Source of the DNA: Pseudomonadota bacterium
GTDB taxonomy: Bacteria; Campylobacterota; Campylobacteria; Campylobacterales; Sulfurospirillaceae
Assembly (NCBI GenBank): GCA_017860615.1
Contig: JAGDMU010000001.1
Span: 124,001-188,000, forward strand
Length of the DNA stretch: 64,000 nucleotides
Reading direction: 5' to 3'
Shown here: in pieces, positions 1-64,000 of the stretch
Layout: each line of letters starts with the position of its first letter
How positions within the stretch are numbered: the first letter of the stretch is position 1
Notes under the pieces: generated by a model
What the model was told of the DNA's origin: nothing
Database searches by the model: none
What the model saw: the letters and a program-made list of their open reading frames with translations, nothing else
Position numbers and translations under genes: made by a program

Positions 1-972
1 TCAAAGGAGTACGCAACACTGCTTGAGTGGAGTAATATGGACTATGAAGAGCCACACACCAACCCTAAGATCAATCGTGGCATTGTGCGTGTTGGCATTG
101 TTCAGTGGCAGATGCGTAGCGTGAAAAGTGTGGAAGAGTTTTTGGATCAAGTCGAGTTTTTTGTGGATGCCATGGCTGGGTATAATGTTGATTTTGTGCT
201 TTTCCCTGAATTTTTTAACGCACCTTTGATGGCATTGCGCTCCGATGAAAGTCCTGAGACGGCGATTCGTACGGTTGCTGCACATACGGAGACATTAGTT
301 GAAAAAATAGGACAATTTGCAGTACGTTACAATGTCAATATTATCGCGGGGAGTATGCCAGAGTATTATGACAATACGCTTTACAATGCGAGTTATTTGT
401 GCAGGCGAGATGGCACGAAAGATTCGCAGAAGAAACTGCACATAACGCCTGATGAAGAGGCGTATTGGGGTATGCATGGAGGCGATAAACTCTGTGTGTT
501 TGAAACCGATGTGGGGCGTATCGGCATACTGGTCTGTTACGATGTTGAGTACCCCGAACTTCCACGTCTTTTAGCCGACCAAGGCATCGATATACTCTTT
601 GTTCCGTACTGGACGGATACGAAAAACAGCTACCTTAGAGTACGTCGTTGTGCGCAAGCAAGGGCGATTGAAAATGAGTGTTATGTGGCCATTTCTGGCA
701 GTGTAGGAACCCTTCCAAGGGTTGAAAATATGGACATACAGTACTCACAATCCGCTGTCTTTAGCCCCTCAGACTTTGCCTTCCCCCACGATGCAACGAT
801 TGCTGAAGCGACGCCCAATACCGAGATGACTTTGGTCGCCGATCTTGATATAAGCCTTCTTAAAGAGCTACGAGAGCGAGGCAGTGTGCGCAACTTACGT
901 TCACGTCGCAATGATCTCTACAGCTTACGTTGGAAGGGTGACAAAGAAGATTTTGTTGTGGTAAGCGGTTAG
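1..972 (+). CDS. carbon-nitrogen hydrolase (nitrilase family), 5' end outside window
   Basis: This is a nitrilase-superfamily amidase/hydrolase, a cytoplasmic enzyme that cleaves non-peptide C-N bonds; the substrate is unknown. Counted from the Met codon at 37, the expected Glu-Lys-Cys triad is visible: Glu58 in LFPEFFN, the Lys of KKLHITPDEE, and the Cys of LVCYDVEYPE. The frame stays open from 37 back to base 1 with protein-like residues (SKEYATLLEWSN). The real gene therefore probably starts upstream. From memory, a common relative is a GNAT acetyltransferase-nitrilase fusion of about 510 residues, and the visible part would be its C-terminal half. That fusion is inference. The stop codon is followed at once by the next gene. 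Confidence 0.85.
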   Translation, partial: SKEYATLLEWSNMDYEEPHTNPKINRGIVRVGIVQWQMRSVKSVEEFLDQVEFFVDAMAGYNVDFVLFPEFFNAPLMALRSDESPETAIRTVAAHTETLVEKIGQFAVRYNVNIIAGSMPEYYDNTLYNASYLCRRDGTKDSQKKLHITPDEEAYWGMHGGDKLCVFETDVGRIGILVCYDVEYPELPRLLADQGIDILFVPYWTDTKNSYLRVRRCAQARAIENECYVAISGSVGTLPRVENMDIQYSQSAVFSPSDFAFPHDATIAEATPNTEMTLVADLDISLLKELRERGSVRNLRSRRNDLYSLRWKGDKEDFVVVSG

Positions 973-975
973 GAA

Positions 976-1452
976 GTGTCGCGCATCTTATTGTTTACCG
1001 ATGGCAGTGTCAATACGCAAAGCAATGTGGGCTATGGCGCGTATGTGAGCGTTTATGAAGGTGAGCCTTTTAATGCTGACAAGCTTCCACCTATTCATCT
1101 CAAAGCGTTTGAGCAAACCTCTTCGACCAAGCTTGAGCTTCAAACATTGCTGTGGGCGTTGGAGGAGGTTAAAGGTTTGGGCGCGCACATCATCATTCAT
1201 ACCGATTCGCAAAATATTATCGGTTTGCCAAACAGGAAAGAGCGGTTTGAGAAGAGTCATTTTTTAACAAAGAAGAACAAGCTTATTGGCAATTATGTTT
1301 TGTACCAAGCGTTTTATAAAATGATGGATGAATTGGAGTGTACGTTGGTGAAGGTAAAGGGGCATAAGCTCGCAGGTGATAAAGATGAGATGGATCGCTA
1401 CTTTACCTTAGTGGATCGTGCCTCACGTGAAGGTGTGCGAAAGAACCAATAA
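976..1452 (+). CDS. ribonuclease H family protein
   Basis: The protein (158 aa) has the ribonuclease HI fold, which cuts the RNA strand of RNA-DNA hybrids. The acidic active-site positions are visible: Asp in LLFTDGSVNT near the start, Glu in KLELQTLLWALEE, Asp in IIHTDSQNI, and a late Asp in FTLVDRASREG. The length suits a compact RNase H1-like enzyme, although the middle is more divergent than classical RnhA. It may therefore be a second, specialised RNase H. The start is a GTG four bases after the preceding stop with AGGAA just ahead, so the two genes are probably cotranscribed. Confidence 0.8.
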   Translation: MSRILLFTDGSVNTQSNVGYGAYVSVYEGEPFNADKLPPIHLKAFEQTSSTKLELQTLLWALEEVKGLGAHIIIHTDSQNIIGLPNRKERFEKSHFLTKKNKLIGNYVLYQAFYKMMDELECTLVKVKGHKLAGDKDEMDRYFTLVDRASREGVRKNQ

Positions 1453-1490
1453 AAAGCGTTTACATGTAAAAGGAAAAGCGCCATAGGCGC

Positions 1491-1577
1491 GTGGGCTTTC
1501 TGCCGAAGAAAACCCAGTGTTAACGTAGTTTTTGAAGCTTTGCTTTAAAAGCGTGTTGAGAGTTCTATAAGAACTCT
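1491..1577 (-). repeat. intergenic repeat, copy A
   Basis: Read on the minus strand this stretch closely matches 59616..59700, and more weakly 35514..35583. Shared blocks in order are a small hairpin (AGAGTTC...GAACTCT), TTTAAAGCAAAGCT, CTACGTTAACACTGG and GGCAGAA. The copy lies between the RNase H gene and the 3' end of the coiled-coil gene. I see no ORF in it. The palindrome TTACATGTAA sits just upstream at 1459. Confidence 0.7.
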
Positions 1578-1622
1578 GATGAGAAAGTTGGAGGAGAACT
1601 TTCTCTTATTTAGTGGCAAAGA

Positions 1623-1913
1623 TTATTTGCCAAAGTGTTTAGAAGCATGGTGCAATGTAGATTTAGTGGATTGCCAAATGGATTCAACCCCTTTTTTCAT
1701 TTCTTCAAATTTTTCTTCACCTGCATCGACAAGTTCAGCAAGTTTGGTTTTACCTTCACTCATTTTTTCTTCAAGTTGTTTGATCTGTTTATGCATTTCT
1801 ATTTGAGCGTCAGCGCTTGCACCTGAGGCTTCTGCTTTAAATTTATCAATTTGAGCTTTTGAGGCATCAAATTCTGCTTGGATTTTTTGTTGGTACAGTT
1901 CTTTATCGTTCAT
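1623..1913 (-). CDS. small coiled-coil stress protein (paralogue of 7788..8084)
   Basis: This 96-residue hydrophilic protein begins MNDKELYQQK and is predicted mostly helical and coiled-coil (repeated E/K/Q heptads). It resembles small coiled-coil proteins annotated from memory as sll1863-like stress proteins; the biochemical function is unknown. The ATG at 1913 is chosen because AGGA lies just before it and the paralogue at 7788..8084 starts with the same nine residues. An ATG-like extension further upstream would overlap the preceding small gene. It is the last gene of an operon transcribed leftward from about 3053. Its neighbours (lmo0937-like, BON) suggest a role in envelope or general stress; this is inference. 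Confidence 0.75.
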   Translation of the reverse strand: MNDKELYQQKIQAEFDASKAQIDKFKAEASGASADAQIEMHKQIKQLEEKMSEGKTKLAELVDAGEEKFEEMKKGVESIWQSTKSTLHHASKHFGK

Positions 1914-1935
1914 AAGGAATCCTTTACTAATGGGT

Positions 1936-2085
1936 TTAGAGAATACGTCTGCCTTGAATAATCCGAATGAGCACAACGATCATTGCGAATACCAAGAGAA
2001 GGTGTATAAACCCTCCCATGGTATAGCTCGTAATGAGACCGAGTGCCCACATGATAATCAGTAAAAGTGCGACTGTATAGAGCAT
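1936..2085 (-). CDS. lmo0937-family small membrane protein
   Basis: A 49-residue ORF is read from the ATG at 2085, preceded by AAGGAG at good spacing. It begins MLYTVALLLIIMWALGL, continues through SYTMGGFIHLLLVFAM and ends in RLIQ-like IIQGRRIL. Two short hydrophobic helices separated by a Gly-Gly turn and a basic tail are typical of the lmo0937 family of bacterial membrane peptides, whose function is unknown. It lies between the BON-domain gene and the coiled-coil gene in the same orientation, so it is probably part of one stress operon. It is easily missed because of its size. Confidence 0.8.
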   Translation of the reverse strand: MLYTVALLLIIMWALGLITSYTMGGFIHLLLVFAMIVVLIRIIQGRRIL

Positions 2086-2100
2086 GTGAATCTCCTTGGT

Positions 2101-2853
2101 TTATTTTTGTAACGATGGATCAATACTCATGGTATTGATGATTTTTAAAACACCGTCAACGTCTTCAACAAGTTTGGTAACCAAGTCTATTTCAGCAGCA
2201 TTTTGTGCTTTTCCACTTACCGTGACAACACCATCTTTGGTACTAACACTGGTACGAATTGCACTGGTTGATGCATGAAGAACTAAGGTCATTTTCACTT
2301 GAGCTGTGATGGAAGCATCATCGATTTTTTCACCCATGGTTTCAGGTTTTGCAAGTTTCATATTGTTGATGACACTTTTAACACCTTCCACATTTTTGGC
2401 GTATTCTGTTGTAAGTTCTTTTCTAGCAGCACTTGCAGCTTCGCCTTTTAGGGTAACAACACCGTTTTGAACATAGACTTCGGTTTTACTTGCACTAACA
2501 TTGCTGTGAAACACAAGCGCTGTTTGTACTTTCATTCTGATCCATGTATCGGAATTTTCAGCGAGACGATCTTCTCGTATCACGATCTGATTATCAACAC
2601 TTTTGACACCAGTCAATGCTTCTGCTGTATTTTGTGCCATTGGTTTATGCGTATCTTCGAAGACTGAACCAGAGAGTGTTACAACACCATCTTTGGAAGA
2701 AATCTTGATCTGCTCATCTTTTAAATAAGTTTTGTAAACATAACTTTTTTTGAAAGATGTTTCAATGCGGTCATCTAACTCAGAAGCATAAGCTGAGATA
2801 CTCATCATAAGAATGACAGCTACAATAGCTGCCATCACAAATGAATATCTCAT
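2101..2853 (-). CDS. periplasmic protein with three BON domains
   Basis: From the ATG at 2853 the protein has a Sec signal peptide (hydrophobic run FVMAAIVAVILMMSISAYA, then SELDD) and three tandem BON domains, roughly residues 25-90, 95-165 and 170-245. Each shows the KDGVVTLSG or NGVVTLKG core. BON domains bind phospholipid membranes, and family members such as OsmY protect the envelope under osmotic stress. A TTG start at 2886 is also possible. It overlaps the stop of the preceding gene (TTGA) and would add 11 residues before the signal peptide. Position in the operon suggests coupled expression with its neighbours. Confidence 0.85.
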   Translation of the reverse strand: MRYSFVMAAIVAVILMMSISAYASELDDRIETSFKKSYVYKTYLKDEQIKISSKDGVVTLSGSVFEDTHKPMAQNTAEALTGVKSVDNQIVIREDRLAENSDTWIRMKVQTALVFHSNVSASKTEVYVQNGVVTLKGEAASAARKELTTEYAKNVEGVKSVINNMKLAKPETMGEKIDDASITAQVKMTLVLHASTSAIRTSVSTKDGVVTVSGKAQNAAEIDLVTKLVEDVDGVLKIINTMSIDPSLQK

Positions 2854-2882
2854 GGTAACAGAGTGTGTGTTACCTACCGTTT

Positions 2883-3053
2883 TCAATGTTTGATCGTTTC
2901 GTCTTTTTTAGGATCAACTTTTACACCCTCTTTTAGTGGCTCAGTTACTTTAGTACCATCTTTTTTAGGCTCAGCAAATGCACCATCTTTTTTTGCAGGA
3001 TCGATAGGTGTATTAGAATTGCTATTGTTAGTTTTGTTTTTGTCGTTAAACAT
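2883..3053 (-). CDS. small charged protein with DPKKD-type repeats (paralogue of 8193..8339)
   Basis: This 56-residue, Lys/Asp-rich, probably disordered protein starts MFNDKNKTNN and contains repeated PAKKDG, EPKKDG and DPKKDE units, ending TIKH. There is no signal peptide and no membrane helix. The ATG at 3053 follows AGGACTTATC, and the paralogue at 8339 has AGGATATATC in the same place. I do not recognise a family. It is the first gene of the leftward stress operon, and its stop overlaps a possible TTG start of the BON gene. Confidence 0.65.
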   Translation of the reverse strand: MFNDKNKTNNSNSNTPIDPAKKDGAFAEPKKDGTKVTEPLKEGVKVDPKKDETIKH

Positions 3054-3076
3054 GATAAGTCCTTATTTTGTAGGTC

Positions 3077-3138
3077 GATAGATATTGGGTAGAGGGTGAA
3101 GATTGAAAGGCGCAGGGCTTACAATCTGATTTTGAACG
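3077..3138 (-). promoter_or_regulatory. shared upstream box of stress operon, copy 1
   Basis: On the minus strand, CGTTCAA, then 7 nt, then TTGTAAGCCCTGC, and after 23 nt CCAATATCTATC, lie 24-85 nt upstream of the start codon at 3053. The same three blocks occur upstream of the paralogous operon at 8364..8431. They are a likely promoter or activator region. The remaining bases from 3139 to 3422 hold no gene; only TTACATGTAA palindromes and a hairpin stand out. Confidence 0.5.
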
Positions 3139-3375
3139 TTATCTTAAAAAAAACGCTCGTAAATGCCTAAACGTTAAAAGGTCACCTCTTAAAACTCGTA
3201 AGAGCTACTGGATACCTAAAGTTGTCTTGACCAATTTTATCCAGTCGGTGGTACAGGGTATGCAAAATAAAGCTGTCAAAAGCGTTCTCATTGTTGAAAA
3301 TTCTTTTGAAATCTTTTTCACATGTAAACATCATACGATGCCTTGGTTACTTTTTGGTGATTTTTTAAGAAAAAT

Positions 3376-3412
3376 CTCTTTACATGTAAGAAAAAACATT
3401 ACATGTAAAGAG
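3376..3412. terminator. 14-bp perfect inverted repeat built from TTACATGTAA
   Basis: CTCTTTACATGTAA at 3376-3389 and its exact complement at 3399-3412 are separated by 9 A-rich bases. The hairpin lies 10 bases past the stop codon of the PA2778-like gene and could terminate it. Each arm contains the palindrome TTACATGTAA that recurs through the window. Confidence 0.5.
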
Positions 3413-3422
3413 TGTAAGTGCA

Positions 3423-4346
3423 TTACTCTTGGAGTTTTCGTTTGATCTCTTCAAGTGTATTTTGGTATTCCACCAAAAAGACACCACCAATATCAATGGC
3501 TTCAAGAGCATACTGTTTGGCTTCACGCAATTTGTTCTCACGAAGAAGCGATTGTGCTAGATTGTTTAAAAGCACAGGATCGTGTGGTTTTAAGGCAATC
3601 GCCCGCTTGTACTCGATGGTAGCATTCAGATAATCTTGCATATCCATGTACATATTTGCCAACATCACTGATCCTAAAGAAGAAGCGGGGTAGGTTGAGA
3701 CATAGTTAATGGCGGAGAGTTTCGCTTGCTCTTTATAACCAACACGATACATATCAGAAATAGAACGTATCATCTCTGGCTCATTCGAAGCAATCGGCAA
3801 TAGCGGAGGTTTAAGTGCCACAATAGCCCAACTTCCTGCACGTTGTGAGAACATCTCAAAATCCTCAAAACTCATCCATGTTTGATCTCCCTGTGGAGCG
3901 GAGAGGAAAACTTTTTTATCTGCTTTATCAAAGCCTGTGACCACTGCGTAGTGCCATGCAGGAAGTGGCGTAAGTCCTAGATTGAACAGAACAAGAACGG
4001 GAGTATTATTTGAGACTTCCTTTAAAACGGGTGCAAGACCTACGTTAAGAGTATAAGGAATAAGTCCATAACGTCTTGCGGTTGCTTTTATCTCGACTTG
4101 CAATGAGCCTAAAAGCTCAGGAGTAAAGGTTGTTCCAACGAGATCGCCGTAAACAAACTCAACACCTTGTTGGGTAAGCAGGGTTGCTAAAGATGCAGGA
4201 CCACAAAAGTACGCCTCTTGCGGATAGATGGTTAATGCAAGCTTTTTAGATTGTGCGATCGATTTATCGGTTGATAAATAATCATAGTTTTTCGATGCGC
4301 AGCCTGAAAAAAGCAAAATGGCTACACACAGAAGTAAGCGTTTCAT
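3423..4346 (-). CDS. PA2778-family cysteine peptidase lipoprotein with TPR
   Basis: The 307-residue protein carries a lipoprotein signal (LLLCVAILLFSGC, Cys16) and a C39-like peptidase domain. Candidate catalytic Cys is in EAYFCGPASLATLL, His in PAWHYAVVTGFD and Asp in APQGD. The C-terminal third contains TPR-like helices (ANMYMDMQDYLNATIEYKRAIALKP). It matches the PA2778 family, a membrane-anchored putative cysteine peptidase usually encoded next to a PA2779-like protein. Its start ATGA overlaps the stop of that partner, so the two are translationally coupled. The physiological substrate is unknown. Confidence 0.85.
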   Translation of the reverse strand: MKRLLLCVAILLFSGCASKNYDYLSTDKSIAQSKKLALTIYPQEAYFCGPASLATLLTQQGVEFVYGDLVGTTFTPELLGSLQVEIKATARRYGLIPYTLNVGLAPVLKEVSNNTPVLVLFNLGLTPLPAWHYAVVTGFDKADKKVFLSAPQGDQTWMSFEDFEMFSQRAGSWAIVALKPPLLPIASNEPEMIRSISDMYRVGYKEQAKLSAINYVSTYPASSLGSVMLANMYMDMQDYLNATIEYKRAIALKPHDPVLLNNLAQSLLRENKLREAKQYALEAIDIGGVFLVEYQNTLEEIKRKLQE

Positions 4347-4723
4347 TGGACACTTTTCGTAAAGTTAAACACTTTGGTAAATCCTAAAATATCCGTCACT
4401 AAAAGGACAATGAAGATAAAAACCAAAACACCCAAGATGGCACCACCCGCACCAGCACCAGCAGGCATCGAATCAATTTTTTCATTGATTTGTGCGATTT
4501 CTTCATCCGTTAAAGAAGCAATTCTTGCCTGAATGTGTTCACTACTAACGCCTAGTTCTGCGAGTTTGGCTTGCACTTCTTGTTTCGCAAGAAAACCATC
4601 AATGGCTACGCTTGAATGGGATTGATGCAGCACATCTTGGGTGCTGATGACGCCTGCAAACATTGTGGAACTAAAGAGAGAAAGCGAAACGATAAAAGCA
4701 ATAACGAGTTTTGTAATGTTCAT
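4343..4723 (-). CDS. PA2779-family small membrane protein
   Basis: This 126-residue protein has an N-terminal signal or anchor (MNITKLVIAFIVSLSLFSS), a helical periplasmic part with SLTDEEIAQINEKIDSMPAGAGAGG, and a C-terminal membrane helix (ILGVLVFIFIVLLVTDIL). The pattern fits the PA2779 family, the regular partner of PA2778-type peptidases. The ATG at 4723 is chosen because AAGGAG precedes it and the signal peptide begins there; a longer upstream reading has no such support. The stop overlaps the downstream peptidase gene by four bases. The function of the pair is not known to me. Confidence 0.8.
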   Translation of the reverse strand: MNITKLVIAFIVSLSLFSSTMFAGVISTQDVLHQSHSSVAIDGFLAKQEVQAKLAELGVSSEHIQARIASLTDEEIAQINEKIDSMPAGAGAGGAILGVLVFIFIVLLVTDILGFTKVFNFTKSVQ

Positions 4724-4984
4724 AATGAACTCCTTACCTATAAAGGGATCGATAAGCTTGTCGTAAGCACCGAGGTTACTCTTTTGTGGATTTAAGGTCT
4801 TCATCCTTAAATCCTTTTCTTCACACACAAATTCATCGTAATCTTCTTGGGTTATTTTTTAGTTATTTTCATTTAGGAACGTCTGAGTAGGGTATTGGGT
4901 ATACCATGCGATAAAAGAGTCAAAATTGCGCTATAGTGGAATTAACCTGAACGTACTTACAACACCCATTGTAAAGGATTCACG

Positions 4985-5698
4985 ATGCTAGATTTAGGTG
5001 TTATGTCCTGTTGCAATCGCTACACGGTCTTATGTGTTGATGATGAAGAAGAGTTTTTAGAGTACCTTATCTCTATCCTCCAACAATACTTTTTAAAGGT
5101 TTACTCCGTTGCTTCTGTTAAAGAAGCCTACGCAATCATTGAAGACAACCCGATTGATATTATCATCACTGATTTGTATATGCCAAAGACCAATGGGATT
5201 GATTTTATTAAAAAGATACGAAGTGAACGCTCTTCCATCTCAGTCATCTTTTTAACGGCGTGTTTTGAAAAAGATTTTTTACATGCGGCGGTCCCTTTAG
5301 GACTGGATGCATACCTCATTAAGCCTGTCTCGTTAGAGAAACTTTTTGAAACATTGCAACGTACAATTGAACTCATTGAAAAGCGTTCTGTTAAGACTTA
5401 TACGATCAAAGGGGGCACTTCCTTTGATCTAAGCGATGAGGTGCTGTATGAAACGGCCAGTCGAAAAATCATCGATGTAACTCAAAAGGAGCTTGCCTTG
5501 TTGTGCCTGCTTATTAAAAACCAGCATACGATTTTAAGTAAGAGCGTGATTGAGAGCTATTTGTGGGAGTTTGAATCGATTGCTGAGAGTTCGGTCAAGA
5601 CATTGATCAATAAATTAAGAAAGAAAATCGGCAGTGACGCCATCGTAACGCACAGCACGATTGGATATTCTATTGTGCTGGAGGAGCTGAGCCCATGA
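4985..5698 (+). CDS. OmpR-family response regulator
   Basis: The N-terminal receiver domain (about residues 14-130) has the acidic pocket Asp19-Asp20, phosphorylation site Asp63 (IITDLYMP), switch Thr (VIFLTACF) and conserved Lys (YLIKPVS). The C-terminal half is a winged-helix DNA-binding domain (DVTQKELALLCLLI ... SSVKTLINKLRKKIG). It should act as a transcription factor activated by the downstream kinase, which starts inside its last codons (ATGA). An AAGGA precedes the start codon, and a TATAGT -10-like box lies at 4932. It stands between two stress-gene copies that share an upstream box, making them attractive targets; that is inference. Confidence 0.88.
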   Translation: MLDLGVMSCCNRYTVLCVDDEEEFLEYLISILQQYFLKVYSVASVKEAYAIIEDNPIDIIITDLYMPKTNGIDFIKKIRSERSSISVIFLTACFEKDFLHAAVPLGLDAYLIKPVSLEKLFETLQRTIELIEKRSVKTYTIKGGTSFDLSDEVLYETASRKIIDVTQKELALLCLLIKNQHTILSKSVIESYLWEFESIAESSVKTLINKLRKKIGSDAIVTHSTIGYSIVLEELSP

Positions 5699-7734
5699 AA
5701 ATATACACCTACCGTTTTGTCTCACATGAAGATTTTGCCCTATTTATCGCTCTCAAAGAGCTTAATCTTGCTTCAAATATTTTTGTGATGTGCTACTCAG
5801 GCATCGATGATCAAGCCATTAACCAAGAGATACTTTTAAGCATTAAATCGCTTCTTCCACAAGCCTCTATTATGGGTTCCACCACCGATGGTGAAATCTT
5901 TGAAACCGAGGTAATGGTGCACTCGTTTGTCCTCTCCCTTACAACGTTTGAGAGTACAACCTTGCAAATTGAACTTTTTTCCGCAGAACAAGACTCTTTT
6001 ACAGCAGGGCAGATGATTGCTCATGAAGGGGTAAAACTAGGGGCAAAAGTAGCGATTATCGTTGCGGATGGCATAGTCACCAATGGTGATTTTCTGATGG
6101 ATGGTGTTAATTCTATTGCACCTTCATTGGTGGTTGCAGGAGGCTTGGCTGGCGATAATGGGCGGTACGAAGAGAGTTTCATCTTTTGTGATACCACTAT
6201 CCAGTCTAAGTCCATCGTCGTAGGTTATCTCATCAGCGATACTTTAGAGGTGTACCACACCAAAAGTTTTAATTGGGCGCCGATGGGACCCAAATTTAAA
6301 GTCACGCGGGCTGAGAAAAATTGTATCTATACGGTCGATAACATCTCGGTACTTGATTTGTACCGAAAGTATTTAGGCTCTGCCCTTGCTCAAAAACTCC
6401 CTCTTGGTGGTATTGAATTTCCCTTTGTTTTTTACAAAGAGGGGCATCTCATCGGTCGAGCACCCATTCGCCTCAATGGTGATGGATCGGTCGTTTTTGC
6501 GGGCAATATCTCAGAGGGCGAAATCATCCAGTTTGGGTTTGGTGACATAGACGCTATTCTCGCAGACGCGAGAGAAATCATCGCCGATTTGGCGGAGTTT
6601 TGCCCTGAAAAAGTGATGATTTTCTCCTGCATGACGCGCAAAAATTTCCTAGGGGAAGATGCGCACAATGACTTTGAAGGACTCGCTTCCATTGCTCCTA
6701 CGACAGGATTTTTTACCTATGGTGAGTTTTTTCACGATTCAGACCATAAATGCAACTTTTTGCTCAATGAAACCATGACCGTTTTAGGGCTAAAAGAGGC
6801 AACCGTAGCGTCAAAAACGAACATGCAACAAGTCAAAAATCTTCCGAGAAAAAATATTGCACGACACCATCGCTATTCTGAAACTTTCGATGCTCTTTTG
6901 CACATTGGCAAGCAAACCGCTCTGGAATTAGGAGCGCTCAATTCAACGCTCAACACCAAAGTGGAAGAGGCGGTCAAGCGCTACCAAGCCTCAGAGGAGC
7001 TCATCATTATCCAAGCGCGCTCTGCCATCATCGGCGAAATGCTCAGCATGATAGCCCATCAATGGCGCCAACCGCTCTCCATCATCGGAATGGTCATCAA
7101 CAAAATCCGCCTCGCAGCACTGAGTACTACCTTGAGAGATGAAGAGCTTTTAACCGACATCAGCGTTGTGGATCGCAATGTGAGCTATCTCTCCAATACC
7201 ATTGAAGATTTCAAGAATTTTTTCAAACCTGAGGTCAAAAAAGAGTGGCACACGGCTTCTGAGATTTGTGAGCAACTGCGCTCTCTTGCCGATCCGATTT
7301 TAAAGATGTACAAAATTGAACTGGACATAAAACTAAATGATGATAAAAAATTTTTCATTTATGGAAGTGAACTGGTTCAAGTGCTCCTTTCCATCGTCTC
7401 TAATTCCAAAGATGCGATTTTTGAGCAACAAATAGAAGAGGGGAAAATCACCATCGTGTGCGAGTACAAACCCCTCAAAGCCATCTACCGCTTTACGGTT
7501 TCAGACAATGGTGGAAGCATCGCAAAAGACATTATCAAAGTGATGTTTGAGCCTTACATTTCGAGCAAAGGCATCACAGGAACAGGGCTTGGGCTTTATA
7601 TGGCAAAGACGATTATAGAGAAGCATTTTAAAGGAACCATTAGCGGTAAAAATATTGAGGGTGGGGCATGTATCACCGTGGATTTTCCGATTGCTACTAA
7701 AGAGAGTATTCCTCTTAGTATTTTTGAGCCTTGA
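5695..7734 (+). CDS. FIST-domain sensor histidine kinase
   Basis: This 679-residue kinase lacks obvious membrane segments, so sensing is probably cytoplasmic. The N-terminal part is a FIST domain (about 30-215) followed by FIST_C (about 225-365, with NLGG-like KLPLGGIEFPF and GYFTYGEFF-like FFTYGEFFHD). After a helical linker comes the kinase core with H-box MIAHQWRQPLS (His455), N-box SNSKDAIFE, G1 DNGGSI and G2 GTGLGLYMAK. FIST domains are thought to bind small ligands such as amino acids. It overlaps the response regulator gene by four bases and is its presumed partner. A terminator hairpin follows. Confidence 0.88.
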   Translation: MKIYTYRFVSHEDFALFIALKELNLASNIFVMCYSGIDDQAINQEILLSIKSLLPQASIMGSTTDGEIFETEVMVHSFVLSLTTFESTTLQIELFSAEQDSFTAGQMIAHEGVKLGAKVAIIVADGIVTNGDFLMDGVNSIAPSLVVAGGLAGDNGRYEESFIFCDTTIQSKSIVVGYLISDTLEVYHTKSFNWAPMGPKFKVTRAEKNCIYTVDNISVLDLYRKYLGSALAQKLPLGGIEFPFVFYKEGHLIGRAPIRLNGDGSVVFAGNISEGEIIQFGFGDIDAILADAREIIADLAEFCPEKVMIFSCMTRKNFLGEDAHNDFEGLASIAPTTGFFTYGEFFHDSDHKCNFLLNETMTVLGLKEATVASKTNMQQVKNLPRKNIARHHRYSETFDALLHIGKQTALELGALNSTLNTKVEEAVKRYQASEELIIIQARSAIIGEMLSMIAHQWRQPLSIIGMVINKIRLAALSTTLRDEELLTDISVVDRNVSYLSNTIEDFKNFFKPEVKKEWHTASEICEQLRSLADPILKMYKIELDIKLNDDKKFFIYGSELVQVLLSIVSNSKDAIFEQQIEEGKITIVCEYKPLKAIYRFTVSDNGGSIAKDIIKVMFEPYISSKGITGTGLGLYMAKTIIEKHFKGTISGKNIEGGACITVDFPIATKESIPLSIFEP

Positions 7735-7759
7735 TAAAAGAAAAAGAGTAAAGTGGAAG

Positions 7760-7782
7760 AAGAAGAGACTGGCTCTCTTCTT
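7760..7782. terminator. bidirectional terminator hairpin
   Basis: AAGAAGAGA at 7760-7768 pairs with TCTCTTCTT at 7774-7782 around the loop CTGGC. It lies between the converging FIST kinase gene and the coiled-coil gene, so it can stop transcription from both sides. Confidence 0.6.
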
Positions 7783-7787
7783 AGCGT

Positions 7788-8084
7788 TTAGTAGAGCGCT
7801 TTAAATTTTGTTGTTGTGTCATCAAAGACGACGATAATACTCTCCCATATCACTTCAAAGCTTTTTTTGGCTGATTCAAAACCACTTCCTGTTGTTTTAA
7901 CCAATTCTGTAAGTTTTATTTTTCCCTCTTCAAGTTTACCTTCAAGAAGTTTGACATGTTTGCCCAGTTCGACCTGAGAATGTGCACGTGCAGCTAAGGA
8001 TTGGGTTTTAAACACGTTCATCCCTGTTTTCCACTCATTGAGTTGTGTCTGTTTTTTTTGTTGGTAAAGTTCTTTATCGTTCAT
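7788..8084 (-). CDS. small coiled-coil stress protein (paralogue of 1623..1913)
   Basis: This 98-residue protein starts MNDKELYQQKK, identical in its first nine residues to the product of 1623..1913, and shares the LEGKLEEGKIKLTELV coiled-coil core. It differs in its C-terminal half (IWESIIVVFDDTTTKFKALY). An AAAGGA lies ahead of the ATG. It follows the small charged protein at 8193..8339 in a two-gene operon, a shortened version of the four-gene operon near 2 kb. Function is unknown; a stress role is inferred from the neighbours of the other copy. Confidence 0.75.
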   Translation of the reverse strand: MNDKELYQQKKQTQLNEWKTGMNVFKTQSLAARAHSQVELGKHVKLLEGKLEEGKIKLTELVKTTGSGFESAKKSFEVIWESIIVVFDDTTTKFKALY

Positions 8085-8192
8085 TGGATTTCCTTTTTTA
8101 ATTTAAAAAGCATATGTAGAAATTCTGCAACTATTGCACCTAAAGTCAATCAATACCATCATGAGCGTATGTATGCTCATGCGCATTATGGT

Positions 8193-8339
8193 TTAACTTT
8201 TGACCGTTTCATCTATTTTGACATCTTTTTTAGGCTCATCTATGTGTGGATCAATAATTGTGATAGGGTCTTTTTTAGGATGGGTACTGCTAACGTCTTT
8301 TGTAGGATCCATTTTAGTATTGCTTGCAATGTTCATCAT
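8193..8339 (-). CDS. small charged protein (paralogue of 2883..3053)
   Basis: The 48-residue product starts MMNIASNTKMDPTKD, contains HPKKDP and EPKKDV and ends KIDETVKS, similar in composition and repeat pattern to the product of 2883..3053. No signal peptide or membrane segment is visible and it is probably disordered. The ATG at 8339 is chosen because AGGATATATC precedes it, matching the other copy. It is the first gene of a two-gene leftward operon. I do not recognise a family. Confidence 0.6.
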   Translation of the reverse strand: MMNIASNTKMDPTKDVSSTHPKKDPITIIDPHIDEPKKDVKIDETVKS

Positions 8340-8363
8340 GATATATCCTTGTTTTGCTTGGCA

Positions 8364-8431
8364 GATAGATATTGGCTTTGAATAGAGTGCTTGAGATAGC
8401 AATGTGCAGGGCTTACAAATGTTATTGAACG
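8364..8431 (-). promoter_or_regulatory. shared upstream box of stress operon, copy 2
   Basis: On the minus strand CGTTCAA, 6 nt, TTTGTAAGCCCTGC, 30 nt and CCAATATCTATC precede the start codon at 8339. They match the box at 3077..3138 in order and strand, with slightly different spacing. The rest of the gap, 8432 to 8648, shows no gene, RNA or clear repeat. Confidence 0.5.
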
Positions 8432-8648
8432 ATTCTTCCTTTCAGGACACGTTCGAATACGCCTTATGGTAAAAATAATGTTTCAAATACAGAAGATAAG
8501 GAAGAGAACGGATTTTATACAGTCACTACGCCTATCTATTCATTTCACTATACTCTTATTTGCGAGATTGTGGTACTTTAGTGAGAGATAATGGCTATAG
8601 AACCTTATTCATTACCAAAGTACCCAATTTAAGCTTTTTGTAGATGTT

Positions 8649-9791
8649 TTAAACTTTAAACTCATTGAGCTTTTCATGCAGTGTGATACCCCAATTATCG
8701 AGCACGGTTGTAATTTCCATGATCTCTTCACTTTTGGTGTAATTGGCATGAAAAATAGTTTCTATGGTCTGTGAAGCCTCTTTGATCTGCTCTGTCTCGT
8801 GCTTCAGGTCAATGGATTTTGTGGCAATAGCATTGGAAAGCGCTATGTTTTTATCGGCTACTTGGACTAATTGGTCGAGTACGGCATTGGCATTGGCTGA
8901 GACATCTTGAAGAATGTTGATCTCCGAAGCATTTTGTTTCATCTGCTGACTGATAGAAGTGATAGAACTTACAATGGCAGTAATGGTTCCATTGATCTCT
9001 TCTAAGCTTTTTTGTGTTTTCTCAGCCAAAAGTCTGACTTCATCGGCAACAACGGCAAAACCACGCCCATGTTCACCTGCACGCGCTGCCTCAATGGCGG
9101 CATTGAGTGCCAATAAATTGGTCTGATCTGCGATATCGTCGATGACGCTAAGGATATTTTTAGTCTCTTGGGTATCTTTACTTAACGTATTGAGTTGGGT
9201 GACTAAGAGATTTTCTTTTTGGACACTGTGAGCGATTTTCTCGCCTAGTTCAATGATGTTTTTTTGTGTATCGCTAAGGTAATGCCCAATTTGCTGCATC
9301 TCTTCTTTACTGGTGTGTGCACTGTTACTGATGTCATCAAACACGACTTGCATGTTGTTCACATGCTTCGTACTCTCATCGATGATACGCTTCTCTTTTT
9401 GCGTTTGTGTATGGAAAAAAGAGGCGATCTGTTGCAATTGCGCCGAGATTTGACTGTGCGTTGTGGCATGGGTTTGAAAGCCTAAAATGGCATGTCTGAT
9501 TTTCTCTTTGAAAAAGACAACCGAGTCAAGCATTTTGGCGGATTCTTGGTTAAAGCTGGTGTTGATCTTGATCTCTTTGGTAAGATCCATAGAGGCTAAA
9601 GCTTGGTTGATTTTAACGCTTAGATCAACACCCCATTTTTTTTCATCAAAATCATGCACAATGAGGATAACAGCGATAGCGTACTGGATGATCGCACCGA
9701 GTGTATTGGTGGTAAAAAAGAAAGCATTGAGTGGGAGTATCAAAAACGCTGCAATGTGTATGACTCTCATTCTAAGAAACAGAGATTTCAT
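8649..9791 (-). CDS. methyl-accepting chemotaxis protein without periplasmic domain
   Basis: This 380-residue chemoreceptor begins with two closely spaced hydrophobic helices (about residues 10-45) joined by a very short turn, so it has no periplasmic ligand domain. The rest is cytoplasmic: a long helical region and the conserved signalling tip with [20 protein letters not shown] and [17 protein letters not shown]. It should signal to CheA/CheW at the membrane and may sense an internal or membrane state. AGGAG stands ahead of the start codon. It appears to be monocistronic. Confidence 0.88.
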
Positions 9792-9902
9792 TATTTTTCT
9801 CCTGTATGAAATAGAATTCGCATTCTACTTCATACGGAAAAATAAAGGATTGATCTGTGTCAAAAAATGAGATAAATTTACTCTCTTTTAAAAAATAAAC
9901 AA

Positions 9903-10742
9903 TTATCGGTCGTATTTTTTAGCGTACTCGGCATCGTTGTAGATTGCTTCGCCGTAAAGTTCTTTTCCAAATGAACGAATCACTTTTTGTCCATCTCCTT
10001 TGGCAACAAAGTCGATAAACTTAGCACTCATCGTTTTTTGAGGCGTATCTAAGCCATTTTGTTTGAGGGCGTTGTAGGTATTAACCAAGAAGATGTCACC
10101 TCTAAAAAGAATGCTTTGGTTTTTTAGCTCTTTTTGGGCGGCTACCCATGTACTGCTATCAGTCATAAAGTATGCACCCGTTGTATCTGCTTTTTTGAGT
10201 GTTGCAAGCATAAAATCTTTATTGGCGGTGTACCAGTTGCCCAGAGGTGTGATGTTTGCTTTTTTCCAAATCTCAAGCTCTTTTTTGTGTGTTCCTGAAT
10301 TGTCTGCTCGGGTGTAAAAGAGTGCTTTTTTTGCAGCAATGCGTGAGTAAGCTTCGACAACACTGGTTGAGTCTTTAATCAACGCAGGGTCATTCTTCGG
10401 ACCTGTGATGTAAAATTCATTCGATCCGATTAAAGATCTATCACTGGCCCATCCTTCTTTAATCGCTTCCTTTTCACCTTTTGGAGCGTGTACCATGATA
10501 AGATCTACTTCTTTATTTTTGAGTAACGAGAGTGACTCGCCTGAACCTGCTTTAATCCAGCACAGTGTTATGTCATTTGATGTTGCAAACGCTTCAGCTA
10601 AGGCTTTGACAAGTCCCAACTCTCCAGGACTTCCCGTGGCAAGTTTAACCTCTAATGCACCTTTACCATAACGCTCAGTACACTCAGCACCCAACATAAA
10701 ACTACATAGTGCAAGCGTTGTAATGAGAACTTTTGAAAGCAT
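9903..10742 (-). CDS. TupA-like tungstate-binding periplasmic protein (orphan)
   Basis: The 279-residue protein has a signal peptide (MLSKVLITTLALCSFMLGAEC) and a type II periplasmic binding fold with the segments LATGSPGELGLVKALAEAF, VDLIMVHAPKGE and TRADNSGTHKKELEIWKK. These are typical of TupA/tungstate-binding components of ABC transporters, as opposed to PstS. Tungstate would serve W- or Mo-pterin enzymes. No permease or ATPase gene adjoins it, so it either works with a transporter encoded elsewhere or is a leftover. AAGGAG precedes the ATG. A 23-bp palindrome lies 78 bp upstream. Confidence 0.75.
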   Translation of the reverse strand: MLSKVLITTLALCSFMLGAECTERYGKGALEVKLATGSPGELGLVKALAEAFATSNDITLCWIKAGSGESLSLLKNKEVDLIMVHAPKGEKEAIKEGWASDRSLIGSNEFYITGPKNDPALIKDSTSVVEAYSRIAAKKALFYTRADNSGTHKKELEIWKKANITPLGNWYTANKDFMLATLKKADTTGAYFMTDSSTWVAAQKELKNQSILFRGDIFLVNTYNALKQNGLDTPQKTMSAKFIDFVAKGDGQKVIRSFGKELYGEAIYNDAEYAKKYDR

Positions 10743-10819
10743 AGAAACTCCTTTTTTTAATGTATCGCATAATTACTAATCTTTGATTTACAAAGAAACA
10801 AGAAGGTAAACACAATGAT

Positions 10820-10842
10820 AAATATGTAAATTTTACATATTT
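10820..10842. promoter_or_regulatory. 23-bp perfect palindrome upstream of tupA-like gene
   Basis: AAATATGTAAA and its exact reverse complement flank a single central T. The site lies between the terminator of the hydrogenase operon and the tupA-like gene, 78 bp before its start codon. It is a good candidate for a repressor site, for example of an oxyanion-responsive regulator; the regulator is unknown. Confidence 0.5.
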
Positions 10843-10863
10843 CTTTTGAAAAAAAGTAAAAGC

Positions 10864-10890
10864 CAGAAGCTTTTACATATAAAGCTTCTG
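10864..10890 (-). terminator. intrinsic terminator of hydrogenase operon
   Basis: CAGAAGCTTT and AAAGCTTCTG form a 10-bp stem around a 7-base loop. On the minus strand it covers the last codons and stop of the GltD-like gene and is followed by a T-rich tail (CTTTTACTTTTTTTC). Confidence 0.7.
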
Positions 10891-12297
10891 ATCCTCTACA
10901 ACACCTAGTTTTCGAGCTATTGCAACAGCGGCAGTTCTTCCATCAAGGGCAGCATTGACAACGAGGTTTGCACCACGTACGACATCACCACCTGCAAAAA
11001 TGAACGGATGGGAAGTCTCTTTGTTCTCATCGACGATAAGCGTGTTTGAACGACCAATAGCGAGGTTTAACTCATCGTAAAAGCTAAAATGTTTTGCCTC
11101 AAAACCAAGTGCTAGGATGATGCTATCGGCTGGTAGGGTTTTAAAGCTTTGCGGTTTGGTTTGCAATTTGTTGTTTTCATCGAGATACGTTTCCATAATT
11201 TCAAGTCCAACGACACGGTGTTCTTCATCGACAAGCGCTTTTTTAGGAAGTGCGTTAAAGATGAACTGCACCCCTTCTTCTTTGGCATTGAGCACTTCAG
11301 CAGGGCTTCCTGGCATACTTTTCTCATCACGCCTGTAGACACAAGTCACGCTTTTAGCTTTATGGCGAATGGCGGTACGCAGGGCATCCATCGCAGAGTC
11401 TCCACCACCGATGACGATAACGTGTTTATTGCGTAAGATGGATTTTTGAAGTGCGTGGTCAAAAAGATTTTTTTGTGTTTGGGTGAGCAGTGTCATCACC
11501 TGATGCACGCCATTTGCATCTTCATTTTCCATGTCGGCACTGCGACCTTTGGGCACACCTAGCCCTAAAAAGACGGCATCAAACTTTTCTTGAAGCTCAC
11601 TTAGGCTTACATCTTTACCCACTTCAGTGCTAAGATGTACTTTCATACCTGCTTGTTTCATCCACTCAAAACGCCTTAAAATAACGCTTTTGGGTAGTTT
11701 AAAGTTAGGAATACCGTACATCAAAAGCCCACCCACTCGGTTTTCTCTCTCAAACATCTCGACTTCAATGTTGGAACGAAGCAAAAATGTTGCACAGCTA
11801 AGGCTTGCAGGTCCACTGCCAACAACGGCTACTTTAAACTTGCGTCCTTCTTTTTGACCATAATCAGGAATAGCACCTTGCTCGTATGCTTTTTCATTTA
11901 AAAAGACTTCTACATTGCCGATGGAAACCGCATGGTACTCTGTTTTCTCTAGTGTACATGAACTCTCGCAAAGCCCTTTTTTAGGGCATACACGACCGAG
12001 TATTTCGGGGAAAGGAGAACGTGCATTGGAGAGTTCAAATGCGCTTAAGTAGTCGTTTTCATAGGTTTTTTTGAGCCATCTTGGGATGTTGTTGTTCAGA
12101 GGGCAGCCTGTACGACAGAACTTAAACTCACTCTCAAGCCCACGCAAAAGATCGATGGGGCATTGCAGACAGCGACTTGCTTGCGCCTTTGCCTCACTCT
12201 CTTCAAAGTTATGATAAATCGGGTAATAATCCTCAACACGCTCGACGGCAGGGCGTTTTTTAGGGTAGGCTTTTGCGATTGTTTTATATTCTCTCAT
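10873..12297 (-). CDS. GltD-like FAD/NAD(P)H oxidoreductase with Fe-S N-domain
   Basis: The 474-residue protein resembles the small subunit of glutamate synthase and the NfnB/SudA group. It has an N-terminal Cys-rich region (Cys43, 46, 61, 65, 104, 110, 114) for [4Fe-4S] clusters, an FAD site GSGPAS (160-165), a second dinucleotide site VIGGGDSAMDALRTA for NADPH, and a C-terminal FAD segment (FIFAGGDVVRGANLV). No large glutamate synthase subunit is present. It is the last gene of the hydrogenase operon, one base after hypA, so it probably links the hydrogenase ferredoxins to NAD(P)H. That role is inferred. Confidence 0.82.
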   Translation of the reverse strand: MREYKTIAKAYPKKRPAVERVEDYYPIYHNFEESEAKAQASRCLQCPIDLLRGLESEFKFCRTGCPLNNNIPRWLKKTYENDYLSAFELSNARSPFPEILGRVCPKKGLCESSCTLEKTEYHAVSIGNVEVFLNEKAYEQGAIPDYGQKEGRKFKVAVVGSGPASLSCATFLLRSNIEVEMFERENRVGGLLMYGIPNFKLPKSVILRRFEWMKQAGMKVHLSTEVGKDVSLSELQEKFDAVFLGLGVPKGRSADMENEDANGVHQVMTLLTQTQKNLFDHALQKSILRNKHVIVIGGGDSAMDALRTAIRHKAKSVTCVYRRDEKSMPGSPAEVLNAKEEGVQFIFNALPKKALVDEEHRVVGLEIMETYLDENNKLQTKPQSFKTLPADSIILALGFEAKHFSFYDELNLAIGRSNTLIVDENKETSHPFIFAGGDVVRGANLVVNAALDGRTAAVAIARKLGVVEDQKLYM

Positions 12298-12298
12298 G

Positions 12299-12646
12299 CT
12301 ATTCCTCGATGATTTCTATACTTTTGACATGTAATTCCTGCCCACCAATCATCGTGACATCATCACTATGACATTTTGGGCAGATAAAATGGTTCTCTTT
12401 TACGGCACTTTTTTCATGACATTTGGAGCATAAAAGCACCACGTCACACAGTTCTACAACCAGCGTTGCATCGTGGCAGATGGTATCTTCTTTAAAGGTG
12501 TCAAAACACTGCTCTAAAAAATGAATCTCAACGCCACTCAGTCGCCCAACTCTGATTTCAAGGCACTTAATAGCTTTGGCATGATGTTTCTTCGCCTCTT
12601 TTTCGCACACATCAATGAGTGAAGCGACGATGGAGTACTCATGCAT
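12299..12646 (-). CDS. hypA: hydrogenase nickel metallochaperone HypA
   Basis: This 115-residue protein begins with the nickel-binding MHE motif (His2, Glu3) and carries the zinc site as two CxxC pairs (Cys73/76 and Cys89/92), as in HypA/HybF. HypA passes nickel to the large subunit during [NiFe] centre assembly in the cytoplasm. It lies within the hydrogenase operon between a ferredoxin gene and the GltD-like gene. The other hyp genes are not in this window, so this may be a dedicated extra copy. Confidence 0.93.
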   Translation of the reverse strand: MHEYSIVASLIDVCEKEAKKHHAKAIKCLEIRVGRLSGVEIHFLEQCFDTFKEDTICHDATLVVELCDVVLLCSKCHEKSAVKENHFICPKCHSDDVTMIGGQELHVKSIEIIEE

Positions 12647-12652
12647 TCTCGA

Positions 12653-13126
12653 CTAGCCTTTTTGCGCCATTAATTGAGTGTATTCGTCATAATCTACGAC
12701 TGAAATGGCACTGGTCGTACAGACACGAATACACGAAGGACCCTCAGGGCGTTTGAAACAGAGGTTGCATTTTACGGCTACTCTGCGTTCCTCTTGTTGC
12801 CTCATCGTAATCGCACCATAGGGACATACGAGCGAACAACAACCACACCCTACACACGCCTCTTCATGAATCTTGATAAAATCATCCATTTTCTCAATGA
12901 CCCCATGTGGGCACACTGCTAAACATGAGGGTGACTCACAGTGCATACATTGAAGTGGGGCAGTTTTACCCTCAACTTTAACGACACGGTTACGTGAAAT
13001 AAGCGGTAATTTTGTGGTATAGGCTTCTTCAAAGCTAATGCCTGCGTATGCTGCTGCACAGGCTAACTCGCAACTTAAACATCCGACACATTTGGTACTG
13101 TCTGCAAATATAAAATGGTTTCGCAT
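12653..13126 (-). CDS. four-cluster ferredoxin (HycB/CooF-like)
   Basis: From the ATG at 13126 this 157-residue protein holds sixteen Cys in four [4Fe-4S] motifs: Cys13/16/19/23, 60/63/68/72, 91/94/97/101 and 120/123/132/136. The spacing is typical of HycB/CooF/HydN electron-transfer subunits. The start is chosen because it follows the large-subunit stop by one base and the first cluster begins at once; a longer upstream reading overlaps that gene. It probably moves electrons between the hydrogenase and the flavoprotein encoded two genes downstream. Confidence 0.88.
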   Translation of the reverse strand: MRNHFIFADSTKCVGCLSCELACAAAYAGISFEEAYTTKLPLISRNRVVKVEGKTAPLQCMHCESPSCLAVCPHGVIEKMDDFIKIHEEACVGCGCCSLVCPYGAITMRQQEERRVAVKCNLCFKRPEGPSCIRVCTTSAISVVDYDEYTQLMAQKG

Positions 13127-13127
13127 C

Positions 13128-14216
13128 TTAACGCTCGGTACAAGAGATACAAGGATCGATGCTGTTGAAAATGAGTGCAACATCGTCAATGCTGTTGTTT
13201 GGCATCATCACTTTGAGTGCCTCCCAGTTCATATAGGTAGGTACACGCCATTTCATGCGCTCAGGCTTTTGCGTACCATTGCTTTTAAGGTAATACACCA
13301 GCTCACCACGCGGTGCTTCGGTGCGTGAAGTGGCTTCTCCTTCTGGAATGAGCGTACGTGTTGGAAGTACAATATCGCCCGTTGGTAGGGCAGCTAATGC
13401 TTGATGAAGCAGTTTCATGGACTCCAGAATCTCATAAAGTCTTACTTTGGCACGAGAGAGCACATCGCCATCTTTTTGAAGGATGACATCAAAAGAGAGG
13501 TGCTCATACGCGGCATAAGGAGCGCGTTTGCGTACATCGTTATTGACACCGCTTGCACGTGCAACAGGTCCTACAACGCCCAATTTTAGGGCATCTTCAT
13601 AACTTAACGTTCCTACTCCACGAAGGCGATTGATAAGCGTTGTATCGGTTTCAAAAAGAGCGATGAATGCTTCGACTTCGCTTCTGTTTTTATCCAATGT
13701 CTCTTTGATGGAGGCAATGAGTGTCTTATCAAGGTCAAACTTCACGCCACCAATCGTGTTGGCACTGAGATCCATGCGATTGCCCCAAATGGCTTCTTTG
13801 AGGTCTTGAAAATCTTCACGTGTCTCAAGAAGCTGTGTCATCAAGAATTTGTTATGAATGAGATGTGCCAGCATACCAAGGTTAAAAAGATGGCTTGCGA
13901 TACGCTTGATCTCATCGGCGATAACACGAAGGTATTTTGCTCGCTCGGGTAACGTGATATTGGCGATTTTTTCGACTGCCATACAGTAGGTAAAAGGGTG
14001 GTTGTTCGAACAGAGCGCACACACCTTTTCCGTGATGATAAGGTTTTGCAAAAAGTTGCGCTGAAGAACAATAGACTCAATGCCTCGGTGTACGAAACCG
14101 TTGATCATATCAACACTTTTGATGGTTTTCCCATCTTCGTTTGGCTCAATTTTAAAGTAAACAGGCTCTTCAAGTGCCACGTCAAAGGGTCCTAAAATGA
14201 CTTTTGTTTTATCCAC
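13128..14216 (-). CDS. [NiFe] hydrogenase large subunit, group 4 type
   Basis: The protein carries both Ni-binding motifs of [NiFe] hydrogenases: EKVCALCSNNH near the N terminus (Cys66, Cys69) and DPCISCTER at the very end (Cys356, Cys359). The motifs and size fit group 4 (CooH/EchE/HycE-C). The chain stops directly after the motif, so no C-terminal extension is left for an endopeptidase, as in CooH and EchE. The start is taken as the GTG at 14216, which follows GGGA and overlaps the preceding gene by eight bases; an alternative start at 14273 would overlap it by 65. No membrane subunit gene is found nearby. Confidence 0.88.
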   Translation of the reverse strand: MDKTKVILGPFDVALEEPVYFKIEPNEDGKTIKSVDMINGFVHRGIESIVLQRNFLQNLIITEKVCALCSNNHPFTYCMAVEKIANITLPERAKYLRVIADEIKRIASHLFNLGMLAHLIHNKFLMTQLLETREDFQDLKEAIWGNRMDLSANTIGGVKFDLDKTLIASIKETLDKNRSEVEAFIALFETDTTLINRLRGVGTLSYEDALKLGVVGPVARASGVNNDVRKRAPYAAYEHLSFDVILQKDGDVLSRAKVRLYEILESMKLLHQALAALPTGDIVLPTRTLIPEGEATSRTEAPRGELVYYLKSNGTQKPERMKWRVPTYMNWEALKVMMPNNSIDDVALIFNSIDPCISCTER

Positions 14217-14703
14217 GATTGATCCCTTCTTCTGCTTTGACTCTGCCCCAAAGTTCTTGACTGACTTTGCCACTCATGGCTGAGGAGAGCGAATAATACT
14301 CCGCTAAAACGCTTTCTTTAATTGCTTCATCTAGAAAGAGACGTTTCGGGTTGGGATGGTTTTCAATAGCAATGCCGTAAATTTCACTAAGTTCTCTCTC
14401 TGTCCAGTCCGCACTTTTGAACAGTGGAGTGATAGAAGGTACACGTTTATCGTTAATGCGTAACTTCACATTTGTCATGACACCATCAAGGTCAAAGTGA
14501 TAGACCAGTTCATGGGCATCGTCTTTTTCATACGCGGTGATCATACAGACCCGTGCATTCATGGTTTGCAAGATTTCAGCAATGCGTATCAAGAGGGTTT
14601 TATCGTCTATATCGCACCAGAGGCTATCACCCTTCGTTTCAAAATGGGCGGTAAGCTTTAATGAGGTGAAAATATCGTTGAGTTTTTGATGGAGCGTTTT
14701 CAT
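14209..14703 (-). CDS. NuoC/HycE-N-like hydrogenase subunit
   Basis: The 164-residue protein matches the 30-kDa subunit family of complex I (NuoC), which in HycE is fused to the large subunit. The recognisable core is SADWTERELSEIYGIAIENHPNPKRLFLDE, here divided into motifs WTERELSEIYGI and HPNPKRLFL. It normally contacts the large subunit and the peripheral arm. Its separate gene, directly ahead of the large subunit with an eight-base overlap, agrees with CooU/EchD-type organisation. Confidence 0.85.
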   Translation of the reverse strand: MKTLHQKLNDIFTSLKLTAHFETKGDSLWCDIDDKTLLIRIAEILQTMNARVCMITAYEKDDAHELVYHFDLDGVMTNVKLRINDKRVPSITPLFKSADWTERELSEIYGIAIENHPNPKRLFLDEAIKESVLAEYYSLSSAMSGKVSQELWGRVKAEEGINRG

Positions 14704-15129
14704 TTAAAGGACTCGCTTTGCAAAGGTGTGGTCACGCCTGCATTTCGGGCAAAGGCTAAAGAGTGATGTTAACGCTTCACTCATGTTTTTAAACCCTTTT
14801 TGAAGCATGGTTTGGGGTACATTTATCATCGGTTCATGGCACTTAGAACATGCGCCATATTCGACAATATTAGCCGTAATGGCAGTGTATTTTTCACTTT
14901 GTGGTGTGATCTGGGCGAGTGTATCGCTTAAAAAGATAGCACCTGTCGGGCAAAAATAGGCACAGTTCCCACACAAGGTACAGGTGTTGTGCCAGATGAT
15001 AAAGTCATAGCTTTTTTCAGGTTCCACACACGAGATGTTAATGGCTCCAGCAGGACAGACAAATGCACAGGTTTGGCAGAGGACACATTGCTCTTTGTGA
15101 AAGTCAACTTTTCCTTTATAGGTATTCAT
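14704..15129 (-). CDS. two-cluster ferredoxin with C-terminal Cys pairs (HycF/EchF-like)
   Basis: From the ATG at 15129 the 141-residue product has two [4Fe-4S] motifs (Cys15/18/21/25 and 50/53/56/60) like NuoI, HycF and EchF. It then has a tail with two extra CxxC pairs (94/97 and 127/130) resembling a zinc ribbon. The start overlaps the stop of the small-subunit gene (ATGA), which indicates coupling and excludes a longer reading. It should connect the small subunit cluster to outer electron carriers. HycF also has C-terminal cysteines, from memory. Confidence 0.88.
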   Translation of the reverse strand: MNTYKGKVDFHKEQCVLCQTCAFVCPAGAINISCVEPEKSYDFIIWHNTCTLCGNCAYFCPTGAIFLSDTLAQITPQSEKYTAITANIVEYGACSKCHEPMINVPQTMLQKGFKNMSEALTSLFSLCPKCRRDHTFAKRVL

Positions 15130-15539
15130 GCGCTTACCTTCTCTTTCCAAAGTGTACAGGCTTTAATGAGTCCCTCAACAATGCCTTGCGGTGTTGGAGG
15201 ACAGCCTGCGATGTTCACATCGACATCCACAAAACGATCCAGTGGTCCTTCTATCGAGTAACTATCACGAAAGACACCGCCTGATATAGGACAAATGCCC
15301 ATAGCTACGACTACTTTTTGGGTAGGCAAGCGTTTGAGGGTTGCTTCTAAGAAAGGTTTGGAGCGTGTGGTGATGGAACCTGTAACGATGACAATATTTG
15401 CCTCTTCAGGAGTGTTCGTGTAGGTGCATTGAAGGCTATCGAAGCCAAATTTTGGAACAAGGATGCTAGCGAGAAGCTCGACATCACAACCATTGCAGGA
15501 GCCTGCATTGATACGATAAACGTTAATGTTATCTACCAT
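15126..15539 (-). CDS. [NiFe] hydrogenase small subunit, group 4 type (NuoB/HycG-like)
   Basis: This 137-residue NuoB/HycG/EchC-like protein has the four ligands of the proximal [4Fe-4S] cluster: Cys15 and Cys18 in GSCNGCDVE, Cys83 in GICPISGG and Cys113 in AGCPPTPQG. It lacks the long medial/distal cluster domain of uptake hydrogenases, which is typical of group 4. It is the first gene of the leftward operon. Upstream is a promoter region with a palindrome and a divergent HD gene, so no membrane subunit precedes it. Confidence 0.88.
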   Translation of the reverse strand: MVDNINVYRINAGSCNGCDVELLASILVPKFGFDSLQCTYTNTPEEANIVIVTGSITTRSKPFLEATLKRLPTQKVVVAMGICPISGGVFRDSYSIEGPLDRFVDVDVNIAGCPPTPQGIVEGLIKACTLWKEKVSA

Positions 15540-15575
15540 AAAGGGTCTCTTTTAGTTTAGAGTTTTGGACTAATA

Positions 15576-15603
15576 TTAATTCAATCAATAAAGATTGATT
15601 TAA
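15576..15603. promoter_or_regulatory. imperfect palindrome upstream of hydrogenase operon
   Basis: TTAATTCAATC, six bases and GATTGATTTAA form an 11-bp inverted repeat with one mismatch, 37 bp before the small-subunit start. It could be an operator for a regulator of the hydrogenase genes. The regulator is not identifiable from sequence. Confidence 0.4.
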
Positions 15604-15715
15604 AGTTGGTATTGTAACACATTTATCAGTGATAACATCACGAAAATAGAACTTTTTTGAAAAGAATTTTAGATGCAAAGCAGTACAATTTTCTATTTAG
15701 ATGTAAAGGATGAAA

Positions 15716-16279
15716 ATGCCAAAAAGAGAAGAAGCGCTTGCACTGCTCAAAGCGTATAACGGCAATGCGCTTGTGACGCATGGATTAGCGGTTGAGGGAA
15801 CGATGCGCTATTTTGCACGTAAAGAAGGCGAAGATGAAGAAATGTGGGGTATAGTAGGACTTTTACACGATTTGGACTATGAAAAGTATCCTGAACAGCA
15901 TTGCCATAAAACGGCAGAAATTATGCGCGATAGTGGGTATAGCGAAGAGATTATCCGTGCTATTATGTCGCATGGATGGGGCATATGTACCGAAATTGAG
16001 CCACAAAGTAAAATGGAGAAAACCCTTTATGCCATTGATGAACTCACAGGGCTTATCACGGCATGTGCTTTGGTTCGTCCAAGTAAATCAGTCATGGACT
16101 TGGAACTTTCTTCTGCCAAAAAGAAGTTTAAAGATGCTCGCTTTGCCGCAGGTGCGAGTAGGGAAGTGATCCAAAAAGGGGCTGATATGCTAGGTGCCAG
16201 CATTGATGAACTCATCATCGATGTCATTGCCGCAATGAGGGAAATCGCTCCAACACTTGGGCTGGAGCTTAAAAACTAA
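15716..16279 (+). CDS. HD-domain phosphohydrolase
   Basis: The 187-residue protein has an HD domain. A first His sits in LVTHGLAVEGTMRYFA, the HD pair in GLLHDLDYEKYPEQH, and a further His-Gly in IMSHGWGI. It is predicted to hydrolyse a phosphate ester, possibly a nucleotide; no specific substrate can be named. The ATG at 15716 is preferred over the one at 15710 because AAGGA then has proper spacing. It is divergent from the hydrogenase operon and convergent with the NYN gene, with almost no gap. Confidence 0.75.
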   Translation: MPKREEALALLKAYNGNALVTHGLAVEGTMRYFARKEGEDEEMWGIVGLLHDLDYEKYPEQHCHKTAEIMRDSGYSEEIIRAIMSHGWGICTEIEPQSKMEKTLYAIDELTGLITACALVRPSKSVMDLELSSAKKKFKDARFAAGASREVIQKGADMLGASIDELIIDVIAAMREIAPTLGLELKN

Positions 16280-16280
16280 C

Positions 16281-17063
16281 TTAACGACGACGCGCTTTTG
16301 TCGGTGTTTTTTTCACAACAGGACGGTAATCGATGATGGTTGCTGTCCCTTTTCCTTGGTAGCGATTCATCTCAAAATGCTCACTTAGTTTGGCAAGCAG
16401 TGATGTGATTTTACTCGAACCATAGGTTCGTGGATCAAAGTCAGGCGATTGGCGTTTGATGTATGCCCCTGCAGCTGAAACACTTGCCCAACCCTCATCA
16501 TCTTGGGTCTTTTCCCAACCTACCAGTAACAATTTTATAAGCTCTTTAAGGCTATCGTCATTGGATGATGCTTTGTTGGAGCTTTTGACCTCAGGTACAT
16601 CGCCTAAGGTTTCGGTGTTGACACTGAGATTTTCGGTAAAGATGAAGTCATCGCAGGCATTACGAAACGAAATAGGTGTTTTGTGCTCGCCAAATCCAAA
16701 GACGTAAATCTCTGATTCTTTCAGACGAGAGGCTAGCTTGGTAAAATCGCTATCACTTGACACAAGTGCAAACGCATCAAATTTTTGGGTATAAAGTAAG
16801 TCCATCGCATCGATAATCATCGAAGCATCAGTCGAGTTTTTTCCCGTAGTATATGCAAACTGCTGAATAGGCTGAACGGCTAGTTCATTGAGGCTGTCTT
16901 TCCAGTTTTTAAGATAGCTGCTCGACCAGTCGCCATACGCACGCTTGACGATGATATGTCCATGCGTTGAGAGTTCTGCAAGGATAAGCTCTATCTTGCT
17001 TTGTTGCGCATTATCGGCATCGATTAAGACAACGATTCGTTTTTCTTCACTGATATTTTTCAT
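16281..17063 (-). CDS. NYN-domain putative ribonuclease with OST-HTH-like C-domain
   Basis: The N-terminal half (residues 8-140) is a NYN/PIN-like nuclease domain with acidic motifs VVLIDADNAQ, NSTDASMIIDAMDLL and LVSSDSDFTKLASRL. The C-terminal half (about 170-245) resembles an OST-HTH/LOTUS RNA-binding domain (GWASVSAAGAYIKRQSP, FDPRTYGSSKITSLLAKL). The arrangement is known in LabA-like bacterial proteins. It probably cuts or binds RNA in the cytoplasm. The target is unknown. The chain ends in a basic tail (KKTPTKARRR). Confidence 0.82.
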   Translation of the reverse strand: MKNISEEKRIVVLIDADNAQQSKIELILAELSTHGHIIVKRAYGDWSSSYLKNWKDSLNELAVQPIQQFAYTTGKNSTDASMIIDAMDLLYTQKFDAFALVSSDSDFTKLASRLKESEIYVFGFGEHKTPISFRNACDDFIFTENLSVNTETLGDVPEVKSSNKASSNDDSLKELIKLLLVGWEKTQDDEGWASVSAAGAYIKRQSPDFDPRTYGSSKITSLLAKLSEHFEMNRYQGKGTATIIDYRPVVKKTPTKARRR

Positions 17064-17096
17064 CGTAATGCCTTTTTTGAAAATCTAATGGAAACA

Positions 17097-18311
17097 TTAT
17101 AGCTTAGTTATGGTTTTCCAAAGATACGGTGAAAAGAGGGCGATGATAATAAGCGCGGCACATCCCTCTAATAGAAGTGTCTCGGACGCTCCCACATAAT
17201 GAGAGATCGTTCCGATGAGAAGTGCGCCAAGCGGTTGCATCCCAAAAAAGGCCATCGCAAAATAGCTGATGACTCTTCCTCTCATATGACTATCCGATGT
17301 TGTTTGCAGTAGTGTATTGATGATGGTGACATGAAGCATCATACCAAAGCCTGCAATGGCGCAAAAGAGATAGGAAAAGAGCAAGCTTTGGGAGAGGGCG
17401 AAAAAGAGTATGCCTAAGCCTAAAAGCGTGGTTGCGATGATGAGCAATTTCCTAAGGTTACTGGTGTGCTTGAGTGAAGCCAGTAAAATAGCACCCAAAA
17501 GTGCTCCAACGCCTACAAAACTATTGAGATAGCCATAAATCGAAGCATCGCCACCTAAAGTCTCTTTGGCGATGATGGGAAACAGGGTCGTATAGGGAAG
17601 TACGAGTAAGCTCATCAACGAGAGCAGTAAAACCAAAGTGCCTAGTGTTGGAGTAGATTTGAGGTAGTGTAAACCATCTTTAAGATCAGCGAGCATCTTT
17701 TGGGTGTGTGCTTGCGGAATATGCGCTGGCAATTTCAGCATTAATAGAGAAATGATAACCGCAATAAAACTGAGAGCATTGAGCATAAAGCAGATACCTG
17801 CTCCAAAGGTTTCGAGTATAAATCCTGCAACAGCAGGACCAATGAGGCGTGCTAGATTGACCATGGTTGAATTGAGCGCTATGGCATTGCCGATATCTTC
17901 TTTTTGTCTGATGAGAATATGCATGAGAGACTGACGCGCTGGGACATCAAATGCGTTGACAATACCCAATAATACGCTTAAAACAATAAGCTCGACCACC
18001 GAATAATCGGTAAAAACCACCACCAATGTCATCGCTATGGCTTGAATCATCGAAGCGATTTGAGTGAAAAGCAGGACTTTGTAACGATTGTATCTATCGG
18101 CGATAGCACCACCTAAAAGTGAGAGTAAAAAAGAGGGAAATTGGCTTGCAAAGACACTAAGCCCTAGCATAAAAGCAGAGTGCGTCTGCATGTAAATAAC
18201 CCAATACACAGCCGTTCGCTGCATCCATGTGCCCATAAGTGACACAGACTGACCTGCAAAAAAGAGTCGGTAATTTCGGCTTTGAAAAGCTCGGAAGGTG
18301 TGAATGTTCAT
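17097..18311 (-). CDS. MFS transporter (EntS/MFS_3-like)
   Basis: This 404-residue integral membrane protein has about ten to twelve hydrophobic helices. It shows the MFS signature region after helix 2 (GGAIADRYNRYKVLLFTQ) and LFPIIAKETLGGDASIYGYLNSF-like motifs. These are characteristic of the MFS_3/enterobactin-exporter-like group. It probably exports a small molecule or drug by proton antiport; the substrate cannot be told. The gene is alone, leftward, with a 288-bp promoter region shared with the lactate genes. Confidence 0.82.
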   Translation of the reverse strand: MNIHTFRAFQSRNYRLFFAGQSVSLMGTWMQRTAVYWVIYMQTHSAFMLGLSVFASQFPSFLLSLLGGAIADRYNRYKVLLFTQIASMIQAIAMTLVVVFTDYSVVELIVLSVLLGIVNAFDVPARQSLMHILIRQKEDIGNAIALNSTMVNLARLIGPAVAGFILETFGAGICFMLNALSFIAVIISLLMLKLPAHIPQAHTQKMLADLKDGLHYLKSTPTLGTLVLLLSLMSLLVLPYTTLFPIIAKETLGGDASIYGYLNSFVGVGALLGAILLASLKHTSNLRKLLIIATTLLGLGILFFALSQSLLFSYLFCAIAGFGMMLHVTIINTLLQTTSDSHMRGRVISYFAMAFFGMQPLGALLIGTISHYVGASETLLLEGCAALIIIALFSPYLWKTITKL

Positions 18312-18530
18312 ACGAATAAGTGCTCTTTGTTTGAATCCGTAAATTATAGCGGAGTTTAGGTTTGAAACTGTTTTACATCTAAAGTATAGTTGTATGACAC
18401 TACACTATTTTGAGTATTTTTCTTTTGATGTATCATAAAGTAAACCCCGTATTCTCTCCTTGTCACAATCTTGAAAATCTCATACATTCATCATTTGCCT
18501 GAGCTACAATATTTGTATATTTATATTAAG

Positions 18531-18536
18531 TATAAT
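18531..18536 (+). promoter_or_regulatory. TATAAT -10 box, lactate operon
   Basis: TATAAT lies 63 bp before the lutC start in an AT-rich stretch (TATATTTATATTAAG just ahead). A clear -35 is missing, which is usual in Campylobacterota. AAAAGGAG precedes the start codon. Confidence 0.45.
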
Positions 18537-18599
18537 AATTTATATTTAATTAAGTTTTCATGTCGAAAATATTAGCTCACATTAAAAGGAGACGCACCT

Positions 18600-19163
18600 A
18601 TGTTTGAAAATTTTAAAGCAAGGGCTGAAACATCGGGTAATACCGAAGTGAAGCGTTTTGCGACCACAGCTCAGGCTCTTGGTTTTATTGAAGAGTTCCT
18701 TGAAAAAGAGGAGGTTAAAGACGAAACTGGCTCTTACGCCGTTTGGGCGAATAGTCCTATTCTGAAGGAATTTGACAATGAAGCGATGGCGCAGAAATTT
18801 CCAGGTCTTAATTTTAAAGTAACTCGTGAATTGGCAAAAGGTGCCAAAGTAGGGATTACCCAGTTAAAATGGGGTTTGGCAGAGACAGGCAGTATGGCGC
18901 AAGACTCAACCGATGTTGAACAACGCCTTGCCTCTGCACTTGCATGGATACATGTGGCAATTCTTCCGACTTCAAAAATCATTGCAGATATTCCTGCATT
19001 GATGACGAAAATGCACCCTAAAGATGACAAATACATTACGCTCATCACGGGGGCGAGTAAAACAGCGGATATTGAGCGTGTGCTTGCTATTGGTGTGCAT
19101 GGGCCTGAGCGCTTGGTGATCGTGTGTGTCGATGATTTAGAGTTAGAAGGAGTAGCATCATGA
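18600..19163 (+). CDS. lutC: lactate utilisation protein LutC (LUD domain)
   Basis: The 187-residue protein is a LUD-domain member with the typical segments AKVGITQLKWGLAETGSM and PTSKIIADIPALM and a C-terminal GVHGPERLVIVCVDD. LutC/YkgG is the third component of the LutABC L-lactate oxidation complex. The following gene starts within its last codons (four-base overlap) and encodes a fused LutB-LutA equivalent, so the two together make the complete system feeding electrons from lactate into the quinone pool. Confidence 0.88.
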   Translation: MFENFKARAETSGNTEVKRFATTAQALGFIEEFLEKEEVKDETGSYAVWANSPILKEFDNEAMAQKFPGLNFKVTRELAKGAKVGITQLKWGLAETGSMAQDSTDVEQRLASALAWIHVAILPTSKIIADIPALMTKMHPKDDKYITLITGASKTADIERVLAIGVHGPERLVIVCVDDLELEGVAS

Positions 19164-21286
19164 AACAAGATATGTCAGCATCTATCCATAAAGCCCTTGA
19201 AAATCAAAACTTAGCGGGCATTTTAGACAGATGGAATTACCCAGCAACGAGAGCAAAAGCGTTTGAAGGTGTCGATTTTGAGGCACTACGTACGAGCATC
19301 GCCGATATTAAAGGTGAAGCGGCTGGTCGTCTTGATGAACTTGCCGAAACATTTAAGAAAAATGCGGAAGCCAATGGTATTAAAGTGTTTCGTGCCAGCA
19401 GTGCTGAAGCAGCAAGGCAATACATTGCGAATCTGTGTAAAGAAAAAGGTGTCAAAAAAATCGTTAAATCAAAATCTATGGCAACCGAAGAGATTCATCT
19501 TAACCATTTCCTTGATGAATTTGGCATCCAATCTGACGAAACGGATTTGGGTGAATGGATCTGCCAGCTCGCACACCAAACGCCTTCGCACATGGTTATG
19601 CCAGCCCTTCACTTAACGAAAGAAGAGATATCAGACCTGTTTGCGGAAGAGACCAAACAACCTTTGGATAACGACATTCAAAAGTTGGTTAAAGTGGCAC
19701 GTGCGGCGATAAGAGAGAAATTTTTTGAAGCCGATATGGGCATTTCAGGAGCAAACATTGCTATAGCGGAGACGGGTTCCATCGTCATCTGTACCAACGA
19801 AGGCAATGCCCGTCTTGTCACAACCCTTCCAAAAGTGCATGTGGCTTTAGTGGGTCTTGAAAAACTCGTTCCTAATTATACGGACGCGGCACCTATTTTG
19901 GCGGCACTTCCAAGAAATGCAACCAGTCAGCTTCTCACCAGTTACGCATCGTTTATCTCCGCTCCAACGCTCAACGATGATGGGACGATGAAAGAGGTGC
20001 ATATTGTTTTAATGGACAACAACCGCCTGAAGATGGCAGAAGATCCAAAATTTAAAGAAGCACTTCAGTGCATTCGCTGTGCCGCCTGTTTGAACGTGTG
20101 CCCTGTGTATCGTCTGGTGACGGGTCATGTCTTTGGTGACATCTACACGGGTGGTATTGGTACGATTTTAACGGCGTGGTTTAATGAACTTAAATCGGCA
20201 GAAGATATTCAAGCGCTGTGCATCGGATGTGATAAATGTAAAGAGATTTGCGCTGCTAAAATCGATATCCCTGGACTCATTTTAGAGATTCGTCGTCGTG
20301 CTGCCAACAAAGAGGGGCTGCCATTTATCTATAAAAGTGCGCTACAGGTCATCAACAACCGAAAGGTTTTCCATACCATGCTACGCACCGCTTCCGTGCT
20401 TCAAAAACCATTTGTCAAAGAGGGCTTTATACGACATTTACCGATGTTCCTCTCAGGTTTGTCCGAGTATCGAAGTTTGCCTTCCGTAGCACCTGTTCCA
20501 TTTCGTGATATTTTTAAAACCATCAAACAACCCAAATGCGCTGAAAAGGCAGCCTTTTATGCAGGGTGCGCGCTTGATTTTGTCTATCCCGATGCTGGTG
20601 TGGCGATTGTTAAGATTTTGAACAAAGCGGGTATTGAAGTGCTTTTCCCAGAAGAGCAATCATGCTGTGGTATTCCTCACTGGGGAAGTGGCTCGTTTGA
20701 TATGGCAGCGGACGCGGCGGAACGCAATATCTTGCCTCTTTTAGAGGGCAATCCTGAGTATGTTGTCGTCAGTTGTGCCAGTTGTACGACCGCTTTGAAA
20801 AAAGAGTGGGCAAAGATACTCAAAGAACAACACAGAGAATCGTTAATCCCTGATGCCAACAGAGTCGCATCTAAAACCTATATGTTTACCGAATTGGTTG
20901 ATAAGCTGATTAAAGAGAAGAGACTCACACCAAAAGAGGGCATAGAACTTCACACGTTAACCTACCATGATTCATGTCATGCAAAACGTCATGTTGGAGT
21001 TTCAAAAGAGCCAAGAGATGCGCTCAGTGCCGCAGGCTATGAGATCAAAGAGATGAATGAGTGTGATACTTGTTGTGGTATGGGTGGTTCTTATACTATT
21101 AAACAACCTGAAATTTCGATGCAAATGCTTAAGCGAAAGCTCGAAAATATTGAAGCAACGGGTGCAGAATTTGTCTCTGCTGAGTGCCCAGGCTGTCTGA
21201 TTCAATTACGAGGAGGCTTGGATAAATCAGGCTCAAAAGTTAAGGCGATTCATCCTGCCGAATTGATGGTCGATAAGTTTAAATAA
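19160..21286 (+). CDS. ldhH: L-lactate dehydrogenase large subunit LdhH (fused LutB-LutA)
   Basis: The 708-residue protein joins three parts. A LUD domain (to about 280, with IAETGSIVICTNEGNARLV) is followed by a two-cluster ferredoxin domain (CIRCAACLNVCPVY and CIGCDKCKEICAAKID) and a LutA-like region with two CCG domains (CCGIPHWGSG and CCGMGGSYTIK). In other bacteria LutB and LutA are separate proteins. The fused LdhH form is known from Desulfovibrio and Sulfurospirillum-type organisms. It should oxidise lactate to pyruvate and pass electrons to quinones. It overlaps lutC by four bases and ends at a strong terminator. Confidence 0.9.
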   Translation: MKQDMSASIHKALENQNLAGILDRWNYPATRAKAFEGVDFEALRTSIADIKGEAAGRLDELAETFKKNAEANGIKVFRASSAEAARQYIANLCKEKGVKKIVKSKSMATEEIHLNHFLDEFGIQSDETDLGEWICQLAHQTPSHMVMPALHLTKEEISDLFAEETKQPLDNDIQKLVKVARAAIREKFFEADMGISGANIAIAETGSIVICTNEGNARLVTTLPKVHVALVGLEKLVPNYTDAAPILAALPRNATSQLLTSYASFISAPTLNDDGTMKEVHIVLMDNNRLKMAEDPKFKEALQCIRCAACLNVCPVYRLVTGHVFGDIYTGGIGTILTAWFNELKSAEDIQALCIGCDKCKEICAAKIDIPGLILEIRRRAANKEGLPFIYKSALQVINNRKVFHTMLRTASVLQKPFVKEGFIRHLPMFLSGLSEYRSLPSVAPVPFRDIFKTIKQPKCAEKAAFYAGCALDFVYPDAGVAIVKILNKAGIEVLFPEEQSCCGIPHWGSGSFDMAADAAERNILPLLEGNPEYVVVSCASCTTALKKEWAKILKEQHRESLIPDANRVASKTYMFTELVDKLIKEKRLTPKEGIELHTLTYHDSCHAKRHVGVSKEPRDALSAAGYEIKEMNECDTCCGMGGSYTIKQPEISMQMLKRKLENIEATGAEFVSAECPGCLIQLRGGLDKSGSKVKAIHPAELMVDKFK

Positions 21287-21294
21287 CGGCTAGT

Positions 21295-21319
21295 AAAGAA
21301 GAGCGTTTAGCTCTTCTTT
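21295..21319. terminator. terminator hairpin between ldhH and FKBP gene
   Basis: AAAGAAGAGC and GCTCTTCTTT form a perfect 10-bp stem around GTTTA. Convergent genes end on both sides, and the arms give T-rich 3' ends in either direction. Confidence 0.8.
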
Positions 21320-21327
21320 GCCTATTG

Positions 21328-21798
21328 TTACCTTGCGTATTGCTCTTTTATCTCTTCTTTGGTCGCTTGACGCACATCGGCTACCACGCCATGAAATACA
21401 ACGTCAATACCTGCAAAAGGGTGGTTGCCATCTAACACAACATGTTCTTTCGTGATCTCTTTTACAAGATAGATAATGCTCTCTTCTTCGCCACTAAGTT
21501 CATCTTCGATGATCTCTTCAAACTGCTCACCTACATGGAGATGCGCATCAAATTCTTCTCTTGGTTGTGTAACCACCAAATTTTCATCATACTCACCAAA
21601 AGACTCTTTATGGCTAAGTGCTACTTCGATTTCATCGCCCACACTTTTGCCCTCTAATGCTTTTTCAACTTTTTCAAAAACATCATTGTATCCTCCATGT
21701 AAGTAAACAAGAGGTTCATCGCCTGTATCAAGAGGTGTACCTTTTTTATCAAGAACACGGTAGCTCAGTGTAACGACACAATTTTTTGTAATTTTCAT
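21328..21798 (-). CDS. FKBP-type peptidyl-prolyl isomerase (SlyD-like)
   Basis: The 156-residue protein has the SlyD arrangement: an FKBP half (VVTLSYRVLDKKGTPLDTG ... PLVYLHGG), an inserted flap domain (GEYDENLVVTQPREEF), and a return to FKBP (GNHPFAGIDVVFHGVV, with the conserved NHPLAG-type motif). It helps proline isomerisation and folding in the cytoplasm. It lacks the His/Cys-rich metal-binding tail of E. coli SlyD. AAAGGA precedes the chosen ATG at 21798. It is last in a three-gene leftward operon with a DUF4442 protein and an aminotransferase. Confidence 0.88.
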   Translation of the reverse strand: MKITKNCVVTLSYRVLDKKGTPLDTGDEPLVYLHGGYNDVFEKVEKALEGKSVGDEIEVALSHKESFGEYDENLVVTQPREEFDAHLHVGEQFEEIIEDELSGEEESIIYLVKEITKEHVVLDGNHPFAGIDVVFHGVVADVRQATKEEIKEQYAR

Positions 21799-21812
21799 TT
21801 TTTTTCCTTTAT

Positions 21813-22226
21813 TTAATTCATTTTTTGCACAAACCACTCAAATCGTCCTGAGCAGGTGAGCACCGCATTAGTGTCTTTTATCTCTACGTCAACATTAATC
21901 GAAGCACGCCCTTTTGTTACTAACTGTTGTTCAAACTTTTCTTTTGCTGCATCATCAATGTATGCCACACCATAGATACAGCCCGTTGCTGGTTTTTTGA
22001 ATTTTATCTCTGATCCCCTTAAAATAGGAACGACATGTTCCACAAGATGTGGAAATAGTCTTTGTAACGCTTCGCCACTGGTAGTTTCTGCAAGTGTAAA
22101 TTGAGCACTTGCATGAACCGTTTGGATGTGATTTTCATTGCTTATATCCATAGGCAATGTTAAATAGCCATCAGCATTACGAGTTAAGCCTACTTTTTTG
22201 ACGAATGGAATTTCTAATACATTCAT
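21813..22226 (-). CDS. DUF4442 hotdog-fold protein (PaaI-thioesterase-like)
   Basis: This 137-residue protein resembles the DUF4442/PaaI hotdog group, with the helix HASAQFTLAETTSGEALQRLFP and the strand sequence GRASINVDVEIKDTNAVLTCSGRFEW. Such proteins often act as acyl-CoA thioesterases, but I cannot identify a substrate or firm catalytic residue here. It overlaps the aminotransferase stop by four bases, so it belongs to the same operon. Confidence 0.65.
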   Translation of the reverse strand: MNVLEIPFVKKVGLTRNADGYLTLPMDISNENHIQTVHASAQFTLAETTSGEALQRLFPHLVEHVVPILRGSEIKFKKPATGCIYGVAYIDDAAKEKFEQQLVTKGRASINVDVEIKDTNAVLTCSGRFEWFVQKMN

Positions 22227-23350
22227 GAGTGTATTTTTTTAGTTTTGAGATAATTCTTTAAACGCTTTACACCTTCTTGCATATGCTCGATATTACGGGT
22301 ATATGCGAAGCGGAGATAGTGGCTTGTTCCGTTGCTTCCAAAGTCAATACCTGGCGTGGTTGCTACATGGATATTCTCTAAAAGCTCTTTGGCAAACACA
22401 AAGCTATCACTGGAGTACTTTGAGATGTTTGCCCAGATGTAAAAGGCGCCCTCTGGCTTCGCATCAATCTCAAAAAGCTCTGAGAGTTCGGCGTATAAAA
22501 AATCACGCCTAGCTTTAAACTCGGCTTTTATGTTTAAAAGATAGGCTTCATCAAACGCTTCAAGTGCTCCGTATTGGCTGAGTGTTGGAGCGGAGATGAA
22601 AAGGTTTTGTGCGACAATCTCAGCATGACGTACTTGCTCTTTGGGGACAATGACCCAGCCTAGGCGCTGACCAGGCATACAGTAGTATTTTGAAAAACCA
22701 TTAATCACCAAAACATTTTTACTAAATTCAAGTGCGCTGTGAGCATTCTCTTCATAGGTCAAACCATGGTAAAGTTCATCAGAGATAAACGCGATGTTAT
22801 GGGCATTACAGTACTCTACTAACGTTTTGAGATTCTCTTTGGTATAGATATTTCCTGTAGGATTGGCAGGTGAAGAGATTTGCAGGGCGTCTAATGGATG
22901 TGACCTCAAATCTTTGACATGCAATTCAAAATTATCCTCTTTACCAATGGGCATAAACTGAGGTTTGATGTCAAGAAGGTGTGCAAAATTTTTATAACAG
23001 GGGTAAGAGGGATCACTCAGTCCTAGTGTCGCTCCACTTTTTAGCGTAAGCGCATATGCGATCAAAAAAGCACCGCTGGTTCCTGGTGTTAAGAAAATTT
23101 GGTCGATCTCTATTTTCACACCGTATGTTGTCTCGTAATGCTTGGCTATTTTCTCACGTAAGGCAGTGAGACCGTGGCTTTGTGTATAGGAGAATCGGTT
23201 TTCATCAATGCTTGTATGTAATGCTTGTTTCACTTTAGGGGAGGGGGGAAGGTCGGGTTGACCGATCTCAAAATGGATACTATCATCAAACTTCTCAGCC
23301 TCTTTGACAATGTCCATAACAATAAAAGAACTCATCTCGTTGCAACGCAT
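22223..23350 (-). CDS. pyridoxal-phosphate aminotransferase (class I/II)
   Basis: The 375-residue enzyme shows the fold type I motifs: the PLP-lysine in NGFSKYYCMPGQRLGW, the Asn/Pro of SSPANPTGNIY, the Asp-Glu-Leu-Tyr of FISDELYHGL and C-terminal Arg in YLRFAYTRN. It is closest to aspartate/aromatic-type aminotransferases. The substrate is uncertain. AAGG lies ahead of the start codon. It is the first gene of a leftward operon with the DUF4442 and FKBP genes. Confidence 0.85.
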   Translation of the reverse strand: MRCNEMSSFIVMDIVKEAEKFDDSIHFEIGQPDLPPSPKVKQALHTSIDENRFSYTQSHGLTALREKIAKHYETTYGVKIEIDQIFLTPGTSGAFLIAYALTLKSGATLGLSDPSYPCYKNFAHLLDIKPQFMPIGKEDNFELHVKDLRSHPLDALQISSPANPTGNIYTKENLKTLVEYCNAHNIAFISDELYHGLTYEENAHSALEFSKNVLVINGFSKYYCMPGQRLGWVIVPKEQVRHAEIVAQNLFISAPTLSQYGALEAFDEAYLLNIKAEFKARRDFLYAELSELFEIDAKPEGAFYIWANISKYSSDSFVFAKELLENIHVATTPGIDFGSNGTSHYLRFAYTRNIEHMQEGVKRLKNYLKTKKIHS

Positions 23351-23428
23351 ACAGTACCTTTGGATTTAAAACCCTAGTTTTTTGCGACATTATAGCCAAT
23401 TTTGAAAGGAGAAAAAGAAAGCGTTGCT

Positions 23429-23448
23429 CCCCATTTAGGGTAATGGGG
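23429..23448 (-). terminator. terminator of cstA-ybdD-yjiA operon
   Basis: CCCCAT and ATGGGG form a 6-bp GC-rich stem with an 8-base loop, immediately after the stop of the GTPase gene on the minus strand. Confidence 0.45.
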
Positions 23449-24495
23449 TTAAGCAGCGATGGTTTGCAGAAACTGGACTTTGAGCTCTTCGTAAGGGAGA
23501 TAACGACCAATGACGACAAGTAAAGATTTGCGTTCACTCTCAAAAGGTGAGCCAAAGTCAAATCCAACCACTTTGTGTACACCTTGAACGATCAAACGAC
23601 GCTCATCACTCTCTACAGCAAGAACGCCTTTGTAGCGAAGCATATCGTTGCCATACGCTTCAACGAGATTTTCCATAAACGCACCGATTTTTTTGATGTC
23701 GAGCTCACCCGCTTCAAAGACGTAAGAGGTGATATCATCGCTCCATGATTGTGTTGGTTTTTGTGCGCTAAAGCTTTTAAACTGAATGTTTTGAACATCT
23801 TTAGCTTGGTAAAACCCTTGGGTTACGCTCAAAGCATCATTCAGATCAAACGCGCCAATGCCTATCCAAACTTCTTTAGGCAGAGCACCCTGAAATGCTT
23901 CAAAAATCTCGGCTTTGGAGTTGATGGCATTGATACGTGAGAGAACAAGCTCTTTTTGTGCTTCATCAACGCTATCTGCTTTTGTAAGAATGATACGATC
24001 TGCAAAACCAATTTGTGAGGCTGCAACTCGGTGTTCATCGAGTTGTTTAATGATGTGGATGCTATCTACGAGAGTAATAACCGCATCTAACATGATACGT
24101 TCGCGAATAATCTCATCGACAAAAAAAGCCTGAACAATCGGTGCAGGATCAGCAAGACCTGTTGTTTCTAACAGCAGACGATCCGCTTTAAAGGCACCTG
24201 AATCCATTTTTGCCAGTAAATCATGCAAGGCATCAGTGAGCTCACCCCTAATGCTACAGCAGACACAGCCATTGCTGAGTTCGACAATTTCAACATCAGC
24301 ATCTTTTTTAAGAAGTGCACCATCTACATTGACAGCACCAAATTCATTTTCAATAATCGCAATGCGTTCACCGTGGTTGTGCTCTAAAAGATAGTTGATA
24401 AGCGTTGTTTTACCTGCTCCCAAAAAACCTGTTAGAATGGTGACTGGAAGTGGCGCAGAGTAACTTAAACTTTCATCAACAACAGCGTCCGCCAT
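23449..24495 (-). CDS. yjiA: COG0523/CobW-family GTPase (YjiA-like)
   Basis: This 348-residue G3E GTPase has a Walker A ([15 protein letters not shown]), the metal-binding CxCC motif ([12 protein letters not shown]), the base-recognition motif ILTKAD and a CobW C-terminal domain. The family handles metals, often zinc or nickel/cobalt. The start at 24495 is chosen because a strong GGAGG lies just ahead; it overlaps the ybdD stop by 20 bases. The order transporter-ybdD-GTPase is the same as btsT-yjiX-yjiA in E. coli, which supports the name, not a specific metal. Confidence 0.85.
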
Positions 24496-24673
24496 TTTGA
24501 CCTCCATAACGTGCTTCAACACGGTTTCTGTAAAACTCTTCATAGCTCATGGGTGTTTGCTCTGGATGGGTTAAGCGCATATGCTGCACATAGGTGTCAT
24601 AATCAGGTACGCCCACCATCAAACGAGCGGCTTGACCCAAATACTTTCCAGCTTTTGCGAGATTTTCAAACAT
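24476..24673 (-). CDS. YbdD/YjiX-family small protein
   Basis: The 65-residue product contains the family pattern [19 protein letters not shown] and [18 protein letters not shown], and ends in two cysteines (GGRCC). YbdD/YjiX proteins (DUF466) occur next to CstA/BtsT pyruvate or peptide transporters and are thought to be needed for their activity. AAAGGA precedes the ATG at 24673. A hairpin separates it from the cstA tail, and the GTPase gene starts inside it. Confidence 0.88.
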
Positions 24674-24691
24674 TACTTTTTCCTTTAAGAA

Positions 24692-24715
24692 GCAAGAGGT
24701 GTTTCCACCTCTTGC
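24692..24715 (-). promoter_or_regulatory. hairpin between cstA and ybdD
   Basis: GCAAGAGGTG and CACCTCTTGC-type arms (stem of about ten pairs, loop TTTC) sit in the 52-bp gap between the cstA tail and ybdD, 19 bases before the ybdD start. It could reduce read-through or protect the cstA mRNA end. Confidence 0.5.
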
Positions 24716-24725
24716 TACGCATCTT

Positions 24726-24960
24726 TTAGTGTGCCGTACCGTTAATAATCGCTTCTGCATTTGCAGGAAGCGGAGCATAAGGTACTTCAATTGCTGTTGG
24801 TTGTTCAGACTTGAGTGCTTTGAGGCACGCTTGTACTGTAAACCCGATCATTGCTACCACAACAACCATAAAACCAAGAATTAAAAAACCATCGAGTTGG
24901 TTATTGAAAATAACTTGCTCAACAGATGCTTGAGATTTAAAGACCGCATTTGGTTTAAAG
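24726..24960 (-). pseudogene. C-terminal segment of cstA/btsT in +1 frame
   Basis: Directly after the cstA stop the +1 frame is open for 78 residues without any usable start codon of its own. It encodes a helix ([18 protein letters not shown]) and a tail with [14 protein letters not shown]. From memory this resembles the C-terminal helix and PY-x-P-x-P tail of long CstA/BtsT proteins. Joined at the TTT-TAA-C site, the product would be 685 residues, near the usual length of about 700. It is either a real frameshift, a sequencing error in TTTT, or a +1 recoding site. Confidence 0.75.
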
Positions 24961-26784
24961 TTAAAATGCTTTTAACCAACCTGCACTCATCGTACAAACA
25001 ACAAGCCATGTCGCTGGAACAATAGAAACCCATGCGTATGCTTGTTGTTTCATTTTGAAAAGAACAACTGTACACAACATCAATGCAATCGCTGCTAACA
25101 TTTGGTTGGTGATACCAAAGAGTGGCCATAAGGTGTTAATACCGCCCAATGGATCGACAACGCCGACATAGAGGAAATAACCCCATGAAGCAACCACGAT
25201 AGCCGTTGCAAGTAAGTTTGCAAACAATGAGTTGGTTCTTTTCAAGTTTGGATTGATGAGTCCGAGTAAATCTTGCAACATAAAGCGCGCTGCACGAGTT
25301 CCTGCATCAACCGCAGTTAGAATGAAAAGGGCTTCAAACAAAATCGCAAAGTGATACCAGAAAGACATAGAACCTAGTCCCCCTAGGGCTGAGTGAATAA
25401 TTTGAGCCATACCAACCGCAAGAGTAGGTGCACCACCCGCACGAGAGATAATGCTTTTCTCACCCACGTCTGCTGCAATTTGAGTCAGAACGTCAGGTGT
25501 TACAACAAATCCCCAGTTACTAACGGTTGCTGAAGCTGCTGCTGCAATGTCTGCTAAACCTGTTGGGTTAAGCGCGCCCATTGGGCTGTTCATCGCAAAG
25601 TAAACACCTGGATCAATGATAGAAGCTGAAATAAGTGCCATCATCGCAACGAAAGACTCCATAAGCATACCACCGTAACCGATCATACGCGCTTGTGTTT
25701 CATTGGCAAGCATTTTAGGTGTTGTACCAGAAGAAATTAGGGCGTGGAAACCAGACACAGCGCCACATGCAATCGTAATAAACAAGAATGGGAACAGACT
25801 TCCTGCCCATACTGGTCCATGTCCATCAAAAGCGTATTTCGTAACCGCTGGCATTTGCATATTTGGCATTAAAACAATAATACCAATCGCAAGACCAACA
25901 ATAGCACCGATTTTTAAAAAGGTTGAGAGGTAATCACGAGGTGCAAGAAGCAACCATACTGGAAGTACCGCTGCAATGAAACCGTAAATCACCAATGCCC
26001 ATGTAAGCTGTACACCACTGAGGTCAAAATAAGGCGCTAGGCTAGGGTTTGCTGCTACATCACCACCAACGATAATGGCAAAAACAAGGCCAATAACACC
26101 AATAACAGATGCCTCAAGAATACGACCTGGGCGAATAAAGCGTAGGTAGATTCCCATGAAAAATGCTAATGGAATAGTAAAGGCGACCGTAAAGGTTCCC
26201 CAAGGACTGTGAGTCAGTGCTTTAACAACAACCATCGCAAGAACCGCTAAGATAATGATCATAATCATAAAACATGCGATCAAAGCAATAACACCTGGAA
26301 TGGTTCCCATCTCTGTTTTAACAAGATCACCTAAGGATCTACCATCGCGACGCGTAGAGACAAAAAGAACCATGTAATCTTGCACAGCGCCAGCTATTAC
26401 AACGCCGATTAAGATCCAAAGCATACTTGGAAGGTAACCCATTTGAGCCGCTAAAACAGGCCCAACCAATGGACCCGCACCTGCGATGGCTGCAAAGTGG
26501 TGACCAAAAAGAATCACTTTGTTGGTAGGGACATAATCAAGTCCATCATTATGACGAAACGCTGGTGTCATACGTGTTGCATCAACTTTTAAAACCTTGT
26601 CCGCAATGTAAAGGCTGTAAAAGCGGTATCCAATTAAATAGACACACACTGATGCTGTTAACACCCACATAGCATTGATCGATTCACCTCGATTTAATGC
26701 GATATAGCCAAACGCAATAGCGCCTAAAATGGCTACAAATAACCAAGCAATCTTTGAAGACGTGCTTGTACTGTTTGCTGTCAT
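24961..26784 (-). CDS. cstA: carbon starvation/pyruvate transporter CstA/BtsT, frameshifted near the end
   Basis: This is a CstA-family membrane transporter with about sixteen hydrophobic helices and the motifs HHFAAIAGAGPLVGPVLAAQ, QDYMVLFVSTRRDGRSLGDL and HALISSGTTPKMLANE. Members take up peptides or pyruvate. The frame ends after 607 codons at AGWLKAF, while family members are usually about 700 residues. The missing tail continues in the +1 frame (24726..24960). Downstream ybdD and yjiA-like genes reproduce the E. coli btsT operon. A GGAGG lies ahead of the start. Confidence 0.85.
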   Translation of the reverse strand: MTANSTSTSSKIAWLFVAILGAIAFGYIALNRGESINAMWVLTASVCVYLIGYRFYSLYIADKVLKVDATRMTPAFRHNDGLDYVPTNKVILFGHHFAAIAGAGPLVGPVLAAQMGYLPSMLWILIGVVIAGAVQDYMVLFVSTRRDGRSLGDLVKTEMGTIPGVIALIACFMIMIIILAVLAMVVVKALTHSPWGTFTVAFTIPLAFFMGIYLRFIRPGRILEASVIGVIGLVFAIIVGGDVAANPSLAPYFDLSGVQLTWALVIYGFIAAVLPVWLLLAPRDYLSTFLKIGAIVGLAIGIIVLMPNMQMPAVTKYAFDGHGPVWAGSLFPFLFITIACGAVSGFHALISSGTTPKMLANETQARMIGYGGMLMESFVAMMALISASIIDPGVYFAMNSPMGALNPTGLADIAAAASATVSNWGFVVTPDVLTQIAADVGEKSIISRAGGAPTLAVGMAQIIHSALGGLGSMSFWYHFAILFEALFILTAVDAGTRAARFMLQDLLGLINPNLKRTNSLFANLLATAIVVASWGYFLYVGVVDPLGGINTLWPLFGITNQMLAAIALMLCTVVLFKMKQQAYAWVSIVPATWLVVCTMSAGWLKAF

Positions 26785-27132
26785 ATCTTACCTCCGTATA
26801 AAATTTACACTCGTATAACACAAAAGTTAATGTCTAAGAGATCACACACATGTGAATACCCCAAGAACGGCAAAAGTTAGCATATCTTCTTTTAGATTCG
26901 CTTTAATTATGAGCATCTTTAATAAAAGATAATGCATTTACAAGAGCAGTGTTTCAAAAAGTGTTTTATCCCAGAAAATCAGGAGTTGCTGTATATTTAG
27001 GAGAACCTAAAAAATGTTTTTTAGAGTATTTATTTTAAGGTTATGGCATATTTTTTATAAACAGCGTTCTTGAATGAGTCTAATGCACGGAACGCTTCTT
27101 GTATAGTCTTATTAAAAAAAACGAGGTGTCCA
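26785..27132. other. intergenic region between divergent cstA and aldo/keto reductase genes
   Basis: This 348-bp AT-rich gap must hold two divergent promoters. An inverted repeat TCACA-CACA-TGTGA lies at 26842-26855, about 60 bp before cstA. It is CRP-like in half-sites, but inverted relative to the CRP consensus, so I give it little weight. I looked for a sigma-54 box before the nif-linked genes and found no convincing one. No ORF or RNA is apparent. Confidence 0.4.
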
Positions 27133-28260
27133 ATGCGTTTTACTCATGCAACTCCTGAAGCGACTTACGGTTTTGCCAAACGTTTTGCGCACTATAAAGA
27201 TTTTTACACAAGATACGATGGGCTTATTTTCTCCAAGCTTGGATTTGGAACGTTTAAAAAAGAGCCTTATAAAGAAGAAAATTATATATTTGATTATAAA
27301 GATGCCCTAAAGATGGCTATTCGTAGCGGCGTCAATGTCATTGATACCGCGATCAACTACCGCTATCAGCAAAGTGAGCGTGAAATCGGTGAAGTGTTAG
27401 AAGAGCTGATCCAAAATGGCGAAGTGAAACGGGAAGAGCTGATTATCTGCTCCAAAGGTGGCTTTGTACCGCTTGATTTTCCATTTCCTGAAAACCCTTA
27501 CGAATGGATCAGTGAGCACATTATCCAAAAAGGGTTAGCCACTTCGTTTGACATTGAGTTAGATCAGCATTGTATGACGCCATCATTTCTCAACGACTCA
27601 CTTAAAAGATCTCTTGTCAATTTGCGCGTAGAGTGTTTGGATATCTTCTTTTTACACAATCCAGAAACCCAACTCCATCGTTTGGGCTACAACCATTTTC
27701 TCAAAAAATTAGAAGAGATTTTTGCCAGTTTTGAAGAGATGGTTCGTGATGGCAAAATCAAAGCGTACGGTATTGCTGTGTGGAACGCATTTACCTATGA
27801 AGAAGGCAACAGCGAGTACATTCGTCTTGAAGATGTTTACGATGTAGCGTGCAAAATTGGTGGGGCAAACCATCATTTTAAGTACATTCAACTGCCGTTT
27901 AACATCGCTAAAACCCATGCCTACAGTGTACCAAATCAAAAAATGAGCGATGGGAATTACTACACACCTTTGCAAGTAGCCCATAAATTAGGGCTTGGTG
28001 TGATGAGTAGCTCTTCACTATTGCAGATGCACCTTTTTCAAAAACCTTTTAAGCCTGAAATTGGCTATTTACTTGATTCCAAAATGGAACTTCAAAGTGA
28101 CATTCAGCTAGCACTTCAGTTTGTGCGCTCTACCAGAGGCATTGTCACTTCACTGTTTAGTTCCAGTAAAAGCGAACATGTAAGCAGTAATCTGGGTATC
28201 GCCTCCATCCCTGCTACCAAGAGTGCTAAATACAATCTTCTTTATAAAGTGGAGCGATAA
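27133..28260 (+). CDS. aldo/keto reductase
   Basis: The 375-residue protein has an aldo/keto reductase barrel: catalytic Asp and Tyr in VIDTAINYRYQQSE, Lys in IICSKGGF and His in IFFLHNPE. It is somewhat longer than the typical 320-330 residues. It would reduce an aldehyde or ketone with NAD(P)H in the cytoplasm; the substrate is unknown. GAGGTG precedes the ATG at 27133, which is preferred to a longer reading from 27070. The next gene begins one base after its stop, and the gene after that is nifT. Confidence 0.82.
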   Translation: MRFTHATPEATYGFAKRFAHYKDFYTRYDGLIFSKLGFGTFKKEPYKEENYIFDYKDALKMAIRSGVNVIDTAINYRYQQSEREIGEVLEELIQNGEVKREELIICSKGGFVPLDFPFPENPYEWISEHIIQKGLATSFDIELDQHCMTPSFLNDSLKRSLVNLRVECLDIFFLHNPETQLHRLGYNHFLKKLEEIFASFEEMVRDGKIKAYGIAVWNAFTYEEGNSEYIRLEDVYDVACKIGGANHHFKYIQLPFNIAKTHAYSVPNQKMSDGNYYTPLQVAHKLGLGVMSSSSLLQMHLFQKPFKPEIGYLLDSKMELQSDIQLALQFVRSTRGIVTSLFSSSKSEHVSSNLGIASIPATKSAKYNLLYKVER

Positions 28261-28261
28261 C

Positions 28262-29899
28262 ATGACATATGATGTAGTTGTAATAGGCTCAGGCATCGCA
28301 GGTCTTATGGCCGCGATAGAAGCTAAAAGTGAAACCAACAGTGTTGCGATTATCACAAAAAGCAATCTTATTAAATCGAACAGCGCCATAGCAAGTGGTG
28401 GCATTAATGCTGTTTTAGATGAAAAAGATGAAGTAGAGATTCAAAAACACATTGACGACACGATGAAAAGCTCTAAAGATTTGGGTGATAAAAAAGCAAT
28501 CAGTTATTTGTGCCATCAAGCCCCCTTCATTATCAAAAAACTGGTGGAGTATGGCGTTGAATTTGACCGTGATGAAAACGGTAAGATTTTGCAACGAAGC
28601 TTCGGTGGAGGAAGCTCTAAACGTACCTGTTTTGTAGGCGATAGCACAGGTTCTGCCATCATGCAAGCGCTCATTAAAAAAGCAAAATTGGTAGGAGTTG
28701 ATTTTTTAGTGAATCACTTTGTCATGGATATCACCAAAATAGAAGAGTACATCAGCGGCGTGGTTGCACTTAAAAAGTTAGACTCTACTGTAACCGTTTA
28801 TCCTACAAAGGCTATTGTATTTGCAGGTGGTGGATATGCGGGAATTTATCGTGGATTTAGCACCAATGCTCAAGACTGTACGGGTGATCTTTTAAGCGTT
28901 GCCCTTCGTGCAGGTATGAGCCTGAAAGATATGGAGTTTGTACAGTTTCACCCCACAGGGTTTGCCAAGACCAGTTACTTGGTCTCTGAAGCGGCAAGGG
29001 GCGAAGGAGGGCATCTTGTCAACTCCGATGGAGAACGTTTTGTCAATGAACTAGGCACTCGCGATGTGCTAGCTCGCGCCATTTTTGAGCAGATGAGAGC
29101 AGGGAAAAAAGTCTATCTAGATATGCGGCATATTTCAAAAGAGATACTAGAAACACGTGTTCCATCTTTGTATAAAAGTGCTTACAACCAAGTAGGCATT
29201 GATCTCTCCTGTGAACTTTTAGAGATCAAACCTGTGGCCCATTACAGTATGGGTGGTATCGACTCTTCCATGACTTCAAGTGAGATAAAAGGACTTTTTA
29301 TTTGTGGTGAGAGTGCGGCACTTGGGGTGCATGGAGCCAACCGTTTGGGTGGTAACTCGTTGTTAGAGGGCGCTGTTTTTGGTGAACTAGCAGGTAAAAA
29401 AGCGAGAGAATACGCGTTTAATAAAGAGCTCTTACCGATTGATTATAACGTGGTGATTAAAAATATGGATTTGGTTCAACGTATTTTTGATGGGGATTGT
29501 TCTAAAAATTTTAATGCCATGCGTATTTCTGTGGGAAAAATCATGTTTGATAAAGCGGGAATTTTTCGCAATGAAAGCTCCTTACAAGAGGCGTTTGACT
29601 ATATGAAATACCTTCGATTAGAGTCTAATACACTGCATTGTATTGACAAAGGAAAACACAATAATGTGGAGTTGATCTCCATTTTGGAACTTCGCAATGC
29701 TTTGGAACTTAGCGAAGCCATCATACTTTCCGCCATGAAACGATGCGAGAGTCGAGGAGCACACTATAGGGAGGATTTTGCTTTTACAAGTAAAGAGGGC
29801 AATCGTCATGTTCTCATCAAAGAGCTTCAAAAAGGGTTCTTTAAAGTACAGTACGAAGAGAGTGGTTTGACGAAGTGGCTCAAAAAAATTTTAACATAA
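28262..29899 (+). CDS. FrdA/NadB-like flavoprotein
   Basis: This 545-residue protein belongs to the fumarate reductase/succinate dehydrogenase/L-aspartate oxidase flavoprotein family. It has an N-terminal FAD site (DVVVIGSGIAGLMAAIEA), the substrate-side motifs FVQFHPTGF and SEAARGEGGHLVN, and the late FAD contacts HYSMGGI and HGANRLGGNSLLEG. No signal peptide is present, so it is cytoplasmic. It stands between an aldo/keto reductase and nifT in one operon and has no Fe-S or membrane partner nearby, so classical fumarate respiration is unlikely. A redox task linked to nitrogen fixation is a guess. Confidence 0.8.
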   Translation: MTYDVVVIGSGIAGLMAAIEAKSETNSVAIITKSNLIKSNSAIASGGINAVLDEKDEVEIQKHIDDTMKSSKDLGDKKAISYLCHQAPFIIKKLVEYGVEFDRDENGKILQRSFGGGSSKRTCFVGDSTGSAIMQALIKKAKLVGVDFLVNHFVMDITKIEEYISGVVALKKLDSTVTVYPTKAIVFAGGGYAGIYRGFSTNAQDCTGDLLSVALRAGMSLKDMEFVQFHPTGFAKTSYLVSEAARGEGGHLVNSDGERFVNELGTRDVLARAIFEQMRAGKKVYLDMRHISKEILETRVPSLYKSAYNQVGIDLSCELLEIKPVAHYSMGGIDSSMTSSEIKGLFICGESAALGVHGANRLGGNSLLEGAVFGELAGKKAREYAFNKELLPIDYNVVIKNMDLVQRIFDGDCSKNFNAMRISVGKIMFDKAGIFRNESSLQEAFDYMKYLRLESNTLHCIDKGKHNNVELISILELRNALELSEAIILSAMKRCESRGAHYREDFAFTSKEGNRHVLIKELQKGFFKVQYEESGLTKWLKKILT

Positions 29900-29909
29900 G
29901 GAAAAGGTA

Positions 29910-30119
29910 ATGGCAAAAGTAATGCTTAGAGAAGAAAATGGAGAAATCTGTTTTTATATTGCAAAAAAAGATATGGAAGAGACGATCACAAAAATCGAAT
30001 TTGAAACCGAAGAAAAATGGGGTGGCGAAGTGGAGCTTAGCAACGGTGAGACATGGTGGATTCAACCTGGCCCTAAAAAACTTCCTAAAGAGGAAGTCTG
30101 TAAAAAATTATCTGATTAA
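29910..30119 (+). CDS. nifT: nitrogen fixation protein NifT/FixU
   Basis: The 69-residue product has the NifT pattern: MAKVMLREENGE, FYIAKKDMEE, the EKWGGEVELSNGE core and a C-terminal KLPKEEVCKKL. NifT normally follows nifHDK, and its function is unclear; it is dispensable in several species. Here it follows a flavoprotein gene by ten bases and precedes nifA, so structural nif genes must be elsewhere. AAGGAAAAGGT precedes the start. Confidence 0.85.
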   Translation: MAKVMLREENGEICFYIAKKDMEETITKIEFETEEKWGGEVELSNGETWWIQPGPKKLPKEEVCKKLSD

Positions 30120-30136
30120 AATATAAACATAAATAT

Positions 30137-30167
30137 TGAACATTAATTGTTCATCTTTAACTATAAT
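30137..30167 (+). promoter_or_regulatory. nifA promoter with palindrome
   Basis: TGAACA-TTAAT-TGTTCA at 30137-30153 is a perfect inverted repeat, and TATAAT follows at 30162-30167, 30 bp before the nifA start. The palindrome covers the expected -35 position, so a bound protein would block or replace -35 recognition. GGGG(T)G precedes the nifA start codon. Confidence 0.5.
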
Positions 30168-30197
30168 ATTTTAATAGATTAAAAAAAGGGGTGTAAA

Positions 30198-31595
30198 ATG
30201 GTTGCGTTTGATGCTAAGTGTGGGGACTGCCTCACCACCAGAGAACTGATGACACTCTATGAAACAGCGATGGTCGTTTCCAACTCTTTAGATTTGGTAG
30301 CTTCGCTTGAAAAAGCATTGCTTATTTTGAAAAATCGCTTACATTTAGAAAAATGTGTGATTCATACGCTGAATGATGAAAATATTTTAACGGTTTACGC
30401 CTGTATTGACTTTAGCAAGCATCAAAAAGAGTTAGCAACGTATAAATTGGGTGAGGGTGCGACAGGGTTTGCGGCGCAAAGTCGTGAGCCTGTTGTGATT
30501 GAGAATTTACATAATGATATGCTGTTTCTTAATAAATCAGGCAATCGTGACCAAAATGCCATCTCGTATATCGCAGTGCCTATGTTGGTCGATCAAGAGG
30601 TCGTTGGTGTTTTGGGTGCAAGTATCACCAAAACAACAGCGATTGATTTTGAAAGTACGATTCGCGTTTTGACCATTTTAAGCTCTATTTTTGCGCAATC
30701 CATTCGTTCTCATGACATTAACTTGAAAGAAAAAGAGCGTTTAAAAGAACTCAAGCTTTATTATAAAATGGAGTGGGACTCAAAAGTACACAATTTTGGA
30801 GACATCATCGGTGAGAGCCCGAAGATGAAGATGGTCTACAATGTGGTTGAGCGTATAGCAGAGAGTAACGTGACGGTTTTGGTACGTGGTGAGACAGGTA
30901 CGGGAAAAGAGCTCGTCGCTGCTGCGATTCACAAACGCTCCAAACGTCGTGAAGAGCCATTTGTTAAACTGAACTGTGCGGCCATTACAGATACCTTGAT
31001 AGAAAGTGAGCTTTTTGGTCATGAAAAAGGAGCCTTCACCGATGCAAAAGAGGCGCGCAAAGGTCGTTTTGAGCTTGCCGATGGGGGTACACTCTTCTTG
31101 GATGAAATAGGTGATATTTCAGCCTCAGCCCAAGTCAAATTGCTTCGTGTTTTACAAGAGCGAGAGTTTGAACGTGTGGGCGGTTCTAAAACCGTTAAAG
31201 TCAATGTACGCCTTGTTGCGGCAACCAACCGAAATCTTGAAGAGATGGTTAAAAATGGTACGTTTAGAGAAGATTTGTACTACCGTTTAAATGTGATACC
31301 TATCGACTTACCACCGCTTCGTGAGCGTGGTGATGACATTGCTCTTTTGGTGAATTTCTTTTTGCAAAAATCGATGAGCAACCACAAAAAGCGTATCGTC
31401 ATCACTGATGAGGCGATGGAGATACTTTGCCAGTACACATGGCCTGGAAACGTGCGTGAACTTGAAAATACAGTTGAGCGTATCGTTTTAATGGGCAGTG
31501 AAGATGGTATTAGTGCGGATGAGATGTTACTACTGCTTCCAGCCTTTAATCAAAAATTGATGTGTCAACGAAGGATCATGAGTGAAGAAGAGTGA
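30198..31595 (+). CDS. nifA: NifA-like sigma-54 activator lacking the HTH domain
   Basis: The 465-residue protein has a GAF domain (about 20-165) and a sigma-54 AAA+ domain (about 195-425) with Walker A GETGTGKE, Walker B GGTLFLDEIGD, and WPGNVRELENTVERIV. The sigma-54 contact loop reads GAFTDA, not the usual GAFTGA. The chain ends 30-40 residues after the AAA+ domain (LMCQRRIMSEEE) with no Fis-type helix-turn-helix, which NifA normally needs to bind upstream activator sites. I found no HTH in other frames downstream. From memory, FlgR of Helicobacter lost its DNA-binding domain likewise. Position next to nifT supports the NifA call. Confidence 0.82.
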   Translation: MVAFDAKCGDCLTTRELMTLYETAMVVSNSLDLVASLEKALLILKNRLHLEKCVIHTLNDENILTVYACIDFSKHQKELATYKLGEGATGFAAQSREPVVIENLHNDMLFLNKSGNRDQNAISYIAVPMLVDQEVVGVLGASITKTTAIDFESTIRVLTILSSIFAQSIRSHDINLKEKERLKELKLYYKMEWDSKVHNFGDIIGESPKMKMVYNVVERIAESNVTVLVRGETGTGKELVAAAIHKRSKRREEPFVKLNCAAITDTLIESELFGHEKGAFTDAKEARKGRFELADGGTLFLDEIGDISASAQVKLLRVLQEREFERVGGSKTVKVNVRLVAATNRNLEEMVKNGTFREDLYYRLNVIPIDLPPLRERGDDIALLVNFFLQKSMSNHKKRIVITDEAMEILCQYTWPGNVRELENTVERIVLMGSEDGISADEMLLLLPAFNQKLMCQRRIMSEEE

Positions 31596-32409
31596 ATTAG
31601 AAGCACAAATTAAAGAGGGTACTGTAGTTCCATTTCTTGGGATGGGTGTCTTTAAAAAGACCAAAACAGACGATGGAGAGCAAATCCCATATGATAGTGA
31701 CTCGATGATCTTAAGCCTCAATGAAGGACGTGCGATGTCACCACGTTTGATGTATGAGTACTCGCGTGCGGCTATGAGTTTGGAACAGCGAAAAGGACGA
31801 CCGTTCATTGAGCAGATGACCAACCATATCTTTACGCACAAGCCTTATCCCATGCCTGAAGTGTATACATGGCTAAAAACCTTGATGCCTCAGTATGTGG
31901 TTGATCTCAATCTGGATGATTCACTTTTAAAACTTTATGCTGAAGTTGATCATTTTTTGATTACAGGTGTAAGCCGTATTATGGCGGGGTATGATCGCTT
32001 TTTAGTTTATAGCTATACTGCTTCAACCAAAGAGTATCATCGCGTCGAAAAAGAGATGTTGAACCCTATGCAACCCATTCTCTTTAAACCATTAGGCTGT
32101 ACAGTGCCTGAAAAAAGCTTTATCATCAGCGATGCCGATTTTGTCGATTGGCTGACCGAAGCAATGGGTGGTTACGCACTACCTCCTTTTTTGAAAACAT
32201 TCAAAAATGACAAAAGCTATCTCTTTTTGGGGATTGATTTTGATCGTGATACGTATCGTATGGTTGCTAATGAAGTCACATTAGGACTTAGTGGTGGGTA
32301 CTTGGTCAATGATAAAGAAGAGATAAGTAAAAAAGAGGAGAAGTTTCTAACATCTCATAAAATTGAAAAGTTAGAAACTTCATTAGAAGATTTTTTAAAG
32401 GGTGCCTAG
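31582..32409 (+). CDS. SIR2-like domain protein linked to nifA
   Basis: The 275-residue protein resembles the SIR2-like group (NAD-binding Rossmann-type) with the opening KEGTVVPFLGMGVFKK and central LKTLMPQYVVDLNLDDSLLK and PILFKPLGC segments. Catalytic identity is uncertain. The start is a GTG inside the last codons of nifA (14-base overlap) after AAGGATC, so it is translated together with NifA. Some SIR2 domains deplete NAD in phage defence, but the position here suggests a regulatory or NAD-sensing role with NifA. That is inference. Confidence 0.65.
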   Translation: MKKSELEAQIKEGTVVPFLGMGVFKKTKTDDGEQIPYDSDSMILSLNEGRAMSPRLMYEYSRAAMSLEQRKGRPFIEQMTNHIFTHKPYPMPEVYTWLKTLMPQYVVDLNLDDSLLKLYAEVDHFLITGVSRIMAGYDRFLVYSYTASTKEYHRVEKEMLNPMQPILFKPLGCTVPEKSFIISDADFVDWLTEAMGGYALPPFLKTFKNDKSYLFLGIDFDRDTYRMVANEVTLGLSGGYLVNDKEEISKKEEKFLTSHKIEKLETSLEDFLKGA

Positions 32410-32416
32410 GGCACTC
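32400..32416. terminator. short terminator hairpin
   Basis: GGGTGCC and GGCACTC form a 7-bp stem (one G-U) around TAG, covering the stop of the SIR2-like gene and followed by TTCTTTG. It separates two convergent genes. Confidence 0.5.
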
Positions 32417-32425
32417 TTCTTTGTG

Positions 32426-32818
32426 TTATTCTTCGACACTTACTTCAAAAGGTTCGCTTTCCCAAATACCGTGTTTTGTACAGTAACTTTGAGCAACAAG
32501 GCTTAGTTTTTTACCACTTGGAACGATGGTAAACGTTACTTCTGCTTGCCCTTTTTTGTCTTGTCCACCGAGTGTTCCAGAAACGAAATCAGCACGTGCT
32601 AAAAGAACTTCACCGTTGTAAAGTTGAACGTTTGCAATGTAGTGGTCAAAATCATCTGGGTGAGTATAAGCATTGCCAACTTTTACGGTGACTTTAAACG
32701 GTGCATTTTGTTTTGCAACTTTTTCACAGGCGATAAACGGAGAGTGTCTATCAATATAATCTTTACGTGCTTCTCGCTCAACAGTGTCAATATCAACATA
32801 ACGATTGATTTTTGGCAT
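32426..32818 (-). CDS. superoxide reductase (neelaredoxin-like, class II)
   Basis: The 130-residue protein shows the iron centre ligands of superoxide reductases: His25 (RHSPFI), His53 and His59 (THPDDFDHYI), and Cys113 and His116 (YCTKHGIWE). There is no N-terminal desulforedoxin domain, so it is of the one-centre type. In the archetype the Glu-Lys-His-x-Pro loop supplies a catalytic Lys; here it reads Asp-Arg-His-Ser-Pro, a notable change. It would reduce superoxide to peroxide in the cytoplasm of an oxygen-sensitive cell. AAAGGAG precedes the ATG. Confidence 0.85.
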   Translation of the reverse strand: MPKINRYVDIDTVEREARKDYIDRHSPFIACEKVAKQNAPFKVTVKVGNAYTHPDDFDHYIANVQLYNGEVLLARADFVSGTLGGQDKKGQAEVTFTIVPSGKKLSLVAQSYCTKHGIWESEPFEVSVEE

Positions 32819-32953
32819 TTTAGAACTCCTTTTTCATATTTTGTTTTGAAATGATATTAAAGTCTCACACAAACATCTCTTAAGAAGGAGATAAAATAAG
32901 TCTTATTTAGATTGATTTAAGGAGCAGAAGTTGGCTGCTCCTTTGTGTGCGGT

Positions 32954-33799
32954 TTAGATAAGCGTAATAGTTACTTTGTGTTGATCCAGTCCGATAGCTT
33001 TTTTATTGGTTTCGCCAAAAGCAAGTAATAGAAGTTCAGCAAGACTTAAAACGCTCAGCCCGATCTCACGGCCAGCGATTTTTTCAAGCTCTTTTTGGTA
33101 GAAATCAAACATGATAAAGCTTCGTGCGTCACTCACAAGCACAAAGTCAGCTGCATTGTCAAACATGTCAAGCATGACTTTGGCACTCAGTTTTTTTGCT
33201 AAAAGAGAAGATGCATCATAGACTTCAAATCCATCACTTTCATAAGTACTTTCGTGTTTAACCTGTTTAAGTTTGATAACATCAAGAATCTGCGTTAAAA
33301 AGGCCTCTTTTCGGTATTTTCGAGCACGACACGCATTAGAACCTAAGAAAAGAGCCGTTTGAAAGTTTCCAAATGGGTTTTTAAGTAAACTTGCTAGTTT
33401 TTCAGTACCTATTTCTTCAAGAAGCAGTTGCTCTAAAGAGACAACATTTACATCTAAATTAAGCGATAAATTGTGTTTTTCCAATCGCTGAGCGATTTCA
33501 AATTTAAGATTAGCATCGTTTAAAAGAAGATCTTTGGTTTGTGCATGGCAGATGAAAGAGCTTTGCTCAAAACAGAGAATATCACGTTTTTCATCAGCTG
33601 CAAGGGTAAGATTGTAAGCATAATGCTCTAAAAACTTTAGTTTATCTAAGCCCATAAATTCGTTTCCAAGATCCGCTTTAGCAGCTTTGAAAGAGGGTGC
33701 ATCAAGGTTTAAGAGTTCAATGAGTTTTCGAGCAGCCGTTATCATTGGAGCTGTTTTTTCACGCTGGATCAAGGTATCAAAAAGAAAATAGTGTTTCAT
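32954..33799 (-). CDS. conserved protein of unknown function, HdrB-like partner of 33809..34486
   Basis: The 281-residue protein has no signal peptide or membrane helix. I see dispersed Cys (ILCFEQSSFICHAQ and SNACRARKYRKE) but not the CCG motifs of true HdrB/LutA proteins. From memory, similar proteins in Campylobacterota are annotated as HdrB C-terminal-like, next to a DUF5644 protein, exactly as here. TAAGGAG precedes the start, nine bases after its partner's stop. A redox complex is possible but not shown. Confidence 0.5.
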   Translation of the reverse strand: MKHYFLFDTLIQREKTAPMITAARKLIELLNLDAPSFKAAKADLGNEFMGLDKLKFLEHYAYNLTLAADEKRDILCFEQSSFICHAQTKDLLLNDANLKFEIAQRLEKHNLSLNLDVNVVSLEQLLLEEIGTEKLASLLKNPFGNFQTALFLGSNACRARKYRKEAFLTQILDVIKLKQVKHESTYESDGFEVYDASSLLAKKLSAKVMLDMFDNAADFVLVSDARSFIMFDFYQKELEKIAGREIGLSVLSLAELLLLAFGETNKKAIGLDQHKVTITLI

Positions 33800-33808
33800 T
33801 GCTTCTCC

Positions 33809-34486
33809 TTACAAAAGATCAATGTGATGTGAAAATTTTTCAACAAGGGGATTTGCAAATGGTCGGTGTTTCATCACTTCATTTTTAAGCTCTGTGATCT
33901 TTTTCTCTACATCTGCACCACAAGGGTAAATTTTCTTGCACAATTTTACATGTAAAAAGACGCCTGTATTTTCGTTGGCAACAACTTCAAGGATTTCGCG
34001 TTTTTGTTCAGGGTGTTTATGAATCATATCGTATGCAAAGGCGAAGAGTGCGTCACCTTGGTAATTTTCCAGCAGATCAAGAACGCTTGAAGCATAGTGA
34101 TAAATCATATAGTGCTCATAAAGGGCTCTGTCTTTGCCATCAACATAAGCGTCTAACAGATCAAAACGCTCATAAAAATCATCGGTATTGATGATCATAT
34201 CTTTGGTGACACGTTTGGTACTGAGTGGTTCTAATGTGAGTGATTTTCCACAAGAGTTAATAATACCATCTATTGAGACATTGCTAAAAAGCGCTTTGCC
34301 GTTGATTTTTAAAGCAGCCAATTCCCCTTTTGGGTAATCAAAACTGCTATCTTCTGTTTTTATTTTTGCTAAAAGATCATTGACACTAAGACTAGGATCA
34401 ATGGTAATAAAATGTTTTTTATAATAGGGCAAAAAATCTGTTTTTGCGTCAAAGCGAAAGACGCTGAGGGCGAGCTTACACTCCAT
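33809..34486 (-). CDS. DUF5644-like protein with SdhB-type N-terminus
   Basis: The 225-residue protein opens with LALSVFRFDAKTDFLPYYKK and SVNDLLAKIKTED, resembling the 2Fe-2S-type N-domain of succinate dehydrogenase/fumarate reductase iron-sulfur subunits. The expected Cys ligands are reduced to a single NSCGK. The remainder is helical with HKHPEQKREI and KLCKKIYPCGADVEKKI. It matches my memory of DUF5644 proteins of Campylobacterota. It is cotranscribed with the following gene, and AAGGAG precedes the start. Function is unknown. Confidence 0.55.
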   Translation of the reverse strand: MECKLALSVFRFDAKTDFLPYYKKHFITIDPSLSVNDLLAKIKTEDSSFDYPKGELAALKINGKALFSNVSIDGIINSCGKSLTLEPLSTKRVTKDMIINTDDFYERFDLLDAYVDGKDRALYEHYMIYHYASSVLDLLENYQGDALFAFAYDMIHKHPEQKREILEVVANENTGVFLHVKLCKKIYPCGADVEKKITELKNEVMKHRPFANPLVEKFSHHIDLL

Positions 34487-34564
34487 AATTGAGGACTCCT
34501 TTTAGATGTATTGATCTATTCTAGCGCAAGATTACTTGTAAGAATCTGTTACTTAGAAGTTAAC

Positions 34565-34570
34565 TATAAT
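34565..34570 (+). promoter_or_regulatory. TATAAT -10 box upstream of thiL
   Basis: AACTATAATACC holds a consensus -10, 108 bp before the thiL start and divergent from the DUF5644-like gene. No clear -35 is seen. Confidence 0.4.
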
Positions 34571-34677
34571 ACCTATTTGTATAAGTGTGTTCGTTGTTGC
34601 ATTTTTGTGACGATACAGCCTAATGGCTTCTTAATGCACAACATCTTACAATAGAGTAATTAAATGAGTGAGGCAAC

Positions 34678-35502
34678 ATGTCAAAAGAGGCATTTTTTAT
34701 AGCGCAGTTTGGTTCTCAAAATATTGGTGACGATGGTGCCGTTGTAGGGGATTATGTTTACTCAAAAGATCTGTTTTGCGAGGATATACACTTTAAGTAT
34801 TCGTGGATGAGCTTAACGCAGATCGCACAAAAAAGCATGTTGGTGAATATCTCTGATGCTATAGCTATGAATGCAAAACCTATGTGGGCAATGATTGGAA
34901 TCGTCATGCCTAAACATTTTGATTATACGCAGCTTCGAGAATTAAGTACAGAGTTTCAAAATGTAGCACGAATGTATGGAATTGAAATTATTGGTGGCGA
35001 TACGACAGCAGGAGAAAAGCTTATGATCTCCATTACGATCATTGCTAAACATCCTCGCAAGGTACTTTATCGAAGTGGCGCAAAGCTTGGTGATTTAGTA
35101 GCATACACAGGTACATTAGGTAAGTCTTACAAAGAGTTAACAAGGCTTTTACGTGGAGGGCATATAGGCAAAAATTCACGCTTTATGAAGCCAGAGTTAA
35201 AAGCAGATTTTGTTTATAAGGCTACCAAACATTTACATGCGGGTATGGACGTCTCTGATGGACTTTCCAAAGATCTCTCTCGGCTTCTCAAAGCAAGTGG
35301 TGGTTTGGGCTTACAGGCAAAACATAAAATAGCGAAACGCATTGTGTGTAGTGGCGAAGAGTATGAGATGCTCTTTACCTTTGATGCTCGTAAAAAGGGC
35401 ATTATAAGGCGTATCGCTAAACAGACACGTACGAAGATAACTATCATTGGCAAAGTGGTGCGTAAACGCTATACATGCCACTGTAAAGAACACCATTTTT
35501 GA
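34678..35502 (+). CDS. thiL: thiamine-monophosphate kinase ThiL
   Basis: ThiL phosphorylates thiamine monophosphate to the active cofactor TPP. The 274-residue protein has the PurM-like fold with the N-terminal NIGDDGAVV, the metal-binding VNISDAIAMNAKP and IIGGDTTAGEKL, and the late MDVSDGLSKDL motif. It is shorter than the usual 310-330 residues, mostly at the C-terminal end, but all recognisable motifs remain. GAGG precedes the start. It would complete the salvage route encoded by thiD-thiM at 47-50 kb. Confidence 0.88.
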   Translation: MSKEAFFIAQFGSQNIGDDGAVVGDYVYSKDLFCEDIHFKYSWMSLTQIAQKSMLVNISDAIAMNAKPMWAMIGIVMPKHFDYTQLRELSTEFQNVARMYGIEIIGGDTTAGEKLMISITIIAKHPRKVLYRSGAKLGDLVAYTGTLGKSYKELTRLLRGGHIGKNSRFMKPELKADFVYKATKHLHAGMDVSDGLSKDLSRLLKASGGLGLQAKHKIAKRIVCSGEEYEMLFTFDARKKGIIRRIAKQTRTKITIIGKVVRKRYTCHCKEHHF

Positions 35503-35513
35503 TTTTTACACGC

Positions 35514-35583
35514 TTTACAAGCCAAGCTTGCAAAGCTACGTTGACCACTAGGGTACTAAAGCTAGCCTCTTTGAGGCAGAAAC
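35514..35583 (+). repeat. intergenic repeat, divergent copy C
   Basis: Between thiL and truD, CTTGCAAAGCTACGTTGACC, then ACTAGGGTA and a GCCTC-TTT-GAGGC hairpin followed by AGAA reproduce in order the blocks of copies A and B (AAAGCT, CTACGTTAAC, ACTGG, GGCAGAA). The match is weaker than that between A and B. Confidence 0.5.
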
Positions 35584-35601
35584 ATTTTAAGGACATTATG
35601 T

Positions 35602-36687
35602 ATGATTAGACAATTTTTTCTCACCCATTCGCCTATTAGTGCGATGTTTACCAAAAATAGCAGTGACTTCGTTGTCAGTGAAATTCCTCTTTATCCTTTC
35701 AGCGGTGAGGGTGAGCATTTGGTTTTGCATATACGAAAGAAAGATATGACCACATGGGACATGCTTCAGTATCTGAGTGAAGTGACAGGCTGTAAAGTAC
35801 GTGACTTTGGCTATGCGGGACTCAAAGATAAAGATGGCATGACAACACAGTATATTTCATTGCATAAAAATTTTGAATCAAAATTAGAGAATTTCACCCA
35901 TGAAAAGATCAAAATTTTAGATAAAACGTATCATAACAACAAAATCCGAACAGGTCATCTCAAGGGCAATCGCTTTTTTGTTCGTCTTAAAAAAGTCAAC
36001 CCTATTGATGCACGAAAACTGCAAGATGGACTTAAAAAGATCAGTAAAGAGGGTTTTCCTAACTTCTTTGGCTATCAGCGTTTTGGCATTGATGGCGACA
36101 ATTATGTCAAAGGCAAAGCGATTTTGGAGGGAAAACGTAAAGAACGTAATCCTAAGATGAAAGAGTTTTTTATTAATGCGTATCAGAGTTATCTGTTCAA
36201 TAATTGGCTCTCTAAACGTATCGAAATCAGCCGTTTGATCGAAGAGTTTAATGTTGCCGATGCAACACGTGCAACGAATTTACCTAAAGAAATGGTAGAG
36301 AGCCTTAAAAAACAGCCACAATTCTTTAAACTCATGCATGGTGATGTCTTACATCACTATCCTGCTGGAAAGGCATTTGTGTGCGAAAATGTGGAAGAGG
36401 AATTACCACGCTTTTTGGAGCGAGGCATTACCATCGCAGGCTGGCTTGTGGGTGGCAAGAATATCAGAGCTGAGTATGAAGCAGGTCTGATTGAGCAAAA
36501 AATGTTTGAAGAGAGCGAGCCTTTTTTAGAGAAAATCAATGGAAGCAGACGCTTTGCATGGAGCTTTGTGGAAGACGTTGAAGGCGTTTATAAAGAAGAA
36601 GAGGCGTGGTTTGAAATGCACTTTTCATTGCCTAAAGGCTCCTATGCGACCGTCATTATAGAAGAGCTAATAAAAGATACGCTATAA
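35602..36687 (+). CDS. truD: tRNA pseudouridine synthase TruD
   Basis: TruD makes pseudouridine at position 13 of tRNA. The 361-residue protein carries the catalytic Asp76 in YAGLKDKDGMTTQYIS, the RTGHLKGNRFFVRLK segment, FPNFFGYQRFG, and NAYQSYLFNNWLS. AAGGA precedes the start. Its stop codon overlaps the -10 box of the RNase P RNA gene. Confidence 0.92.
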   Translation: MIRQFFLTHSPISAMFTKNSSDFVVSEIPLYPFSGEGEHLVLHIRKKDMTTWDMLQYLSEVTGCKVRDFGYAGLKDKDGMTTQYISLHKNFESKLENFTHEKIKILDKTYHNNKIRTGHLKGNRFFVRLKKVNPIDARKLQDGLKKISKEGFPNFFGYQRFGIDGDNYVKGKAILEGKRKERNPKMKEFFINAYQSYLFNNWLSKRIEISRLIEEFNVADATRATNLPKEMVESLKKQPQFFKLMHGDVLHHYPAGKAFVCENVEEELPRFLERGITIAGWLVGGKNIRAEYEAGLIEQKMFEESEPFLEKINGSRRFAWSFVEDVEGVYKEEEAWFEMHFSLPKGSYATVIIEELIKDTL

Positions 36688-36688
36688 T
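36683..36688 (+). promoter_or_regulatory. rnpB -10 box
   Basis: TATAAT overlaps the truD stop codon and lies 10 bp before the predicted 5' end of RNase P RNA. No good -35 is visible inside truD. Confidence 0.6.
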
Positions 36689-36697
36689 CCCTCCTTC

Positions 36698-37057
36698 AAA
36701 AGGTACAGTAGGTGATTGCTTGAGAGATGACTCTTAAGAGGAAAGTCCGGGCTGCATGTGAGACATGGTTCCGTCTAACGGACGGCTAGGGTAACCTAAG
36801 GGATTAGTGCAACAGAGAGTAAACTACCATAAATGTCGTTCTTGCTTAGGCTTGAATGATATATGGAAAAGGTGAAACGGTGGGGTAAGAGCCCACCAGT
36901 GCTTTAAGTAATTAAAGCAGCTATGTAAACCCAACCTGCAGCAAGAAGGGATGGTTTTGGTCTCACACACGATAAACCCTTCGCTAGAGGTCTATCGTAA
37001 GATAGATCGTAGATAAATAATCACCCACGACAGAACCCGGCTTATCGCTGTACCTTT
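36698..37057 (+). ncRNA. rnpB: RNase P RNA (class A)
   Basis: The 360-nt RNA shows the universally conserved blocks GAGGAAAGTCCGGGCT near the 5' end, CAACAGAGAGTAA, GAAACGGTGGGGTAAGAGCC, and near the 3' end AGATAAATAATCACCC and GACAGAACCCGGCTTA. The ends pair as helix P1 (AAAGGTACAG with CTGTACCTTT). It is the catalytic part of RNase P, which matures tRNA 5' ends. Confidence 0.97.
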
Positions 37058-37080
37058 TGTCAACAAAGCCTAAAAAAAGG

Positions 37081-38265
37081 ATGTTTTTGGAAAATCTTAT
37101 CTTTTTAGCGCATGTTGTGCTTTTGATGGTTCTTTCTCCTATTATTTCACGCGTATTTCGTATTCCTACCCCTGTTGTTGAGATTTTATTAGGCTCTTTT
37201 GCCGTTTGGATTGGGCTTTTAAATGTAGGCAATGAAGTTTTTAGAAACCTTGCTAAAATAGGCTTTTTCTACCTGATGTTTCTTGCAGGTCTTGAGATAG
37301 ACATTCAACGTTTTTTACATTATCGTGATCGTTTTTTAAAAAAAGCTGTTTTATATTTTATCTGTTTATACAGCATCTCTGTGATTCTATATCTTGTTTT
37401 TGGGCTTTCTCCTGTTTATATCGTGGCAATTCCTATTGTTTCATTAGGAATGATTATGGCACTCATCAACCAACATGGAAGGGAACATAAATGGTTAGAG
37501 CTCTCTTTAATTATTGGTGTTATTGGAGAACTGATTAGTATTGGAGCACTTGTTATCTTTGATGGCGCTATCACACATGGTTTAGGGTGGCATTTTGCGA
37601 AGAGTATTTTAATTCTTATCGCAGTTCTTTTCTCCTCTTATTTTCTTTACCGATTACTCAAAATTATCTTTTGGTGGTATCCAAATCTAAAACGTATCAT
37701 TATGCCAAATAACGATACAATGCATCAAAGTTTGCGTTTTAGTATGGCGCTCTTTTTTGTGTTGATTGCAACGATGCAGTGGCTTGAAATTGATATGGTT
37801 TTGGGTGCTTTCATCGCTGGTATTTTTATTTCTAATTTCTTCGCGCATAAAAAAGAGCTTCCGCATCAACTCTCCATGTTTGGTTTTGGCTTTTTAGTAC
37901 CACTCTTTTTTATTTTTGTTGGAACAACGCTCGATCTCAACCTTGTTTTTACAACGCATATCTTAACCCATGCGCTTTGGATTGTTGTTGCGATGGTAGG
38001 AGCACGCCTTGCGAGTTCTTTTGCAGCGTATTACAGCTATTTGGGACTTCGAAGTACCGTTTTATTCAGCCTTGGTGACTCTATGCCACTGACTTTTTTG
38101 GTTGCGATTGCTACGATTGCCGTTAAAAATGGAGCCATTGGCGATGAGGAGTATGCTTCCTTCATTGTGGCTGCTTTGATGGAAGGTATTGTGATCATGA
38201 CATTGATTCAGTTTTTGATGTTTCTTTTTAAACGCTTTGATAGGAAAAATGAAGAAAAACTATAG
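37081..38265 (+). CDS. cation:proton antiporter (CPA2/KefB-like)
   Basis: The 394-residue protein is a CPA2-type exchanger with about twelve membrane helices, including PTPVVEILLGSFAVWIGLL, FFYLMFLAGLEIDIQRFL, and a late GDSMPLTFLVAIATIAV. It lacks the C-terminal RCK/TrkA domains of KefB/KefC. It should exchange Na+ or K+ for H+ across the inner membrane. The start is uncertain. The ATG at 37081 abuts AAGG, while a TTG at 37087 would have better spacing, and a TTG at 37057 touches rnpB. Confidence 0.82.
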   Translation: MFLENLIFLAHVVLLMVLSPIISRVFRIPTPVVEILLGSFAVWIGLLNVGNEVFRNLAKIGFFYLMFLAGLEIDIQRFLHYRDRFLKKAVLYFICLYSISVILYLVFGLSPVYIVAIPIVSLGMIMALINQHGREHKWLELSLIIGVIGELISIGALVIFDGAITHGLGWHFAKSILILIAVLFSSYFLYRLLKIIFWWYPNLKRIIMPNNDTMHQSLRFSMALFFVLIATMQWLEIDMVLGAFIAGIFISNFFAHKKELPHQLSMFGFGFLVPLFFIFVGTTLDLNLVFTTHILTHALWIVVAMVGARLASSFAAYYSYLGLRSTVLFSLGDSMPLTFLVAIATIAVKNGAIGDEEYASFIVAALMEGIVIMTLIQFLMFLFKRFDRKNEEKL

Positions 38266-38278
38266 CTAAGGGAGTACA

Positions 38279-41233
38279 ATGAACTTGCATAAGAAGTTAA
38301 GTCTGTTTCACTATTTTCATATTATAGCCTTGATTCTTTTCTTGACATTTGCAAGTACATTTGGATTACTTAGTTTTTACAATGCCCAAACCAAGTATGA
38401 AAAAGAGTCACATCGCCTCCAAGAAGCCTATGTTGATTCTAAAAAAAAGATGTTGATTACCGAAGTGGATCGCTTCATTGAACATATTGAAGAGAAGCGT
38501 CAACAAACATATGCACAGACACAACAGCTTGTCAAAGCACGTGTCTATGAAGCGCATGATCTTGCAAGTAAACTCTACGAAAAATATAAAAAAACTCACA
38601 GTGATGCTGAGATTAAAACAATAATTATTGAGACACTACGACTTCTGCGTTATGAAAATAACAAAGGTTATTATTTTATTACGGGTCTTGATGGCATTGA
38701 GATTCTTTTTACCGACCGTCCTGAGATGGAAGGCAAAAATATGCTTGAACTGCTTAACAGTGAAGGGCGATGTGTTGTAAAGGGAATGCTTGATGTCATC
38801 CATGCAACCAAAGAGGGCTATTACGACTATGCTTGGAGTAAACCTTTTGAAATCAAAGAAAATTTCAAAAAAGTGGCTTATGTTAAACTGTTTGAACCCT
38901 TTGGATGGATGATAGGAACAGGATTTTACCTTGATGATATGGAGAGTAAACTCAAAGACGAGATACTGAGTGATGATAAACGCTTGCTGGTTGATAAAGA
39001 GAGTGGGAATTATCTTTTTATTGGGACTTGGGATGGTGTATCGCTTACATATCCTGCTAAAAATAAAAATATGTACTCTTTGCAAGATACCAATGGTAAA
39101 TTGATAGTGCAAGAGTTGATTGAAAAAGCCAAAAGAGGTGGTGGCTTTGTTGAATATGTGATGCCACCGCTTAGAGGACAGAGAGCGCTTTCTAAAATAA
39201 GCTATGTTGAGGCTGTTGATGATTGGCAGTGGTATGTGGGTGCTGGTATTTACGTGGATGATCTTAACCATGAATTACAAGAGCTCAAAACAAACATTCA
39301 ATCGGAGTTGAAGCGAACGTTTTATTCGATTCTCTTTTGGATGTTCCTTTTTACGATTTTTGTAGGAGGTCTTTATGTTCTGATTAGCCGTAAGATTCAT
39401 AAAGATTTTGAGCTTTTTATTGATTTTTTTGACTCGCTAGTAAAAAAAGATCAGTTTATAGATACTTCCAAAGTAAAATTTAAAGAGTTTGAAGAGCTTG
39501 CAAACCATGCCAATGCGATGCTTCGAGCAAAAATTTTTAGCAATAAACATTTAGAGCAATATAAGAAAATTGTCTCAAGCTCGGATGACTTTTTGGCTTT
39601 AATTGATCGTAATTACACCTATTTGGCGATTAGCGAAGCGTATCAGAAGTTTTTTAATAAACACAAAGAGGAAATCTTAGGGCATAGTATGCCAGAGCTT
39701 TATGGCGCGCAATATTTTGTTGAGAATCTGAAGCATTTAAGTGATCGTGTGCTGGCTGGGGAAACTTTCGAGCACGAATTTTGGGCGATTTCAGCCTTTG
39801 GAAAGCGTTTCTTACATACAAAATATTTTCCCTATTATGAGAATGAAGACGACCCTCTTCCTATGGCATACGTGGTCTCTGCACGTGATAATACTGAGAA
39901 AAAAGCGAATGAAGATCGTCTCGTTGCATCCGAAAAAGAGTTGGAGTTTTTAGCGCATAATGATGCTCTAACAGGACTGCCAAATCGTCTTTTACTCACA
40001 GATCGTATTGCACATGCGATTGAAAACAGTAAACGCCAAGGTGGAATGATTGCGGTTTGCTTTATTGATCTGGATAATTTTAAAAAAGTCAATGATAGCT
40101 ATGGTCACTCTTATGGTGATGAGATACTCAAGCAGTTTGCACTGCGCGTACAAGGTAAAATTCGCCATTGCGATACTCTTTCTCGTATTGGTGGGGATGA
40201 GTTCATTTTATTGGTTGAAAATATTAAAGAAAAGCATGAAATTGAAGTGATTCTTGCCAAAATTCAAGGTATTTTTGAAGAGCCTTTTATCAATAAGGCT
40301 CAAAAATTCTTCCTCTCTGCGAGCATTGGTGTGAGTATCTATCCTGATCATGGAACAGACGGTGAAATGCTCATTAAAAATGCTGATACAGCGATGTATA
40401 AAGCAAAAGATGCAGGTAAAAATACGTATGCGTTTTACACACTCGATATGACAGTGGCATCGTATGAGCGTATTGGTATGGAGAATGCCCTTAGAGAGGC
40501 TATCAAAGAGAAGCAATTTGTGGTGTACTATCAACCCCAAACCGATCTTAAAACGCATAAGCTTATTGGGCTTGAAGCACTTTTAAGATGGAATCATCCA
40601 CTAGAGGGCATTTTGCCTCCTGGAAGGTTTATTGCCTTTACTGAAGAGACGCATTTGATTGTTGAAATTGGAGCATGGATACTCAAACAGACATGTATTG
40701 ATCTTGTAGGCTTACATAACGAAGGACTCTTTAATGGTACAGTTTCTATCAATATCTCGGGAGTGCAAATTGAATTTAGTGATTTTCTAACTACACTTAA
40801 AGAGACAATCGCTGAGACGAAAGTTGATCCTTCAATGTTGGAAATAGAAGTAACAGAGTCATTTATTATGCATGATCCTGAAAGGTGGATAGTGCTTTTA
40901 AGAGAGATGCAGAATTTGGGGATGAGTATTGCCATTGACGATTTTGGAACAGGATATTCTTCCTTAAGTTACTTGCGTAAATTGCCTATCAACAAACTCA
41001 AAGTTGATATGTCTTTTGTTAAAGATATCCCAAAACAAGAAGATGCCTGTGCTATTGTCAATTCTATCATTACATTAGCTCAAAATATGAAGATCACCAC
41101 TTTAGCAGAAGGTATTGAGCGTAAAGAACAAGAAGCGTATTTAGCTGCGCATGGATGTGAGCAAGGACAAGGTTACTTGTATGCGAAACCTATGAGTCTG
41201 AGAGATCTTAGGCATTGGATTAAAAAGCATTAA
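38279..41233 (+). CDS. membrane Cache-PAS-GGDEF-EAL protein
   Basis: This 984-residue c-di-GMP enzyme has a membrane helix (15-37), two periplasmic sCache-like sensor units (to about 330, with NNKGYYFITGLDG and GNYLFIGTWDG), a second helix (FYSILFWMFLFTIFVGGLYV), a PAS domain, a GGDEF domain and an EAL domain. The GGDEF site is intact (RIGGDEF) and has the inhibitory RxxD site five residues before. EAL residues are also intact (EALLRW, NIS, EVTES, DDFGTGYSS, AEGIE). It can therefore in principle both make and break c-di-GMP. It follows the antiporter by 13 bases. Confidence 0.88.
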   Translation: MNLHKKLSLFHYFHIIALILFLTFASTFGLLSFYNAQTKYEKESHRLQEAYVDSKKKMLITEVDRFIEHIEEKRQQTYAQTQQLVKARVYEAHDLASKLYEKYKKTHSDAEIKTIIIETLRLLRYENNKGYYFITGLDGIEILFTDRPEMEGKNMLELLNSEGRCVVKGMLDVIHATKEGYYDYAWSKPFEIKENFKKVAYVKLFEPFGWMIGTGFYLDDMESKLKDEILSDDKRLLVDKESGNYLFIGTWDGVSLTYPAKNKNMYSLQDTNGKLIVQELIEKAKRGGGFVEYVMPPLRGQRALSKISYVEAVDDWQWYVGAGIYVDDLNHELQELKTNIQSELKRTFYSILFWMFLFTIFVGGLYVLISRKIHKDFELFIDFFDSLVKKDQFIDTSKVKFKEFEELANHANAMLRAKIFSNKHLEQYKKIVSSSDDFLALIDRNYTYLAISEAYQKFFNKHKEEILGHSMPELYGAQYFVENLKHLSDRVLAGETFEHEFWAISAFGKRFLHTKYFPYYENEDDPLPMAYVVSARDNTEKKANEDRLVASEKELEFLAHNDALTGLPNRLLLTDRIAHAIENSKRQGGMIAVCFIDLDNFKKVNDSYGHSYGDEILKQFALRVQGKIRHCDTLSRIGGDEFILLVENIKEKHEIEVILAKIQGIFEEPFINKAQKFFLSASIGVSIYPDHGTDGEMLIKNADTAMYKAKDAGKNTYAFYTLDMTVASYERIGMENALREAIKEKQFVVYYQPQTDLKTHKLIGLEALLRWNHPLEGILPPGRFIAFTEETHLIVEIGAWILKQTCIDLVGLHNEGLFNGTVSINISGVQIEFSDFLTTLKETIAETKVDPSMLEIEVTESFIMHDPERWIVLLREMQNLGMSIAIDDFGTGYSSLSYLRKLPINKLKVDMSFVKDIPKQEDACAIVNSIITLAQNMKITTLAEGIERKEQEAYLAAHGCEQGQGYLYAKPMSLRDLRHWIKKH

Positions 41234-41341
41234 GCGTTCTTTTTCTCTGTAAAGCAATTGTGTGCTATTAGAATCTAATTATGTACTAATTGTTAATATG
41301 ATAGGATCATGAGTGAAAAAATAGTTTTATGTGGGGTTTTG

Positions 41342-43219
41342 ATGCGAAGATGGCTTTGTGTGTGCTTTGGTTTGCTCGGTTGGAGCATCAACGCCTTTAG
41401 TGATAGTTCTATCGAAGGACTTCTTAATACAATCGAGAAAAAAAGCGATCTCTCTGAAAAAACAAAGCTAGAAAACAGTGGTTTTTCGACGATTTACACG
41501 CGAAATGACCTTGATATGATGCAGGTCAAATACCTAAGTGATATTTATAAATACACCATGGATGGCTACCGCCTAAGCCGTTATGGATTGCCTGATCCTC
41601 TTACCTTTGGCCCTGTTCCTTTTTCCTCCAGTATGATACGTGTTTTTATCGATGATCAAGAGATTACTACGGCAATGTATGGTAGTGGTATGGTGATCCT
41701 AGGGGACTTAGATTTAGGATTTGCTGATCATATTGAAGTCTATAATCTTTCTACTTCGTTTGTCTATTCCAGTGAACCAACAACAACCTTAATTCGTATC
41801 TTTTCTAAAAAAGCAGACAGAGATGCAGGTGGAAGTCTTAAAGGCATTGTAACGAGCCGTGGAGGTTCAACACAGAATGTTCAGTATATCGGAAGAGAGA
41901 AGGAGACGGACTATCTTGCGCGAATATCTTCTTCATACGATAAACGTAAAGAGTATGAGACCAGTAAAGATGATCTTGATCGTGACATTAAACGTTACAA
42001 TGTTTTAACCAGTATCAAAGATGAGACACAAAGCGTTCTGATTAATGCCTCAAAAACCAACAAAGGTGGCTGGATAGGACCAAGTGCAGATGCAAGCCTC
42101 GATACTTCCACTATTTCTGCGGAAGATATTCATATGGGATACTCCAAAACCTTTGATGATCTCAAATTTTCAGTCTCATATGATGGGCTTAAAGACCATA
42201 CAGTTTATCAAGATACCCCCTTGTTTTACTATAAAGGGACGCCGATTTACCGTATCGAAAATAAAAGCCATAGCTCTGCACTTTCCACTGAACTTAAATA
42301 TACGACCCAAATGGGCGATCATCATCTTATTACAGGCGCAAAGTACCGTAATAAGCTCATTAATTTTGACCTCATACAAATGAATGGCCAAGATATTACG
42401 AAAAGTGGGCTCACACGACAATCGGTAGGTTCACTTTTTGTAGAAGACAGTTATGCTTTTGCTGATAATCTTGTTGGAACTCTTGGTGCACAAAATAGCT
42501 ATGTCAATAACAATGGTGGTTATGAGAGTGAAGATGTTCAGATGCTTCGCGCAGGTATTACCTATACCAATGATCAATGGACATCTAAAAGCTTTGTATT
42601 TCATACCGAGAGTTATGTTGAACCATATCTGATTGGTTCATTTTATATGAGTACCGCTTATCCTGAAAAACAGACCCTTGACTCCATTGCACAAGAGTTT
42701 AAATATGAATCAGGTTCATCCCTTTATGAGTTTTTTATAAGTTACGCTTGGATTGAAGATGCACCTTACGTCGATGTAAATCTTAGAGTTGCTACGGCTG
42801 ATGGCATAACAACTCATTTAAGTTCATACCTCCAATATACCTACCATTATGATACGATCAATAAAATTTCCTTAGCATACCGTTACAAAGAAATCGATTA
42901 TGCTGGCTATCATAAAGAGTATCGGAACCATCAAATCGTTCTTCGTAACCAAAACCGTTACCGCAAATTTGATTTTTTTGAAGAGATGTTTATAACACGT
43001 AGTGAGTTTTATGATGATACGGGTTATGACCTCACTTTAGGTGTTCGCTATAACGTCAGTGATAATTTAATTCTCTCGCTAAAAGGTCAAAACCTTCTGG
43101 GTAGAGCTGAAAAACAGACGATCTCACGTTTTGATTTTACAACATTTACACCGATGGAATCTCTAAAGATTCCTGTGCAAGAGCGAATTGTGATGTTAGG
43201 GTTTGAATGGCTTTTTTAA
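41342..43219 (+). CDS. TonB-receptor-like outer membrane protein
   Basis: From the ATG at 41342 the protein has a signal peptide (RRWLCVCFGLLGWSINAFS) and a plug-like region (GFSTIYTRNDLDMMQVKYLS ... IRVFIDDQEI). Many alternating beta strands follow, and it ends in the aromatic residue typical of outer membrane barrels (MLGFEWLF). At about 625 residues it is in the range of TonB-dependent receptors, but I see no clear TonB box. The start at 41309 is possible but places 11 residues before the signal. The next gene overlaps by 13 bases. It may import or sense a substrate for the following kinase. Confidence 0.75.
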   Translation: MRRWLCVCFGLLGWSINAFSDSSIEGLLNTIEKKSDLSEKTKLENSGFSTIYTRNDLDMMQVKYLSDIYKYTMDGYRLSRYGLPDPLTFGPVPFSSSMIRVFIDDQEITTAMYGSGMVILGDLDLGFADHIEVYNLSTSFVYSSEPTTTLIRIFSKKADRDAGGSLKGIVTSRGGSTQNVQYIGREKETDYLARISSSYDKRKEYETSKDDLDRDIKRYNVLTSIKDETQSVLINASKTNKGGWIGPSADASLDTSTISAEDIHMGYSKTFDDLKFSVSYDGLKDHTVYQDTPLFYYKGTPIYRIENKSHSSALSTELKYTTQMGDHHLITGAKYRNKLINFDLIQMNGQDITKSGLTRQSVGSLFVEDSYAFADNLVGTLGAQNSYVNNNGGYESEDVQMLRAGITYTNDQWTSKSFVFHTESYVEPYLIGSFYMSTAYPEKQTLDSIAQEFKYESGSSLYEFFISYAWIEDAPYVDVNLRVATADGITTHLSSYLQYTYHYDTINKISLAYRYKEIDYAGYHKEYRNHQIVLRNQNRYRKFDFFEEMFITRSEFYDDTGYDLTLGVRYNVSDNLILSLKGQNLLGRAEKQTISRFDFTTFTPMESLKIPVQERIVMLGFEWLF

Positions 43220-43623
43220 AACACGTTTTCTTTTGGGTACTTTCACTACTTACATTTAGCTTCGCAGAAACACCTGAACAAGAGCTTATTGTCAAAGTGT
43301 TTAAGCTTTTTTCCATCAAAGATATTCCCATTGTCGTTTATGAACATAACCCTATCATCTCCTTAAAAGGAAGCTCGTTTACCAACATTGTTGCCGAGTG
43401 TGCTCAAGCCGATGTTGTCTATGGTTCGCATTTTGAAACATTACCCAAAGAGTGCATATTATTGCCACGGTTTAGCACTGAATATGAAATCTTTCACAAT
43501 GATGAACGCGTCATAGGTGCTTTTTACTGGCGCAAAGGTCGCCCTCAATTGCGATTTAGTAAAGAGCGATGCGAGCGATTTAATATTTTTCTACCGCCTG
43601 AGTTGGTACGCTATGTTCAATAA
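43207..43623 (+). CDS. small periplasmic protein of the kinase module
   Basis: The 138-residue protein has a signal peptide (AFLKHVFFWVLSLLTFSFAE) and a soluble periplasmic part with VVYEHNPIISLKGSSFTNI and ADVVYGSHFETLPKE. It resembles a shortened substrate-binding fold, but I cannot assign a family. It overlaps the outer membrane protein gene by 13 bases and the kinase gene by 11, so it is an integral part of the module and may pass a signal from the outer membrane to the kinase. Confidence 0.6.
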   Translation: MAFLKHVFFWVLSLLTFSFAETPEQELIVKVFKLFSIKDIPIVVYEHNPIISLKGSSFTNIVAECAQADVVYGSHFETLPKECILLPRFSTEYEIFHNDERVIGAFYWRKGRPQLRFSKERCERFNIFLPPELVRYVQ

Positions 43624-45100
43624 AATAATATTTTCACGGTTTCTTACATTCGTTACAGTACTTCTTTTAGCGGCCACCTTAGTATTCTATGTTTTTTTCT
43701 CCAAAACAAAAGATGAGATTGTGACAAGCTTCGAGCGTACAGGCGTTGAAGAGGTTGAAGAGATCTCAAATAACATCGCACACTATATTTTAAACTCCAA
43801 TGGTGCTTTAAATCTTCATAAAGCTCTTGTAGAAACTCCTACGCAAAGAGAAGTTTTAGAGCGTTTTCTTGCCACATTTCAAACACAAAAAATTCAAAAT
43901 ATTTTCATTGTAGACAAACCAGATTCTGAGTCTATTCTCTTTCGTGTATTACTCGATGGTGGTCAAGAAAAAAGTGATAAGTTTCAGTTTGAAGAGCTTT
44001 TTGAGCCAGAAGCTGCTGCTTCTTGGGAAGAGGTTATTCGTTTTCGTGAACCTAAAGTGATCTATCAAAAAGATAGAGTAGATGCGCTTTGGGCAACACT
44101 GTTATACCCGATGATCCAAAAAGATGGGCGTGTGGCTATTTTAGCGCTTGATTTTTCCAAAAAACATTACCAAAAGGTGGTTTCATCACTATTAGGTTTA
44201 GAGACATTTCTTAAAGCGATGGTTCCTTTTTTACTTTTTATTTTCTTTATTATGATGATTGTTATACGCATTGATAAAGAGCGTGAAAAAGAAAAAGTAA
44301 AGGCACAAAAAGCCCTTGAAGAGTTAAATTTAACACTGGAAGAACGTGTTGCTGATGAGGTCGAAAAAAATAGACAAAAGGATCAGCAACTCATTCAGCA
44401 GTCACGTTTGGCTTCTATGGGAGAGATGATAAGCATGATTGCGCATCAATGGAGACAGCCTTTGAGTGCAATTAGCTCAACGGTCCAAGGACTGCATTTA
44501 AAATTGAGCTTGAAAAAATTTGACGAGGCACTCTTTATCGAAAAATTAAGTGATGTTAACCGCTATGCACAGTATTTAAGTCAAACCATCGATGACTTTA
44601 GACAGTTTTTTAAACCCAGTAAAGCCAAAGATGAAGTGAGCTTAGAAGAGGTTATTGAAAAGGTATTAGGCATTATCCGCATCTCTTTGGAAAATAAGCA
44701 GATTACTCTGATTATGGACTTTCAGTCCCATGCACATTTGATGACGTATGCCAATGAATTGATGCAAGTACTGCTTAATCTCATTAAAAATGCTGAAGAT
44801 AGTTTGATCGAGAATCATGTCATAAAGCCATGGATTAAAATAAGTACATCTAAAAATGATACCAACTTGATCTTAGAAGTGAGTGATAATGGTGGGGGAA
44901 TCCCTGAATCCGTTATGGCTCGTATTTTTGACCCTTATTTTAGTACGAAAGCCAAAAAAGATGGTACGGGATTAGGGCTTTATATGAGTCAAAAAATTGT
45001 TGAAGAGCACTGTAATGGTGTTTTACGTGCATCCAACAGTTCACAAGGGGCTGTTTTTACGATACTATTACCGCGCTGCGCGGAACAAAAGGAAGAATGA
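43613..45100 (+). CDS. membrane sensor histidine kinase
   Basis: From the ATG at 43613 this 495-residue kinase has helices at about 8-28 and 200-225 around a periplasmic domain, a coiled-coil linker, and a kinase core. The core has His278 (MIAHQWRQPLSA), N-box NLIKNAEDSL, G1 DNGGGIPES and G2 GTGLGLYMSQK. The start is placed where the first membrane helix begins and overlaps the periplasmic gene by 11 bases; a longer reading has no signal. Its partner is the next gene, which starts inside its stop (ATGATG). Confidence 0.88.
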   Translation: MFNKIIFSRFLTFVTVLLLAATLVFYVFFSKTKDEIVTSFERTGVEEVEEISNNIAHYILNSNGALNLHKALVETPTQREVLERFLATFQTQKIQNIFIVDKPDSESILFRVLLDGGQEKSDKFQFEELFEPEAAASWEEVIRFREPKVIYQKDRVDALWATLLYPMIQKDGRVAILALDFSKKHYQKVVSSLLGLETFLKAMVPFLLFIFFIMMIVIRIDKEREKEKVKAQKALEELNLTLEERVADEVEKNRQKDQQLIQQSRLASMGEMISMIAHQWRQPLSAISSTVQGLHLKLSLKKFDEALFIEKLSDVNRYAQYLSQTIDDFRQFFKPSKAKDEVSLEEVIEKVLGIIRISLENKQITLIMDFQSHAHLMTYANELMQVLLNLIKNAEDSLIENHVIKPWIKISTSKNDTNLILEVSDNGGGIPESVMARIFDPYFSTKAKKDGTGLGLYMSQKIVEEHCNGVLRASNSSQGAVFTILLPRCAEQKEE

Positions 45101-47100
45101 TGGAGTCTGTATTTAAAAAATGTATTGTTGATGCTCGTAATTTGACACTTCTGTATGTCGAAGACAACAATGGTGCACGTGCAGGTTCGATGTTGATTTT
45201 TGAAGAGTTTTTTGGACGTGTCATTGAAGCAGTCGATGGTGAAGATGGGTTGGAAAAATTTAAAAACCATCACATTGATTTAGTTATTACCGATATCAAT
45301 ATGCCTCATATGAGTGGTTTAGAGATGGCAGCGCATATTCGTAAATTAAGCCCTAAAACACCTCTTTTGATACTCTCTGCCTACAATGAAGCAGAGTATT
45401 TTATAGAAAGTATCCGCTTAGGGGTTGAGGGATATCTGCTTAAGCCTATCGAAATAGGTCAATTTATGGATGTTTTGAGTAATGTTATTGAAAAAATTCA
45501 TCTCAAAGCTGAACACGATAAGCTGCAAACACTTTTAACGCAATACCTTGAAGTAACCGACAAAAGTGCCATTGTCTCTAAAACCGATAAAGATGGCGTG
45601 ATTACCTATGTGAATGACGCTTTTTGCACCATTTCAGGCTTTTCACGCGATGAAATTATTGGACAAAAACACAATATTGTCAGACATAAAGATACGCCAC
45701 AAGAGCTTTTTAAAGAACTTTGGCAGACCATAAGCAGTGGAAAACTATGGCAAGGCATTATTAAAAATCGTTGCAAAAATGGAAGCAGCTATTATATTAA
45801 GACAGCGATAAAGCCTATTTTAAATAAAAAAGGCGAAGTCGTTGAGTATATAGCGCTTTACAATGATATTACCGAAGTCATGAACCCTAAAAAACAGCTT
45901 TTTGATTATATCCACAGTACCGAAGAAGCGGTGGTTGTACTTTTGAAAATAGAAGATTTTGCAACCGTCGAGGATTTCTACAGCAATGAGTTGATTGAAC
46001 TCTTAGAGCGTACTTTAGGTGAAAAACTGTTAGAAAATATTGCGAAAGTGTGTCCTTTTGAAAAAATTTATACCTTAGGATTTGGTGAGTATGCTTTAGC
46101 GATTGATAAAAACAGATGCCCATTAAACGCCGATAGATTGAGCCAAAAAATTAGAGAACTTTTAAAAGAGGTTGAAGAAGAGATTATTCATCTCAATGAG
46201 ATTGAGTACAGTGCTTCACTGCTCGCAAGCCTTGCATACGGCGGGAAAGAGCCTTATCAGAGTGCTCATTTTGGCATTAAAAAAGCAGAACGTAAAAAGA
46301 TCAATTTTATTTTAGCCACCGATTTGATTTTAGAGATGCAAGCGCAAGCACAAGTCAATATGGGCATCATTGTAGCGGTTAAAAAAGCGCTCAATACTTC
46401 AGGAATTATCTCTTATTTTCAGCCCATCATTGATAACAAAACGAAAAAAATTGCAAAATTTGAATCATTGGTGAGACTTGTGGATGACAACCATAATCTC
46501 TGGTTCCCCTCTGATTTCTTGGATATTTCCAAAAAAGGACGTTATTACACTCAAATTACGCAAAGAGTGTTGGATAACTCATTTCAAGCACTGTATGAAA
46601 CCGAAGCCGATATTACCATCAACCTTTCTGCCGTTGATATTGAAGAGCAAGTAACACGTAATAAGCTTATAAACCTTTTGGATACGCACCAAGCAAATGC
46701 ACATCGCATTACCTTTGAATTGCTCGAAGATGCAAACGTTAAAGAGTTTGAAACGATCAAGGCATTTATTAAAGAGGTCAAATCTCGTGGTGTTTGCATT
46801 GCCATTGACGACTTTGGCAGTGGTTATTCTAATTTTGAGAGACTCCTTGATTATGAACCAGATATCATCAAAATTGATGGTAGTTTAATTAAAAATATTG
46901 CAACCGATGATTATTCCATTTCCATTGTCAAAACGATTGTGAGTTTTGCCAATGAACATAACATCAAGACAGTTGCTGAGTTTGTTGAAAATGAGACGAT
47001 TTTCAATATTCTCTACGCACTGGGTGTGCATTATTCACAAGGGTATTACTTTGGTAAACCAAAATTATTGGAAGAATATAAAGGCATAGAGGGGTTTTAA
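45097..47100 (+). CDS. response regulator with PAS and EAL output
   Basis: The 667-residue protein has a receiver domain with phosphoacceptor Asp66 (LVITDINMPHMSG), a PAS domain (about 150-270), a degenerate GGDEF domain (LGFGEYALAI in place of the active loop) and a C-terminal EAL domain. The EAL domain keeps its main residues (FESLVRL, INLSAVDIE, IDDFGSGYSN, KIDGSLIKN). Phosphorylation by the upstream kinase probably controls c-di-GMP breakdown. It is the last gene of the module beginning at 41342. Confidence 0.88.
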   Translation: MMESVFKKCIVDARNLTLLYVEDNNGARAGSMLIFEEFFGRVIEAVDGEDGLEKFKNHHIDLVITDINMPHMSGLEMAAHIRKLSPKTPLLILSAYNEAEYFIESIRLGVEGYLLKPIEIGQFMDVLSNVIEKIHLKAEHDKLQTLLTQYLEVTDKSAIVSKTDKDGVITYVNDAFCTISGFSRDEIIGQKHNIVRHKDTPQELFKELWQTISSGKLWQGIIKNRCKNGSSYYIKTAIKPILNKKGEVVEYIALYNDITEVMNPKKQLFDYIHSTEEAVVVLLKIEDFATVEDFYSNELIELLERTLGEKLLENIAKVCPFEKIYTLGFGEYALAIDKNRCPLNADRLSQKIRELLKEVEEEIIHLNEIEYSASLLASLAYGGKEPYQSAHFGIKKAERKKINFILATDLILEMQAQAQVNMGIIVAVKKALNTSGIISYFQPIIDNKTKKIAKFESLVRLVDDNHNLWFPSDFLDISKKGRYYTQITQRVLDNSFQALYETEADITINLSAVDIEEQVTRNKLINLLDTHQANAHRITFELLEDANVKEFETIKAFIKEVKSRGVCIAIDDFGSGYSNFERLLDYEPDIIKIDGSLIKNIATDDYSISIVKTIVSFANEHNIKTVAEFVENETIFNILYALGVHYSQGYYFGKPKLLEEYKGIEGF

Positions 47101-47163
47101 AACAACCTCTTTTTATGCTTGAAAAAACCAACAAATCAGAGTACAATTGTCCGCAATAGTTCG

Positions 47164-47520
47164 TGCTAGGAGGGCTGGTAAACCAGCTGAGATAAAGAAT
47201 GGTGATTCTTTGATCCTTATACCAAGCGCATTTATCTATCACGTCAATAGCTTGTCAAGCACCAAGTTTCATGAGGCGACACTTTGCAAGTGTAGTTGTA
47301 CTACACTCAAAGGTGTCAACGAAATGAGACGCCGTGTGATTGACAAGCCCTACGGGAACTTTTTTAAAATTATCTTTGGGGCGTTAAAGATACTTGCCTT
47401 GCACTTAGCAAGGTTGCGCATCTTTGCCTACCAAACACAATTTTTAAAAAGTTCTATTGACGTGATAGATAGATGCGCTTGGTATTTACCTGATCTGGGT
47501 AATGCCAGCGTAGGAAAGCT
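47164..47520 (+). ncRNA. TPP riboswitch with internal insertion
   Basis: The THI-box elements appear in order: TGCTAGGA, hairpin GCTGG-TAAA-CCAGC, conserved CTGAGA at 47187-47192, a variable hairpin (AAAGAA...TTCTTT), TCCT closing P2, and after a long gap CCTGATCTGGGTAATGCCAG followed by CGTAGGAAAGC. The downstream genes thiD-cytX-thiM confirm the ligand. The gap between P2 and P4 (junction J2-4) is occupied by a 267-nt insertion. A CCTC stretch before the GAGG of thiD suggests control by hiding the ribosome site. Confidence 0.93.
47219..47485 (+). repeat. structured insertion with 31-bp terminal inverted repeats inside the TPP aptamer
   Basis: The ends at 47220-47250 and 47454-47484 are inverted repeats of 31 bp with a single difference, which is a G-U pair in RNA. 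Inside are two further helices, 47250-47258 with 47340-47348 and 47356-47371 with 47439-47454, each capped by small hairpins (for example GTGTAGT-TGT-ACTACAC and CCTTGC-ACTTA-GCAAGG). This gives a three-way junction on a long stem. It could be a miniature mobile element or a domain of the RNA. I see no coding function. Confidence 0.8.
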
Positions 47521-47595
47521 CAATCAAAATAACACACATCCTCTTTAAAACCCTCTCACAACTTCAATATCTTCACATTTTTTTGAGGAATACAA

Positions 47596-48399
47596 ATGAA
47601 ACATTGTTTAACCATAGCAGGCTCAGACAGCTGTGGAGGTGCGGGTATTCAAGCCGACCTTAAAGCCTTTAGTGCCAATGGAACCTATGGCATGAGCGTT
47701 ATCACTGCGATTACCGCGCAAAATACCCAAGGTGTTTTTGACGTGCAAGACATTAACCCTTCAGTCATTGAGCATCAAATCGAAGCGATTTTTGATGACA
47801 TTCGTGTGGACGCCGTAAAAATCGGTATGGTCTCCCGTCCTGAAACCATAGAAATCATTGCCCAAACGCTTAAAAAATACTCTTTACCACCGCTTGTGAT
47901 CGACCCTGTAATGATCTCCAAAAGTGGATATGACCTTTTACAGCCTGAAGCGAAGAGGGCACTTATCGAAATTCTTTTGCCGATGGCAACACTCATCACC
48001 CCCAATCTTCCCGAAGCAGAAGTGATCGTAGGCTATAAGATCGACACGATTGAATTGATGCAAAAAGCTGCCCTTGATCTGCATAAACTGGGCTGTAAAT
48101 ACGTGCTGGTTAAAGGAGGGCATTTGGAAAACGATGCCACCGATGTCCTGTATGATGGCGAAGCGTTTCATCTTTTACACTCCAAACGTTTAGAGACGAT
48201 TAACACGCATGGGACAGGTTGTACGCTCTCTTCCGCCATTGCCGCTAACCTTGCAAAAGGGTTACATGTAAAAGCGGCTGTTGAGGCAGCCAAAGCGTAT
48301 ATTACCGAAGCGATTACGCATGGATTTAAACTAGGGCATGGCGTTGGGCCTGTGCACCATTTTTACGCACTTTACACCAAAGCAGGAATGGAATCATGA
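47596..48399 (+). CDS. thiD: hydroxymethylpyrimidine/phosphomethylpyrimidine kinase ThiD
   Basis: ThiD phosphorylates the pyrimidine half of thiamine twice. The 267-residue protein shows the ribokinase-like motifs AGSDSCGGAGIQADLKAF near the N-terminus, VIDPVMISKSG, LVKGGHL and the catalytic loop THGTGCTLSSAIAANLAKG. TTGAGG precedes the start. It is the first gene behind the TPP riboswitch and overlaps cytX by four bases. Confidence 0.93.
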   Translation: MKHCLTIAGSDSCGGAGIQADLKAFSANGTYGMSVITAITAQNTQGVFDVQDINPSVIEHQIEAIFDDIRVDAVKIGMVSRPETIEIIAQTLKKYSLPPLVIDPVMISKSGYDLLQPEAKRALIEILLPMATLITPNLPEAEVIVGYKIDTIELMQKAALDLHKLGCKYVLVKGGHLENDATDVLYDGEAFHLLHSKRLETINTHGTGCTLSSAIAANLAKGLHVKAAVEAAKAYITEAITHGFKLGHGVGPVHHFYALYTKAGMES

Positions 48400-49607
48400 T
48401 AGAAGAAAAAACAAGTTTAAGTGGTTTTGGATTGTTCGCACTCTGGTTTGGTGCGGCAGTCTCAATGGCAGAGATTTTTACAGGTGGTCTTTTAGCACCG
48501 CTTGGGTTTAGTGAAGGTTTAAAAGCAATTCTTTTAGGACATCTTATCGGTGGTTTGATTTTAATCTTGGGTGGTTACATAGGAGCACACAGCAAGCTTC
48601 CAGCCATCATGTCCACGCGCATCTCATTTGGGCGTTATGGCTCTTATCTTTTCTCACTTCTCAATGTGCTTCAACTCATAGGCTGGACAGCGGTAATGAT
48701 TATCTCAGGTGGACGTGCTGCGAATGAGCTAGGCATAAGCTTGTTTGGGTTTGATAGTATTAACACATGGGCGATAGCCATTGGCATTTTTATAGGGCTT
48801 TGGATATGGCTTGGAAAAGTAGGCTTTCAAAAGCTCAATGTCGTGGCAGTTGTGCTTCTGTTTGCACTCACATTAGTGTTGTGTGGCGTTGTTTTTCAAG
48901 AGGGAACTGTTTTGCAGGTAAAGCCAACAGGGGAGATGAGTTTTGGCTCTGCATTAGAACTTAGCATCATCATGCCTCTTTCATGGTTACCGTTGATTTC
49001 GGATTATACCCGTTTTGCGAAGAGCAAAAAAGGGGGACTCATTGGCAGTTTTACGGGCTATTTTATCGGTAGTTCGCTTATGTATGCCATTGGTCTTGCC
49101 ATCGCTTTGTATGCCAAAGATGCAAGTGTGGGAACGATGATGATGGCACTGCATTTAGGTTTTGCTGCACTAGGAATTGTGCTTCTCTCCACCATTACGA
49201 CGACGTTTTTAGATGCTTATTCGGCAGGTGTCACTTTTACCAACATTTTCCCACACATGAGTGAGCGAAAAATTGCTTTTGTGATGGCTGTTGTTGGTCT
49301 TTTAGTGGCTTTGTTAACGCCTATAGAACAGTATGAAACCTTTTTGTACGCCATAGGTTCTGTCTTTGGACCACTCTTTGCCATTTTATTGAGTGATTAT
49401 TTTATCTTCAAAAAAGAGCAGATTGAGCCTTCATTATCTTTACATATAGGTGCGCTTATTATTTGGGCGATAGGTGTGGCGCTTTATTATCAGTTCATTA
49501 CACTTGATCTTCCTTTAGGCTCAACGCTTCCAACGATGCTTGCAACAAGCATCCTTTTTATCATCACGAAAAAGGTTATGGCATCATGGACATTCAAGAG
49601 CAACTAA
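48396..49607 (+). CDS. cytX: hydroxymethylpyrimidine transporter CytX (NCS1 family)
   Basis: This 403-residue membrane protein of the nucleobase:cation symporter-1 family has about twelve helices, with GFGLFALWFGAAVSMAEIFTG near the start and MPLSWLPLISDYTRFAKSKKGG in the middle. CytX members lie in thiamine operons and are thought to import the pyrimidine precursor. It overlaps thiD by four and thiM by 22 bases and is under the TPP riboswitch, which supports the substrate. Confidence 0.88.
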   Translation: MIEEKTSLSGFGLFALWFGAAVSMAEIFTGGLLAPLGFSEGLKAILLGHLIGGLILILGGYIGAHSKLPAIMSTRISFGRYGSYLFSLLNVLQLIGWTAVMIISGGRAANELGISLFGFDSINTWAIAIGIFIGLWIWLGKVGFQKLNVVAVVLLFALTLVLCGVVFQEGTVLQVKPTGEMSFGSALELSIIMPLSWLPLISDYTRFAKSKKGGLIGSFTGYFIGSSLMYAIGLAIALYAKDASVGTMMMALHLGFAALGIVLLSTITTTFLDAYSAGVTFTNIFPHMSERKIAFVMAVVGLLVALLTPIEQYETFLYAIGSVFGPLFAILLSDYFIFKKEQIEPSLSLHIGALIIWAIGVALYYQFITLDLPLGSTLPTMLATSILFIITKKVMASWTFKSN

Positions 49608-50389
49608 AAGAGGCATTTGAAGCCTTACAAAACAAGCGCGCTTTAATTCATCATATTACCAATTATGTCACGGTCAATGATTGTGCCAATGTGGTTTTAG
49701 CCATTGGCGCTTCACCGATTATGGCGGATGAACTGAGTGAAGTTGAAGAAATGGTAGGTATTTGTGATGCGCTGGTTTTAAACATTGGAACAGCCAATGA
49801 ACGCACCATCACTTCGATGCTTAAAGCGGGTAAGGCAGCCAATGCCAAAGGCATCCCTGTAGTGCTTGATCCTGTCGGTGTGGGTGCGACAGCGTTTCGT
49901 CGCCAGAGTGTTGCAAAGCTGATGGATACGATCTCTTTCAGTGTCATTAGGGGCAATATGGCAGAGATTAAAACGATAGCAGGGCTTAAAGCGAAAAGCG
50001 CAGGGGTTGATTCACTGGAAGAGGAGAGTGATGGCGCTAAAATCGCTTTGAATTTAGCAAAAAAATTGGGCTGTGTGATTGCCATTACGGGCAAAATAGA
50101 TGTTGTATCAGATGGAACTCTCTGCTATACTCTTCAAAACGGTGATATGGCCCTGACCCAAGTGACAGGTACTGGATGTATGAGCACTTCACTCATCGGA
50201 AGTTTCATAGGTGCTTCAAACAATGCTTTTGCAAGTGCTCTTGCTGGTATTTTAACAATGTCAATTTCAGGTGAACTGGCCGAGAAAAGTAAAGGAATAG
50301 GGTCATTTCATACATCGCTGATCAATAGAATTGGTCAAATGGATCTAAGAACTATTTTAGAGAGATACAATGTTAGCTTGATTAAATAA
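49586..50389 (+). CDS. thiM: hydroxyethylthiazole kinase ThiM
   Basis: ThiM phosphorylates the thiazole half of thiamine for salvage. The 267-residue protein contains the family signatures IHHITNYVTVNDCANV near the N-terminus, LDPVGVGAT, the Gly-rich VTGTGCMSTSLIGSF catalytic loop and a C-terminal FHTSLINRI. It is the last gene of the riboswitch-controlled operon. No thiE is seen next to it, so joining of the two halves depends on a gene elsewhere. Confidence 0.92.
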   Translation: MDIQEQLKEAFEALQNKRALIHHITNYVTVNDCANVVLAIGASPIMADELSEVEEMVGICDALVLNIGTANERTITSMLKAGKAANAKGIPVVLDPVGVGATAFRRQSVAKLMDTISFSVIRGNMAEIKTIAGLKAKSAGVDSLEEESDGAKIALNLAKKLGCVIAITGKIDVVSDGTLCYTLQNGDMALTQVTGTGCMSTSLIGSFIGASNNAFASALAGILTMSISGELAEKSKGIGSFHTSLINRIGQMDLRTILERYNVSLIK

Positions 50390-50401
50390 TAAAAATTATT
50401 A
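50387..50401 (+). promoter_or_regulatory. candidate Fur box
   Basis: TAATAAAAATTATTA matches the Helicobacter Fur palindrome (TAATAATnATTATTA, from memory) at all but one defined base. It overlaps the thiM stop codon and lies 63 bp before a ferritin-like gene. A slightly longer 9-bp AT stem around it could also act as a weak terminator. Confidence 0.4.
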
Positions 50402-50463
50402 TTTAATATAGACTTTAGTTTTGATGGAGTAAGATAACTCAATTACCATACAAGGAGTTAATC

Positions 50464-50979
50464 ATGGCAAGAGTTGGAAATTCTATTATTAAAGGTATCG
50501 AGGTTCAAGAGATCATCACAACCCTCAATCGTGCCTATGCGGATGAGTGGTTGGCGTACTATCAGTATTTTATCGAAGCTAAAGTGGTTAAAGGGTTAAT
50601 GAAAGATGCTGCCATTGCAGAGCTTGTTCAACATGCGGCCGATGAACTACGTCATGCGACAATGGTAGCAGATCGTATCATCCAGCTTGGTGGCTCACCA
50701 CTACTCCATCCTGCCGATTGGCTCAAGCAGACCAACTGTGGTTACGATGCACCGAATGATTTTGATGTGGTTGCGGTTTTAAATGACGCTATTAAAGGCG
50801 AGCAGTGTGCTATTGCAACCTACTCAAGTATTGTTGATCTGACACGTAACAAAGACATTGTCACCTATGACATGGTCTCTCAAATCTTAGCCGATGAAGT
50901 TATGCACGAAGAGGATCTTCAAAACTTACACGATGACATTACCGAATTTATCAGTGATCTGAAAAAATCAATGAAGTAG
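50464..50979 (+). CDS. ferritin-like protein
   Basis: The 171-residue protein has a four-helix ferritin-like bundle with carboxylate/His iron ligands spaced as in bacterioferritin/Dps-like proteins: DEWLAYYQYFIEAK, ADELRHATMVADRI, GEQCAIATYSSI and DEVMHEEDLQNL. It probably stores or oxidises iron, or protects against peroxide. CAAGGAG precedes the start. A Fur-like box upstream and a zupT metal transporter gene 13 bases downstream fit metal homeostasis. Confidence 0.82.
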   Translation: MARVGNSIIKGIEVQEIITTLNRAYADEWLAYYQYFIEAKVVKGLMKDAAIAELVQHAADELRHATMVADRIIQLGGSPLLHPADWLKQTNCGYDAPNDFDVVAVLNDAIKGEQCAIATYSSIVDLTRNKDIVTYDMVSQILADEVMHEEDLQNLHDDITEFISDLKKSMK

Positions 50980-50992
50980 TAAAGGAGTAGGT

Positions 50993-51838
50993 ATGATCGA
51001 TGTTAGCATAGAGCAGCTCATACCTGCTTTTCTTCTCACCCTTTTTGCGGGTCTCAGCACGGGATTTGGCGCACTTATCGCCTTTTTCTCCAAAAATAAA
51101 AGCCACACATTTTTATCTATTGGTTTAGGGTTTTCAGCAGGTGTGATGGTGTACGTCTCGTTTGTTGAGATTCTTTTTAAGTCCAAAACGGCTTTTAGTA
51201 CAATTTATGAAAGCCCAATTATTGGGGAGTCTTTAGCGCTAGTCTGCTTTTTTGGAGGTATTGGGCTGAGCGCATTGATTGATCGCTTTATTCCTGAAGA
51301 TGTCAATCCCCATGAGCCAAAATCCAACAAAGAACTCAGTGTCCTTAAAGAGGGGCATCAACATTCCCTTATCAAAGATTCTGCACTCAAACGTACGGGT
51401 GTTTTTACAGCCCTTGCTATTGGCATTCACAATTTTCCAGAAGGATTTGCCACATTTATCGCAGCTCTTGAAAATGTTCATGTTGGACTTACCATAGCCT
51501 TAGCGATTGCCATTCATAACATTCCCGAAGGGATGGCTGTCTCACTGCCTATTTATCATGCAACAGGGAACCGTAAAAGTGCTTTTTGGTATGCCTTTAT
51601 TTCAGGGCTTGCTGAACCTATAGGTGCACTGGTAGGTTTTTTCCTTCTCCTTCCCATCATGGGTGAGCTCACCCTTGGCATTACCTTTGGTATTGTTGCA
51701 GGCATTATGGTGTACATCTCGTTTGATGAACTCTTACCTTCGGCTAGAGTCTATGGAAATGCACACACTACTATTTTAGGTATTGTGCTTGGAATGTTCG
51801 TGATGGCAATCAGCTTGGTTGCTTTTAAACTCATCTGA
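50993..51838 (+). CDS. zupT: ZIP-family metal transporter ZupT
   Basis: The 281-residue inner membrane protein has about eight helices and the paired metal-binding helices of ZIP transporters, AIGIHNFPEGFATFIAAL and AIAIHNIPEGMAVSLP. ZupT imports Zn2+ and other divalent ions such as Fe2+ and Mn2+. The gene follows the ferritin-like gene closely, after AAAGGAG, and ends directly against the convergent XRE gene without any gap. Confidence 0.9.
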   Translation: MIDVSIEQLIPAFLLTLFAGLSTGFGALIAFFSKNKSHTFLSIGLGFSAGVMVYVSFVEILFKSKTAFSTIYESPIIGESLALVCFFGGIGLSALIDRFIPEDVNPHEPKSNKELSVLKEGHQHSLIKDSALKRTGVFTALAIGIHNFPEGFATFIAALENVHVGLTIALAIAIHNIPEGMAVSLPIYHATGNRKSAFWYAFISGLAEPIGALVGFFLLLPIMGELTLGITFGIVAGIMVYISFDELLPSARVYGNAHTTILGIVLGMFVMAISLVAFKLI

Positions 51839-52111
51839 TCATTCAAAAAACTCTTTGACCTCGACTTGTAAGACTTTGGCTATTTTATAGAGGTGCTCTA
51901 AGGAAAAACGAATATTACTGTATCCTGCTTCGGCACCTGCTACAAGTGATGTCGATTTAAACCCTATAAGGTAAGAGAGTTCAAGTTGACTCAAACCTCT
52001 TTTTTTCCTCATATGTTGAACCTTTCGTCCAATCTTTTGATAGAAGAGTTTTGTCTCTTCCTCTGTGCATTCTACTGCTGAAATATTGATGTTGTTATAT
52101 TTTCGTGTCAT
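51839..52111 (-). CDS. XRE-family transcriptional regulator
   Basis: This 90-residue protein is essentially one helix-turn-helix domain (VQHMRKKRGLSQLELSYLIG, FKSTSLVAGAEAGYSNIRF, LEHLYKIAKVLQVEVKEFF). An N-terminal arm of about 25 residues precedes it. Such small XRE proteins usually repress transcription. A putative operator, TCTAT-N4-ATAGA, sits 12-25 bases before its start codon, suggesting autoregulation, and the same sequence occurs upstream of the HD-GYP gene at 52588. Confidence 0.85.
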   Translation of the reverse strand: MTRKYNNINISAVECTEEETKLFYQKIGRKVQHMRKKRGLSQLELSYLIGFKSTSLVAGAEAGYSNIRFSLEHLYKIAKVLQVEVKEFFE

Positions 52112-52122
52112 ATGTGTTTCAC

Positions 52123-52136
52123 TCTATTCTGATAGA
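52123..52136. promoter_or_regulatory. putative XRE operator, site 1
   Basis: TCTAT-TCTG-ATAGA lies 12 bases upstream of the XRE start codon. It is embedded in GTGTTTCAC(TCTAT...), a direct repeat of the sequence near 52490. Confidence 0.5.
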
Positions 52137-52489
52137 TTTATAAAACAATGAAGTCTAGTATTCTTGAAACATCATTACAATCTATTACTGTAGAGCATAC
52201 TGCAAGTGGCAAACGGTTTATAATATTAGGCCTTTTATTAGTTTAAACTGAAGCTCTCTTTTCAATCATGAGATCGCATCTTAAAACATTGTATCAAATA
52301 AATTTTACATAGAGTTTGTAGCATGAAAATAGCGTATAAAAGTTCATTATTACTCATCTCTTATTGCCCAACAGTATTTCCATAGAATAGTTCATTTTTG
52401 TTCTGAAGATTGCTTCAAATTTAGGGTTGATATCAATAATCTGGCCAGCTCCTTTTGATATTATTTATAATTTATTATATGTGAAACAC

Positions 52490-52503
52490 TCTATTATGAT
52501 AGA
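52490..52503. promoter_or_regulatory. putative XRE operator, site 2
   Basis: TCTAT-TATG-ATAGA lies 85 bp before the HD-GYP start, preceded by GTGAAACAC. It repeats site 1 in the same orientation. The 350 bp between the two sites is AT-rich; I see no gene or RNA there. Confidence 0.5.
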
Positions 52504-52587
52504 TTATTTATTTTTAATATTGAATGATGTATTATTCATTCCATACCTTTATTATGTTTACGTATAAACTAAAACAAAGAGCCTGAT

Positions 52588-53661
52588 GTGAATACTTTTT
52601 CGGTCATAGAGCATGAAGTTATTGAGATGTTCACAACGATTATTGAGGAAAAAGATGCCTATACTGCTGGGCATTCCAAACGTGTAGCAATGTACAGTAG
52701 TAAAATTGCCAAATCCATGGGGTGTAGTGAAGATGAACAGAATATGGTTTATCAATCAGGATTATTGCATGATATTGGAAAACTGCTGACCCCTGAATCT
52801 ATTTTACTGAAACCTAGAAAATTCAATCGTACTGAGTATGCTATCATTAAAAACCATTCTACTGATGGTGAAAAAATGCTTAGTTTTATCTCTGCTTTTA
52901 AACTTTATATGCCCATTGTACGGCATCATCATGAATATTTTGATGGAACAGGTTACCCTGATGGGCTTAAAGCCGATGCTATACCTTTTCTTTCACGGAT
53001 TATTGCCATTGCAGATGCTTTTGATGCTATGACAACCAATCGTATTTATAAACCACGTAAGAGTATCACCAATGCTATTAAAGAGTTGCAAAGGTGTAGA
53101 GGAACACAGTTTGATCCTTTGATTGTTGGTATCGCTACACAAGAAGTTTTTAGTGCCTATGAGGAAATTGATGTTACGCATCAGTTACCTGAGACGTATG
53201 TTCAAGAAGAGCGGTTTGCCTATTTTTATAAAGACACTGTTACATCCGCATATAGTAGCGAGTACCTTAACTATTTTTTGCATAACAACCATGATAGTGG
53301 TCGTTTTCGGTGCTGTTATTTGATTCAGCTGCACCATGTTCACCAATACAACCAAAATTTTGGTTGGAAGCTAGGTGATAAACTGCTTAGAGAAGTTGCT
53401 CTTCGTTTAAAAATATTATTTCACACTCCTTTTATATTCCGAATTTTTGGTGATGATTTTGTGATTCTCAATGCTGTGCATGTAGAAATTGATGAAACAG
53501 ATGTTAAAGAAAAAATTAGTATTGGTTTTAATGGTATTGATGTCAGCGTTAAGCATTTTACTTTAAAAGATTTTAGCTTAGATGCATGGGAAAATTTTGA
53601 AAATTTTTTAACGGACTCTCCACCATTACGTATTGAAGATCAGCATAATCAGCATAGATAA
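52588..53661 (+). CDS. HD-GYP phosphodiesterase with degenerate GGDEF-like tail
   Basis: The 357-residue protein begins with an HD-GYP domain (about 10-180): HSKRVAMYSSKIAKSMG, LLHDIGKL, KNHSTDGEKML, HHHEYFDGTGYPDGL and DAFDAMTTNRIYK. This domain hydrolyses c-di-GMP. The C-terminal half resembles a GGDEF fold with GDDF instead of GGDEF, so it is probably inactive or regulatory. The start is GTG at 52588 with only a weak ribosome site. A possible XRE operator upstream suggests repression by the neighbouring regulator. Confidence 0.85.
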   Translation: MNTFSVIEHEVIEMFTTIIEEKDAYTAGHSKRVAMYSSKIAKSMGCSEDEQNMVYQSGLLHDIGKLLTPESILLKPRKFNRTEYAIIKNHSTDGEKMLSFISAFKLYMPIVRHHHEYFDGTGYPDGLKADAIPFLSRIIAIADAFDAMTTNRIYKPRKSITNAIKELQRCRGTQFDPLIVGIATQEVFSAYEEIDVTHQLPETYVQEERFAYFYKDTVTSAYSSEYLNYFLHNNHDSGRFRCCYLIQLHHVHQYNQNFGWKLGDKLLREVALRLKILFHTPFIFRIFGDDFVILNAVHVEIDETDVKEKISIGFNGIDVSVKHFTLKDFSLDAWENFENFLTDSPPLRIEDQHNQHR

Positions 53662-53694
53662 CACATAGTATCAAACGAAACAAAGGAGTATAAA

Positions 53695-55302
53695 ATGAGT
53701 ATATCTAAACAGTTGATGACAATGCTTGCCATTGCCATTTTAGGAATTATGGCTGTTTTTAGTATTGGCATCAGTAAAATGGAGCATGTTTACACAAAGA
53801 CAAATACATGCAATGTCAATTCATTGCCAAGTGTTCTGGTTATGGCTGATTTACAAAAAAGTATGTACCGTATGCGCTTGACAGTAACACAACATTTGGG
53901 TTCTGAGGACAAAGGGAGTAAGAAAGAGCTTGAAGGGCGCTATGCCACCTACAAAAATGATCTTGAAAAAGATTTCAAGCTCTATGAAACTTTGCTTTCA
54001 GATGCAAAAGACAAAGAGCTTTATGAAAAAGAAAAAGGGTATTTTTCTGAGTATAACGCTATGGTTGAGAAACTTTTCGTTCTATCTCGCAATAACCAAA
54101 AATCTGAAATTGATGCTTTACTAAAGCAAACAAACGCTATTCCTCAAAATATGACAAAAACAATAGATGAACATATGCAATACAATAAACAAATGGCTGA
54201 AAATGACGCCAAAGAAGCAGTCAGTGAAAAGAGTAGTGCCACAACGATGATGATAGGATTGTCGCTTGTAGTCGCTTTAGGTGTTATCATCCTTGGTTTT
54301 GTCATTCGCAATAATATTATGAATGGTGTCTTTTTAATTCGTGATGGTATCTCAGGTTTTGTGCAAAACAAAGAGCTTAAATTCAGAATTAACTATGGTA
54401 AAAACAATGAAATTCAAGAGATTGTTAATAGCTTCAACTCTTTGGTCGATACTTTGGAGACGATTATCGATGATGTAAAACGCTCTTCCAGTGAAAATGC
54501 TTCCGTTTCACATGAACTTAGTACTACGAGTATGCAAATTGGGCGCAATGCAGAAAACAGTACCGTCATTGTTAATAATACGATAGAAGAGATAGTCACA
54601 ATTAAAAAATTTGTTCAAGAAACAGCAATTCTCTCAGAAGAGATGAAAAAAAGTATAGCCCTTGCAGGGGATAAGCTTACTTCTGCTAAGAATGAAGTGA
54701 TTATGCTTAAAGATGAAGTAGAATTGGCGAGTGAAGCAGAAACGGCCCTTGCTAGCCAATTAGAGCAGATGAGTAAAGATGCAGAGCAAGTCAAACAGAT
54801 TTTAACCGTAATCTCTGATATTGCCGATCAGACAAATCTGCTAGCTCTTAATGCCGCCATTGAAGCTGCACGTGCGGGAGATCATGGACGTGGCTTTGCT
54901 GTTGTGGCAGATGAGGTAAGAAAGCTCGCGGAAAGAACTCAAACTTCTTTAACTGAGATCAATGCAACGATTAATATTATTGTTCAATCCATTGTGAACT
55001 CTTCCGATAAAATGAGTAAAAATGCTCAAAATATTAGACGACTTGCAGGTGTATCAACGAATGTCGAAGAGACGATTATTAGTACGACATCTGTCATGGA
55101 TGAGAGTGTTAAGTCTGTGACGATCAGTGCTAATAATTCTAATAAAATTGCTAAAGATACCGATAAAATTGTAGATTTAGTGACCAACATCAACTCAATT
55201 ACCAGTGAAAATGCCAGAAGTGTTGAAGAGATCGCTAGTGCTGCGGATCATCTCTCCAAGCTTGCTGAAAATCTCAATTTAAAACTTGGGCAGTTTCAGT
55301 AA
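53695..55302 (+). CDS. methyl-accepting chemotaxis protein (4HB sensor)
   Basis: The 535-residue chemoreceptor has helices at about 8-28 and 184-204, a periplasmic four-helix-bundle-type sensor between them ([19 protein letters not shown]), a HAMP-like stretch and the signalling tip [20 protein letters not shown]. It should relay a periplasmic stimulus to CheA. CAAAGGAG precedes the ATG. The HD-GYP gene ends 33 bases upstream, so cotranscription is possible. A terminator hairpin follows. Confidence 0.9.
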
Positions 55303-55316
55303 ACCTCATAATGTTT

Positions 55317-55347
55317 CCGATGGTCATTTAAAATGCTTGACCATTGG
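55317..55347 (+). terminator. terminator after chemoreceptor gene
   Basis: CCGATGGTCA and TGACCATTGG form a 10-bp stem with one G-T pair and an 11-base loop. A T-rich stretch (TTCCTTATTTTTT) follows. Confidence 0.6.
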
Positions 55348-55465
55348 AATTTCCTTATTTTTTAATCGTATAAATGAACGTTTCTATTCTTCACAATTAT
55401 TTATATTACTTATGCGCCTAGCACTATTTTGACGAAATATAAGGAGTGTTAGGAAATGTTTAAGA

Positions 55466-55471
55466 TATAAT
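55466..55471 (+). promoter_or_regulatory. TATAAT -10 box, CZB receptor
   Basis: TATAAT lies 30 bp before the start codon of the next chemoreceptor, in AAGATATAATTAAAAC. A clear -35 is missing. Confidence 0.5.
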
Positions 55472-55500
55472 TAAAACCATTTAATTAAAAAAGGGCATAC

Positions 55501-56604
55501 ATGTTCGGCAATCACAAAGCTTTATTAGAAGAGGAAAATGCAACATTGCGTGCAGAGAATGAACGATTAAAAACCGAGTACCAAATGCTTCAAAGTAAAA
55601 TTGAAGTATTTGAAGCAGCAGAAGATAACACACAAAAAACATTAAATGAAAATCGTCTCAAAACAGCACTGGTTCAAACCATGCTTGGTGGTTGTGGAAA
55701 TAGCGTTAAAGAGATTCAGCATGATATTGAGCACAACCTTGAAGCTTCTAAAGAAATTGTTGAGATTAGCGAAACAACGGTTAATAGTATTTCAAATCTT
55801 AATGCCATCTCTAACAATCTTTTAACCTCCCTTGGGCAAATTTCAAACTCAGCTGTTGAGTCACGCCATATGGCGGAAAATCTTCACCGCAGTGTTGATG
55901 AAATTGCCAGTGTTATCAACCTTATTAAAGACATATCAGATCAAACCAATCTATTGGCACTTAATGCCGCCATTGAGGCTGCACGTGCGGGTGAGCATGG
56001 TCGTGGCTTTGCCGTTGTTGCAGATGAAGTGCGAAAATTAGCAGAACGTACACAAAAAGCGACAGCCGAAGTAGAGATGAACATTAATGTACTTAAGCAA
56101 AATGCTAATTTGATGTTCAAACAAAACGAAGAGGTTGAGGGTGTCGCGTTAGAATCCAATCAACATATTGAAAATTTTAAAGTTGAGTTTGATGCATTAC
56201 AACACAGCGCTCAAACGATTCAGTCTGATTCTCAAAGCATTAGCTTCGAAGTCTTTACCGCTCTTGCCAAACTCGACCATGTCCTCTTTAAAGTTTCAGG
56301 GTATGGTTCTGTTTTTGATAAAGAGCATAAAGAGTTGACAGATCATACCAATTGCCGTTTGGGTAAATGGTATGCGGGTGTTGGACGTGAAAATTTTAGT
56401 GCAACAACAGCCTTTAAAGCGTTAGAAGAACCACATAAAATTGTACATGGTGAGATCAATGAAGCCATTAAATGTGTGCGAGAAGGAACCTGCCTTAATG
56501 ACATTAATGTGGTGATCAACCATTTCCAAAAAGCGGAAGAGTCTTCTAAAAAACTCTTTGGTTTACTCAACCAAATGTTACAAGAAAAACAACAACACAA
56601 ATAG
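55501..56604 (+). CDS. soluble chemoreceptor with zinc-binding CZB domain
   Basis: The 367-residue protein has no membrane helix. It begins with a coiled coil ([20 protein letters not shown]), then a signalling domain ([20 protein letters not shown]), and a C-terminal CZB domain with [15 protein letters not shown] and [15 protein letters not shown], carrying the His/Cys zinc ligands. CZB receptors sense zinc-linked or oxidant signals such as hypochlorite in Salmonella and TlpD in Helicobacter. The arrangement is TlpD-like. The MBL hydrolase gene follows nine bases later. Confidence 0.9.
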
Positions 56605-56613
56605 GAAGCGTGC

Positions 56614-57354
56614 TTGAAGTTTGAGTTTTTAGGAACAGCTGATACGGGTGGTATTCCACTGCATCAGTGTTATTGTGTTGTGTGTGAAGAGGCAAGAGCT
56701 AAGGGTGTGAGCAATCGTTCAACAAGTGCTTATTTAGAGCTTGATGATGGTAGTGTCATTCTTTTTGACGCGGGATACGATATTTTATGTGATACATTCA
56801 ACACCAAACGTATTCGAGCGGTTTTTCTTACCCATTTTCATGCCGACCACTGTTTAGGGTTGATTCGTTTACGAAAATCGGTTGATACAATTACCTGTTA
56901 TATTCCAAACGATACAGAAGGCTTTGGTGATCTGTTTATTCATAAAGATTCTATTGCGTATAACGTGCTTGAGCCTTTTGTGTCTGTTGAGATAGAGGGC
57001 ATTAAGGTTGTAGCCGTACCTTTGCTTCATTCTAAACTGACGCATGGTTATGTTATCTTTACGAAAAAATGTACGGTAGCATATTTAACCGATTGTGCTA
57101 GCATCCCAGAAGCATCACTGACTTATTTAAAAGCGCAAACGATTGATCATTTATTTCTTGATGCAGCTTATACGCCATGGTTTGAGTCTAAAAAGCATTT
57201 AAACTGGGAGAGTGCAGGGGAGTATATTGATAGTATTAGCCCTAAAAATGGCTATTTGATTCATGCAAGTTGTAAAACAGTCATGCCACTTAAGCAAAGT
57301 GGCATCCTTTTAAAATACCCTTATATTGACAAGGGTTTTCGTATCGAGGTATGA
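56614..57354 (+). CDS. PhnP-like metallo-beta-lactamase-fold hydrolase
   Basis: The 246-residue protein has the metal-binding signature LTHFHADHCLGL and the later HSKLTHGY, LTDCAS and HASCKT sites. A Cys-rich N-terminal motif (GIPLHQCYCVVCEEAR) is the structural zinc site of PhnP-type cyclic phosphodiesterases. No other phn gene is in view, so it may act on another cyclic phosphate. The start is a TTG after AGGAAG. It is probably cotranscribed with the CZB receptor. Confidence 0.82.
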   Translation: MKFEFLGTADTGGIPLHQCYCVVCEEARAKGVSNRSTSAYLELDDGSVILFDAGYDILCDTFNTKRIRAVFLTHFHADHCLGLIRLRKSVDTITCYIPNDTEGFGDLFIHKDSIAYNVLEPFVSVEIEGIKVVAVPLLHSKLTHGYVIFTKKCTVAYLTDCASIPEASLTYLKAQTIDHLFLDAAYTPWFESKKHLNWESAGEYIDSISPKNGYLIHASCKTVMPLKQSGILLKYPYIDKGFRIEV

Positions 57355-57358
57355 AGAT

Positions 57359-57658
57359 TTACTCTTCATCCTCATCGTCTTCAAATGCCTCTTCGCCGTC
57401 TTCATCTTCAAAATAGATATTGTCTTCATTGCCATCATAGTTATAGTCACTTCGAGAAATAGGATCATCCTCGTCTTCATCAAATTCATCGTCTTCATCT
57501 ATTTCCTCTTCATACTCATCTTCGTTCATTAAGATATCTTCAACTTTGTCGAGGAATGCATCGATATCTCCTGTGAAGAGGTGTTCAAACCGCATTGCAT
57601 CGAGGATAAATTCACTCGAACAACCGCTCTCTAAAAGGAGTTCTTTCAAGTCACGCAT
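57359..57658 (-). CDS. highly acidic small protein of unknown function
   Basis: The 99-residue product has a short ordered start (RDLKELLLESGCSSEFILDA, then RFEHLFTGDIDAFLDKVEDIL) followed by about fifty residues that are mostly Asp and Glu (DEDDEFDEDEDDP ... EDDEDEE). No family is recognised. The acidic tail may bind metals or a basic partner, or mimic nucleic acid; none of these is shown. It lies between the convergent hydrolase gene and the ABC-F gene, and follows the latter on the same strand by 34 bases. Confidence 0.65.
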   Translation of the reverse strand: MRDLKELLLESGCSSEFILDAMRFEHLFTGDIDAFLDKVEDILMNEDEYEEEIDEDDEFDEDEDDPISRSDYNYDGNEDNIYFEDEDGEEAFEDDEDEE

Positions 57659-57692
57659 ACTTTTTCACCTTTGCTTTTTTTGCAATTCTACA

Positions 57693-59525
57693 CTAATTTT
57701 GGATGTTTTTCAATTGCGTTTCGTAAGACTCAAAAAGCTCATCATGGGTTAGATGTAACGTTTCGAATTGCTCGTAGAGTTTTTCAACGGCTTCTTCATC
57801 TGCTTTGAGCTCTTTAGAAAGCCTTTGTAACTCGCCAATGTCATTACCCGAAGAGCAGGCGATTAAGGCTTCATTTTTTGCTTTCATGCCCTCTTCAAGT
57901 TTTAAAATTTTTGCCTCACACTGCTCAATCTGTTTTTTCAAAGGAGAGAGCTTATGGCTTCTTTCTTGAATGAGTTTGGTACGAAGTTTTTTGCTCTCAT
58001 TGTAATCATTTGAGATGGCTTTTTTAGGTGTCGTATCGATCTCTTCTTCCCAGCCAATTTTCTCTAAAAATTCATCATAATTGCCGTCAAAAAATTCAGC
58101 TTTGCCATGATGAAAGATGATGAGTGTATCGGCAAGTTCACGAAGCATCATCTCTGAGTGAGTGACAAGAATAGTTGAGCCTTCAAAGCTTTTGATGGCA
58201 TCACAGAGTGAGTCGATAGAGTACATATCAAGATGGTTGGTCGGCTCATCTAAAAAGAGAAGATTAGCAGGTGTTGCGATAATTTTGCCAAGCATGACAC
58301 GACTTCGCTCGCCTCCTGAGAGAATGCTGATCTCTTTTTCAGCCATTTTCCCACCGAACATCATACCTCCGCAGATAGCACGAACTTTGGTGATACCCAA
58401 AAGTGGGTCAACTTCATAGATCTCATCAATAATACTATTTTTGGCGTTCAATCGTTGAATATTCGTCTGCCCAAAGTGCGCAAATGCCGTTTCGGGGTGA
58501 AATGAAAGTGTGCCGTGTTGCAGAGGTAATTCGCCTGCTAAAACATTGAGGAGTGTTGATTTACCTTTACCATTTTTACCAATGATGGCTAAACATTTTC
58601 CTTTTTCAAGTTTAAATGAGAGATTCTGAAAAAGAGGTTGCGTAGGATCATACCCAAAGCCGATATTTTGAGCATCAAGGATGATTTTAGCAGGTGTTTT
58701 TTTGTAGTTAAATGCAAAATGCAGATTGCTTTCTTCTTCGAGATCATCCATTTCACCCATTTTTTCAAGCTGTTTAGCTTTGCTTTGTGCCATAACGGCT
58801 TTGGAAGCACGTGCTTTTTGGCGCGTCACAAAGTCTTCAAGTTCTGCCCGTTTTTTATCAAGGTTGGCTTTGGTTTTAAGATAACGCTCATCATCCTCTT
58901 CTAATTTTGCATAGTACTTTGAGCTGTTGCCTTCAATGATCATCAAACTTTTACGACGAAGTCCCATGGTATGTGTTGTTACAGCATCCATAAAGTCACG
59001 ATCGTGTGTGATGAGAATAATCTCGCCTTTAAATTCTCTCAAAAATGTTTTAAGCCAGCGCATAGAAACGATGTCAAGGTAGTTTGTTGGTTCATCTAAC
59101 AGTAAAAGGGAAGGGTTTGTTGCAAGCAGTTTGACGAGATTGAGTCTGATTTGATAGCCACCTGAAAAGCTCATAGGGTCTTTGTCTAAATCTTCTTGGC
59201 TAAATCCCAACCCAAAAAGCATCTTTTCAATTTTATAGGTGTCAAATGCCTCATCTCCGTGTAAAACAGAAGCACACTCCTCACGTACTGTTTTATGCGT
59301 AAACTCAATATGCTGGCGAAGTGCACCAATGGTATAGTTTTTGGGTATGAGTATATCGCCTTCATCTGCTTCTTCTTCGCCTAAAAGAATTTTAAAGAGA
59401 GTAGATTTGCCCGAGCCATTACGGCCCACAAAGCCTATTTTATTGCCTTTGGTTAGCATAAAACTAATGTTTTCAAAAAGGGTCTGTGCCCCAAAGTGTT
59501 TAGAAAGATTTGTGACTTGAATCAT
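57693..59525 (-). CDS. ABC-F family ATPase (ribosome-associated)
   Basis: The 610-residue soluble protein has two ABC domains: Walker A GRNGSGKS and signature FSGGYQIRLNLVKLL in the first, GKNGKGKS and LSGGERSRVMLGKII in the second, each followed by LDEPTN. They are joined by a charged linker (AKLEEDDERYLKTKANLDKK) and end in a coiled coil. No membrane segment is present. ABC-F proteins act at the ribosome E-site as translation factors or give drug protection; the exact subtype (Uup, YheS or EttA-like) is not settled. Confidence 0.88.
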   Translation of the reverse strand: MIQVTNLSKHFGAQTLFENISFMLTKGNKIGFVGRNGSGKSTLFKILLGEEEADEGDILIPKNYTIGALRQHIEFTHKTVREECASVLHGDEAFDTYKIEKMLFGLGFSQEDLDKDPMSFSGGYQIRLNLVKLLATNPSLLLLDEPTNYLDIVSMRWLKTFLREFKGEIILITHDRDFMDAVTTHTMGLRRKSLMIIEGNSSKYYAKLEEDDERYLKTKANLDKKRAELEDFVTRQKARASKAVMAQSKAKQLEKMGEMDDLEEESNLHFAFNYKKTPAKIILDAQNIGFGYDPTQPLFQNLSFKLEKGKCLAIIGKNGKGKSTLLNVLAGELPLQHGTLSFHPETAFAHFGQTNIQRLNAKNSIIDEIYEVDPLLGITKVRAICGGMMFGGKMAEKEISILSGGERSRVMLGKIIATPANLLFLDEPTNHLDMYSIDSLCDAIKSFEGSTILVTHSEMMLRELADTLIIFHHGKAEFFDGNYDEFLEKIGWEEEIDTTPKKAISNDYNESKKLRTKLIQERSHKLSPLKKQIEQCEAKILKLEEGMKAKNEALIACSSGNDIGELQRLSKELKADEEAVEKLYEQFETLHLTHDELFESYETQLKNIQN

Positions 59526-59615
59526 AAGGAAAACTCATTACATGTAAAGATGTGTGCCTTTGAAGAGGCGAGTGGTATTATAAAAAAAGTTTTGAAAGAA
59601 CTTGATTAAACTATT

Positions 59616-59700
59616 AGAGTTCTTGCAGAACTCTTTACATGTCTTTAAAGCAAAGCTCTAAAGACTACGTTAACACTGGTAATCTCGGGCAGAATGCCCA
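59616..59700 (+). repeat. intergenic repeat, copy B
   Basis: This copy matches copy A (1491..1577, opposite strand) over its whole length: hairpin AGAGTTCTTGCAGAACTCT, TTTAAAGCAAAGCT, GACTACGTTAACACTGG and GGGCAGAATGCCC. It sits downstream of motB and upstream of the ABC-F gene. TTACATGTAA occurs at 59537, just ahead of it. No ORF is present in 59526..59748. Confidence 0.7.
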
Positions 59701-59748
59701 TGTACCTCTGGTATTTTTTCTGCTTGCAAAATGAGTTTTGCAAGCAGT

Positions 59749-60546
59749 CTATTCTGATTTTTTATTAATGGTATTGAGGGTATCTAGGATAGATTCTTTT
59801 TTAGCAGAACCATCAGGACCTGAAATGCGCATGGTAAACTCTACACGACCATTTTTTTCACGACCTTCTGCTGTATCATTACTCGCAAGTGGCTTTGTAT
59901 CGCCATAACCTGCGGAGCTTAAGCGATCTTTGGCGATGCCATTGCGTACAAGAACTCGAATAACAGCATTAGCGCGTGCAGATGAGAGCTCAAGGTTGTC
60001 TTGAAATTTAGAGCCACTTGGAAGGGCAGTGGTGTCTGTATACCCTTTGACGATCACTTCAACATTTTTAGGAAGCATTGCAATGATGTCTGAAACGCGT
60101 TTTAAGAAGAGCATAGAATCACTGTTAATGATTTCAGCAGAACCGGGTGCAAAAAGCATTTTCGTAGGAAGTTTTAAAATGGCACCATCAATTTTTTGCT
60201 CTAAAGAGCCTTCACCGATGTTCATTTTCTCAATCATTTGAGCCATACGAGCGATCTCTTCAAGTTGAGCAGACGATCCACCTGCATTACCTTTGTCTTT
60301 ATCTTTTGCCGCTTCGCCTGATTTGACCGCCATGCTCATAACAGGGGTTGCCTCTTCAGGTTTGGCACTGTAATCGTAGATTTTGACAAACTCTTCTTTA
60401 AGAGCTTTCATTTTTTCAGTATTGACGGAAGCGAGCGCATAAAGAGCAATAAAAAGTGCTAGAAGTAAGCTTAGAAAGTCGGCGTAAGGTACAGCCCATT
60501 TCTCTCCTGCTGGACATTCGGTTGCTTTACACTTTTTCTTACCCAC
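59749..60546 (-). CDS. motB: flagellar motor stator protein MotB
   Basis: MotB anchors the stator to peptidoglycan. The 265-residue protein has one membrane helix with the essential proton-carrying Asp23 (VPYADFLSLLLALFIALY), a periplasmic linker, and an OmpA-like domain (VIVKGYTDTTALPSGS ... NLELSSARANAVI ... GYGDTKPLASN). The start is GTG after AAGGACAAGAT. It follows motA by nine bases in a two-gene operon. Confidence 0.93.
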   Translation of the reverse strand: MGKKKCKATECPAGEKWAVPYADFLSLLLALFIALYALASVNTEKMKALKEEFVKIYDYSAKPEEATPVMSMAVKSGEAAKDKDKGNAGGSSAQLEEIARMAQMIEKMNIGEGSLEQKIDGAILKLPTKMLFAPGSAEIINSDSMLFLKRVSDIIAMLPKNVEVIVKGYTDTTALPSGSKFQDNLELSSARANAVIRVLVRNGIAKDRLSSAGYGDTKPLASNDTAEGREKNGRVEFTMRISGPDGSAKKESILDTLNTINKKSE

Positions 60547-60555
60547 ATCTTGTCC

Positions 60556-61332
60556 TTATGCTTTATCAAATTGACTTTTTTTCTCTTCAAGTGGAGAGAG
60601 ATAGTTCAGTAGTTTCATTTCAAGGGTACGAGGATTGTCACCATGTGAAATTCCTAAAATACCTGCCAAAATAACATGTTTTTCTTTGATGAAGTCGTGT
60701 GATTTTGCTTTGAGTTTATTTCCCCAAGGTCCCATAAAGATGTAGGCACCGGCAATACCTGTAACCGTTGCGGTAAACGCACCAGCGATACCTGCTGCCA
60801 TTTCAGCGGGATTGTCCAGTTTTTGAAGGGCGAGGATCAGACCCAAAACCGCACCAATCAGACCAATAACAGGACATGATTCACCCGCCAGTAGCCAGTA
60901 GTGAGCAGCGCCATGGTAGTACTCTTCGGTTTCAGAAATTAAAACCTCTAATGTCTCTTCAATTTCATGCGCTTCAACACCATCAACTGCCATACTAAGA
61001 CCTTTTTTGAAGAACTCATCTTCCATCAGGTTTGCATGAGATTCAAGGGCTAAGATGCCATCACGTCTAGCGATAATCGCAAAATCAATGATTTGTTTGA
61101 TACGTGCATGTAGATCCACAGGAGATTTTTTAAAAATAACTTTAAATTCTTTAAACGCAGCTCTTACATATTCAGGAGCAGTTCCTGTCATTGCTGAAGC
61201 CATTGCCGTTGGTACAACGATGATAAACGAAGTAATGTGAAGTACGTGCAGAGGATTTCCACCCTCCATAATGTCTCCAATGGCAATCGAGGTAACAGAA
61301 ATTACCATGCCCAAGATGACGGTTAAGTCCAT
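60556..61332 (-). CDS. motA: flagellar motor stator protein MotA
   Basis: MotA forms the proton channel with MotB and contacts the rotor. The 258-residue protein shows four membrane helices, the cytoplasmic loop with FKKGLSMAVDGVEAHEIEETL, and the channel region YWLLAGESCPVIGLIGAVLG and PAEMAAGIAGAFTATVTGIAG. The ATG at 61332 is chosen over an upstream reading because GGAG lies eight bases ahead and family members start with a short MDLxxxxG segment. Confidence 0.92.
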   Translation of the reverse strand: MDLTVILGMVISVTSIAIGDIMEGGNPLHVLHITSFIIVVPTAMASAMTGTAPEYVRAAFKEFKVIFKKSPVDLHARIKQIIDFAIIARRDGILALESHANLMEDEFFKKGLSMAVDGVEAHEIEETLEVLISETEEYYHGAAHYWLLAGESCPVIGLIGAVLGLILALQKLDNPAEMAAGIAGAFTATVTGIAGAYIFMGPWGNKLKAKSHDFIKEKHVILAGILGISHGDNPRTLEMKLLNYLSPLEEKKSQFDKA

Positions 61333-61456
61333 ACGGTTTGCTCCAAAAATAATATTCAAACGCTTTCAAGCATTATCGGTTAAAATGCAAAAAACTTTAC
61401 ATGTAAAGCAATGATATAACATTATTCCTTAGATAAGATGCTCTTTTATACTCTCT

Positions 61457-61486
61457 TTGAGATCAAAAATTGATTTAGTGTATAAT
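61457..61486 (+). promoter_or_regulatory. promoter of the TetR gene
   Basis: TTGAGA and TATAAT are separated by 18 bp and lie 26 bp before the TetR ATG at 61512. The box overlaps the alternative ATG at 61485, which therefore cannot be the normal start. TTACATGTAA occurs at 61396 between this promoter and motA. Confidence 0.6.
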
Positions 61487-61511
61487 GGCAAAAAATTTCG
61501 AAGGAGGTCTT

Positions 61512-62171
61512 ATGGCGGATGAGCAGAAATGCTGTATCAGTAATTTTTTTAAACACTTGAGTGGAAAAGCGGAATCTCGTTGCACAAAAATTGTTGATGT
61601 TGCTCACAGACTTTTTTTAGATCGTGGTTATGAAAATGTCAGCATGAATGATATTGTTAAAGAGGCTGGTGGTTCTTTGGCAACACTCTATAAGCATTTT
61701 GGCAATAAAGAACAACTTTTTATTTATGTTATGGAACAAAAATCCGAGGAACTCTTTGGAGAGTGGGAGCGTCAAAGTATCTGTTATGAAGGACGTATTG
61801 AGGCGTTTTTAATGATGATTGGTAAGTCTTATTTAGATTTAGTCGCAGATGATGATGCGATTTTATTTCATCGTCTTATTGTCTCATTGGGTTATTTGGA
61901 GACAAGCAAGCTGACGAAGGAAACTATTTTAAAGACGTTGACTCATCCTATTAACGTTGTGTCAGAGTATTTGGAAAATGAAAAAAAAGCGGGACGAATT
62001 GAAGTAGAAGATAGCACGTTGTGTGCGCATCAGTTTTTAAATGCCCTTGAAGAGCCGTTTATGTTTCCTCGTGTATTGGGGCTTGAAACAGATGTATCTG
62101 AAATAGCACGGCAGAAAGCTTTGAAGCAAGTGGTCCAGATTTTCTATCGCGGATTGTGTGTTCCTCGATAA
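61512..62171 (+). CDS. TetR-family repressor of RND efflux genes
   Basis: The 219-residue regulator has an N-terminal helix-turn-helix (RCTKIVDVAHRLFLDRGYEN, SMNDIVKEAGGSLATLYKHF, GNKEQLFIYV) and a ligand-binding C-terminal part. Its N-terminus has an unusual Cys pair (EQKCCISN) and a further Cys shortly after, which might be redox- or metal-sensitive. The ATG at 61512 has AAGGAGG ahead and lies after the promoter. It is followed by an efflux operon with a perfect palindrome over its transcription start, the likely operator. Confidence 0.88.
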   Translation: MADEQKCCISNFFKHLSGKAESRCTKIVDVAHRLFLDRGYENVSMNDIVKEAGGSLATLYKHFGNKEQLFIYVMEQKSEELFGEWERQSICYEGRIEAFLMMIGKSYLDLVADDDAILFHRLIVSLGYLETSKLTKETILKTLTHPINVVSEYLENEKKAGRIEVEDSTLCAHQFLNALEEPFMFPRVLGLETDVSEIARQKALKQVVQIFYRGLCVPR

Positions 62172-62201
62172 TTACTTTTTTTACGGTTAAGGAAAAATAG
62201 C

Positions 62202-62230
62202 TTGACTTATTTAGGTTTTGCGACTATAAT
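62202..62230 (+). promoter_or_regulatory. sigma-70 promoter of RND operon
   Basis: TTGACT, a 17-bp spacer and TATAAT make one of the best promoter matches in the window. It lies 54 bp before the adaptor start codon. Confidence 0.75.
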
Positions 62231-62242
62231 TCGACCACAAAA

Positions 62243-62263
62243 TGTAATGTAATTTACATTACA
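62243..62263. promoter_or_regulatory. TetR operator palindrome
   Basis: TGTAATGTAA and its exact reverse complement flank one central base, giving a 21-bp perfect palindrome 12 bp after the -10 box. A bound TetR dimer would block initiation of the efflux operon. Confidence 0.7.
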
Positions 62264-62283
62264 CAAATTAATGGAGTTCAAAA

Positions 62284-63441
62284 ATGACTAAAAATAGAGT
62301 ATTGATAACCTATGCAAGCTATGCATTGGCAGTAACATTGGGAGCATTTTTAGTAGCGGGATGTTCAAGCCAAGATAAAAAAGCAGCAGGGATGCCAGCC
62401 ATGCCACCATTGTCTGTGTCAACCTATAAAGTAGTGGCTTCTGATGTGCCCGTTTCACTCGAATACCCTGCCAAAGTAAAAAGTATGCAGCAAGTCAATG
62501 TTGTAGCAAGGGTAAGTGGTGTCTTAGAGAAGAAACATTTCACAGAGGGAAGCTTTGTTAAGGCTGGGGATATGCTCTACCAAATTGACTCAGATCGCTA
62601 TGAGGCGTTGATGCAAGAAGCTATTGCAGATGTGGGTGTCAAAGAAGCGACCCTCAAACAAGCGACTCGTGATTGGGAGCGAACCAAAGTGTTGTTTGCC
62701 CAAGATGCTGTGTCTCAAAAAGAGAGAGACGCTGCACTCTCAGCGTATGAATCAGCGAGTGCTTCCCTGAAAGCCTCTAATGCTGCGCTTAAAAAAGCAA
62801 CCATCGACTTTAACTATACCAAAGTAAAAGCGACCATCTCAGGAATGACCAGCCTCAATGCACAAGATGTAGGCAGTTACGTAGGTTCAAGCAGTGATAC
62901 CATGACCTTAACCACCATCACCCAAACAGACCCCGTCTATGTTGAATTCTCACTGCCCGATATTGAATTGCTTAAAAAACGATATGTGATGGGTTCAGGA
63001 AACTGGAGCAGTATCGCTCAAGCGAAACTTCCTGTTCAACTCTCTACTCCCGATGGTTCAAAGTATACCAAAGCAGGAACATTGGACTTCTTAGATAGCT
63101 ATGTTGATGGTGAGACCTCTACCATTAAAGCCAGAGCAACCTTTGCTAATCCAAATAATATTCTTATCCCAGGACTCTTTGTACGTGTGAATGTGGAAGG
63201 TTTGGTTTATAAAGATGCTATCAGCATCCCACAAAAGGCACTTTTGCAAGATGCAACAGGCTCGTATGTGTTTTTAGCTAAAGAAGGTAAAGCTCATAAG
63301 CTCCCTGTAAAAGCAGGCACGGCGCATAACGATGCCTACATCATAGAGAGTGGTTTAAGTGCAGGCGATGTGGTCATCACCAATAACCTGACCAAACTCC
63401 GCCCAGGCGCTGCCATAAACCTTGCAGAAGCGAAGGAATAA
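62284..63441 (+). CDS. RND efflux periplasmic adaptor (AcrA/MexA-like)
   Basis: The 385-residue lipoprotein has a lipobox (FLVAGCSS) and the adaptor layout: barrel-sandwich halves (VNVVARVSGVLEKKHFTEGS and FNYTKVKATISGMTS), a coiled-coil hairpin between (about 110-165), and a beta-barrel and proximal domain (DPVYVEFSLPD, SIPQKALLQDATGSYVF). It bridges the inner membrane pump and the outer membrane channel. The pump gene starts three bases after its stop. Confidence 0.92.
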   Translation: MTKNRVLITYASYALAVTLGAFLVAGCSSQDKKAAGMPAMPPLSVSTYKVVASDVPVSLEYPAKVKSMQQVNVVARVSGVLEKKHFTEGSFVKAGDMLYQIDSDRYEALMQEAIADVGVKEATLKQATRDWERTKVLFAQDAVSQKERDAALSAYESASASLKASNAALKKATIDFNYTKVKATISGMTSLNAQDVGSYVGSSSDTMTLTTITQTDPVYVEFSLPDIELLKKRYVMGSGNWSSIAQAKLPVQLSTPDGSKYTKAGTLDFLDSYVDGETSTIKARATFANPNNILIPGLFVRVNVEGLVYKDAISIPQKALLQDATGSYVFLAKEGKAHKLPVKAGTAHNDAYIIESGLSAGDVVITNNLTKLRPGAAINLAEAKE

Positions 63442-63444
63442 ACG

Positions 63445-64000
63445 ATGTTTTCAAAATTCTTTATCAACAGACCCATCTTTGCAACAGTTTTATCGATTGT
63501 TGTGATTATTGCAGGTTTGATGAGTATAAGGGCTCTTCCGATTGAGGAGTATCCTGAGGTTACGCCTCCGCAAGTGAGCGTAGAGGCTACCTATGCGGGT
63601 GCCAGTGCTGAGACGATCTCTAAAACAGTAGCCGCTCCATTGGAACAGCAGATCAACGGTGTAGAAGATATGATCTATATGTCTTCTACAGCCTCATCAA
63701 CAGGCTCTTTAACCATCAATATCTATTTTAAAATTGGAACCGATCCTGATCAAGCGACGATCAATGTCAACAACCGTGTGCAAGCAGCGCTTAACAAACT
63801 TCCAAGCGAAGTACAAGCACAAGGTGTGACCGTTACCAAACAGTCTTCAACGATTTTGCAGGTAGTTTCGCTTATCTCTCCTAATAACAGTTATGATGAA
63901 ATTTTCATGGCGAATTATGCGCTTATCAATGTCATCGATGAACTCAAAAGGGTTGAAGGTGTAGGTAATGCCTCATTATTTGGCAATCAAAACTACTCCA
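63445..64000 (+). CDS. RND efflux pump inner membrane subunit, cut by window end
   Basis: The visible 185 residues begin FSKFFINRPIFATVLSIVVI, the typical first helix of AcrB/MexB pumps, followed by the porter domain (PIEEYPEVTPPQVSVEATY, VAAPLEQQINGVEDMIYM, DPDQATINVNNRVQAAL). Full members have about 1030 residues, so roughly four-fifths lies outside. It exports drugs or other hydrophobic compounds by proton antiport. An outer membrane channel gene may follow. Confidence 0.92.
   Translation, partial: MFSKFFINRPIFATVLSIVVIIAGLMSIRALPIEEYPEVTPPQVSVEATYAGASAETISKTVAAPLEQQINGVEDMIYMSSTASSTGSLTINIYFKIGTDPDQATINVNNRVQAALNKLPSEVQAQGVTVTKQSSTILQVVSLISPNNSYDEIFMANYALINVIDELKRVEGVGNASLFGNQNYS

Follow-up and report, generated by a model that had tools for sequence, protein, structure and literature searches.

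A probable MITE-like element lodged at J2-4 within the TPP aptamer of thiD in Sulfurospirillum

The 267 nucleotides that separate the two halves of the TPP riboswitch aptamer upstream of thiD are most likely a non-autonomous transposable element rather than an evolved RNA domain. They lie in a window of 64,000 nucleotides from a Campylobacterota genome of Sulfurospirillum type, the window being the whole stretch of DNA analysed here (positions 124,001 to 188,000 of contig JAGDMU010000001.1, assembly GCA_017860615.1). Our overall reading is that a non-autonomous MITE-like element was put into junction J2-4 of this aptamer within the genus Sulfurospirillum, that the insertion is tolerated with TPP control presumably retained, and that IS5-type transposases would have moved it; we give this reading a probability of about 0.85. 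The mobile origin, which the first-pass annotation of this DNA had favoured, is well supported by sequence comparison: copies of the same architecture occur elsewhere, sites are found empty, deletion remnants and near-identical duplicates exist, the repeats are bounded by TA, and one sub-family has an IS5-family partner.

The site of insertion and the anatomy of the insert (Table 1) could be placed exactly. Scanning the window with cmscan recovered RF00059 as two split half-matches only (28.1 bits at 47158-47241 and 36.9 bits at 47470-47533), both below the cut-off of 54.3 bits, because 267 nt (47219-47485) split the aptamer at J2-4. The positions first given for CTGAGA (47187), for the insert, which begins and ends with ATACC..GGTAT, and for the CCTGATCTGGG block of the 3' half, which begins at 47489, were correct to the base. 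The gene was named thiD from its own sequence, its position and its TPP leader, and the switch likely acts on translation, judging from the ability of TCCTC at 47539-47543 to pair with the Shine-Dalgarno sequence GAGGA at 47585-47589. The sole above-cut-off Rfam match of the window lies elsewhere, a class A bacterial RNase P RNA at 36700-37060 (271.4 bits).

Table 1. Features of the thiD leader and its insert (window coordinates)
Feature	Position	Strand	Basis or remark
5' half of thiD TPP aptamer	47163..47218	+	RF00059 half-match, 28.1 bits
P1 strand GTGCT, 5' aptamer half	47163-47167	+	P2 strand follows P1
P3 hairpin, 5' aptamer half	47174-47187	+	
CTGAGA, 5' aptamer half	47187-47192	+	
P3a-like hairpin, 5' aptamer half	47194-47211	+	
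P2 return strand ATCCTT, 5' aptamer half	47213-47218	+	
267-nt MITE-like element in junction J2-4	47219..47485	+	fold equally good on either strand; absent in congeners
Left terminal inverted repeat, 5' strand of 32-bp terminal stem	47219..47250	+	97% identity to reverse complement of 47454-47485
Arm H2, hairpin with internal-loop motif AGGC .. CAACG	47251..47347	+	fold; motif common to family
Central mini-hairpin CCCTACGGG	47348..47356	+	fold; CCC-N3-GGG or close variant in most family members, same position
Arm H3, diverged inverted copy of H2 (CGTTAAA .. TTTGCC)	47356..47454	+	covariance model, half-vs-half comparison, arm motif
Right terminal inverted repeat, 3' strand of 32-bp terminal stem	47454..47485	+	
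3' half of thiD TPP aptamer	47488..47521	+	RF00059 half-match, 36.9 bits
P4/P5 (CCTGATCTGGGTAATGCCAGCGTAGG), 3' aptamer half	within 47488..47521	+	
P1 return strand AGCTC, 3' aptamer half	47517-47521	+	
Putative expression platform	47539..47589	+	read from sequence
thiD, riboswitch-served gene	47596..48399	+	ORF of 267 aa

The insert folds at a predicted -127.8 kcal/mol (z = -12.9), a value that none of 200 shuffles equalled. Its near-perfect terminal stem opens into arm H2, the mini-hairpin and arm H3. Terminal inverted repeats with one G-U pair and two internal helices had been described from the first, and both hold; the stem, put at 31 bp, proved to be 32 bp long, and the supposed three-way junction is a four-way junction, with a CCC-TAC-GGG mini-hairpin between the arms. 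Terminal inverted repeats of 32 bp and 97% identity, a length of 267 nt and the lack of coding content are traits of a MITE, and no DDE transposase is encoded within the element. Neither the insert nor the family members searched matched any of the 4227 families of Rfam.

Comparison of 20 readable thiD leaders, 18 from the genus and two from sister genera, revealed a patchy occurrence. The full insert is present in four of them (G004, G015, G020 and the window's own genome, G000), in every case exactly 267 nt long and at the same insertion base. The leader of G013 reads ATACCAAGCG-TATG-TGCTTGATAT, a 24-nt hairpin made from the element tips only, and the other 15 leaders, those of G002 and G021 among them, are without the element. 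On rpoB, thiC and thiD trees the carriers do not group together, and the insert is missing from the sisters nearest to them; between G015 and G017 the difference is 0.7% for rpoB and 13.5% for thiD, and only one of the two has the insert. Between carriers the inserts differ by 3-5% and thiD by 12-14%, and most of the variable sites of the insert fall in its left half, with few in the right. This patchiness could have come about through interspecies exchange of leaders, through deletion, or through the two combined, and an old insertion may have been followed by later deletions and by exchange of leaders between species. Empty thiD alleles read CCTT-GTG-ACCTG, without TA, and at thiD itself no target duplication is readable, in agreement with the initial reading of this locus.

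Evidence that the element belongs to a wider family came from outside the thiD locus. DNA searches returned no second copy of the thiD insert, a pattern scan of genome contigs matched only the thiD locus of Sulfurospirillum sp. SCADC (NZ_JQGK01000001.1), and the thiD sub-family, defined by its ATACCAAGC terminal repeat, was found at one site only. Translated search uncovered a distant copy in G003 that matches the thiD insert in length and fold and lies at an unrelated site, and members with the same fold were then recognized at unrelated sites in the window's own genome as well as in others, as the first-pass annotation had suggested looking for. An alignment of the four thiD inserts with three copies from unrelated sites gave 84 consensus pairs with 97.1% of cells paired, as against 34-48% in slid controls and with none of 500 shuffles as good; 43 of these pairs are compensated, although the seven sequences form two clusters and the changes therefore cannot be counted as 43 separate events. 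Searching with a covariance model built on arm H3 brought up members throughout the genus and, in the phylum, in 15 of 397 genomes, a rough figure in that few candidates were scored per genome and the weakest matches did not prove to be full elements; on the thiD insert the covariance model R1 scores 133 bits on the plus strand and 42 bits on the minus strand. Full-length members number 21, measure 265-284 nt and occupy 18 sites in 14 genomes from five genera of Campylobacterota. In all 21 of them arm H3 repeats arm H2 in inverted and diverged form, the AGGC..AACG motif is present in 40 of 42 arms, and the common fold is a strand-symmetric cross with a small central hairpin at a four-way junction. 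Among the members compared, those outside the thiD locus share 54-58% pairwise identity with the thiD insert. Single-arm elements, about 165 nt long and with the same AGGC/AACG motif and terminal repeats, turned up in one IMG/VR contig and among scaffolds of human-gut phages, so that the arm motif may predate the phylum and may span phyla.

Several candidates were set aside along the way. The covariance-model matches G205, G297, G221, G007c and G007d yielded no full elements and were left out of the count, and when the arm core was first sought by pattern, most matches outside Sulfurospirillum were due to chance. DNA matches to Acinetobacter phage and some genomes were weak and covered only a 20-nt CTTTTTTAAAATTATC run, and a G260 match to the terminal repeat falls within a coding-like stretch and seems fortuitous. 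No credible relatives came from collections of plasmids and of E. coli.

The behavior of individual copies also points to mobility. The terminal repeats of most members start with TA. A copy on contig C14 of the window's own genome (G000b) is absent from seven congeners, which carry CTTTTATAGACTAAA or a near equivalent where the occupied site reads CTTTTGTA..TATAGACTAAA, an arrangement consistent, on its sequence, with insertion at TA; a TA target duplication is consistent for this copy and for G020_b. The G020_b copy is absent in G008 and G006 and has left a single end in G017, and the G003 copy is absent in G005 and present as a remnant in G022. Two copies at unrelated sites in G272 are 97.4% identical, and several G336 contigs start or end within element copies, because recent repeats produce such breaks. 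Minimal hairpins of terminal repeats alone, like that in the thiD leader of G013, occur in several genomes. The C14 copy (G000:C14, near 37180-37460) apparently lies between two convergent genes, and as read from the sequence the TAA at each of its ends would give both their stop codons.

A candidate source of transposase was identified for one sub-family. The genome of G020 contains four copies of a 909-bp IS of the IS5 family (one at G020:C1:2132187-2133095) whose terminal repeat, TAGACTTCTTTCATAACC, matches the TAGACTTC sub-family of elements, a family that surfaced through an off-target query combining element edge and flank (L115:1160-1510). In the one copy read, HTH_Tnp_4 and DDE_Tnp_4 domains occupy two overlapping frames; the transposase appears split over them as if by frameshifting. 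A 166-bp repeat class, in several copies per genome and present in the window's own genome, has the terminal repeat TAGACTTCTTGCATAACC, and the same repeat stands, with one mismatch, at both ends of all four G020 copies of the IS. A transposon with the thiD-type repeat ATACCAAGCGC (TACCAAGCGC..) was found in none of the genomes searched; G007 and G029 offered single terminal-repeat-like 14-mers near chance level with no transposase-like ORF evident beside them. IS5-type DDE transposases would, in the mechanism we propose, move the elements in trans by recognizing the terminal repeat and TA targets, for which the TAGACTTC sub-family provides support.

The divided halves belong to one aptamer, which probably still works as a switch. 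In four congeners (G008, G009, G012 and G017) these flanks are joined at J2-4 by nothing more than GTG and give a single RF00059 match of 71.4-74.5 bits where the window gives two halves below cut-off; these natural insert-free alleles show one intact aptamer, and the assignment of both halves to a single aptamer, made at the outset, is borne out. Across the four carriers none of 96 aptamer sites is variable, compared with 21 of 267 in the insert (Fisher P = 0.0013), a contrast that suggests continued selection on the split aptamer, with the reservation that TPP aptamers are conserved anyway. Partition-function prediction gives the same P4 and P5 pairing with the insert as without it.

The position of the insert is also less anomalous than it first appeared. 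It had been supposed that TPP aptamers need only a few bases at J2-4, a rule that fails in this genus: at that junction its thiC TPP aptamers bear a hairpin of 7 bp, of which three pairs are compensated and all are kept among the five distinct sequences compared, and the thiD leaders of G002 and G021 have different short hairpins at the same junction. Since the thiC aptamers have a short helix at J2-4, the genus evidently tolerates additions at this site, and their hairpin could be a regular accessory helix of the clade. In the literature consulted, the optional stem described for TPP aptamers is P3a (PMC2258182), and J2-4 has been reported to become ordered upon ligand binding (PMC11751092); given that ordering and the hairpins of the genus, a long J2-4 helix is therefore plausible and not trivially neutral. 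With both ends of the insert at the foot of one helix, the 3-nt linker would be replaced in the RNA by an independently folding helix, and at a junction so often helical in this genus TPP binding and control of thiD translation could be kept. The switch is thus probably still working, with its ligand pocket intact, insofar as sequence and modeling indicate. That the insertion instead broke the aptamer and left thiD unregulated in the carriers would fit the fall of RF00059 below its cut-off and the possibility that a long helix hinders closure of a junction that orders on ligand binding; we consider this unlikely in view of the absence of substitutions in the aptamer halves beside a variable insert, the unchanged predicted P4/P5 pairing and the genus-wide J2-4 helices in thiC.

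A fold that serves as RNA is expected to have more G-U pairs on the transcribed strand than on its complement. The family folds contain 115 G-U pairs on the transcribed strand and 129 on the complement, the mean difference in fold energy between strands is 2.5 kcal/mol in favor of the non-transcribed strand, and for three of the four thiD copies the better fold is that of the antisense strand. Because neither G-U counts nor energies favor the transcribed strand, the structure is probably kept at the DNA level, through selection on folded DNA or through palindrome correction, rather than because it serves the thiD leader as RNA. Palindrome correction by template switching, acting alone and without selection on structure, would account for the symmetry in G-U pairs and for the long perfect palindromes; we think this unlikely, since correction would not keep the unpaired AGGC/AACG loop motif, which persists in nearly all arms despite differing adjoining stems, and the maintenance of a motif that interrupts pairing argues against correction alone. 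The family has retained its fold and internal-loop motif while most of the stem sequence changed, and the symmetry between strands is a sign of selection on folded DNA or of a DNA correction process. We also entertain, tentatively and with more doubt than belief, a cross-phylum class of mobile DNA that propagates via folded single-stranded or cruciform DNA, in which some factor reads the two inverted AGGC/AACG arms and of which the thiD copy would be an element built into a working aptamer.

The other origin that had been proposed was an evolved accessory RNA domain, which might be a protein-binding site or a nested aptamer, for instance, and act on the TPP switch by way of the long J2-4 helix. 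It is weakened by a fold equally good on both strands, and we now judge it quite improbable. An exact length of 267 nt and a fold maintained in four species with some compensatory changes among the thiD copies, the far smaller number of variable sites in the right half, and a second family member in a thiC TPP leader could all be cited for it; against these stand the strand symmetry, with the antisense the more stable in most thiD copies, the location of the majority of copies outside TPP leaders, and the intact-looking aptamers of sisters that have no insert. That the segment belongs to a small protein gene (open frame 47147-47548) is scarcely credible and was dropped, for although the frame spans 133 aa and its MRRRVIDKPYGNFFKIIFG.. 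stretch is 96-100% identical in the four carriers, G015 has an in-frame stop, replacements are many in the 5' half, no Pfam match exceeds the cut-off, and matches outside the carriers are only weak, the best being stop-interrupted and within another copy of the DNA element.

Other riboswitch leaders harbor related sequences. In G021:C1 a 265-nt member lies directly between a thiC TPP aptamer, whose 3' half is at 2123159, and the Shine-Dalgarno sequence, where congeners have AATAAGGAG; in G017 and G023 the thiC aptamer is immediately preceded by the end of a TAGACTTC-type element, of which G022 keeps a remnant at this position. We saw no proof of a preference of the elements for riboswitches, and leaders are permissive intergenic DNA.

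Set against known systems, the thiD insert resembles the bacterial MITEs mobilized by IS transposases, which include RUP, NEMIS, Nezha and others (PMC10969869, PMC3733652). It shares with them a length of 70-300 bp, AT-richness, lack of coding content, terminal inverted repeats, stable hairpins and a dispersed distribution and, for the TAGACTTC sub-family, a repeat in common with an IS. Unlike those MITEs, this family joins two inverted arms and a mini-hairpin at a four-way junction and conserves an internal-loop motif, its stems differ in sequence between sub-families yet pair, and there are few copies per genome. With the IS5 family (HTH_Tnp_4 plus DDE_Tnp_4) the link is the repeat shared by the 909-bp IS and the TAGACTTC sub-family, whereas the thiD element encodes nothing and none of the transposons found here has its terminal repeat. 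RAYT-type REP elements (PMC3733652, PMC2817692) are likewise palindromic, dispersed and able to fold as single-stranded DNA, but, being 20-40 bp long with GTAG/CGTC tags and an IS200/IS605-type transposase, they differ in size and in terminal-repeat anatomy. TPP riboswitches with an optional P3a (RF00059; PMC2258182) are comparable in tolerating long non-conserved hairpin insertions at particular sites; the thiD insertion differs in lying in J2-4, in its 267 nt and in its mobile origin. The closest precedent is the BOX element in the pneumococcal trp leader (PMC3049150), a mobile repeat in a riboswitch leader that apparently folds independently and leaves regulation working; BOX, however, sits between two T-box riboswitches, whereas the thiD element splits one aptamer at a junction.

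Our literature search, of incomplete coverage so that absence is weak evidence, returned no description of this element family, of MITEs from this group of bacteria or of a single aptamer divided by a mobile element. MITEs and a BOX element in a leader were already known, and what is new here is a MITE-like element with an unusual internal architecture at an unusual site. If the switch works, the thiD leader would be a natural demonstration that a ligand-binding aptamer can accommodate an entire mobile element at one of its junctions. Riboswitches might acquire large peripheral domains in this way, and annotation would overlook split riboswitches for this reason.
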